Shown here: positions 1 through 32,014 of the stretch, piece after piece
Numbering within the stretch: position 1 is the stretch's first letter
Layout of the letters: each line of letters starts with the position of its first letter
Source: a virus
IMG/VR virus record: IMGVR_UViG_3300047380_000845
Coordinates: 1-32,014 of that record
Reading direction: 5' to 3' (one strand)
Length of the DNA stretch: 32,014 bases
Translations under genes and position numbers: made by a program
The notes under the pieces: model-generated
Seen by the model: the letters and a program-made list of their open reading frames with translations, nothing else
Told to the model about the DNA's origin: nothing
Database searches by the model: none

Positions 1-435
1 GTCCGCTAACTCCTGGCTGATAGGTGGAACATCAGGTACGTTCTCTGCCACTCTAGAATATCTACCAAGTTCTGGGAATAACTCAACCAATTCGTTTAAC
101 TGGATCCCAGCATGCATTGCTGCTACGATATATGTGGGATGAGTATGTAGTACTACTCGACATCCTGTTGGAATGATTCTTTGTAATCCCCAATGTAGAG
201 GCAATTCGCCGGTAGGTTTTAAGCCTGATGCGATATCAGTGAAATACATCTCTTCACAATCATCGGCTTTTAATTTTTTAAACATGTCATATTGAATGAC
301 AGGTTTTCTGATGCCCGAAGGCGTAACATAGAAGTGATCCCTATCAGCGTGTCGGATAGACACATTGCCATCTCTTGTACTAATCATACCTTTATCGTAT
401 GAATGCTTCATCACTTCACATATTGTTTCTAACAT
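1..435 (-). CDS. Class II aldolase/adducin-family protein, N-terminal 145 residues (cut by window edge)
   Basis: The reading frame opens with ATG at 435, preceded by AGGA at good spacing, and stays open to base 1, so the C-terminus lies outside the window. Residues 23-26 (GNVS), 38-41 (TPSG), 71-77 (GLKPTGE, with Glu77) and 97-99 (HTH) match the phosphate-binding loops, catalytic Glu and first zinc-binding His pair of L-fuculose-phosphate-type class II aldolases. Such enzymes cleave or epimerise sugar phosphates in the cytoplasm using Zn2+. It is the last gene seen of the nrdA-nrdB-glutaredoxin run. The substrate cannot be read from the sequence. A metabolic role during infection, or a role in modifying a sugar, is inference. 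Confidence 0.8.
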   Translation of the reverse strand, partial: MLETICEVMKHSYDKGMISTRDGNVSIRHADRDHFYVTPSGIRKPVIQYDMFKKLKADDCEEMYFTDIASGLKPTGELPLHWGLQRIIPTGCRVVLHTHPTYIVAAMHAGIQLNELVELFPELGRYSRVAENVPDVPPISQELAD

Positions 436-443
436 AATATATC

Positions 444-875
444 CTATTTAATAATATTCTTAACTGCATTACCGCCAAGTCGAATCTGAATAATACCGTT
501 ATAGTAATCATCCGTCAACAACACTTCTCTGTCGAATTGCTCTTTTGCTTCCATATATGAGCATTCGCCTTTTGTTTTACATAGGTGCAATATTTCTCTG
601 TAAAACACTTCTGGGCCCATCTTTTCAACATCTTCGTTTAGATGTTTATTAGACCCATAATAATCTTTCCAATCTGACTCAACTAGTGTTTTCTTTCGAC
701 GCTTTCGAGTCTTGGTTATCGGTAAGGTCTTTTGGCTCCAAAAGAATTTCTTGCCTATGTATTTCCGACCCGTTGCTCGATTCGTTATCATGTATACAAA
801 ACCGTACACGTCTTTGTGACTGCATTCTTCGTTGAGTTCGTATTCTGTGCCTTGATAGTACCATTTATTTGTCAT
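444..875 (-). CDS. GIY-YIG-like nuclease domain protein (143 aa)
   Basis: Near the N-terminus the protein has a GFVY...KYIG pair (about residues 25-41), a variant of the GIY-YIG nuclease signature. A basic stretch (KTRKRRKK), a YYGSN segment and a Glu-rich region (about 104-114) follow. The overall form resembles short stand-alone GIY-YIG proteins common in T4-like phages. T4 endonuclease II (DenA) is also a small GIY-YIG enzyme, but similarity beyond the motif is not evident. The start has AAGGG only one base upstream, so initiation may be weak or coupled to the zinc-ribbon gene ending 11 bases earlier. It may be a homing-type or host-DNA-degrading nuclease; activity is unproven. Confidence 0.6.
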   Translation of the reverse strand: MTNKWYYQGTEYELNEECSHKDVYGFVYMITNRATGRKYIGKKFFWSQKTLPITKTRKRRKKTLVESDWKDYYGSNKHLNEDVEKMGPEVFYREILHLCKTKGECSYMEAKEQFDREVLLTDDYYNGIIQIRLGGNAVKNIIK

Positions 876-886
876 ACCCTTATATA

Positions 887-1042
887 TTAGTCTTCAAAAT
901 CCAATTCATCTGAAAAATCATAAAGTTCTTCTTGCTTTTCACCGCAGACCGGACAATAAACTGGAGGAGCTTCACTGTATAGTATTGTTGTTCTACAAAA
1001 GCATGCGTCACAATCTATTTCTAATCTTTGAGTTTTTGCCAT
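887..1042 (-). CDS. Zinc-ribbon miniprotein (51 aa)
   Basis: A short frame from ATG at 1042 to TAA at 887 fills the gap between the glutaredoxin and GIY-YIG genes. Its start overlaps the glutaredoxin stop by one base (TAATG), typical of translational coupling. The product has Cys at residues 11, 14 and 16 and CPVCG at 30-34, spaced like a zinc ribbon, then a very acidic tail (ELYDFSDELDFED). Similar miniproteins are frequent in T4-like phages, but no function is assigned. It could bind RNA, DNA or a host protein. Confidence 0.7.
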   Translation of the reverse strand: MAKTQRLEIDCDACFCRTTILYSEAPPVYCPVCGEKQEELYDFSDELDFED

Positions 1043-1275
1043 TAGTAATCCCTATTAAATTCTGTCCAACCGCCAATGGATACACCATCGACTATGATTT
1101 GAGGAAACGTTTTAGCATTAGGAAACTTTTCTAGTAATTCTTCACGATTAAAATCTGTGCCTAACATAAATTTCTTATATGTTGCTATTTTGCTCACACT
1201 CATATATTCTGCTTTTTGAATTGCGTAGTTGCAGTATGGGCAATTGTCTTTACTATAAATTTCGATATTGTACAT
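1042..1275 (-). CDS. Glutaredoxin (77 aa)
   Basis: A compact thioredoxin-fold protein with the CPYC redox motif at residues 12-15, a cis-proline segment (TFPQIIVDG, about 56-64) and the GG at 68-69 that binds glutathione in glutaredoxins. It lies directly downstream of nrdA and nrdB, so its likely job is to reduce the C-terminal CxxC of the phage ribonucleotide reductase, as T4 NrdC does. The start has AGGA eight bases upstream. The family call is firm; the NrdC-equivalent role follows from context. Confidence 0.88.
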   Translation of the reverse strand: MYNIEIYSKDNCPYCNYAIQKAEYMSVSKIATYKKFMLGTDFNREELLEKFPNAKTFPQIIVDGVSIGGWTEFNRDY

Positions 1276-1284
1276 TATATAATC

Positions 1285-2355
1285 CTATAAGCTAAGGCCA
1301 GCCAAACCTTCGGCCGACACGTCTTGTTTAACACCACCTGAAATATACGAGGTGATTTCTGTTTCTTGTGGTGCAACTTGAACGTTGCTACCACCAATCC
1401 ATTTTTCTGTCCAAGGCAATGGGTTTGTCTTGGATACAGAGTATGGGCAATATAAACCCAATGAACGCATTCGTTTGCATCCAATAAATTCAATATAATC
1501 TGATAGAAGTTTTTCGTTTAGTCCAATCATTGAACCATCTTTAAATAAGTATTTTGCCCATGTTTTTTCCTGTTCAATAACATCAACAAACATTTTTTCT
1601 ACTTCGTCTGAACATTCTTTAGCGATTTTCGCCATGTCTTTATCTTCTTTTACCATGCGTTTAATCATAGTAGTTGATGCCGCAAGATGAACGTTCTCGT
1701 CACGTGCAATCAGTTTGATAATCTTTGCGTTACCTTCCATCTTCTTTAATTCTGCAAAAGCCCAAGAGCATGCGAATGAGACGTAAAAGCGAATACCTTC
1801 TAATGCATTTGCACCCATCATAGCCATATAAACTGCTTTCTTGTGAGCATATGAACCATGTCCAGGTGATACCTTATTACGATTATCCAAATCATCATAG
1901 TATTTTGTAATGCTTTGCGCACAATCTGAAATCTCTTGACTATCCATAATGGTATCAAAGACTAAAGACGGGTTAGCATACACATTACGAATGATGTGAG
2001 TATATGAACGTGAGTGAATAGTTTCAAAGAAAGTCCATGTTAAAATCCAGTTCTCAACTTCTGGTAAAGAACAGATTGGTAGAAACGAAATAGCCGGGTC
2101 TCTGCCTTGTACACTATCCAATAAGATTTGACGCTTCAGGTTGCTTGTGAAGATATGCTTCTCAAACTCATTAAGGTCATTAAAGTCTTTCTTATCTTTT
2201 GATACGTCTACTTCTTCTGGTCTCCAAAAGAAACCTAATTGTTTTTCTGTAATTTTATCCAACTCCGGATACTTCAATTGATCGTATCTTGCAATGTCAA
2301 CCGCTTCATCAAGAAACATGTTTTTGCTAAGATGGGACTTTTTCTTACTTGCCAT
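1285..2355 (-). CDS. nrdB: Ribonucleoside-diphosphate reductase class Ia, beta subunit
   Basis: This is the radical-generating small subunit, which forms the diiron-tyrosyl cofactor used by NrdA to make deoxynucleotides. The segment FETIHSRSYTHI holds the Glu and His iron ligands and the radical Tyr as in E. coli NrdB. DENVHLAAS holds the second Glu/His ligand pair. ATG at 2355 is chosen because AAAGGT precedes it and it follows the nrdA stop (2369); the longer frame to 2403 would overlap nrdA. The length (356 aa) is near the E. coli size of about 376. Unlike T4 nrdB there is no intron. The C-terminal tail that docks into NrdA is present (GLAGLSL). Confidence 0.95.
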   Translation of the reverse strand: MASKKKSHLSKNMFLDEAVDIARYDQLKYPELDKITEKQLGFFWRPEEVDVSKDKKDFNDLNEFEKHIFTSNLKRQILLDSVQGRDPAISFLPICSLPEVENWILTWTFFETIHSRSYTHIIRNVYANPSLVFDTIMDSQEISDCAQSITKYYDDLDNRNKVSPGHGSYAHKKAVYMAMMGANALEGIRFYVSFACSWAFAELKKMEGNAKIIKLIARDENVHLAASTTMIKRMVKEDKDMAKIAKECSDEVEKMFVDVIEQEKTWAKYLFKDGSMIGLNEKLLSDYIEFIGCKRMRSLGLYCPYSVSKTNPLPWTEKWIGGSNVQVAPQETEITSYISGGVKQDVSAEGLAGLSL

Positions 2356-2368
2356 TAATTTGTTACCT

Positions 2369-4666
2369 TTATATTGTACATGAATCGCAGTCTTCCTCTT
2401 CAACCTCAGTCGGAGAAGTGCCCTCGTACGTGTGGTGAGTTTCCGTATCAGTCATCTCTCCCGCACCGTCGTGGGTGTTAAAATAGTATAGTTGTTTTAG
2501 ACCGTACTTGTAAGCCGTTACTAGGTCTTTGATAAGCACTGACATCGGAATCTTTGAATCTTCAAACTTCGCAGGATTATAGGAAGTATTAACGCTGATT
2601 CCTTGGTCAACGTATTTTTGCAAAATAGCGCAGATAGCCAGATAACCATCCGGAGAGTCTTGGTCCCATAATAGGTCATATTTATTTTTGAGGTGGTGGT
2701 ACCCAGGGACTACCTGAGCCATGACCCCATCTTTACTTTGTTTATATGATACCAAGGCTCTTGGAGGTTCAATGCCATTCGTACTATTACTAATCTGTGC
2801 ACTTGTTTCTGCTGGCATCAACGCCATGAGAGTGGAATTACGAATGCCTGTTTCTCTTAGTTGGCAACCCAACTCAGTCCACGGAAGACGTACCCGGTGC
2901 TCTGTTATACTATCTACTGCACGTTTATATGTATCATTTGGAAACACTCCACGGGCATATTTTGTATCATTATTTGCACTTATTTTACCTTTTTCTTTAG
3001 CAAGATCGGCCGATGCTTTAATGAGATAATATGACCATGCTTCGGCGTATTCATCTACTGTTTCATATGCAGACTCATCATACTTCATACCACGTTTTGC
3101 TAGGAAGTATGCAAGGTTGATAATACCAACACCTAACGGTCGACGTGCCATTGTAGATTTGTATGCGGCTTTAACCGGATATTCCTGGTAATCAAGAAGT
3201 TCATCTAAACCACGAACCGCAAGAGTACAGTATTTCTCAAACTCTGATGGTTCATTAATGAGACCCCAATTGATTGCCGACAATGTACATAGACTAATTT
3301 CACCATCTTCATCGTCGTATGATTGTAATGGTTTAGTTGGAAGATTAATCTCTACACACAAATTACTCATACGAATTGGTGCAACCTCAGGGTCAAATGC
3401 ACCGTGCTCATTGGCATGGTCAACATTCATTACATAGATACGTCCAGTATCTTTACGTTCTTTCAATAACTGAGAGAATGCTTCAACCGCAGTCATTGTC
3501 TTCTTACGAATAGAGCGAGTCTTTTCGTATTTTTCGTAAAGTTCTTTAAACTTATCTTGGTCCGAAAAGAATGTATCGTATAAACCTGGTACATCGTTCG
3601 GGTCAAAGAATGTGATATTACCATTACTCAATAAGCGTTCATACATCAGTTTATTTACTTGGAATGCATAATCCATATGACGGACCCTGTTCTCTTCAGT
3701 GCCTTTATTGTTTTTCAATACAACAAGGTCTTCAAATTCATAGTGCCACATAGGAACATAAACAGTTGCGGCGCCACCACGTACTCCGCCTTGTGAACAA
3801 GACTTTACCGCGGACTGAAAATATTTTAAGAATGGAATTAAACCGGTGTGAACAATAGAACCGTCACCTACTTGAGCACCAGCGGCTCGAATAGAACCAG
3901 CGCCAATACCAATACCAGCCTTCTTCGAAATATATTTTACTATAGACGTAGCAGTAGCATTAATGGAATCAAGAGAATCTCCTGATTCAATGAGAACACA
4001 TGAAGAAAACTGACGAGTCGATGTTCTAACACCTGCCATGATTGGTGTTGGGAGTGAGATATAAAAGAGTGAGATTGCATCGTAATAATCCTTAACGTAT
4101 TGTGCTCTGGTTTCTTTGGGGTAATTTGCAAACAATGTTGCCGCAACCATCATATATAAAATCTGTGGAGTTTCATAGATTTCTTTGGTCTTACGATTCT
4201 GAACCAAATATTTACCACGGAACTGTTCCATACCAACATACGTAAATGTGTCATCACGTTCATGTTTGATATAAGCATCTAGTTCATCGATTTCCTCAGA
4301 AGTATAAGACTCCATGATTCCACCATCGTAGATATTCTTTGAAACGTTTTCAATAATGATTTTTCTCAGTGGCCATGGCTTATAGTCACCATATACTTCT
4401 TTCCGAAGCTTATAGTTGACTAGCCGGGCAGAGACAAATTGATAGTTTGGGGTTGACTCAGAAATAAGTTCTGCGGATGACTTGATGAGTAGTTCATGAA
4501 TATCATATGCAGGAATCTTATCATATAACTGGATGTTAGCTTTTAGTTCAATCTGTGAGATGGACACTGCGGCAATACCGTCAGTAGCCCATTCTAATAC
4601 TTTATGCACTTTTTCAAGGTCGAACGGTTGGAGACTTCCGTCTCTTTTAGTGACGTTTAAAATCAT
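2369..4666 (-). CDS. nrdA: Ribonucleoside-diphosphate reductase class Ia, alpha subunit
   Basis: Catalytic large subunit reducing NDPs to dNDPs. An N-terminal ATP-cone (TKRDGSLQPFDLEKVHKVL) suggests allosteric activity control is retained. Key residues are visible: Cys223 (SSCVLIESGDS) and Cys460 form the active-site pair, NLCVE at 435-439 carries the thiyl radical Cys437, and the C-terminal CDSC (760-763) is the shuttle pair reduced by glutaredoxin. At 765 aa it matches the roughly 761 of E. coli NrdA, with strong similarity throughout. A dedicated sigma70-like promoter lies just upstream (4721-4749), and nrdB and glutaredoxin follow in the same operon. Confidence 0.97.
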   Translation of the reverse strand: MILNVTKRDGSLQPFDLEKVHKVLEWATDGIAAVSISQIELKANIQLYDKIPAYDIHELLIKSSAELISESTPNYQFVSARLVNYKLRKEVYGDYKPWPLRKIIIENVSKNIYDGGIMESYTSEEIDELDAYIKHERDDTFTYVGMEQFRGKYLVQNRKTKEIYETPQILYMMVAATLFANYPKETRAQYVKDYYDAISLFYISLPTPIMAGVRTSTRQFSSCVLIESGDSLDSINATATSIVKYISKKAGIGIGAGSIRAAGAQVGDGSIVHTGLIPFLKYFQSAVKSCSQGGVRGGAATVYVPMWHYEFEDLVVLKNNKGTEENRVRHMDYAFQVNKLMYERLLSNGNITFFDPNDVPGLYDTFFSDQDKFKELYEKYEKTRSIRKKTMTAVEAFSQLLKERKDTGRIYVMNVDHANEHGAFDPEVAPIRMSNLCVEINLPTKPLQSYDDEDGEISLCTLSAINWGLINEPSEFEKYCTLAVRGLDELLDYQEYPVKAAYKSTMARRPLGVGIINLAYFLAKRGMKYDESAYETVDEYAEAWSYYLIKASADLAKEKGKISANNDTKYARGVFPNDTYKRAVDSITEHRVRLPWTELGCQLRETGIRNSTLMALMPAETSAQISNSTNGIEPPRALVSYKQSKDGVMAQVVPGYHHLKNKYDLLWDQDSPDGYLAICAILQKYVDQGISVNTSYNPAKFEDSKIPMSVLIKDLVTAYKYGLKQLYYFNTHDGAGEMTDTETHHTYEGTSPTEVEEEDCDSCTI

Positions 4667-4720
4667 TACGAATTATCCTAACGGGTTGCGTTGTTTAAAA
4701 TGTTGTGTTATTATGTATGT

Positions 4721-4749
4721 ATTATACCACAGTTAACTGTGAATGTACA
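4721..4749 (-). promoter_or_regulatory. Sigma70-like promoter for nrdA operon, with palindromic spacer
   Basis: Read on the minus strand: A-rich tract, TGTACA (4744-4749), a 17-base spacer, then TGG-TATAAT (-10 at 4721-4726, extended). It is one of six near-identical promoters in the window. The spacer contains a perfect 14-base palindrome, CACAGTTAACTGTG (4728-4741), which could be an operator. The nrdA start codon is 55 bases downstream. Confidence 0.85.
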
Positions 4750-4752
4750 TAA

Positions 4753-5106
4753 CTATTTTTTCTTTTTTGAAGATTTTTTTGTACAACCGCATTTGGATTT
4801 TTCAACTTCGTCGAGCCTAGCACTAATTGCATTAATGCGGTCGATTAATTCTGTTGCCCCTTTAGGTGCGACAGGAGGATGACTATCGTTTTCTAATAGT
4901 TTGAGTCTTTCCGCTATGAGTGGAAATTGTTTTTGGAATTTTGCATCTTTCTTTGCAACGTCAATATCGTACTTAGTTGCGATATGTTGCATGAATGCGT
5001 CTACGTGCTTTTGGAACCAGATACCCATACGAGTACCTTGCCACCATTGATAAAATGAACTTCCGATAATGCTACTCATCATAGCTTTTAAAACAAACCA
5101 ATACAT
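4753..5106 (-). CDS. Conserved small phage protein with hydrophobic N-terminus and Lys-rich tail (117 aa)
   Basis: The first 30 residues are hydrophobic and aromatic (MYWFVLKAMMSSIIGSSFYQWW), possibly an amphipathic or single membrane helix. A charged helical middle follows, then a predicted coiled coil (about 84-105) and a CGCTKKSSKKKK tail. The start overlaps the upstream lipase stop by one base and has GGAGG ten bases before it, so the two are probably translated together. Position after the spanins and lipase suggests a lysis or membrane role. It lacks the usual two or three membrane spans of a holin, so holin is only a guess. Confidence 0.7.
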   Translation of the reverse strand: MYWFVLKAMMSSIIGSSFYQWWQGTRMGIWFQKHVDAFMQHIATKYDIDVAKKDAKFQKQFPLIAERLKLLENDSHPPVAPKGATELIDRINAISARLDEVEKSKCGCTKKSSKKKK

Positions 5107-5879
5107 TATGATATATCCTCCTTATTATTGTCTATGTATTCAACGTACTTAATCATAGAATGGTCTGTTAGCATGTCAAAGAATTTTCCACGTTTCCATC
5201 CAGCCCATATACCACGAAACATATCTTTCACCGCTTGCCACCCTGTAAGTCTTCTTAGGTTACCATAGGCATTAAAATATTGAAGCGTTCCATGGTGTTT
5301 AAATGTAAGTGCAGCGGGAGGTACTTTAGTTACAATATCATTATTGTTAACAAATCGGTGATGTTCACAATCTATATTCTTGATGAATCTTCCACCGCCA
5401 ACGCGAGGTGACCCAAATGTAAATAATGCTTTAGGAGTATAACGACTGGCACTAATTGTAGCCATAGCCGCGCCGAGTGAATGTCCAGTCATATAAACGT
5501 TTTTTGGGTTTTTAAGTTGCTGGTTCTGTTCTAGTTCAGCAAGTACGAATGGCCATAGATCATTGACTTCATCTTGAAATCCCCCATGTACCCTACCGCC
5601 GGCTATCGCGCTATTCTTAAAGACCTTCAGGTCTGCCATGACGTCATTAAACTTTGTAGGTTCTGTTCCCCTAAAAGCAATCCACATATCGTACCTGTTG
5701 CGAACAACTAGACACTCTGCTCCATCTTTTGCTAATAGTTTTGATGATGTAAAACCTAATTGCTTTACTATAGGTTTACAGTCATCGTGATTATTGTAAG
5801 CCAACTGGGCTAATTTAGCCGCGATAAGACTTATTTCACCAAGTGTACACTCAGTTCCCTTTGTTTGTGGTTGTGGCAT
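5106..5879 (-). CDS. Class 3 lipase-like alpha/beta hydrolase
   Basis: This protein has the lipase nucleophile elbow GHSLGAA (Ser134 counting from the chosen start), the typical TFGSPRVGG segment after it, NNDIVTKVPP with the catalytic Asp (about 181) and a HHGT segment with the catalytic His (about 195). MWIAFRGTEP matches the oxyanion-hole region. These are marks of the fungal-type Lipase_3 family that cleaves acyl esters. ATG at 5879 is chosen because GGAGG lies six bases upstream; a longer frame to 5915 would run into the outer-spanin gene. Its place directly after the spanin pair suggests a phospholipase that helps membrane disruption at lysis. No signal peptide is visible. Confidence 0.82.
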   Translation of the reverse strand: MPQPQTKGTECTLGEISLIAAKLAQLAYNNHDDCKPIVKQLGFTSSKLLAKDGAECLVVRNRYDMWIAFRGTEPTKFNDVMADLKVFKNSAIAGGRVHGGFQDEVNDLWPFVLAELEQNQQLKNPKNVYMTGHSLGAAMATISASRYTPKALFTFGSPRVGGGRFIKNIDCEHHRFVNNNDIVTKVPPAALTFKHHGTLQYFNAYGNLRRLTGWQAVKDMFRGIWAGWKRGKFFDMLTDHSMIKYVEYIDNNKEDIS

Positions 5880-6279
5880 TATCGCCTCCGCTATTCTCTT
5901 CATTGTCTGGTTCATCTTCGTATGTTGTCACCTTCTTATAATATATTACAACTGCTTTTAGTTCTTTTACGTACCTCTTAATCTCCTGTAAGTTATACGC
6001 CATTAATTCATAGTCCCCTGCCGACATGGCAAAGAATACACCATTTGATTCTTTCTTATTCTTTGCGAGGAATTCATCCAGGTTCTTTTCAGACACAACA
6101 AACCAATACGGTTCTTTCATGTCTATCTTACGTGGTAAGGTAGGCTGAGTGATTGGAACTCTAACGGGTACTGTTTTAATTTCAACCGGAATCGGTTTTG
6201 GAGTTAGTAAGGCGCAACCACTAGTTACTGACGTCAGTAATACTAAAGTCGCTATCATTCTCAAGTGAGTCAAATACAT
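5851..6279 (-). CDS. Outer-membrane spanin-like lipoprotein (Rz1-like)
   Basis: From ATG at 6279 (GGAG upstream) the product starts MYLTHLRMIATLVLLTSVTSGC, a short lipoprotein signal with a lipobox-like VTSGC; Cys22 would be lipidated. A proline-rich stretch follows (TPKPIPVEIKTVPVRVP), a hallmark of outer spanins, then a helical region and an acidic Asn-rich tail. The gene begins 59 bases inside the upstream inner-spanin gene in a different frame, the overlapping arrangement known for Rz/Rz1-type pairs. The predicted role is fusing inner and outer membranes at the end of lysis of a Gram-negative host. At about 142 aa it is longer than most Rz1 proteins, so the tail may have an extra function. 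Confidence 0.72.
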   Translation of the reverse strand: MYLTHLRMIATLVLLTSVTSGCALLTPKPIPVEIKTVPVRVPITQPTLPRKIDMKEPYWFVVSEKNLDEFLAKNKKESNGVFFAMSAGDYELMAYNLQEIKRYVKELKAVVIYYKKVTTYEDEPDNEENSGGDNATTTNKGN

Positions 6280-6607
6280 CTTTTGTAGCTCCATTAACTC
6301 TAGTTTCAATTAGCCCTGGTTTCGCCGCAGAGATTTTTGCTAGATCATGTCTTTTAAATATATCCAAGTATCTAGTCATCTCAGCCTGGATATCTTGGTT
6401 TTGTTGGATTATTTCATTAAGTGATTCTGTCTGAACTGCATATGAGTTTTGAATTCTGTTGATAGTATCTTCTTGAGTGTCAATCTTTAATTCATATGCT
6501 TTATTCAAATCACGCAATGTTATTAGTTCTGCCTTGGTTGTGGTATAATAAAAATATCCACCGATGCCCATCATCAGCATCATACCAATTAATACTTTAC
6601 TCAGCAT
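6221..6607 (-). CDS. Inner-membrane spanin-like protein (Rz-like)
   Basis: The 128-aa product has one N-terminal membrane helix (about 4-22, VLIGMMLMMGIGGYFYYT), then a long heptad-like helical region (about 26-85) and a polar tail, the layout of an inner spanin. Its 3' end overlaps the lipoprotein gene in another frame. The start overlaps the end of the upstream 68-aa gene, so translation is probably coupled. Spanin function is inferred from topology and from the lipoprotein partner; spanins diverge too far for a motif match. Confidence 0.7.
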   Translation of the reverse strand: MLSKVLIGMMLMMGIGGYFYYTTTKAELITLRDLNKAYELKIDTQEDTINRIQNSYAVQTESLNEIIQQNQDIQAEMTRYLDIFKRHDLAKISAAKPGLIETRVNGATKDVFDSLENDSDFSITDVSN

Positions 6608-6803
6608 TGAGTCTTGCTTCCCTACGTGCTAAGATTCTTCTAAACATTTCTCGGCCTTCGCGTGTTCTACCGTCGTACAAGCGTTGCTTTTTTTCTTTTT
6701 TCTTTTTTTCTTTATCCATTTGCACGTCGGCCGGCATTGAAACTTCACCCGATCCTGCAGCATTTGCGGCGGTTTCCCACACGTCTTTAAATGTTTTTTT
6801 CAT
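6597..6803 (-). CDS. Small highly charged conserved phage protein (68 aa)
   Basis: The protein has a central Lys/Glu run (DKEKKKKEKKQR) followed by an Arg-rich helix (REGREMFRRILARREARL). It lacks membrane segments and recognisable catalytic motifs. ATG at 6803 overlaps the upstream gene by four bases and has GGAG upstream. The N-terminus MKKTFKDVWETAANAAG loosely resembles the capsid-targeting-like starts seen farther upstream, but has no clear (L/I)xE site. Function unknown; nucleic-acid or scaffold binding is possible from composition only. Confidence 0.65.
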   Translation of the reverse strand: MKKTFKDVWETAANAAGSGEVSMPADVQMDKEKKKKEKKQRLYDGRTREGREMFRRILARREARLNAE

Positions 6804-7396
6804 CTTGAAATATCTCCATTAGTAATATATATCTTTTGTTTTGTTTTGGCGTGAAGTACTTCATAGATATTGTGGCCTAGAAAACGTGTTACTGGAGGAG
6901 TTGTAGATTCCACCACGACTTTACTATTTTCTTTTGCAATAGTATCACCAGTTATCGGCGATACTACGTCAGTTCTTAGTACGTATACACCCTGAGACAA
7001 ACCAATATCAGACTCATACCAAGTATTTTCTGAAATCGTTGTATCGAGTGGTTCATCAAAAATATCTTCGAGGGTTTTTCTAATCCGGTCCTCGGACATT
7101 CCGGTATGTTCTTTAATTAGAAATAACGCAGCCGCATAACTAGCAAGTTTAGTCTTACCAAATGGTAGCTTTCCTAACAGTCTCTTAACGTTGAATACTA
7201 ATTTATGAAATACAGTATATGACGACTTATCCTCATTAGATCTTTCAGACGGCTTTTTAATAACTTTTCCGTTTGCGTCAATGACTCCTTGCTCATATGC
7301 CGTCATTTTTTCCCATGGAGTCGTAAGAAGCTTAAGGAATCTAAACGCATAGAACAAATCTGCGGAGCGCGATATGATACCTTCTTTTATTTGCAT
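6800..7396 (-). CDS. Conserved T4-like phage protein of unknown function (198 aa)
   Basis: A soluble-looking protein with an aromatic N-terminal half (SADLFYAFRFLKLLTTPWEK, then a long basic helix VFHKLVFNVKRLLGKLPFGK and an Ala/Leu-rich helix around 90) and a beta-rich C-terminal half (about 120-198). It fits a conserved uncharacterised family that I associate with marine T4-like phages, but I recognise no enzymatic motif. It immediately follows the 123-aa gene with no gap and precedes the spanin cluster. A structural or assembly role is plausible from neighbourhood alone. Confidence 0.65.
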   Translation of the reverse strand: MQIKEGIISRSADLFYAFRFLKLLTTPWEKMTAYEQGVIDANGKVIKKPSERSNEDKSSYTVFHKLVFNVKRLLGKLPFGKTKLASYAAALFLIKEHTGMSEDRIRKTLEDIFDEPLDTTISENTWYESDIGLSQGVYVLRTDVVSPITGDTIAKENSKVVVESTTPPVTRFLGHNIYEVLHAKTKQKIYITNGDISR

Positions 7397-7768
7397 TTAT
7401 AGATTCCTCAATCTCTCTACTATTATATCATCCATAGGGACGTCAATAAGGTCTGTATCCCGGATATAGTTCAAGAATAGCATGAATGGTTTAATATATG
7501 TGAGTCGAGACTCTGGTATTTTAAACATCAACATTCTATTCGTGGGTTCAATCCCGAATACATTATATAATACAATAAGATGATTGATAATTAATCGTTC
7601 TTGTAGATCACCATCAACCTCGTATCGTCTTAACAGCCTCTTTAAGTATTTAAATCGGCTTAAGTCTTCTTTGAACTCTTCGACGTCAACACACTCTGGA
7701 TTATTATAGTGGTTAGCGGCGAAGAGCGCAAAGTTTTTATTCGTAAGTGCGTCAAATATTTTCATCAT
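7397..7768 (-). CDS. Conserved T4-like phage protein of unknown function (123 aa)
   Basis: Mostly alpha-helical and rich in Leu, Arg and Asn. Core segments such as RFKYLKRLLRRYEVDG and RLIINHLIVLYNVFGIEPTNRML fit a small conserved family I associate with cyanophage and other marine T4-like genomes, where it has no assigned role. The start is one of two adjacent ATGs (7768 or 7765); no strong ribosome site is seen. The gene is separated from the upstream acidic protein by 34 AT-rich bases. Confidence 0.65.
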   Translation of the reverse strand: MMKIFDALTNKNFALFAANHYNNPECVDVEEFKEDLSRFKYLKRLLRRYEVDGDLQERLIINHLIVLYNVFGIEPTNRMLMFKIPESRLTYIKPFMLFLNYIRDTDLIDVPMDDIIVERLRNL

Positions 7769-7802
7769 GTAGTATATATTACTAATTAAATATTAGATTT
7801 GA

Positions 7803-8702
7803 CTAGTCGCTTTCGTTATCTGCCTCGTAATTCGCATCGATGTAATCAAAGAACTCACTACGCTTATCTTTTTCAAGCTCAGAAGGTGACTTAACGCCAA
7901 ACTTAGCAAGTGCTTTCTTGAAGAATGCCTGATATTTCTTTTGTTTTTCAGATTCTTCTCCAACAGGATCACATTTGCCTTCATGGACTTTACCGCATTC
8001 TTCACACAACTCAGCCTCTTCTTTCAGGCCGGTGATTTTCATAATGGACTTAACATCAACTTTAAGCTTCTTAGCGATATCTTTTGCAGTATGACCATCT
8101 TGTATCATTTGGTCAATTTCCGACATAACACCTTCAATCATTTTTGCTTCGTGTACTCCGTCTGCAATTTCATCTTCGTAATCAGCAATCGCGTCAGATA
8201 GAGTGTCTAAAGCCATATTGATATTATTCAGTGCTTCCGAGTCATTATCAGATACACCAAATTTTGTTCTTGAGGCTTTATTATATAAATCCCTCATGGC
8301 TTTAATGCTTCTTAACTCTTTCGCCTTATTATATGCTTCGCCTAATACATCCACGTTATCTTCTTTGATTCTACGTGCCATATAGTCGTGATATGATTCA
8401 CGAGTTTCTTCTTTTACAATGGTACCGTCAGATTCGGCACCAGATTTCTTAACGACATGCTTGGCTTTAAAGTCTTTTTCACCCTTTGCTTCAGGCTCAG
8501 CAACTTCATCAACCTCAGGCTTATCGTGTGTATAACCCTTATCAGCCAGAGCGGTGTGCTCGGCTTCATCTTTGGCTACTTTTTTCTCACCAGTTTCTGG
8601 ATGAAACATATCGTGAGGATATTTTACTTCGTCTACCTTTACTTTTTTACCCTCTAGGATAAGCGTAGCAGCGGCAGTCAATTCTTGTGTAATCTTTTTC
8701 AT
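7803..8702 (-). CDS. Acidic helical protein, candidate prohead-core or internal head protein (299 aa)
   Basis: Very rich in Lys, Glu, Asp and Ala, with low-complexity charged linkers at about 35-110 and a predicted helical bundle at about 110-200. A CEECGKVHEGKC pair of Cys clusters (about 229-240) may bind zinc. A C-terminal segment (KKYQAFFKKALAKFGV...RSEFFDYIDANYEAD) resembles a module I recall from marine T4-like head-associated proteins. The N-terminus ends in LILE-G at residue 17, matching the (L/I)xE cleavage rule of the T4 prohead protease gp21. AAGGA precedes the start. Head-core function is inference. Confidence 0.65.
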   Translation of the reverse strand: MKKITQELTAAATLILEGKKVKVDEVKYPHDMFHPETGEKKVAKDEAEHTALADKGYTHDKPEVDEVAEPEAKGEKDFKAKHVVKKSGAESDGTIVKEETRESYHDYMARRIKEDNVDVLGEAYNKAKELRSIKAMRDLYNKASRTKFGVSDNDSEALNNINMALDTLSDAIADYEDEIADGVHEAKMIEGVMSEIDQMIQDGHTAKDIAKKLKVDVKSIMKITGLKEEAELCEECGKVHEGKCDPVGEESEKQKKYQAFFKKALAKFGVKSPSELEKDKRSEFFDYIDANYEADNESD

Positions 8703-8723
8703 TTTAAAATTTTCCTTATTTGA

Positions 8724-9275
8724 TTATAGATTTAATAGCATTGTGGATATTGTACCGACTGCTGCCGCTATTAATATCCAAAACATTTTACTAATTGTAC
8801 TTATATTAGTTGTATTCTTAGTGGTATTCACTTCAACGGAGTCAATCCTACGGCCTAAACCAATCAACGTTTCGTTTTGTGCTTGAACACTTACCATGAT
8901 CGCTGCAATTTTTTCCTCAGCCCTAGCTAGGGAAACTACCGCGTCCGATAAGCGGTCAAGCTTATCCTCGATTCGATCTAATCGATTGTTATTGTCCGGT
9001 TGGGCCATTTTGGTTATCTCCACATTTAGGTCCGTTGTACCTTTTATTAGTCTATGATATACCCCGTACGGTACATCTAATTCCATTCCTTCACGCAACA
9101 ATAATGGAAGGCACCCGTCGAATTGGAATTGCCATCCATCACCGCTCAATACTTTTAATTGACGGTCTTCTGGATCACGGTGCCAGAAATATCCGCCTTG
9201 TGTATGGTCGAATGTCCTTACGTTTTTAGTGTCGACGTAAGGTTTGACATTCCTACCAGAAGTAATCTCCGCCAC
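8724..9275 (-). CDS. Cupin-like domain fused to coiled coil and C-terminal membrane helix (XhlA-like)
   Basis: The N-terminal ~85 residues form a beta-rich domain ending EGMELDVPYGVYHRLIKGTTDLNVEI, like the second cupin motif. After residue 89 comes MAQPDNNNRLDRIEDKLDRL, a heptad-patterned coil, then a hydrophobic C-terminal helix (MFWILIAAAVGTISTMLLNL). The last part resembles the XhlA/haemolysin family linked to phage lysis. The frame is open to 9332, but that stretch overlaps the conserved end of the upstream gene; GTG at 9275 with GGGG upstream is my preferred start, with moderate certainty. An internal ATG at 9008 has GGAG nine bases upstream and could yield the coil-membrane part alone. 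Confidence 0.62.
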   Translation of the reverse strand: MAEITSGRNVKPYVDTKNVRTFDHTQGGYFWHRDPEDRQLKVLSGDGWQFQFDGCLPLLLREGMELDVPYGVYHRLIKGTTDLNVEITKMAQPDNNNRLDRIEDKLDRLSDAVVSLARAEEKIAAIMVSVQAQNETLIGLGRRIDSVEVNTTKNTTNISTISKMFWILIAAAVGTISTMLLNL

Positions 9276-9633
9276 CTTGTAACCCCAACTCTTTAGCGTA
9301 CTGTGGAAGCCTACATGACCAATATCCAGCACTCATCTTATCATTCTTTGTATCACAATTATGTCTTGATGCAAAATTCTTAGCCGCATCACGATCATTA
9401 ATCTTGGCAGATAGTCCGCCTTTTTCATCACCGAATTCTATCTTCTTAATATTTCCAGTCTTCGGATTCTTAACATAAACTACGTATTTCTTTTTACCAT
9501 CAGACCTCTTAGGAGAATTTAACTCTGGCTCTCGCTCTTCTTGAATCATTGGAGAATCTAAAGGTACGGTAACACCTTCGTAGATTCCGAAATGTTCAAC
9601 AATATAATCCTTAAATTCTACTACGTGTCTCAT
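9253..9633 (-). CDS. Unknown protein with capsid-targeting-like N-terminus (126 aa)
   Basis: ATG at 9633 overlaps the upstream stop by one base, with AGAGG upstream. The N-terminus MRHVVEFKDYIVE-H resembles a T4 capsid-targeting segment with an IVE cleavage site. The middle is basic and beta-rich (KKKYVVYVKNPKTGNIKKIEFG). The end (AKNFASRHNCDTKNDKMSAGYWSCRLPQYAKELGL) fits a module I recall as recurring in T4-like virion and hypothetical proteins. Cys residues at about 97 and 110 may be structural. No enzymatic motif is visible. Confidence 0.65.
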   Translation of the reverse strand: MRHVVEFKDYIVEHFGIYEGVTVPLDSPMIQEEREPELNSPKRSDGKKKYVVYVKNPKTGNIKKIEFGDEKGGLSAKINDRDAAKNFASRHNCDTKNDKMSAGYWSCRLPQYAKELGLQGGGDYFW

Positions 9634-9905
9634 TAGAGTTTTTTCCTCTTTGCAGGATCCCAAACAAATACGCGACCTTTTCCTTGGCCTTTAAATGTTG
9701 CATTCAGTCCGGCTAGTTTGGCCAGATTAGAAAGAAGGGCTTGACCCTTCTCATTATTTCGGTTAGAATTAATGTCAGTGTCTAAGTATTTCAGTATTAA
9801 TTTTGCTGCACCAGAAATATCCATTACGATTGGAGCTTCATTGATATCATCACTCCCCTCAGTAACGTCACGATACGTCTGGCCCATTGTTTTATATTCT
9901 GACAT
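9633..9905 (-). CDS. Unknown small protein, candidate head-internal (90 aa)
   Basis: Starts MSEYKTMGQTYRDVTE-G and has INE-A at residue 23, either of which could be a gp21-type cleavage site. The rest (AAKLILKYLDTDINSNRNNEKGQALLSNLAKLAGL, then a basic KGQGKGRVFVWDPAKRKKL tail) is a compact helical domain with a positive tail. ATG at 9905 shares one base with the upstream stop. Function unknown; it belongs to the series of small proteins with targeting-like N-termini. Confidence 0.6.
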   Translation of the reverse strand: MSEYKTMGQTYRDVTEGSDDINEAPIVMDISGAAKLILKYLDTDINSNRNNEKGQALLSNLAKLAGLNATFKGQGKGRVFVWDPAKRKKL

Positions 9906-10399
9906 TACTTTAATACCTTTGCTAATTCTTGAACTGTCATAACTTTGATATTACCTTCCTGATCGACAGTACCAAACTTTAGAGTTTTTCCATCAAGTCT
10001 TGGCTTAATGCTATACGCAGATAGTCCACCTTTTTTACCTGGAATATTATGGACTGTTCCATCTTTATCCATTCTAGGCTTTTCTCTATGGCTCGGGTTA
10101 TCGTTACCAAGTGCTTCAGTAACATCTTCCTTAACAACCTTTGAACCATTTTTATTAATGAAATCGAATGATTTATTTTGAGCACCACGGTCACCCCCTC
10201 TAGCATATCCATCTAGGTATGCTTGAGCATGAGCTTCGGCGTCTTTAGGTGATTTCCAACCAACTGATCCAAGGTACATCACTTTACCAGTTTTTTTGTT
10301 TTTAATTTCAGCCCGATGGCCTCCGAATTTAGACTTTTCTGACCCTACAACATATTCTTCTGGGTCAAGTCTCTCTCTTAATTCTTTAAACTTTTTCAT
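9905..10399 (-). CDS. Unknown basic protein with capsid-targeting-like N-terminus (164 aa)
   Basis: Begins MKKFKELRE-R, close to the MxxFKx(L)xE pattern of its neighbours. The body is Gly/Lys-rich with beta segments (HRAEIKNKKTGKVMYLGSVGW) and a helix (DAEAHAQAYLDGYARGG), a disordered central linker (about 95-120), and the C-terminal GKKGGLSAYSIKPRLDGKTLKF. The GGLSA element echoes KGGLSAKI in the 126-aa protein two genes downstream, hinting at a shared module. The start has GGAG seven bases upstream and an ATGA overlap with the kinase gene. No function recognised. Confidence 0.6.
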   Translation of the reverse strand: MKKFKELRERLDPEEYVVGSEKSKFGGHRAEIKNKKTGKVMYLGSVGWKSPKDAEAHAQAYLDGYARGGDRGAQNKSFDFINKNGSKVVKEDVTEALGNDNPSHREKPRMDKDGTVHNIPGKKGGLSAYSIKPRLDGKTLKFGTVDQEGNIKVMTVQELAKVLK

Positions 10400-11082
10400 T
10401 TTTTACTCCGCGCTAAGGCTTTCATGTTTTCGATCCACTGCTTAGCAATGAAATTCTTAATTGGTTTTTTACTAAATTTTTGTATATCTTTATATGCCAT
10501 GTTCATAACTTTATCATTAGTTTTGTTGTTATCGACTATCATAAAGTTATTACTTCCAAATAAATTCTGGAATGCACCAATATTTCTTTGTACCGCATTC
10601 CACATTTTACTTACGTCTTCGACCGGTAATTTCCGTGGTCTTTTTTCATTTCTATCTAATGCTACTTCTTCTGACGTATTAACAAATATCATATAACAAT
10701 CATATCCAGATTCTCTTAACACCTTTACCTGTTTTTTAATTTTAGAAAGGTCTTTACCAGTACCATCTAGGACTAATCCTAAACGACCTTGTAGGTATAT
10801 GCGCATACGAGCCGCAGTAATTTTCTTAGACGCTTGTCTTATTTCTTGGCCTTTCGGGCTATATATCGTCTCAGGGTCAAGTTCAAGATCGGCCTGTTTC
10901 ATTTTTAATTCAAATATGTCGTCCGAATTAATCACCTTAAATCCGGCAGAAGATGGAATTGCGTTACCTTGAACGTAGGACTTACCCGAACCTGGTCCGC
11001 CAGCCATAAAAATGGCTTTAAAGATTGCAGGATCATTAACGCCTTCATTCAACCACTCTTTAAAATTATCCACCGAACTCAT
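10396..11082 (-). CDS. P-loop kinase, zeta-toxin/polynucleotide-kinase-like
   Basis: Walker A GGPGSGKS at residues 28-35, INSDDIFE (about 51-58, the acceptor-binding Asp pair of PNK/zeta-type kinases), a LVLDGTGKD strand (about 98-106) and a lid-like RNEKRPRKLP (about 138-147) place it among P-loop kinases. The substrate could be a nucleic-acid 5' end, a nucleotide or a sugar. ATG at 11082 lies too close to its GGGG; GTG at 11073 would give MDNFKEWLNE-G, exactly the ten-residue capsid-targeting pattern, and may be the true start. The enzyme may therefore be carried in the virion. It overlaps the upstream 79-aa gene. Confidence 0.78.
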   Translation of the reverse strand: MSSVDNFKEWLNEGVNDPAIFKAIFMAGGPGSGKSYVQGNAIPSSAGFKVINSDDIFELKMKQADLELDPETIYSPKGQEIRQASKKITAARMRIYLQGRLGLVLDGTGKDLSKIKKQVKVLRESGYDCYMIFVNTSEEVALDRNEKRPRKLPVEDVSKMWNAVQRNIGAFQNLFGSNNFMIVDNNKTNDKVMNMAYKDIQKFSKKPIKNFIAKQWIENMKALARSKK

Positions 11083-11305
11083 GCCCCGCTACTCTTTTCA
11101 TTTGTTTCTTAAACTCTTCAAAATCAGGCTTATTCTTGTAAAGCTTGATTGATATCTCATTTCTATCTTTACCCTTAATTCTCCACTTAAAGCCTTTTTC
11201 TAAGTGTTCTGGCTTTGTAGTCTTTACTACTCTGCGTTCGAAACCTTTTTCCCAAGGTTCGCTTTTACCAGGTCCTTCAGCAAAGTATTGACTAAAAGTT
11301 TTCAT
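11066..11305 (-). CDS. Small protein with capsid-targeting-like N-terminus (79 aa)
   Basis: ATG at 11305 has GGA seven bases upstream and follows the previous stop directly; a longer TTG-started frame is unlikely. The N-terminus MKTFSQYFAE-G is strikingly like the T4 internal-protein targeting sequence MKTYQEFIAE. The remainder is basic and charged (KGFERRVVKTTKPEHLEKGFKWRIKGKDR), compatible with a DNA-binding internal protein. No other motif is recognised. Confidence 0.65.
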   Translation of the reverse strand: MKTFSQYFAEGPGKSEPWEKGFERRVVKTTKPEHLEKGFKWRIKGKDRNEISIKLYKNKPDFEEFKKQMKRVAGHEFGG

Positions 11306-11309
11306 AATG

Positions 11310-11564
11310 CTATCCAATAACACCTTTATCAACCATACCTAAGGCATCAAAAATATCCATAACTTGGTCTCTAAGATCTGTATCCAACGCTCTTATAGCA
11401 CCTTGGAATAATTTATTATTACCAGACCTATATAGCTTTTCGATACGTCTTATGTCTTTCTGATCGCGACCTTTCATTTTATTGCCAAGATCATTTAAAC
11501 CTTTAACAGCTTTACCAACTTTAGGATCAGCAGCCTCTAATCTTAATTCTTTAAACCTTTTCAT
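11310..11564 (-). CDS. Small basic helical protein, candidate internal head protein (84 aa)
   Basis: Begins MKRFKELRLE-A, similar to neighbouring targeting-like N-termini although the cleavage triplet (RLE) is not canonical. The body is helical with alternating basic and acidic residues (KGRDQKDIRRIEKLYRSGN). AGAGG lies six bases before the ATG. It follows the nucleotidyltransferase gene by one base. Function unknown. Confidence 0.62.
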   Translation of the reverse strand: MKRFKELRLEAADPKVGKAVKGLNDLGNKMKGRDQKDIRRIEKLYRSGNNKLFQGAIRALDTDLRDQVMDIFDALGMVDKGVIG

Positions 11565-11565
11565 T

Positions 11566-12924
11566 CTATCCTCTTATTTTTGCAGCAAGGTCTTTATCAG
11601 CCCCGCCCCATGTACCTTTAGATTTAGTTACAAAACTATTCACTCTTGCATAACCCCATTGCTCAGGAGTAGTGCCAGGACGGTGTCCGCTTTTCCATGC
11701 AGCAACGCCTCGGTTATAAACCTGTCTAAGGATACTAAGAGACATACCGGTTGCATCGGCTTTCTTCTTTAAGCCGGCCTCTGAATTTTCACCAAACATA
11801 TCTGCGTATTTTTTAGTATGTTTAGATGGTTTAGTTTTTGCTCTAGCATCTCCAGGAGCTGGTTTATATGCATCTGGGTCATCATCAGCCATCTTTGCTT
11901 GTTTCTTAAACTGGGCATCACGCTTATTTCCAGTAGACTTGGCAAGGCCTTTATGATATGGTTCGTTTGATTTTTCGGCTTCTGTGATTTCTTTTTGAAT
12001 CTCAAGGAACGACTTGAGTGTAGAAGTTTGTTGGCCAGGAGTTGCATCTATATACGTATTGACTAACTCATCACTACCTTCTTCACCGGCACCAGATTGT
12101 TCTTCAAGCTTTTCTACTGCATCTAACCAGAACTTTTTCCTTGTTCCATCTTCGAATTCAACCAATACGTGATTAGTACCACACATAATCACTTCACCAT
12201 TTTTATTGGTTTCTTTGATTGTGACTAAATCTGATTCAATGAATAGTTTGCCTTCGATATAAGCTTCTCGTTCTTCGGAAGCAGGCGCAAGTTGAATATG
12301 TTTACGATGGTTGTATGATTCTTTTAGGCCCATAGCTTTACGTAAAGCATTAAATAATTCTTTTGCTCCGTTGAATCCTTTTGGCATTCCCTTTGCAAAT
12401 AACTCAAGGTCATTTACAGAAGCTGCAGCCCTCAATTTAGAGGCTGACATTCCGCTTACGTCATCAGAATCAGGGTCACGTTCGCCGGCAGATACTACTT
12501 TTACACCACCAATAAAGTTATAAAAGCCGTGTCGGCCTTCAACGTTATTGTACTTATTAAGTAGTTTATCAAACTCAGCGAGTCGGTCTGCACCCACAAC
12601 CATTTGGGCTTTAGTAAACCCTTGGTCATATAATTTTGTTAGGATATCGAATACTGTACGAACGTCACTATCATTCATGATATTGCGCGCATACTTAGGG
12701 AACATTTTACGTAGGTATTTTACCTTTGTTTTAAAATTAAGAGGGTTCTTCTTGGGGTCATTTGATTTTGATGCATATATGCGAAACTGACCACCGCGGG
12801 CAGTTTTCTTAACAGTATCAAATAATTTTTCGTGGCCACTAGTTGGTGGATTATATCTACCGAATGTAAATGTAATCTCTTTAGTTTCTTCATTAATATA
12901 CTGGCCGAATGACTTATATTCCAT
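11566..12924 (-). CDS. Nucleotidylyltransferase-fold protein fused to a conserved phage C-terminal domain (452 aa)
   Basis: Residues 16-170 form a nucleotidylyltransferase domain: GRYNPPTSGH (22-31, the (T/H)xGH signature) and GMSASKLR (158-165, the ISSTxxR-like loop). This places it with NMN adenylyltransferase/cytidylyltransferase-type enzymes. A small beta domain (about 210-275) follows, then a charged linker and a C-terminal domain (about 375-452, KKKADATGMSLSILRQVYNRGVAAWKSGHRPGT...) of a type found alone in other phages (I recall DUF5824). The N-terminus MEYKSFGQYINE-E matches a capsid-targeting segment with an INE cleavage site. NAD or nucleotide chemistry is inferred; the substrate is unknown. 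Confidence 0.78.
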   Translation of the reverse strand: MEYKSFGQYINEETKEITFTFGRYNPPTSGHEKLFDTVKKTARGGQFRIYASKSNDPKKNPLNFKTKVKYLRKMFPKYARNIMNDSDVRTVFDILTKLYDQGFTKAQMVVGADRLAEFDKLLNKYNNVEGRHGFYNFIGGVKVVSAGERDPDSDDVSGMSASKLRAAASVNDLELFAKGMPKGFNGAKELFNALRKAMGLKESYNHRKHIQLAPASEEREAYIEGKLFIESDLVTIKETNKNGEVIMCGTNHVLVEFEDGTRKKFWLDAVEKLEEQSGAGEEGSDELVNTYIDATPGQQTSTLKSFLEIQKEITEAEKSNEPYHKGLAKSTGNKRDAQFKKQAKMADDDPDAYKPAPGDARAKTKPSKHTKKYADMFGENSEAGLKKKADATGMSLSILRQVYNRGVAAWKSGHRPGTTPEQWGYARVNSFVTKSKGTWGGADKDLAAKIRG

Positions 12925-13328
12925 TATTTTTCCTCACCTTTATTTTTCTTTAGCTTAGCTCTGTCGGCAGCTTTAACTTGGGGGAGAATCTTTCTAGCAA
13001 TTTTAGAGATTGCGCCTTTTTTCTTAGCGAGTTTTTTCTCGAGGTCTGCGCGAGCAGCGAATGATAGCTCGGCTTTATCCTTGCCCTTAAGGATTTTCTT
13101 TGTGAGAATATTGCGGGCTTGTTTGTCAGCCTTTGCTTTGAGTTTTTCTGGAGAGGCAAGTTTCTTTGCGGCTTTCTTTTTACCAAGCGCAATTTTTGCT
13201 TTGTTCTTGCGAAACGTTGCTTTCATTTTCATTCGTTGCTGGGCTGTAAGAGCCTCGTTTGTGTCGACCATATTGTCGAATTCTTCGACGGTCTCACACC
13301 GAATGTAATCTTTGAATGTAGTATACAT
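12924..13328 (-). CDS. Lys/Ala-rich basic protein, candidate DNA-binding internal protein (134 aa)
   Basis: From ATG at 13328 (AAGGA upstream, clear of the preceding gene) the protein begins MYTTFKDYIRCETVEEFD and becomes extremely basic after residue 30, with repeated KKAAKKL-, KAKADKQAR- and KKLAKKKGAISK-like segments. Such composition resembles histone-like or DNA-condensing proteins, and T4 internal proteins are also basic. The N-terminus resembles the neighbouring targeting motifs but lacks a clean (L/I)xE site. Function inferred from composition only. Exact start: the frame is open to 13382. Confidence 0.62.
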   Translation of the reverse strand: MYTTFKDYIRCETVEEFDNMVDTNEALTAQQRMKMKATFRKNKAKIALGKKKAAKKLASPEKLKAKADKQARNILTKKILKGKDKAELSFAARADLEKKLAKKKGAISKIARKILPQVKAADRAKLKKNKGEEK

Positions 13329-13360
13329 CTTATTCTTATCCTTGGGTTCCCATTTAAAGA

Positions 13361-14605
13361 TTAACGACTTGGTGAGTCCCAACCTTTAATAATATCTTTA
13401 CTGAAGTTGTTGGTAGAGAATTCTAATCTATCAACTAACTTAACAGCGCCACCTTCCATACGATCTATGGCAACAAAACCTTCGTGGTTGGTTACCTTAA
13501 ATCCAGATTTCGTCTTAACAAACGTATTAATATTATTAAGACTGTTTAGTTTATTTATAATAATTAGCTTCGCATCTACGATAAAATTTTGCAAATCGAA
13601 CACATTTATTAGATTTTTTTTGTTACTGGCAGAGAAAAATTTAAGAATTTCATCGCGTTCCGCAAATTTCTTTGCTTTACCTTTTTCAGTACTGAGCTTA
13701 TCGGCTTTTTTCATGTATCGGAGGTTAACATAATCAACTAATCCATCTACATGCTTCTTAGTATTAGTAATACGCTCGTTCGCTCTTACTTTAGTATTAT
13801 TATATGTGTTGATAATAATATTCAACTCTTTATTTGATTCAATTTCTTTGAGAGTCGAACCAGAAATCTTATTAAAGACTTTACCTGCATCGGACAAATG
13901 TTTTGTACATTCCAAAGTCTCTGCTTTAGTCATTGTGGCAGATCCTGATATATCAGGAAGGGTAGCATCTTGCATCCATACTTTAGAGCTTGATTTAAGC
14001 TTAGGTACAATCTCTTTACCAAAAGAAGCTTTCATTGTTTCAAACGTAGCACCTTCGTATGTTGTATGCCACACCACACCAAGAGACGCTTTCTTAATTT
14101 GTTTTTCTAATGGAGTGCCTACAGGAATAGCATAAGCAATTGTGTTCGGATGAAACACTGTCATCTTTTGTCCGTCGATAGTATCGCTTTTTAAGTCGCC
14201 CTTGGTGAACATAATGTCACCTTGAATAACGTTTGTAATGCCGAGGTCTTTTAATGTATCAAATGCTACTTTAAGTTTTGTGTTTAAGTCTCCACTTGTA
14301 TCAGCATCAATATCATCATGATTTTTGTATACCTTAGGGTCTGCATTAAAGATACCTTTTTTCGCAACAAAGAATTGTCCATCTGATGGGTCTTTGCCTG
14401 CGAACACTGCAGGTGCGCCATCCCATTTTACTGTTACGTCGACTTTAGATTTAGAATTACCGGCTAACATATCACGCAGAGACCGAAGTGCAAGAATGGC
14501 TTGCCGTGCACCTTTTACTCCGCCATCAAGGACTAAGTCCTCAATATGTGTCATGTGAGTATTCTTATTAGCCGCCTCAGACAAGTAAGATTTGAATTGT
14601 AACAT
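13361..14605 (-). CDS. Ligase-like covalent nucleotidyltransferase homologue (414 aa)
   Basis: The motif order resembles ATP-dependent ligases and capping enzymes: KWDG at 60-63 (motif I, Lys60 as AMP acceptor), AKKGIF at 81-86, QGDIMF at 128-133 (motif III-like), and at the C-terminus EGFVAI at 375-380 (motif IV) and VKLVDR at 388-393 (motif V). The region 220-360 is a helical insertion that separates motifs III and IV unusually far. The family is widespread in marine T4-like phages as an uncharacterised protein (I recall DUF6267). The N-terminus MLQFKSYLSE-A is a near-perfect ten-residue capsid-targeting segment. RNA or DNA end sealing is inferred, not shown. Confidence 0.72.
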   Translation of the reverse strand: MLQFKSYLSEAANKNTHMTHIEDLVLDGGVKGARQAILALRSLRDMLAGNSKSKVDVTVKWDGAPAVFAGKDPSDGQFFVAKKGIFNADPKVYKNHDDIDADTSGDLNTKLKVAFDTLKDLGITNVIQGDIMFTKGDLKSDTIDGQKMTVFHPNTIAYAIPVGTPLEKQIKKASLGVVWHTTYEGATFETMKASFGKEIVPKLKSSSKVWMQDATLPDISGSATMTKAETLECTKHLSDAGKVFNKISGSTLKEIESNKELNIIINTYNNTKVRANERITNTKKHVDGLVDYVNLRYMKKADKLSTEKGKAKKFAERDEILKFFSASNKKNLINVFDLQNFIVDAKLIIINKLNSLNNINTFVKTKSGFKVTNHEGFVAIDRMEGGAVKLVDRLEFSTNNFSKDIIKGWDSPSR

Positions 14606-15996
14606 TATTCGTACACCTTTACGTATGAACTAGAATCTTCTGACTTAGACCCAGCGTAGTTAATTATCTTTGTAATAAAACGATTTGCTTTAGTACCAGT
14701 ATTTATATCGATTGCATGACATAGGTATAACGCACCAAGTTTTGCAGATACCCATCCAGCATCTTTTGTTGCTAGGTTTGTATCAAAGTCTTCTCGGCCT
14801 TCGTTCTTGTAAAAATGGTTATACAATTTCCACATTATTTCAATCGAGCGTTTATCTTTCTTTTTAGCAATCTTATTAGAAAGGTCTTTAATCGATTTAT
14901 GCTCTGGAATACCTTTTCTGAATACTTGCTTTGAAGCATCTACAATCATTCCCCAACCAGCACCACCGCCTCGGGCTGTTTTACCTTTAATCTCAACTTT
15001 ATTTGTACCTTGATACGAGTTGTCTTTAATATTCATTGTTCCAACGTCGTATATAATACTACCACCTTTTGAGGACCAGAAATCGCCTCTGGTTTCACCC
15101 TGAAGTAATACTTTTTTCAACTTATGATCGTCAACATCAGGTGGAGTTTGTATATTATATTCTTTGGATTTTGCTTTTTTCTTTACTAACTTTAATGATA
15201 TACCAACAAGGCGCTTATCCTTGAATAACTCAAGAATAGATTTATTTAGTGAACGGACTGAATCAGTTTTAATTTCAGAGATTTTAAAATCATTTGCAAC
15301 TGCCCAGATATCACCTGGATTCCATTTATCATCGCTGAATTTGGAGAAGCCATTGGCTTTAAATGCTTTATTCTTTGTAAGGTACACTGCAATCATGGTT
15401 TTAGAACCACGGTGAAACTTCATGTTTTTATTGACGTATCCTTCTTTAATGATATGTTGGGCAGAAAGATACGATGAAGCGAACCACTTATCATCTACGG
15501 ATAGTATTTCATCTATTGTAGCATCTACATCTACTTTTTTATATGCCGCTTTAAGAATATTATCGTCTTGGAAGAACTCCATAGACTGTGTACCATAGTC
15601 TAGCATGGCTTGAAGTACAACGCATTGGTGTGATTCGGTCAATTTAGTATTGAGTGTACCGCCTCCAGCACCACCCATTGCACCGCCAAATACCTTACCT
15701 TTACCTAGGTCATTCGTTGTAATGAATTTGTCGTTATCGCCTTTAAGAGCAATTGGAGTTTTTTCGTTCCAATTCTTAATTTGTTCTAATGCTGATTCTA
15801 CGTCAACGACGACGAATGTACCGCCGTTCGCCAACTCTAATGGTTTACCGTCTTTGATGAGACGTGCGAGAATATCTAATCGGGCTTCTCCAGTCTTTCC
15901 ATTTGGTTTTACTAACTGTGCTGGAGTGAGTCTAATCAAGCCTTCAGTTAGCGTTATTAACGCTGTGTCATAATCTACAAAGCTTTTAAACATCAT
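14605..15996 (-). CDS. Large unknown late protein (463 aa)
   Basis: First gene after the late promoter at 16030-16037; GAGGG precedes ATG 15996. It begins MMFKSFVDYDTALITLTE-G, again resembling a targeting segment with an LTE site. The chain is mixed alpha/beta with a Gly-rich loop (GGAMGGAGGGTLN, about 103-115), a KGGSIIYDVG segment and KTARGGGAGWGM (about 343-354). The overlap of its stop with the start of the ligase-like gene suggests the two act together. No motif identifies an activity. A nucleic-acid enzyme or packaged effector is possible. Confidence 0.68.
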   Translation of the reverse strand: MMFKSFVDYDTALITLTEGLIRLTPAQLVKPNGKTGEARLDILARLIKDGKPLELANGGTFVVVDVESALEQIKNWNEKTPIALKGDNDKFITTNDLGKGKVFGGAMGGAGGGTLNTKLTESHQCVVLQAMLDYGTQSMEFFQDDNILKAAYKKVDVDATIDEILSVDDKWFASSYLSAQHIIKEGYVNKNMKFHRGSKTMIAVYLTKNKAFKANGFSKFSDDKWNPGDIWAVANDFKISEIKTDSVRSLNKSILELFKDKRLVGISLKLVKKKAKSKEYNIQTPPDVDDHKLKKVLLQGETRGDFWSSKGGSIIYDVGTMNIKDNSYQGTNKVEIKGKTARGGGAGWGMIVDASKQVFRKGIPEHKSIKDLSNKIAKKKDKRSIEIMWKLYNHFYKNEGREDFDTNLATKDAGWVSAKLGALYLCHAIDINTGTKANRFITKIINYAGSKSEDSSSYVKVYE

Positions 15997-16029
15997 ACTT
16001 ATCCCTCGAATTTATTCTACTGTTACTAC

Positions 16030-16037
16030 TATTTATA
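16030..16037 (-). promoter_or_regulatory. T4-type late promoter (TATAAATA)
   Basis: The minus strand reads TATAAATA exactly, the consensus of T4 late promoters recognised by gp55. It lies at the end of the preceding gene and 33 bases before the 463-aa late gene, a fitting leader length. It marks the switch from early nucleotide and replication genes to the head-associated series. No TTGACA-like -35 element is visible at 17 bases, as expected for late promoters. Confidence 0.7.
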
Positions 16038-16215
16038 CTTTTCTATCTCCCGATGTTACATTCCCGTTACAATCAACATTAATATATTTTTGTTTTGCAA
16101 GAAGGTCTATCATATCTTCAGCACCGTCACGCTTACCACATCGATACGCGTATGCGGAATAAAAATATCCAAAAACGCCTACGGCACATATTGTAAAATA
16201 TTGAAAAGGTTCCAT
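16033..16215 (-). CDS. Small single-pass membrane protein (60 aa)
   Basis: MEPFQYFTICAVGVFGYFYSAYAYRCGKRDG: one N-terminal membrane helix (about 6-24), then a charged cytoplasmic-type tail. ATG at 16215 is preferred over ATG 16221 because AAAGG is nine bases upstream of it, against only three for the first ATG. Function unknown. It is the last gene before the late promoter. Confidence 0.6.
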   Translation of the reverse strand: MEPFQYFTICAVGVFGYFYSAYAYRCGKRDGAEDMIDLLAKQKYINVDCNGNVTSGDRKV

Positions 16216-16221
16216 TATCAT

Positions 16222-16563
16222 TTACCTTTCGTAGATGTATACATCAACACGTTCCGCATACTTTAATGGGAGTGATTGGTCAAATGCCCAAGACTTTCGT
16301 CCTGCCGCCAAAGCAGGTTTTGAACGAGGACCACGTCCTTGCAGTTTAACATAGTATCGAGGACTACGTCTGAACGTCGCAATGTACTCATCATTATCTG
16401 GATTATGCTTGGCACTTGCTAGCGCGAACTTATCTTTCTGCACTGCAATTTTGTTTACGGCTTTCACCGCATCACGAATTGTTTCGATTTCTAGCATTCC
16501 GCCTGCATCGGCATAATCGTATGTTCCAATGTAACTATCTGAAAAGCGTTTTGCGTGTCTCAT
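16222..16563 (-). CDS. Unknown small basic protein (113 aa)
   Basis: Rich in Arg, Tyr and Lys, with a helical first half (IETIRDAVKAVNKIAVQKDK) and beta segments with basic loops (RRSPRYYVKLQGRGPRSKPALAAGRKSW) suited to nucleic-acid contact. The start overlaps the upstream stop by four bases (ATGA). No family recognised. Confidence 0.6.
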   Translation of the reverse strand: MRHAKRFSDSYIGTYDYADAGGMLEIETIRDAVKAVNKIAVQKDKFALASAKHNPDNDEYIATFRRSPRYYVKLQGRGPRSKPALAAGRKSWAFDQSLPLKYAERVDVYIYER

Positions 16564-16775
16564 AATGTATCTCCAATATATTTTTTAACAGGTATCAACT
16601 CTTTGAATTTACGACGAGACTTTGAAAATTGTTTCATCGGTTTATTAAACTGGATATATTCTTTTGTTCCAGTTTTAATGTATCCAACAAGTTGGTCTTG
16701 CTCGTTAAGGATATACGTGTGATTAGGAGTTGTAATATCCCACTTTGTAATCTCTTTGAAAGCTCTTAAAGCCAC
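16560..16775 (-). CDS. Unknown small protein, GTG start (71 aa)
   Basis: GTG at 16775 with AAGGA eight bases upstream, two bases after the preceding stop, is a better start than the GTG at 16808 inside the upstream gene. The product (MALRAFKEITKWDITTPNHTYILNEQDQLVGYIK...) has a beta-rich core and a basic C-terminus (KQFSKSRRKFKEL). Function unknown. Confidence 0.58.
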   Translation of the reverse strand: MALRAFKEITKWDITTPNHTYILNEQDQLVGYIKTGTKEYIQFNKPMKQFSKSRRKFKELIPVKKYIGDTL

Positions 16776-16777
16776 AC

Positions 16778-16984
16778 TTAGTATCCTTTTGTCATATGTG
16801 AATAACACTCAGAATTCATCTGAACATATTCCAGTGATTTACCACAAATGCAATGTTCTGATTCTTCTCTCGTCGGAGCACCAACCATAGCACGGATTTG
16901 GTCTTCCGTGTATCGTTGCTCTCCGTCTCGGACTGATTGCTCTGCAAGTAAAGCCATATTAGCGTCAAATTTATTAAATCTCAT
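16778..16984 (-). CDS. Unknown small protein with Cys pair (68 aa)
   Basis: ATG at 16984 has AGGAG seven bases upstream. A helical N-terminal half (MALLAEQSVRDGEQRYTEDQIRAMVG) leads to EHCICGKSLEY...ECYSHM, where CxC plus a later Cys and His could bind a metal. It follows the 120-aa gene by one base. No known family recognised. Confidence 0.58.
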   Translation of the reverse strand: MRFNKFDANMALLAEQSVRDGEQRYTEDQIRAMVGAPTREESEHCICGKSLEYVQMNSECYSHMTKGY

Positions 16985-16985
16985 A

Positions 16986-17348
16986 TTATACTCCTGTCCA
17001 ACGGACTGCGTTAGGATTCAAATCAAATACATTACCACGAGCAAAGTTTTTACTCGGAGCGTTATAACCGGCAGCCATTAACATGTCACCGACTTGGAAA
17101 GGTTGATTAGTTTTATTATCAACACCACGTGGTGACTTCTTAACGACAAAACCACAAACCGACTGACGACCGTCTTCTTTGGCATGTAAAAGTTTTATAT
17201 AGTTTCGACCTTCTTCAAGGTGATATGTAGGGGGAGTGACTAATGAAAAATCGCCTTTAGCGCGTTCAGTCCACCGAGTGTAATCCATAGACATTGCGTC
17301 TAAGAGTTCTTGGCATTTAGTCATCAATTCGTTGTTTTGGTTATTCAT
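16986..17348 (-). CDS. Conserved-type small phage protein (120 aa)
   Basis: First gene of the transcript begun by the promoter at 17380-17408; AAGGA precedes the ATG. A helical N-terminus is followed by a beta-barrel-like part: NYIKLLHAKEDGRQSVCGFVVKK, FQVGDMLMAAGYNAPSKNFARGNVFDL and a terminal VRWTGV. The pattern suggests a small all-beta fold and resembles uncharacterised proteins I recall from marine T4-like phages. No catalytic motif. Confidence 0.62.
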   Translation of the reverse strand: MNNQNNELMTKCQELLDAMSMDYTRWTERAKGDFSLVTPPTYHLEEGRNYIKLLHAKEDGRQSVCGFVVKKSPRGVDNKTNQPFQVGDMLMAAGYNAPSKNFARGNVFDLNPNAVRWTGV

Positions 17349-17379
17349 AATATAGTTCCTTATCTCAATTTATGTAACC

Positions 17380-17408
17380 ATTATACCCCAGTTTGAAGTG
17401 TTTGTACA
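17380..17408 (-). promoter_or_regulatory. Sigma70-like promoter upstream of the 120-aa gene
   Basis: Minus strand: AAAATAGTTG, TGTACA (17403-17408), 17 bases, TATAAT (17380-17385) preceded by GGG. It matches the other five copies. It lies between the thyX stop and the 120-aa gene, so it starts a new transcript for the small-gene run 17.3-16.0 kb. Confidence 0.83.
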
Positions 17409-17454
17409 CAACTATTTTGCACTTTTTGCCATTTTTTTATACTTTTATGGAATA

Positions 17455-17472
17455 TGTAACATAAATGTCACA
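17455..17472 (-). repeat. Inverted repeat just after thyX
   Basis: On the minus strand TGTGACA-TTTA-TGTTACA can form a seven-pair stem (one G-U) eight bases after the thyX stop and upstream of the next promoter. No U-run follows, so it is not a standard intrinsic terminator. The same TGTGACA hairpin recurs at 27896-27912 in an equivalent place. The remaining part of the 17349-17480 gap holds the promoter and AT-rich sequence only. Confidence 0.5.
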
Positions 17473-17480
17473 CTTTTTGG

Positions 17481-18158
17481 TTATAAGGTACTTAATTGAG
17501 TGGTAGGAAAGATACTTAGGATAACTTCAGCGCATGCTCTGGCTATATCCATGTGTTCTTGTTGAGTACCATTGCCCATACGTAATTGACAATAGTGAAT
17601 CCATGACCGAAGAGTACCATTCACATACATGCGGCTCATGGTATTACCCTCTGGAAGAACGGCTCTTGCTTGTTCCTTCGCGATACCATTCTGAATTGCC
17701 CAGGAATATGCTTCCTTGGCTGCATCAATAACATGGCGTTGTTTGTCATACCACGCTCGCGTAACTTTTTGGTATTCGTCTTCGTCCATTGGAAGACTGT
17801 TTTGACGATTCTTGGGATCTTGCATTCTAGGTTCTCTCACCTCGAAGCTTAAATCCGTAGTTGGGTTTGCGTATCGTTGACTAAACTCTTGGAATGAGAA
17901 TGACCTATGGCGTAGAAACTGCCGGGCAATATCCCGAGTAGTTTCTACTTCCATACATACTGACACCATTTCAAGTGGTGACCAGTGTTGGTGTTTAACC
18001 AAATAGTTAACCAATTTCTCAGCGGTCTCAGAATTATTCTGATTGCTGGGATTAGATACCCTAGCACAATATGCAACAATTTGCAAAAGGTCGTTCTCTG
18101 CAATTTCCGATTCTGATTCTGGGGGAAGTTGTGAATATGATACTAGATTAATTTTCAA
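17481..18158 (-). CDS. thyX: FAD-dependent thymidylate synthase
   Basis: Makes dTMP from dUMP with methylene-tetrahydrofolate, FAD and NADPH, releasing tetrahydrofolate. The signature RHRSFSFQEFSQRY (residues 83-96) matches RHRxxSxxxxSxRY exactly, and GNTMSRMYVNGTLRSWIHYCQLRMGNGTQQEHM carries the C-terminal substrate-binding region. The length (225 aa) is normal. The start is TTG at 18158 with AAGG eight bases upstream, four bases after the preceding stop. Unlike ThyA of T4 it needs no dihydrofolate reductase, which fits the phage serine hydroxymethyltransferase at 22.2-23.4 kb. Confidence 0.96.
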   Translation of the reverse strand: MKINLVSYSQLPPESESEIAENDLLQIVAYCARVSNPSNQNNSETAEKLVNYLVKHQHWSPLEMVSVCMEVETTRDIARQFLRHRSFSFQEFSQRYANPTTDLSFEVREPRMQDPKNRQNSLPMDEDEYQKVTRAWYDKQRHVIDAAKEAYSWAIQNGIAKEQARAVLPEGNTMSRMYVNGTLRSWIHYCQLRMGNGTQQEHMDIARACAEVILSIFPTTQLSTL

Positions 18159-18162
18159 TTGA

Positions 18163-18336
18163 TTAGCCTTCTCTTTTCAATAGTGTAAATACACCGTAAG
18201 CCAAACCAGCCCACGCTAATAGTTTTGCGATACCACCAAATAGGATTACTGTACCACACACTGCAATCAGTGTAATTCCATCAAGAGATGTTCTCTCTTT
18301 TAGAATCTTTTTAACATAGTTTTTAATATTTTCCAT
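18163..18336 (-). CDS. Small membrane protein downstream of the helicase (57 aa)
   Basis: ATG at 18336 has AGGAG six bases upstream and overlaps the end of the helicase gene. A charged amphipathic N-terminus (MENIKNYVKKILKERTSLDG) leads into one or two hydrophobic helices (ITLIAVCGTVILFGGIAKLLAWAGLAYGVFTLL). Its position suggests co-translation with gp41. A role in membrane attachment of replication or in superinfection control is only a guess. Confidence 0.65.
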   Translation of the reverse strand: MENIKNYVKKILKERTSLDGITLIAVCGTVILFGGIAKLLAWAGLAYGVFTLLKREG

Positions 18337-18346
18337 AGTTGTCTCC

Positions 18347-19744
18347 TTAGACTGTAAAGTTAGAGAAATCTTTTCTCTCGTTATCGCCCCATGTGGCCAC
18401 AGGGCCTGTATCATGACTACTAGTGTCATTCATGATATTTTGTTGTGCCGATTCTTCTGCATCGTATAAACGCATTTTGCTTCTATCGATTCCAAGTACG
18501 AACCTTTTGTATTTAGTAGGATCGTTGTATCGGTTCTTAAGTTGTTTGACCATAACCTGGCCGAGCTCTTCCATCTCTTCAGTGGATATAAGAGCAAACA
18601 TTAAATCCGCAGTGGCCGGTAGACCGAAGGATTCTGAAGTATCTTCGAGTCCTACATCAGATGATGAAAAACCAGAACGTGTAGTTTGTGTTGCGGATAC
18701 TAATGGAACATCAAACTCAACCGCAAGACCACGAAGTTCTTCAGCAATCGCTTTGATATATGTATAACTATTGATTGAACCACCCATTGCTTTCATACGT
18801 GATGATGAGCAAATATTCAAGTAGTCAATAAAGATAATATCAGGCTTGAAGTTCTTCTTCAGTTTTAATTCATTTAGTAATGCTCTGAAGTGACCTGAGT
18901 TTGCAGAACCTGTAGGATATTCTTTTACAATTAACTTACCTACACCGCCCTTTGCAATCTTATCAATCTTACCTTCGAACACATTCTTAGGTAGTGTCTC
19001 AAGTTGTTCAATAGAAACATCCATCAAGTTAGCATCGATACGTTCCGCAATACGTTCTTCTGCCATTTCCATTGTGATATACAGAACATTGCGATTTTCT
19101 TTTAATGCGGCTGATGCCATATGACACATAAACAATGATTTACCAACGCCTGTACCAGCGAGGCAGATGTTTAATGTCTTGTTAGGCAAACCGCCTTTTG
19201 TAATCTTATTAAAGTACTCAAGGTCAAAGGGAACTCTTTCCTCAACACGATTATAGAAATCAAAACGGTCATCGGAATCATCAATATAATCATGGCCAAT
19301 TGCTTGGTCAAAATTGACACCCAAAGCCTTAGAAAGAATTTCTGGAATAGCATCATCATTAAACTCTTTGTGAGAGCCATCAATGATTTGAATAGATTCC
19401 ATGATAGCGGCATAGATTGCTTTATCTCTACACCATTTTTCGGTTTCTTTAACCAGGTATGCAGTATCAACATCGGTCTGTGTATGGATTTCATCTAGAA
19501 CTACAGAGGTTGCTGTAAGCAAATCGCTGTCAGCGTTTACCTTCTGAAGTTCTAGTTGAAGTACCTTACTCGTTGGAAGCTTATTATGCTTGGCAACAAA
19601 GCCAACGATCATATCGAATACTATTTTACCCGGACCCTCAAAGTATGAGGGTTGCAAATACGGAATAACTCTACGACAATACTCATCACTATTTAGTAGA
19701 TGGGACAGTATGTGAGTTGATAAATCATTCCTGTGGTCGGCCAA
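18347..19744 (-). CDS. 41: Replicative DNA helicase, T4 gp41-like (DnaB family)
   Basis: Hexameric 5'-3' helicase of the T4-type replisome. The C-terminal RecA-like domain has Walker A AGTGVGKS (about 196-203), MEMAEERIAERIDANLMD, Walker B DIIFIDYLNIC and a Q-motif-like VSATQTTRSGF. TGSANSGHFRALLNELKLKKNF and SFGLPATADLMFALI align well with T4 gp41. The frame is open to 19765, but both possible starts are TTG; TTG at 19744 has AGGAG seven bases upstream and is preferred. The order uvsX, 40-like, 41 is the T4 order. A serine-rich tail (TSSHDTGPVATWGD) may contact partners. Confidence 0.94.
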   Translation of the reverse strand: MADHRNDLSTHILSHLLNSDEYCRRVIPYLQPSYFEGPGKIVFDMIVGFVAKHNKLPTSKVLQLELQKVNADSDLLTATSVVLDEIHTQTDVDTAYLVKETEKWCRDKAIYAAIMESIQIIDGSHKEFNDDAIPEILSKALGVNFDQAIGHDYIDDSDDRFDFYNRVEERVPFDLEYFNKITKGGLPNKTLNICLAGTGVGKSLFMCHMASAALKENRNVLYITMEMAEERIAERIDANLMDVSIEQLETLPKNVFEGKIDKIAKGGVGKLIVKEYPTGSANSGHFRALLNELKLKKNFKPDIIFIDYLNICSSSRMKAMGGSINSYTYIKAIAEELRGLAVEFDVPLVSATQTTRSGFSSSDVGLEDTSESFGLPATADLMFALISTEEMEELGQVMVKQLKNRYNDPTKYKRFVLGIDRSKMRLYDAEESAQQNIMNDTSSHDTGPVATWGDNERKDFSNFTV

Positions 19745-20051
19745 TGCATGTCTCCTGCTTGTCAAGTTGTGTCACAATAATATAACTCAGTACGTCACCT
19801 AGGTGGTTTTGAAACACCGCATCATTTTCTAACTGGTCCGGTTGATATCTACCTGAGTCTTTAATGTTATAATTAAATTTTAGGTTTGCATTTTCATCAA
19901 GCGATCCTTCTTCTGGCATCTTAATAGAGACAGCACCATATATGACAATCACTCCGTCATACTCGCCACCCTTCAGTCTTACACCATAGAAGTCTTCACT
20001 TAAATTTTCTACTAAACTAAAATCATCTTCTGATATGCTATTATAACTCAT
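19725..20051 (-). CDS. Small protein in T4 gene 40 position (108 aa)
   Basis: Lies between uvsX and the helicase, exactly where T4 has gene 40 (a head-vertex assembly factor). ATG at 20051 (AAGG upstream) starts inside the uvsX end. The product begins MSYNSISEDDFSLVENLSEDFYGVRLKGGEYDGVIVIYGAVSIK, a beta-rich acidic domain, then a helical C-terminus (NHLGDVLSYIIVTQLDKQ). Similarity to gp40 is judged by place and size rather than clear motifs, so the identity is tentative. Confidence 0.62.
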   Translation of the reverse strand: MSYNSISEDDFSLVENLSEDFYGVRLKGGEYDGVIVIYGAVSIKMPEEGSLDENANLKFNYNIKDSGRYQPDQLENDAVFQNHLGDVLSYIIVTQLDKQETCIGRPQE

Positions 20052-21120
20052 TTTGTGCGCCTTGTACACCGTTATTTGCAGTAATTTCAGGGTCAAAGTC
20101 AATTATTGATTTGTGCCCGATTTGGTATTGTTTAATTAGGAAGTCTTTGAACTTAGGGTTATCCAGGATAGGTTTCCAGAACTCATCAGTACGAGTTTGT
20201 TTTTCTCTTACTTTAGGTTCCATCACTTCACCAGTATCTGGGTCTACTGCATTATACCAACCATTCGATGGCTTGACAACATAACCTCCTGCAAGAGCCA
20301 CATCAAGCAAACCAGAGTTACGCTCAACGCCACCGTCCCAAGAAACCGAAACAGGGATTTTGCTTTTCTCTTTAACGAATCTAGACTTCTCAACATTAAT
20401 AATAAAATCATAACCTGTAACTTCTGTTCCTGTCTTGTTTTGCCTACGGCCTAAAATCCAAATGTTATCGGCCGAGTAGTAAATACCTGTACCACCTGAT
20501 ACGATAGCTTTAGGGAATAAACCAATCTCTTGGTAGGTATGGTTTACTGCCAGCATGGGAATGTTCTTCATAGTAAGATACGGAGTACACATTCTGAATA
20601 AACCTTTGAGTGCTTTTGCACGAGTCATATCTGCGACTGACTTCTCATTCAATGCATCTTCAAGTTCTTTCTTTGATGCAAGGTTACCAATAGAATCAAT
20701 CACAATAATAACTTTATCTTTACGGTCAATCTCTTCTAATTGACTAATCATATCAAATTTGAGTTGTTCGACATTGGCAATAGGAGTATGTAGTACCCGT
20801 GACGTGTCAATACCAAAAGCCTCAAAGTATGATTGAGGTGAACCAAATTCAGAATCATAGAATAACATCACTGCATCTTTATGTTTTTTCATATATGCGC
20901 CAGCCATGAGCAAAGCAAATGATGTTTTAAAATGTTTGGATGGGCCAGCAAGTACAGTCAACCCAGAAGATAATCCTCCGTCAGGGTCTCCAGATAGAGC
21001 AACATTCACCATGGGTACATCGGTTGCAACCATATCTTTTTCGCCAAAGTAGACACTGTCCGCTAGTGAATCGGTGCCTTTAATTTTGGAATTCTTTTTT
21101 AATTTATCCATTACAGACAT
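20041..21120 (-). CDS. uvsX: UvsX recombinase (T4 RecA homologue)
   Basis: Binds single-stranded DNA and drives strand exchange and recombination-dependent replication. Walker A GPSKHFKT (59-66), FYDSEFG (Walker-like strand), VIDSIGNLASKKELEDALNEKSVADMTRAKALKGLFR and NHTYQEIGLFPKAIVSGGTG follow T4 UvsX nearly residue by residue. VEKSRFVKEKSKIPV and GYVVKPSNGWY continue the match. At 359 aa it is slightly shorter than T4 (about 391), having lost part of the acidic C-terminus. It has its own promoter (21153-21181), and GGAG precedes the ATG. Confidence 0.97.
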   Translation of the reverse strand: MSVMDKLKKNSKIKGTDSLADSVYFGEKDMVATDVPMVNVALSGDPDGGLSSGLTVLAGPSKHFKTSFALLMAGAYMKKHKDAVMLFYDSEFGSPQSYFEAFGIDTSRVLHTPIANVEQLKFDMISQLEEIDRKDKVIIVIDSIGNLASKKELEDALNEKSVADMTRAKALKGLFRMCTPYLTMKNIPMLAVNHTYQEIGLFPKAIVSGGTGIYYSADNIWILGRRQNKTGTEVTGYDFIINVEKSRFVKEKSKIPVSVSWDGGVERNSGLLDVALAGGYVVKPSNGWYNAVDPDTGEVMEPKVREKQTRTDEFWKPILDNPKFKDFLIKQYQIGHKSIIDFDPEITANNGVQGAQNEL

Positions 21121-21152
21121 AATAATCTTTCTCCAGTTTGTTTGTATGGTGT

Positions 21153-21181
21153 ATTATACCACAGTTTGATCGTAATGTACA
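21153..21181 (-). promoter_or_regulatory. Sigma70-like promoter for uvsX
   Basis: Minus strand: AAAATAGTAG, TGTACA (21176-21181), 17 bases, TGG-TATAAT (21153-21158, extended -10). It begins immediately after the stop of the preceding gene and lies 33 bases before the uvsX ATG. It separates replication/recombination genes from the upstream cassette, although read-through is possible. Confidence 0.85.
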
Positions 21182-21190
21182 CTACTATTT

Positions 21191-22216
21191 TTACATAAAT
21201 GCATCTAGTTGTATACCAGAATCTCTCGGTTTGCCTTGACGTTGTTCCCACCCAGATACCCAACCAGAATTGTTGGTGATATCTTCAGCGACATGGTCAA
21301 ATGTATTATCATTACGTGGGACATAGTTTTGACCGAATCTTACGAAGTCACAAAGAACATCTTCATTATCTCGGGGTGCGCCTCCCATACGCTCAAGAAG
21401 AATATCCATAAAGTCATCAGTAGAATATCCACGACTTAATACTTTCATGGCTCGGATAGCATTGTTACCAAAGTATCCATGGGACATATGGTCTACTAAG
21501 TCTTTGTGATAGTCACCTAGGTCATATGAAAATGCGGCGTATACGAAATTGAATCTTTTGTGCCCTTGTTCTAGGTTATATGTATTCAAATAATCTACGA
21601 TTTCTTTATGGCCTTTCTTACCGCCAATATGAAGCCATTCAATAAATCTATCGATGAGCGGTTCAAGTTCATTTACCATAAAGTCAAGACATGAAACACC
21701 TTTACGTGGGGATGGGGGTTGGTTACCAATAGATGTAAACAGTGGTTTACCGTTTGTTTTAGTATATGTCATATGGTCTTGCATATCTTTTATATCACGT
21801 AGGTTACCCCAATACTGTATTGCATTATTTCTATAACCATGGTCACGTGTAAACGATGCACCAGAACCAGTAATACGATGACACAGATAAACGTAGAACC
21901 AAGTCTTTAAATCCCAACCCGTAGTATCATAACCCTCAATTAATTTACGACGAGCCTCATCATGATGATGAGCTTTTGGAGTATCTTTCATGAACTTTAG
22001 GTCTTGTATGGCATTAGAAAAGCCTGCCGCATCTCTACTAAAACAATCGTAAATATCAATTGATTGCATAAGAGGGTCATTCACTGCCTTATTTGCTTCG
22101 GCACTATCGTATGCATATTTACCCCAGTTACAACTATTCTGTAACCATCTTGCACGAGGATAGTAGTAGTGTGATAATACCTCTAGGGCTTCTTCATTTA
22201 ACCATTGTTTGCTCAT
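21191..22216 (-). CDS. Helical protein, possible amino-acid:DNA transferase-type hypermodification enzyme (341 aa)
   Basis: An all-helical, His/Tyr/Asp-rich protein. Segment 102-131 ([21 protein letters not shown]...DHGYRNN) recalls the conserved core of the phage transferases that attach amino groups to activated pyrimidines in DNA (aGPT-Pplase/ADDT group). A second conserved-looking stretch is [37 protein letters not shown] (about 223-259). The start overlaps the serine hydroxymethyltransferase stop by four bases (ATGA), so the two are translated together. In T4 this site, next to uvsX, encodes the hydroxymethylcytosine glucosyltransferase. The family match is from memory of motif shape and is tentative. 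Confidence 0.6.
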
Positions 22217-23358
22217 CTTAAAATATCCGATATAATTTGTGCTAAGTTTTTAAACCACTTAAGGTCTTTGAATCGAGTTGTCTCTGCGGCGGTACCCAAT
22301 CGGATACCAGAAGTTTCAACGAATGAACGCGGGTCATTTGGTACACCATTTTTATTCACAGTAATACCATTCTCCTCAAGTAAATCAGCGGCTTGTCTGC
22401 CTGAGTATTTACTATCGCTCAGATCTAACAAAATAATATGTGAATCTGTTCCGCCGGTTAATACTTTGAATCCGTTTTTAGTGAAAACCTCCGCCATAGC
22501 TTGGGCATTATCTACTACGTTCCTGGCATATACCATAAATCCTTGAGTATCAGCCTCTACAAATGACTGGGCTTTGGCCGCAATGATATTCATCAGAGGT
22601 CCGCCTTGTGTGCCGGGAAAAATTGCACTGTTAATCTTACGAGTATAGTCAGGATTGTTCCATAAGATAATACCACCACGAGGTCCTCTTAGTGTCTTAT
22701 GAGTGGTTGAAGTAACAACATCCGCAAATGGAACTGGGTTTACATATACTCCACCCGCGATTAAACCAGAATAGTGAGCCATATCTACAAGTAATAATGC
22801 GCCTACTTCATCAGCGATATCTCTAAACTCAGCCCAATCGATTTGTCTTGGATAAGCACTCGCACCTGCAACTATCATTTTTGGTTTAAGCTCATGAGCC
22901 TTTTTGCGAATATCATCGTAATCTAAGAAACCATCTTCGTTAACTCCATACGTATGTGAATCAAACCAAGAGCCTGATACATTCACACTCGCACCATGTG
23001 ATAAGTGTCCGCCACTTGCAAGGTCCATACCTAGAATTGTATCGCCAGGTTTTAGAAACGCTTTGAATACTGCAAGGTTCGCATTAGCTCCAGAGTGTGG
23101 TTGTACATTTGCATACTCACAACCATATATTTTTTTCAATAGGTCAATGGCAAGAGTTTCAATCTCATCCATATGTTCACACCCATTATAATATCGTTTG
23201 CCTGGATATCCTTCCGCATATTTGTTTGTGAATACTGAACCACATAACTCCATAACTGCTTCAGAAGCAAAATTCTCTGATGCAATCAGTTCAATTGTGT
23301 TCTCTTGTCTATGAGTTTCGTCTTTTAGTATTTGTCTAATCTTCTGTATTGAGTTCAT
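22213..23358 (-). CDS. glyA: Serine hydroxymethyltransferase
   Basis: PLP enzyme converting serine and tetrahydrofolate to glycine and methylene-tetrahydrofolate. Nearly all signatures are present: IELIASENF with Glu28, [15 protein letters not shown] (48-61), [24 protein letters not shown] with Asp192 and His195, [13 protein letters not shown] with the PLP Lys221, FPGTQGGP, and SGIRLGT with Arg353. At 381 aa it lacks about 35 residues of the cellular C-terminus. All catalytic residues are intact, so it is probably active. It overlaps the PLP-lyase-like gene upstream by 23 bases. The likely role is one-carbon supply to gp42 and ThyX; a direct role on a modified base is an alternative. Confidence 0.93.
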
Positions 23359-24265
23359 TTTTTAACCAGTCCCTATATGAATTTGTGTTATCGTAAATTG
23401 TTTCGTCTTGAGGTGCAACTTCATTTCCAACATTCCAGAATAATACGTCTCTGTCTGGATTATCTTTTTTAAACTGCACCGCAGGAGCCCAACCCTTTGC
23501 ATCGTATTCAGCGATACATGGGAATGGTGGCATGTCTTTTTCTTTAAGTCCTTGTGTAAATGCAAGTGGATGACTAATAATTCTATCATGTCCAACTTCG
23601 CCTGCTTTCATATTACGCGCAACAGCGACACCATGGAATGTTGCGTTAGGCCATGCAATTTGTAATGACCTATGTAATACGCCAGTGGATAATACAGTCC
23701 ATACATCTTGAGGCTCAGGAATTTGAGATGCTACTTTTACAAAGCCAGCGGTCACCATTTCGTGTTTAAGACCTAATGGAATAAAGTATGCATTATCTCT
23801 TTCGTCTGCCCATTTCTTTGCATGTGCATTGAGGTTTGGCATTGCGGCAATACGTAAGAAGTCATATTCGGCTCCTCTTTCTATACATGCCGCTTGATGT
23901 GGAGATATCCTTTTAGATGAAGGCATCCACAACATTACCTTTTTATTATGTCGTTTTGCTACATCTAATATTGATACGCCTGCAAGTCCAAATCGTGGTT
24001 GGCAATAAACCAAGGTATCGATGCTCTCTGGCAGCGAACTGATAAGACAATCTCCACCTCGTACTTTAGAACCAACAAGCAAATCGTCACGTAATACTCT
24101 GACTCCTTCGTGTACCTTAACAACCGGTGCTGGATTAGGGTCAGTCCAATCTTTTGCGAGGTTTAGATAATACTCCTTCGCATCATGTCGGTCATAAACC
24201 CCTTCCATTAGCAAGTTGCTAACATCTTTATTTGTGTAATCTATTACGTGTTTATTATGAGCCAA
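23336..24265 (-). CDS. Fold-type II PLP-dependent enzyme, ACC-deaminase/desulfhydrase-like (309 aa)
   Basis: [15 protein letters not shown] (57-71) aligns with the Lys-containing GGNK-TRK element of ACC deaminase and D-cysteine desulfhydrase; Lys67 is the presumed Schiff-base lysine. [41 protein letters not shown] matches the following strand-helix pattern, and [17 protein letters not shown] matches the phosphate loop. It is shorter than typical members (about 330-340). The start is TTG at 24265 with GGGGAG ten bases upstream, overlapping the upstream stop. Sited with SHMT between 42 and uvsX, it may act on an amino-acid group attached to a base. The substrate is unknown. Confidence 0.72.
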
Positions 24266-25232
24266 AGACAGTTACTCCCCAATCGTTACTTCTATAAAAA
24301 GGCGGAGCGATATGAAATGATGAACCATGCTCCATAAATTCTTTTGCGTATTTCTCAGGGTCCATCGTATACCATTCCGTTGGTGGTTGGATAACTTTTC
24401 CGCCTGACTGTTTATATAGCTCATCAATAAATCTGTTTGTGAGGTCGTAACGTTCTTGCCATGACCCAAAGAATGGTTCTTTCTTATAGAATCCAGATTT
24501 AGGTATACGTCTTCCCTCAAATTCAATAGGAACTGGTGTTGCATAATATACATCACAATCATCAGTAAATTCTAATGACTGTCCTTGTGTGACATACTCT
24601 TTAATTAGATTTTCTAGCACAAAGTCTTTATGCCTTAACAGATGATGACGAATATCAATAGAACCAAAGCACAACGTGATGTTACCACGGATTGGTTTAC
24701 CTCTAAACATTGTACGAAGACCTTGTCTTAAAGCACCGTGCAGTGTCTTACCATCGTTACGTAGAACACAATCATTGTCTCGTGCAAATGCAATAGTATG
24801 TGAATCACCTAATGTAATTCCATCCATTTGTAAATCTTCTTGCTTTAGTGATTCTGTTTTTTTGAATCGACACGTGAGACCCTTACACCATTCTTCGGTA
24901 ATACCTTCGTATGTAGATGCAGCGCCGATTCTTTTTCGAAACTGTTCTCCCCATTCTGGCATATCATGGTCAAGAGATATTACGTTTTTAGATGCGGCGA
25001 TACGGTTAACTCTATCGTATACTGATTTGTCCGCACCCCCAAATAAATTAAGAGTACCGCCAAAGTTAGCACCATGATCGATATACACCGTGTCATAGTC
25101 CATTACTTTAGGAGTACATTTATAGTTTATATCTGAGCCTAGTTGCCTATGCCAGGTTTGGGTCCACCCATGAACATGGGATTTAGCATTAACTGGTATA
25201 TTACTTATCGGATTCGTAATCACTGAATTCAT
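24255..25232 (-). CDS. SGNH-hydrolase-like protein (325 aa)
   Basis: GITLGDSHT (138-146, Ser144 as block I nucleophile), ITLCFGSIDIRHHLLR (185-200, block III with Asp193 replacing the usual Asn) and HGSSFHIAP (302-310, His307) suggest an SGNH/GDSL esterase-like or acyltransferase core. The N-terminal 130 residues are distinctive (YIDHGANFGGTLNLFGGADKS, ISLDHDMPEWGEQFRKRIG) and unrecognised. ATG at 25232 is chosen: upstream sequence belongs to the dCMP deaminase, and GGA lies about ten bases before it. It could add, remove or sense an acyl or sugar decoration in the cassette; this is inference. Confidence 0.62.
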   Translation of the reverse strand: MNSVITNPISNIPVNAKSHVHGWTQTWHRQLGSDINYKCTPKVMDYDTVYIDHGANFGGTLNLFGGADKSVYDRVNRIAASKNVISLDHDMPEWGEQFRKRIGAASTYEGITEEWCKGLTCRFKKTESLKQEDLQMDGITLGDSHTIAFARDNDCVLRNDGKTLHGALRQGLRTMFRGKPIRGNITLCFGSIDIRHHLLRHKDFVLENLIKEYVTQGQSLEFTDDCDVYYATPVPIEFEGRRIPKSGFYKKEPFFGSWQERYDLTNRFIDELYKQSGGKVIQPPTEWYTMDPEKYAKEFMEHGSSFHIAPPFYRSNDWGVTVFGS

Positions 25233-25659
25233 ATTGTATTCCAACTTCTTCAAACATTGATCGGGATAGCTCCCAAGATTCTTTCCATCTGTCCATGCCA
25301 CCTTCCACATCAGCCATTACAACTCGCTTGACGCCAGTCTGTATAATACCCTTAGCACATTCTGAGCATACTGGTAATCCAACGACGTATAGTGTTGCCC
25401 CATCTAATGAAACACCAGTGTACGTAGCGTTATATATTACATTCATTTCGGCATGTACTACATACTTATATTTCTCATCACGAGTAAATAATCTACTGAC
25501 ACTATCACTAATGCCTCGAGGAAAACCATTGTATCCTTGTGATAACACCTGGCCTTTATCCGAAACTGCAACCGCACCAATCTGTTTAGATGGGTCTTTA
25601 GACCATGAGGCAATTTCCCTTGCCATAGACAAGAATCTATTGTCCCATTTATTAGTCAT
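25201..25659 (-). CDS. cd: Deoxycytidylate (dCMP) deaminase
   Basis: Converts dCMP to dUMP, feeding thymidylate synthesis by ThyX. Zinc-binding HAE (69-71) and PVCSEC (96-101, Cys98 and Cys101) are intact, with the SKDPSKQIGAV substrate segment at 20-30. The 152-aa length is typical for bacterial dCMP deaminases and a little shorter than T4 Cd (193). It competes with gp42 for dCMP, so the two set the balance between dTMP and hydroxymethyl-dCMP. The start lies inside the end of the small membrane-protein gene upstream. Confidence 0.94.
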   Translation of the reverse strand: MTNKWDNRFLSMAREIASWSKDPSKQIGAVAVSDKGQVLSQGYNGFPRGISDSVSRLFTRDEKYKYVVHAEMNVIYNATYTGVSLDGATLYVVGLPVCSECAKGIIQTGVKRVVMADVEGGMDRWKESWELSRSMFEEVGIQYEFSDYESDK

Positions 25660-25819
25660 CTAATTTATTTCCGTAATAGTCATGCGTTCCGTTTCGGTAT
25701 TGTCGTTTTCTTTCTTGAGATTCTAGTGTTGCAACCCATGAACCAGCGATTGTAAATCCTACAAAGAAGATGATTAAAAACCAACTCAGTATAATTTCTA
25801 GTATTGACATGTCTTCCAT
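25652..25819 (-). CDS. Small membrane protein (55 aa)
   Basis: A short frame from ATG 25819 to TAA 25652 fills the space between gp42 and dCMP deaminase. It starts one base after the gp42 stop region and overlaps the deaminase start. Sequence MEDMSILEIILSWFLIIFFV then GFTIAGSWVATLESQERKRQY: one strong membrane helix (about 6-31) and a basic, polar tail. In T4 the neighbouring gene imm also encodes a small membrane protein that blocks superinfection; similarity here is only of type and place. Confidence 0.65.
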   Translation of the reverse strand: MEDMSILEIILSWFLIIFFVGFTIAGSWVATLESQERKRQYRNGTHDYYGNKLDD

Positions 25820-25820
25820 A

Positions 25821-26474
25821 TTATTCTACCAAATTAAAATGTTTTTCATACACATGAAGATTCTGAACTTGCCAGTGAATATCACCTACGTTATAGCCTA
25901 GGTCATTGGCGAGTACGGAAAGTATATATGACTGCCAGGCATAATCATTCTTATAACCGAATACAACATCGTTAGACCTCATTTGAACTACACAATGTAG
26001 CGCGGAATCACGAATGTAGTAAGTAACAGAGTTTGTACAAATAAAATCATTCTTGCCATTCTCGTTATATTCAGTCCATATAGATGGACGAGTATAAATC
26101 ATTGAACCGCGTCTTGAATCAGGATTGTTTGTGAGTTCACACACAACTTGGTCATATTGATTATATAGCTTTTCTGACCAAATGAGATGGCCATAGTTTG
26201 AATTGATTTCACCATACATGTTTGCAGTCATTTGCCATGCGGTAGGTGGTGCTTTTTCACCACCAAAAATATCATTAATATTAGTAGACTCACTTGAATA
26301 CCAATCTATTTCAGCATCGACATACTTAGTATTAACTGTACCGAAGATGGATTCTTCGTCTGCAATAAACGATGCTCCAAGAAGTTCGATGGTTTTACCT
26401 CCGGTACGGTCTGTACAGAAGTTTTCATCTTCTAGTTCATTAATAAAATGTTCGCGAATATCTGATACATTCAT
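25821..26474 (-). CDS. 42: Deoxycytidylate 5-hydroxymethyltransferase, T4 gp42-like
   Basis: Thymidylate-synthase-fold enzyme adding a hydroxymethyl group to dCMP using methylene-tetrahydrofolate. It follows T4 gp42 closely: TGGKTIELLGASFIADE, GEINSNYGHLIWSE, NPDSRRGSMIYTRPS, FICTNSVTYYIRD (Cys146 nucleophile), MRSNDVVFGYKNDYAWQ and LHVY. Asp177 in KNDYAW corresponds to T4 Asp179, the residue that sets dCMP rather than dUMP preference. At 217 aa it lacks about 25 C-terminal residues of T4 gp42 (246). AAGGAG precedes the ATG, which shares a base with the upstream stop. It predicts hydroxymethylcytosine in the phage DNA. Confidence 0.93.
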   Translation of the reverse strand: MNVSDIREHFINELEDENFCTDRTGGKTIELLGASFIADEESIFGTVNTKYVDAEIDWYSSESTNINDIFGGEKAPPTAWQMTANMYGEINSNYGHLIWSEKLYNQYDQVVCELTNNPDSRRGSMIYTRPSIWTEYNENGKNDFICTNSVTYYIRDSALHCVVQMRSNDVVFGYKNDYAWQSYILSVLANDLGYNVGDIHWQVQNLHVYEKHFNLVE

Positions 26475-26797
26475 TATTTAATCTCCTTCGTTTTTGGTTT
26501 ATATCGGTCATCGACTTCTGGATGTTCCATTTGATGAATCATCAGAATGATAAGTTGAGTTGCCGCATGGGTTAGATGTGAACTACCTGATTCTGGGTCT
26601 AGGTCTTCACCTGCATGCCATGCATTAAGATGTCGTTGAATTGACGAATATGTACGAAGCCAACTTGTATGGTCGCCATCTTCACGCCAATTGTTAATGC
26701 CATATTTGTCTGCACCGAATCCGAATACTTTAGCAATTTCTGTTAGAGCTTCGGGCGGAATAAGAGCAAATGGCGGTTTACCTTGATCGTGTTTCAA
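26474..26797 (-). CDS. dATP/dGTP diphosphohydrolase-like (MazZ-type N-terminal domain, 107 aa)
   Basis: KHDQGKPPFALIPPEALTEIAKVFGFGADKYGINNW then SWLRTYSSIQRHLNAWHAGEDLDPESGSSHLTHAATQLIIL is the conserved pattern of a small all-helical phage family annotated as dNTP diphosphohydrolase (MazG-related). Glu and Asp/His residues in GEDLDPESGSSHLTHA would hold metal. The start is TTG with GAGGAG nine bases upstream. It opens the transcript from the promoter at 26824-26852, directly before gp42, so control of a dNTP pool is likely. Whether it hydrolyses dGTP, dATP or dCTP cannot be read here. Confidence 0.75.
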   Translation of the reverse strand: MKHDQGKPPFALIPPEALTEIAKVFGFGADKYGINNWREDGDHTSWLRTYSSIQRHLNAWHAGEDLDPESGSSHLTHAATQLIILMIHQMEHPEVDDRYKPKTKEIK

Positions 26798-26823
26798 TTA
26801 ACTATTCTCCTCTTTATGTGACC

Positions 26824-26852
26824 ATTATACCACATTTTTGCGGTAATGTACA
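26824..26852 (-). promoter_or_regulatory. Sigma70-like promoter for the dNTP diphosphohydrolase-gp42 operon
   Basis: Minus strand: AAAATAACTG, TGTACA (26847-26852), 17 bases, TGTGG-TATAAT (26824-26829). The TTG start is 26 bases downstream of the -10. It would drive the diphosphohydrolase, gp42, deaminase and the cassette down to 21.2 kb as one operon. Confidence 0.84.
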
Positions 26853-26861
26853 CAGTTATTT

Positions 26862-27278
26862 TCATAATTTAAATCTATTATCGACTAGTTTTGCTAGAGC
26901 TTCCTTAGCATCTACAATCGCCATAATCTCGTATTCAACTTCCATACCAACTTCAAGTTGAGTATATTCTGGAAGCCATCTCCATATTACAAGGGAATCG
27001 GTCTTACCTGCCATAATGACATTTTGAATTGCTCTTGAAATATGAATTCCAGCGTGACTATACATCTTATAGTCCCAAGCAGAAGATGTTGGAGTGTGGT
27101 ATGTGTCGTAATGCCATTTCTCATATAATGTTTGGTCATCATCAATTATACATTGATGCATCTCTGGGAACTCTGCATCTGCGCCGAAGATTCCCGCATT
27201 ATACTTTGGAGCCATACGGTTACGATGTTCAATAAAGTCATCGGTCACTATTGCTTTGTATATTCCAATTACGCTCAT
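26862..27278 (-). CDS. Unknown acidic protein (138 aa)
   Basis: ATG at 27278 with TTGGA upstream follows the endolysin stop directly; the longer frame would overlap it. The chain (MSVIGIYKAIVTDDFIEHRNRMAPKYN..., SAWDYKMYSHAGIHISRAIQNVIMAG, LVIWRWLPEYTQLEVGMEVEYEIMAIVDAKEALAKL) looks like a globular alpha/beta protein with many aromatic residues. No motif of a known family is recognised. It is co-transcribed with the endolysin. Confidence 0.58.
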   Translation of the reverse strand: MSVIGIYKAIVTDDFIEHRNRMAPKYNAGIFGADAEFPEMHQCIIDDDQTLYEKWHYDTYHTPTSSAWDYKMYSHAGIHISRAIQNVIMAGKTDSLVIWRWLPEYTQLEVGMEVEYEIMAIVDAKEALAKLVDNRFKL

Positions 27279-27279
27279 A

Positions 27280-27813
27280 TTATTTCCAACGATAAAATAC
27301 GTGGTCACCGATATTTCCGATGAGTTTCATTTGATTGCTTGATGCCCAGTAAGGGTCTACATATGTGGCATGATAATGTGTTGCGCCTTCAGTGATACCG
27401 TGATATCCGTGTTGTCCGTACATCATAGTATAACTCACCGCTAATGAATTTGCCCATGCATCTCTATCTGGTGTTTCGTCCGCTTTACCATCACAATACC
27501 AACTAAACTGGCATTTGTCTCTGACTGGAACTTCTTTACCTTTTTCTAACCACCACTTTGATAGTACCGCATCTTTTACAACACCACATATAGTATCTGG
27601 ATAGCGAGAATCTTTAACGCGATTAAGCACTACATCTGCAACTGCGAGTTGGCCGGCGTAATTATCGCTACGGGCTTCGAAATAAATGTTTTGTGCCATA
27701 CACGTAATTTGTTCATCTTCTGATGAAAGGACAGTAAGTGCCTGCGCGGATGGAATTTGTGGTGTTATTACTAGTAATGCTGCTAATGCTGTTGATGGTC
27801 TCAAAATAGTCAT
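27280..27813 (-). CDS. Secreted cell-wall hydrolase, SleB/CwlJ type (candidate endolysin)
   Basis: An N-terminal secretion signal (MTILRPSTALAALLVITPQIPSAQA, likely cleaved after Ala25) precedes a Hydrolase_2-type domain: CMAQNIYFEARSDNYAGQLAVADVVLNRVKDSRYP with catalytic Glu46, CQFSWYCDG (about 82-90) and GATHYHATYVDPYWA. The family cleaves peptidoglycan. A Sec signal means it could reach the periplasm without a holin. Its promoter (27847-27875) lies 34 bases upstream, away from the spanin/lipase genes at 5-6.6 kb. Endolysin function is inferred from the domain. Confidence 0.87.
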   Translation of the reverse strand: MTILRPSTALAALLVITPQIPSAQALTVLSSEDEQITCMAQNIYFEARSDNYAGQLAVADVVLNRVKDSRYPDTICGVVKDAVLSKWWLEKGKEVPVRDKCQFSWYCDGKADETPDRDAWANSLAVSYTMMYGQHGYHGITEGATHYHATYVDPYWASSNQMKLIGNIGDHVFYRWK

Positions 27814-27846
27814 AATATGCCTTCACTTTGTTCATTATATAGAGCC

Positions 27847-27875
27847 ATTATACACTGAATTTCAGTCAATGTACA
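27847..27875 (-). promoter_or_regulatory. Sigma70-like promoter for the cell-wall hydrolase
   Basis: Minus strand: AAAATAGTTG, TGTACA (27870-27875), 17 bases, TATAAT (27847-27852). The spacer contains ACTGAAATTCAGT, a six-base inverted repeat around one base. It matches the other five promoters but lacks the TGG just before the -10. Confidence 0.82.
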
Positions 27876-27895
27876 CAACTATTTTGCATTATTTT

Positions 27896-27912
27896 TGTGA
27901 CAAAGTGTCACA
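27896..27912 (-). repeat. Perfect inverted repeat after the 37-aa membrane gene
   Basis: TGTGACA-CTT-TGTCACA on the minus strand, a perfect seven-pair stem with a three-base loop, begins at the base after the TAG of the 37-aa gene and ends 20 bases before the next promoter's -35. There is no following U-run. Its arm matches the hairpin after thyX (17455-17472). It could be a transcript-end or mRNA-stability element, or an operator. Confidence 0.55.
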
Positions 27913-28026
27913 CTATAGGAATAGAAACGTACCTACAGAAAATCCAAATGAGTAGAATACCATACACGTTATGAACGATACGAATCCGATTGTTATCCAT
28001 TTAATCCACTGGAATAGTGTAGTCAT
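27913..28026 (-). CDS. Membrane miniprotein (37 aa)
   Basis: ATG at 28026 overlaps the upstream stop as ATGA and the frame ends TAG at 27913. The product (MTTLFQWIKWITIGFVSFIT then CMVFYSFGFSVGTFLFL) is almost entirely hydrophobic, with one or two membrane passes. It is the last gene before a hairpin and the hydrolase promoter. Its place upstream of a peptidoglycan hydrolase makes a small holin or antiholin conceivable, but at 37 aa this is speculative. Confidence 0.55.
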   Translation of the reverse strand: MTTLFQWIKWITIGFVSFITCMVFYSFGFSVGTFLFL

Positions 28027-28367
28027 TTTTTTAGCCATTGTATTTCATGTCCTGTTAGTGTTTCAAATTCATTAATTAAGTCGTCGTATGAAGTCCGTTC
28101 TAAAGTTCGGTATTCATGTAGGAATTCAGATAAGATATTCCAAGATTCGGTTTCCATAGGTGCGAGACCATACTCGTGCTTTCCGCCATAGAATTCTGTT
28201 TCATCTAATCCGTATATATCAATACGACCACATGAATAGGACTTATATCTTTTATATTCTTTTGGAGTTGTGTTGACTAATATTGTTTCCATTTCATATG
28301 GAATATTATTGTCTTCATACCACTTCGTTACGATAGGACCCATCCAGTTAGTACTATAGGTTATCAT
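28023..28367 (-). CDS. Unknown protein (114 aa)
   Basis: ATG at 28367 overlaps the oxygenase stop as ATGA and has GAAGAG eight bases upstream; the longer frame to 28400 is less likely. MITYSTNWMGPIVTKWYEDNNIPYEMETILVNTT... has the start of a small alpha/beta domain, then a polar middle and a helical C-terminus (WNILSEFLHEYRTLERTSYDDLINEFETLTG). No family is recognised. It is tightly coupled to the oxygenase. Confidence 0.62.
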   Translation of the reverse strand: MITYSTNWMGPIVTKWYEDNNIPYEMETILVNTTPKEYKRYKSYSCGRIDIYGLDETEFYGGKHEYGLAPMETESWNILSEFLHEYRTLERTSYDDLINEFETLTGHEIQWLKK

Positions 28368-28891
28368 ACAAAATTCTCTTCCGATGGTTTTGTGGTCCAT
28401 ATGTTTGTTGCAAATACTTTACGATCAAATTTTGTTGTGGCTGTTACCTGATGTGGCAATCCGCTGGGGAATATAATTAAACGATTCGGAATGGGTGCAA
28501 TACGTTCGGCAACTCCCCACTCATCCTTCAATTCAAGGTATCCACCTTCTGGTTGACTATCATGAGCATAAAGAACCGAACCCATTTTAGGAACACGAAT
28601 CTCTCCGGTTTCTCTCCATAGGTATTCATCTTTATCATAGTGCAAAGGTAAATCCGGAAATGCGTCAGGCCTCATAATGTTTGTCCAGTGTTCTATTCCT
28701 TCGAACGAACCTAACTCGACGTATCCTCTAGTGTCAACATGTGTCCATATATGTGTAGCGATTTCATCCCAAATGGTTCGTGTGGTTTGGTCCACACTTA
28801 ACCACTCATAAGTCTTCGGCGTATACCAAAGCCCTTCATAAGTAAATTGGTCCCATTGAGAGTCGTTAAGAAAATCGTCAATAATAATCAT
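28364..28891 (-). CDS. 2-oxoglutarate/Fe(II)-dependent oxygenase (prolyl-hydroxylase-like)
   Basis: The iron triad is visible as HYD (His84, Asp86) and His147 in FPSGLPHQV, with Arg157 (RKVFATNIW) placed to bind 2-oxoglutarate; GGYLEL at 117-122 is the usual intervening strand. The 175-aa length equals that of phage 2OG-Fe(II) oxygenases common in marine T4-like genomes. The substrate could be protein, a nucleotide or a modified base. The start has GGA upstream and an ATGA overlap with the membrane-protein gene. Confidence 0.84.
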   Translation of the reverse strand: MIIIDDFLNDSQWDQFTYEGLWYTPKTYEWLSVDQTTRTIWDEIATHIWTHVDTRGYVELGSFEGIEHWTNIMRPDAFPDLPLHYDKDEYLWRETGEIRVPKMGSVLYAHDSQPEGGYLELKDEWGVAERIAPIPNRLIIFPSGLPHQVTATTKFDRKVFATNIWTTKPSEENFV

Positions 28892-29205
28892 TGAATAGTT
28901 CCAGGTATAAAGTGACTAATTAATCCACCGGCTAACATAGTCGCTGCGGCAGCATTGAGAACAATCAAAGCACGGTCTTGCCATAACAATGATACCCATA
29001 ACCACAATACACATCCAAAGAACGATAAAACCAGATCGTATTCTGCATATCCGCCAACAGACCTAAACGCCATAGCAAATAGTACCATGATTGATGCAAT
29101 CCATTTAACATACCAATCTAAAGTATATTTTGGTGTCGCAGATTTAAAAATCCGTTTTGAGTTTGCGAGTTCTTCTTCTGTAAATTTAGGTTCGTCATCA
29201 CTCAT
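28888..29205 (-). CDS. Three-helix membrane protein (105 aa)
   Basis: A charged N-terminus (MSDDEPKFTEEELANSKRIF) is followed by three hydrophobic segments (about 33-46, 57-74 and 77-98), separated by RSVGGYAEYD and WQDRA. The pattern resembles a small membrane family I recall from alphaproteobacteria and their phages. GGATA precedes the ATG. Function unknown; membrane remodelling or superinfection control are possibilities without direct support. Confidence 0.65.
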   Translation of the reverse strand: MSDDEPKFTEEELANSKRIFKSATPKYTLDWYVKWIASIMVLFAMAFRSVGGYAEYDLVLSFFGCVLWLWVSLLWQDRALIVLNAAAATMLAGGLISHFIPGTIQ

Positions 29206-29214
29206 AATATATCC

Positions 29215-30144
29215 TTACATATTATTCTTAAAAATAAACTCTAGCGCACGCTCGGCTTCTTTACGAACTTGGCGTGATTTATACCAACCGCCTGTTGCAT
29301 TATCGAGGTCACGTACTAAGTACTCAATCTCTTTTGCGGTAATTGGATACCCACTTGACACGGCCGAACCGGCAATAGAAACCATAATTTGATACATTTT
29401 ATAATACCAACCAGAACCACTAATAGTTTTGTATTCTTCGACCTGTCTCTTATTGACAAATGGACAATCATTATAACCGGTCCAAGAATAATTTGTATTA
29501 GTTAGTTGGTTTTTACGATGTTCAACTAATCCATTTCTGATAGCTTCAGGCAGCCTATCGAAAAACGATTCACTTTGTACCACATATCTATGCTCACTCA
29601 TCACTTCAGTTGGATTCATAATCTCGCCATCATGTGTGAATATAAAGTTGTACGCATCTTTGTACTTCGAAGGTACGTAGTACATACGTGAAAGGTCTTT
29701 AGTTTGAATATCGGCAATGTCACCAATTTCTCTATTCAGTGCAAACCAGAAGTGTTTGATTTCTTCTCGTTCTACACTCCGCGTCAAGGGGAATACCAAC
29801 CTGAACTTCGGTTTTTCTTTTGTAGAAGAAGCTGTTGAATAACACACATATTTGTACTTAGCATACTTTTTGTGAATGTCATCAATAGACCCTTCATAAT
29901 CGTCAACATCGACAATACCAAAACCAGCCCAAGAAACGACATTGTCATTTGCTCGAGTGGTATTTGATAAGTACGTCGCAGGCGATATTAGAGGAGCATC
30001 TTTTTTAACCTTATATTGATTAGACTTTGCCAATTTATACAAGACTGATTCAAGCTCATCAAACGAATTATAATCCATTCGCTTGTGAGTCTTGTTATCA
30101 TAGATACTATCAAATATCGTTAAGCTTACCGAGGTTGTCGACAT
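29215..30144 (-). CDS. PrimPol-like (archaeo-eukaryotic primase superfamily) protein (309 aa)
   Basis: IVDVDDYEG (78-85) gives the DxD metal site, YSTASSTKEKPKFRLVFPLTR (102-122) matches the following conserved block of plasmid/phage PrimPol domains, and DLSRMYYVPSK (150-160) supplies the third Asp and the SR motif. The C-terminal half (about 200-309) is helical and may be a priming or helicase-contact domain. The start at 30144 overlaps the MazG-like gene by 35 bases; the N-terminal strand VSLTIFDSIYDNKTHKR looks like part of the fold, so a shorter start (30078) is less likely. It may prime DNA or aid lesion bypass. Confidence 0.72.
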   Translation of the reverse strand: MSTTSVSLTIFDSIYDNKTHKRMDYNSFDELESVLYKLAKSNQYKVKKDAPLISPATYLSNTTRANDNVVSWAGFGIVDVDDYEGSIDDIHKKYAKYKYVCYSTASSTKEKPKFRLVFPLTRSVEREEIKHFWFALNREIGDIADIQTKDLSRMYYVPSKYKDAYNFIFTHDGEIMNPTEVMSEHRYVVQSESFFDRLPEAIRNGLVEHRKNQLTNTNYSWTGYNDCPFVNKRQVEEYKTISGSGWYYKMYQIMVSIAGSAVSSGYPITAKEIEYLVRDLDNATGGWYKSRQVRKEAERALEFIFKNNM

Positions 30145-30511
30145 GTGTTGGTGCTTCCCAGCCTTCCGGCTTAATTAGATCTGGTAGTCCGAGAGGATTA
30201 GGACGTGACTCTTTCACACCAACCTCTTTAGACATATTTGCTTTATGAACACGATCCCATGCTGTATGAGCATCTACGCCAAACGCGTCTAGTGTACCAA
30301 TCGCAACGACACACAGATCGATAAGGCCATCAACGATTTCATCCGCATCTTTCAAGCCAGTTGCTTTAAACGTTTCTTCGTATTCTTCTTTCAAGAACGC
30401 TACTCGAAAATGCAGAAGCTGTTCTAGTTTGTCAGGGTTATTCTTAACCCATTCTTGCACACCATATTTAGTATGCATTTCAGCGATATCCGCTACCCAG
30501 TTAGTACTCAT
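30110..30511 (-). CDS. MazG-like nucleotide pyrophosphohydrolase
   Basis: HFRVAFLKEEYEET (34-47) with Glu42, Glu43 and Glu46, and DEIVDGLIDLCVVA (57-70) with Glu58 and Asp61, form the EExxE...ExxD metal site of all-alpha NTP pyrophosphatases. FGVDAHTAWDRVHKANMSK is typical of the phage HisE/MazG-like group. It would hydrolyse a nucleoside triphosphate to the monophosphate. In an organism making hydroxymethylcytosine DNA, a dCTP-removing enzyme is needed (T4 gp56); this is one candidate, as is the gene at 26.5 kb. The start overlaps the Sm-like gene stop by one base. Confidence 0.8.
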   Translation of the reverse strand: MSTNWVADIAEMHTKYGVQEWVKNNPDKLEQLLHFRVAFLKEEYEETFKATGLKDADEIVDGLIDLCVVAIGTLDAFGVDAHTAWDRVHKANMSKEVGVKESRPNPLGLPDLIKPEGWEAPTHVDNLGKLNDI

Positions 30512-30798
30512 TATACAATAATTCCTTGCTTTTTTGGGGTAATAAGTTTAGATGGATTTGCCATTTCTTTTACTTGAGCCGCAAGCTCAGGTACCGGGTC
30601 TACTTGGAATACAACAAAATTATTACTAATGTTGACACCATCCTTTGCATTGGTATACGGTGCAAATGGCATAAATCCAATTTTACCTTCACCTGCCGGA
30701 ATGAGCAAATGTCCATTTTTAATTGTGATACTATTATCACGCTCGGCGGTAACTTCACCTACGATTTCTTCACCGCTTGATAGTCTTACTAATTTCAT
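30511..30798 (-). CDS. Sm-like beta-barrel protein (95 aa)
   Basis: ATG at 30798 is used rather than 30810 because GGAGAAG, part of the longer frame, forms its ribosome site six bases upstream. MKLVRLSSGEEIVGEVTAERDNSITIKNGHLLIP is the strand pattern of Sm/LSm folds (GEEIVGEV, then ITIKNG). The C-terminus is helical with a basic end. Such proteins are common and uncharacterised in marine T4-like phages. RNA binding is possible from the fold. It is the first gene after the promoter at 30822-30850. Confidence 0.7.
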   Translation of the reverse strand: MKLVRLSSGEEIVGEVTAERDNSITIKNGHLLIPAGEGKIGFMPFAPYTNAKDGVNISNNFVVFQVDPVPELAAQVKEMANPSKLITPKKQGIIV

Positions 30799-30821
30799 AT
30801 TCTTCTCCATTTTGTAGTGCT

Positions 30822-30850
30822 ATTATAACACAGTTTGATAGTAATGTACA
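30822..30850 (-). promoter_or_regulatory. Sigma70-like promoter for the Sm-like/MazG/PrimPol operon
   Basis: Minus strand: A-rich tract, TGTACA (30845-30850), 17 bases, TATAAT (30822-30827). It is located 13 bases downstream of the DNA polymerase stop and 23 bases upstream of the Sm-like ATG. Five matching copies exist in the window. Confidence 0.84.
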
Positions 30851-30863
30851 TACTTTTTTTTGC

Positions 30864-32014
30864 TTAACCGAAAAAATCTTCAAGGGTTGCCCGTTCTTCG
30901 GCGGACCATCCTATGGAAGCAAGGATTGGTTCGATAGGTCCTAAGAAAGTCTTTTCGAATTGAGTATCGTAATCTATGTATTTTTCCAGATTGAATTCTA
31001 CTGGAAGATACTGAGAAAAAGCAATCACGTTCTCTTGGATTGGATTAGGCTTTTTCATATAGATGAATTTTACTTTATCACCATTTGTAATCTCCGGGTA
31101 TTTACGAGACAGCCCATGGTCTTTTACCAGTTTGTTGAATAACAGTGACCCGCGAACATGTATCGGAGTACCTTTTTTGTAAATCGTCTGGCGATTGGAA
31201 TAGTCTCTTACCTTTGATACACCACGTGGGAATGCGATATCATGTGGAGGTAACGTTTTGAAATACTCACGGAATGTTTGAATTGCTCTTTGTGTATTAC
31301 CTTCTGAACCGGATATGATTACCTTGAATAGTTCTTTCAGGGCTTCACGGCACGGGGCAGGAGTAGAAGACTTGATGGCTTCAATACCCATAATCTTGAG
31401 TTTGGGTTCGGCATAACGTACGCCTTCGTTATCATGAACATTTAGGATGTATCGTTTCTTTGCAGTCCAGATAGCACGGTCAGTAATAGCCTCGCGCTTC
31501 ATAACCATTCGGTCTTCAATACCACCCATCATTTTGAACAACTCATCATAGGCAGAGGAAAGTACCGGCTCGAGCTTTTCACTGGATACCGTATCTAAGA
31601 AGTCAATAGGATTTTTAGGTTGTACTGCTTCTACCAAAGGACCTAGGTTGACATACAACGAATCGGTATCAATGGCAACCACATAATCCATTTTGGTTTT
31701 AAGAACAGAATTGAGGTACAGATTAATTGCACGTTCGGCCCAGCGAATAGTAAGTTGGCCAGACAGTGTAATTGCCTCGGCAATACGTTGATCAAAGTAT
31801 CTGAAGTATCGGTTACCTAGCGCACCATAAAGTGAGTTGAGCAAAATCTTGATGGCCATCTGTTGGTTTTCAGCGATGGCAATCTTACGTTCGATATTGT
31901 ATAACTCTTGTTTGTCACTTTTATCGACGAGTTCTTTAGCCTTTTGAGCCTGAATCATTTCTTTCTTAACGCCGACACGTTCACTATACATCTCATCGAT
32001 AAGGGTAGGTAATG
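30864..32014 (-). CDS. 43: DNA polymerase, family B, T4 gp43-like (C-terminal part; cut by window edge)
   Basis: The frame is open through base 32014 (the codons before ATG 31991 read LPTLIDE), so the true start lies outside. KILLNSLYGALGNRYFRYFD is palm/fingers motif B, AIDTDSLYV is motif C with the catalytic Asp pair, and KAKKRY-like TAKKRYILNVHD and KIMGIEAIKSSTP follow T4 gp43. The terminal LEDFFG resembles T4's C-terminal LDFLFG, which docks on the sliding clamp gp45. Replicates the phage genome with gp41, UvsX and other replisome parts. The exonuclease domain would be upstream, outside the window. Confidence 0.96.
   Translation of the reverse strand, partial: LPTLIDEMYSERVGVKKEMIQAQKAKELVDKSDKQELYNIERKIAIAENQQMAIKILLNSLYGALGNRYFRYFDQRIAEAITLSGQLTIRWAERAINLYLNSVLKTKMDYVVAIDTDSLYVNLGPLVEAVQPKNPIDFLDTVSSEKLEPVLSSAYDELFKMMGGIEDRMVMKREAITDRAIWTAKKRYILNVHDNEGVRYAEPKLKIMGIEAIKSSTPAPCREALKELFKVIISGSEGNTQRAIQTFREYFKTLPPHDIAFPRGVSKVRDYSNRQTIYKKGTPIHVRGSLLFNKLVKDHGLSRKYPEITNGDKVKFIYMKKPNPIQENVIAFSQYLPVEFNLEKYIDYDTQFEKTFLGPIEPILASIGWSAEERATLEDFFG

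Follow-up and report, generated by a model that had tools for sequence, protein, structure and literature searches.

The gp42 gene and the nucleotide-pool genes

The window analysed here is a whole IMG/VR record of 32 kb (32,014 nucleotides) and is itself a fragment of a phage genome. The features that enter the argument are listed below in order of position; X, Y and Z are working labels.

17481-18158, minus strand: ThyX, flavin-dependent thymidylate synthase (PF02511, E = 3e-42), also a consumer of methylene-THF
20041-21120, minus strand: uvsX recombinase (PF21134; phrog_97), the border of the slot described below
21191-22216, minus strand: Z, a predicted DNA-glycosylase-fold protein resembling the amino-acid:DNA transferase/5-hmdU kinase helical domain
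22213-23358, minus strand: serine hydroxymethyltransferase (SHMT), 381 residues (PF00464, E = 2e-150)
23336-24265, minus strand: Y, a PALP-like (fold-type II) PLP protein with an invariant Lys67 in GSKVRGGD
24255-25232, minus strand: X, with a BGT-like N-terminal domain and an SGNH-fold C-terminal domain (listed ORF to 25310)
25201-25659, minus strand: dCMP deaminase, 152 residues (PF00383, E = 1e-20; phrog_174, E = 3e-43), giving dUMP from dCMP
25652-25819, minus strand: 55-residue ORF (from the ORF list) that separates gp42 from the deaminase and shows a single hydrophobic stretch on visual inspection
25821-26474, minus strand: gp42-like dCMP hydroxymethylase, 217 residues, with catalytic Cys146 and dCMP-specifying Asp177
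30110-30511, minus strand: PRA-PH/MazG-type nucleotide pyrophosphohydrolase (PF01503, E = 6e-10)

The ORF at 25821-26474 is a dCMP hydroxymethylase, as predicted from homology. Its product aligns end to end with T4 gp42 in PDB entry 1b49 (query residues 1-217 with residues 6-226, E = 6e-73 with phmmer), matches Pfam PF00303 (E = 5e-22) and is 55% identical to T4 gp42 (NC_000866) over 214 positions. Homology to the thymidylate-synthase fold spans the whole protein, and the closest phage matches (53-55%) are from T4-like Salmonella, Klebsiella, Enterobacter, Shigella, Escherichia and Acinetobacter phages. The alignment places Cys146 at the catalytic Cys148 of T4 and Asp177 at T4 Asp179, with an Asp rather than an Asn at the site that specifies the pyrimidine, which confirms the two residues named in a preliminary description of this DNA. 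T4 gp42 extends about 20 residues past the C-terminus of the window protein. The preliminary description had put this shortening at about 25 residues and had suggested an effect on oligomerisation or partner binding; the protein is indeed shorter, but the same end, four residues past the motif LHVYxxHF, is found in 140 of 168 relatives.

A scan of IMG/VR with the window gp42 returned at least 599 candidate stretches, each encoding a relative, and the earlier suggestion that the gene is uncommon in marine T4-like phages is thereby refuted. The accompanying statement that KVP40-like phages and cyanophages are generally without gp42 holds for cultured phages, among which gene 42 is listed only for T-even/JS98-type phages, RB69, CC31, Acinetobacter phages and the Aeromonas phages 44RR, 31 and 25 (Petrov et al., 2010, PMC2993671, Table 4). 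The Cys is kept in all 168 complete relatives and the Asp in 167, the exception (L271) being a distant homologue.

The dCMP deaminase adjoins gp42 in nearly all relatives. It is present in the window as previously described, although 'directly downstream' is only nearly right because the 55-residue ORF separates the two genes. A homologue of the PRA-PH/MazG-type pyrophosphohydrolase occurs in nine of ten long related records (46-153 kb, two of them of 142 and 153 kb). T4 gp56 itself matches PF01503 weakly (E = 0.019), and the pyrophosphohydrolase may be a candidate replacement for the gp56 dCTPase. The search for gp1 and gp56 that had been proposed as a check gave no match to the gp1-type hm-dCMP kinase (PF21448) in the ten long records, possibly all fragments, and none to T4 gp56 in a BLAST search of the same records run without a positive control. 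Because the window is a 32 kb fragment, both genes may lie elsewhere in the genome of this phage, and the prediction has come through the refuting condition of the preliminary description only in part. Experiments on environmental phages have independently linked contigs with modified cytosine to thymidylate-synthase homologues that carry Asp177 and lie next to genes for dCMP deaminase and PRA-PH proteins (PMC8670742).

A genome containing 5-hydroxymethylcytosine (hmC), as foreseen in the preliminary description, is the best prediction for the window phage, the cytosine of which is very probably altered as in T4. The prediction is supported by the orthology of gp42, its active-site residues, the dCMP deaminase and the T4-like synteny (43 ... 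42 ... uvsX, 41), and also by the presence of hmC glycosyltransferases in the equivalent slot of relatives. hmC itself is known biology.

Two further genes were seen in the window. A small 2OG-Fe(II) oxygenase-like protein (28364-28891; PF13640, E = 5e-7) is encoded upstream of gp42 and is kept in the close relatives L002 and L058. A SegE-type GIY-YIG homing endonuclease (444-875; PF19835, E = 3e-38) adjoins nrdB; the label 'NAD synthetase' of its best PHROG family is apparently a mislabel.

The slot between gp42 and uvsX

The T4 gene order is uvsX, segA, beta-gt, 42. In the window, the stretch from gp42 and the deaminase to uvsX holds X, Y, SHMT and Z, genes that had been missed by the preliminary description, at the place of the T4 beta-glucosyltransferase. 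We mapped this slot in the 80 gp42 loci nearest to the window (the best 80 of at least 599) and in the window itself, and found interchangeable cassettes. One type is X-Y-Z, in several orders and sometimes with an additional protein, c21. A second carries glycosyltransferases, namely an AGT-family protein (PF11440, E = 3e-24), a protein like the beta-glucosyl-HMC-alpha-glucosyltransferase of phrog_842 (E = 1e-41) or c14, a putative glycosyltransferase by our own reading and free of Pfam hits; alongside these lie sugar genes for UDP-galactopyranose mutase (GLF), an epimerase and UDP-glucose dehydrogenase. The third type consists of an inositol-phosphate synthase (MIPS), an HAD-like protein, c19 and X, where c19 matches the helical domain of 5-hmdU DNA kinases (HMUDK_hel, PF18723) at E = 1.2e-10, above the curated cut-off.

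Among 49 complete gp42-uvsX slots, a glycosyltransferase was found in 24, Z in 16, MIPS with the HMUDK_hel protein in eight and another content in one, with zero overlap. X was present in all 24 complete slots that have either Z or c19, and absent from the other 25. A larger set of 157 Z loci was assembled from separate scans keyed on Z and on Y, so that only the linkage of gp42 and X in it is independent of the query. Where more than 6 kb of upstream sequence was available, gp42 was found in 79 of 79 of these loci, X in 75 and Y in 76, and none of the 157 loci carries any of the three glycosyltransferase types. The uvsX tree implies at least 12 switches between cassette types, and well supported branches force at least four changes for X-Y-Z; these slot and linkage counts were taken over related contigs, so that the events are not independent. 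The uvsX backbones nearest to that of the window carry all three types (X-Y-Z in L058, MIPS in L003 and a glycosyltransferase in L008). Such repeated swapping of three cassette types in one place argues for one shared job, the decoration of hmC. The comparison thus supports the prediction that the stretch between gp42 and uvsX is an hmC-decoration slot, in which X-Y-Z, tied to gp42, takes the place of the glycosyltransferases.

Several other contents of the slots and cassettes were noted. The MIPS cassette was seen in eight loci (inositol-1-phosphate synthase-like protein, PF01658, E = 5e-8, HAD-like protein, c19 and X), usually also with a C5-methyltransferase-like protein, and its content predicts an inositol-decorated hmC. 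In another eight slots c14 occurs with UDP-galactopyranose mutase and an NAD-dependent epimerase, which suggests galactofuranosyl-hmC. The C5-cytosine methyltransferase-like protein c4 (L013:5947-7140 and relatives; PF00145, E = 6e-14) occurs in 23 complete slots, all of which lack Z, and was never seen alongside it. Many Z cassettes include c21 (L025:6810-7793; about 328 residues) between their Z and Y genes; c21 has a match in 44 of the 157 loci and no family match. Fourteen Z cassettes also include UDP-glucose dehydrogenase-like genes, some of them with epimerase-like genes, a hint of a further sugar acid step.

The SHMT gene behaves differently from X, Y and Z. The protein has the 12-residue PLP-lysine motif of its family and likely supplies methylene-THF and glycine. 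Besides the window it was found in two of the 157 Z loci, at the equivalent position in L161 and beside gp42 in L052, and SHMTs close to that of the window (73-80%) are frequent in viral contigs (L231-L309) without gp42 in the flanks examined. Phage SHMT resembles a mobile metabolic gene, and its rarity in Z loci together with its frequency in unrelated viral contigs led us to reject it as a core gene of the cassette.

These observations bear on the possibility that the window comes from an ordinary T4-like hmC phage, with hmC either undecorated or glycosylated by genes outside the fragment, and with X, Y, SHMT and Z as metabolic passengers. The window is indeed a fragment and SHMT a roaming viral gene; moreover, Aeromonas 44RR-type phages have gene 42 and alpha-gt is listed only for the T-even phages (PMC2993671), so the decoration that accompanies gene 42 need not be T4-like. 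However, passengers would not be expected to occupy the beta-glucosyltransferase place, to exclude glycosyltransferases from it and to swap with decoration cassettes, nor to be found always with gp42 where this is testable. The BGT-like domain of X and the fold of Z, which is that of DNA base transferases, also speak against passengers. We regard this possibility as unlikely.

Predicted folds of X, Y and Z

Neither X nor Z could be identified directly from sequence, as neither gave a significant match to Pfam or to PDB profiles. The relatives of X begin at codon 27 of the listed ORF (MNSVITNPIS...). The structure of X predicted with AF2 (pLDDT 88) has a C-terminal half with the SGNH/GDSL fold (Z-score of 12.4 in VIA, with GDSL/SGNH proteins or designed scaffolds as the top rows). 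The residues expected of that superfamily are there: Gly168, Asp169 and Ser170 of the GDS block and the C-terminal His333 are invariant in 53 of 53 members.

The N-terminal domain of X resembles the acceptor domain of the T4 beta-glucosyltransferase (BGT). Eight of 53 members match Pfam PF09198 (best E = 0.0014), and a BGT profile built here gave 69 hits among 126 X proteins in hmmsearch (best E = 1.2e-5); among the controls, Z and SHMT gave no hits and Y and gp42 gave none below E = 2. Profile-profile comparison of X with BGT by hhalign gave E = 2.3e-5. The matches seen are confined to the N-terminal domain (BGT residues 1-117) and do not extend to the UDP-glucose-binding C-terminal domain of BGT, the place of which is taken in X by the SGNH fold. 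An NxFGG motif is common to X and the BGT N-terminal domain, and Asp116 of X, present in 46 of 53 members, aligns with BGT Asp100, which we take to be the catalytic base.

Y resembles a fold-type II PLP enzyme. The PALP family (PF00291) is matched by ten of 12 members (best E = 3.4e-5), the window copy itself reaching only E = 0.1, below the cut-off. The window copy matches phrog_7093, 'threonine dehydratase', at E = 7e-40, and alignment with CysK/CysM/IlvA/DcyD by hhalign (E = 0.012) places Lys67 at the position of the PLP lysine. In Erythrobacter and Microcystis phages, Y homologues carry the name 'DNA modification methylase'; we read this as a name taken from a fused or neighbouring domain and not as a sign that Y is a methylase.

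The predicted structure of Z (AF2, pLDDT 89) was compared with BFVD and with solved structures. In BFVD it matches three proteins of uncultured phages with TM-scores of 0.74-0.77, one of them named 'Amino acid:DNA transferase domain-containing' (E = 2.9e-14), and more weakly the SP10 5-hmdU DNA kinase (E = 0.007) and other HMUDK_hel or aGPT-pyrophosphorylase proteins; Z thus shares the fold of the amino-acid:DNA transferases and the HMUDK_hel domain. Against the PDB, Foldseek gave no match at E <= 0.001. The AGOG 8-oxoguanine DNA glycosylases are the top solved structures (Z-score of 8.3) by VIA only, which is a second look at Foldseek's own list and leaves room for folds outside it.

This ranking is one basis for another explanation, in which Z would be a glycosylase of the DNA-repair type and X would be an esterase. 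Rather than decorating phage DNA, the two would guard or edit it, or would attack DNA without hmC from the host or from rivals. SGNH proteins are, moreover, usually hydrolases. On the other hand, the closest predicted folds for Z are phage proteins like the amino-acid:DNA transferases, and a repair function leaves the mutual exclusion with hmC glycosyltransferases unexplained. Of the explanations considered we find this one the least probable, and would be surprised if it proved correct.

The assignment of Z rests on its predicted fold because the sequence models fail. ADDT (PF18724) finds nothing up to E = 10 in either the window or ten relatives, HMUDK_hel (PF18723) has no match among 18 Z members or in the Z-bearing records, and hhalign detects no sequence similarity between Z and c19. 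We therefore call Z transferase-like in its working and do not assign it to either family. X accompanies an HMUDK_hel-type partner in three forms: with Z (by fold), with c19 and in an Aeromonas phage fusion described below.

The thymidine hypermodification route opens with a DNA kinase that phosphorylates the hydroxymethyl group (PMC6449724). The Z records were not found to share a kinase of the 5-hmdU type, their AAA_33 matches being few and mostly weak, and the known kinase-then-transfer route is therefore incomplete in them. A Zeta-toxin/AAA_33-like P-loop protein in the window (10396-11082) was tried as an hmC DNA kinase and rejected, as it is present in two of six Z/Y records and lies far from the slot.

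The modified base might also be thymine, with X, Y and Z acting via 5-hydroxymethyl-dU in the manner of M6, ViI and phiW-14, and with gp42 either serving a separate cytosine pathway or accepting dUMP. The fold relatives of Z do act in thymidine hypermodification (PMC6449724). Nevertheless, the only hydroxymethylase with which Z is linked has the Asp that specifies dCMP at all 108 loci, dTMP is made by ThyX, no 5-hmdU DNA kinase shared by the Z records was found, and the partners with which the cassette exchanges in the slot are hmC glycosyltransferases. We consider modification of thymine improbable.

A proposed pathway and its relation to known systems

The reading that we favour, with a probability of about 0.7, is that hm-dCMP made by gp42 replaces cytosine and that X-Y-Z, in the beta-glucosyltransferase slot, adds a non-glucosyl substituent. 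X-Y-Z is probably an alternative hmC hypermodification, that is, a variant of hmC chemistry. In such a pathway gp42 would make 5-hydroxymethyl-dCMP, the dCMP deaminase and the pyrophosphohydrolase would shape the dCMP/dCTP pool, and hmC would be incorporated into DNA in place of cytosine. X would then bind hmC in DNA via its BGT-like domain, and its SGNH domain would work on the hydroxymethyl oxygen, perhaps acylating and so activating it; because no kinase is common to the Z records, X may activate by such another route. Y would prepare an amino-acid-derived donor, and Z, as a glycosylase-fold transferase, would install the donor group on the flipped base. In the window phage, SHMT would add glycine and methylene-THF, the co-substrate of gp42 and ThyX. 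The likely benefit of the decoration is protection from restriction and CRISPR systems.

That the attached group is an amino acid is a guess, and the leading one because of the fold relatives of Z, the nature of Y and, in the window phage, SHMT. The fullest form of the proposal is that throughout a widespread marine T4-like clade X, a chimera that joins the acceptor domain of BGT to an acyltransferase-like SGNH domain, would activate hmC and Z would attach a group derived from an amino acid and made by Y, while the sister cassette of inositol-phosphate synthase, HAD-like protein, HMUDK_hel protein and X would attach inositol. We put this detailed scheme forward tentatively, as possible rather than probable. 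No report of hmC combined with SGNH or PLP chemistry was found in the literature searched, which did not extend to Iyer et al. (2013).

If the proposal is correct, a cytosine hypermodification that has gone undescribed is common in ocean phages, and brings with it new DNA chemistry and new enzymes, among them a chimera of a T4 beta-glucosyltransferase domain and an esterase fold, in a modular decoration slot with contents that can be read straight from sequence. It would be relevant to phage evasion of restriction and CRISPR systems and to the possible difficulty of sequencing or digesting some virion DNA.

Part of the proposal can already be put to the test in the cultured Aeromonas phages 44RR2.8t and 31. 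They are T4-like, have gene 42 (PMC2993671) and SHMT, and encode X fused to a c19-like part of HMUDK_hel type. In Aeromonas phage 44RR2.8t.2 the fusion is a hypothetical protein of 795 residues (APU00705.1; L310:10782-13166), the first half of which is X and the second half related to c19 and weakly HMUDK_hel-like; it is preceded by a gene with the annotation 'sodium-dependent galactose transporter'. They differ from the window in that the X fusion and, in the close relative SW69-9, SHMT lie among other genes, and no match to Z or Y was found in them.

Among systems of known chemistry, the environmental phages with 5-carbamoyloxymethyl-dC found by MetaGPA (PMC8670742) have in common with the window a dCMP hydroxymethylase with Asp177, dCMP deaminase and PRA-PH, next to a decorating transferase that in their case is a carbamoyltransferase and not X-Y-Z. 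Phage enzymes that place an amino acid on cytosine are known from Synechococcus phage S-B43, in which CmoX/CmoY give 5-carboxymethyl-C-glycine amide by a different chemistry (PMC12783734) and so offer a precedent. This route differs in relying on a homologue of C5-methyltransferases and on an amide ligase that is ATP-dependent, and it is described without gp42.

Thymidine hypermodification also uses a thymidylate-synthase-family hydroxymethylase and a PLP-type enzyme, to which gp42 and the PALP-like Y correspond in the window. The systems of M6, ViI, phiW-14 and SP10, which combine a 5-hmdU DNA kinase with an alkylamine or amino-acid transferase, share with the window a glycosylase-fold transferase, in the window the putative one Z. 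They differ in that the predicted base in the window is cytosine by the residue identity of gp42, no common P-loop DNA kinase was found in the Z records, X with its BGT-like and SGNH domains is there instead, and Z falls outside the ADDT and HMUDK_hel models.

The T4 hmC system differs from that of the window in the BGT/AGT genes, which the window slot lacks, in the C-terminal half of X, which is SGNH-like and not a UDP-glucose domain, and in gp1, which was not found in ten long records of relatives. What the two share is a homologous gp42, a dCMP deaminase, a decoration gene, in the window a predicted one, between 42 and uvsX, and the BGT-like N-terminal domain of X.
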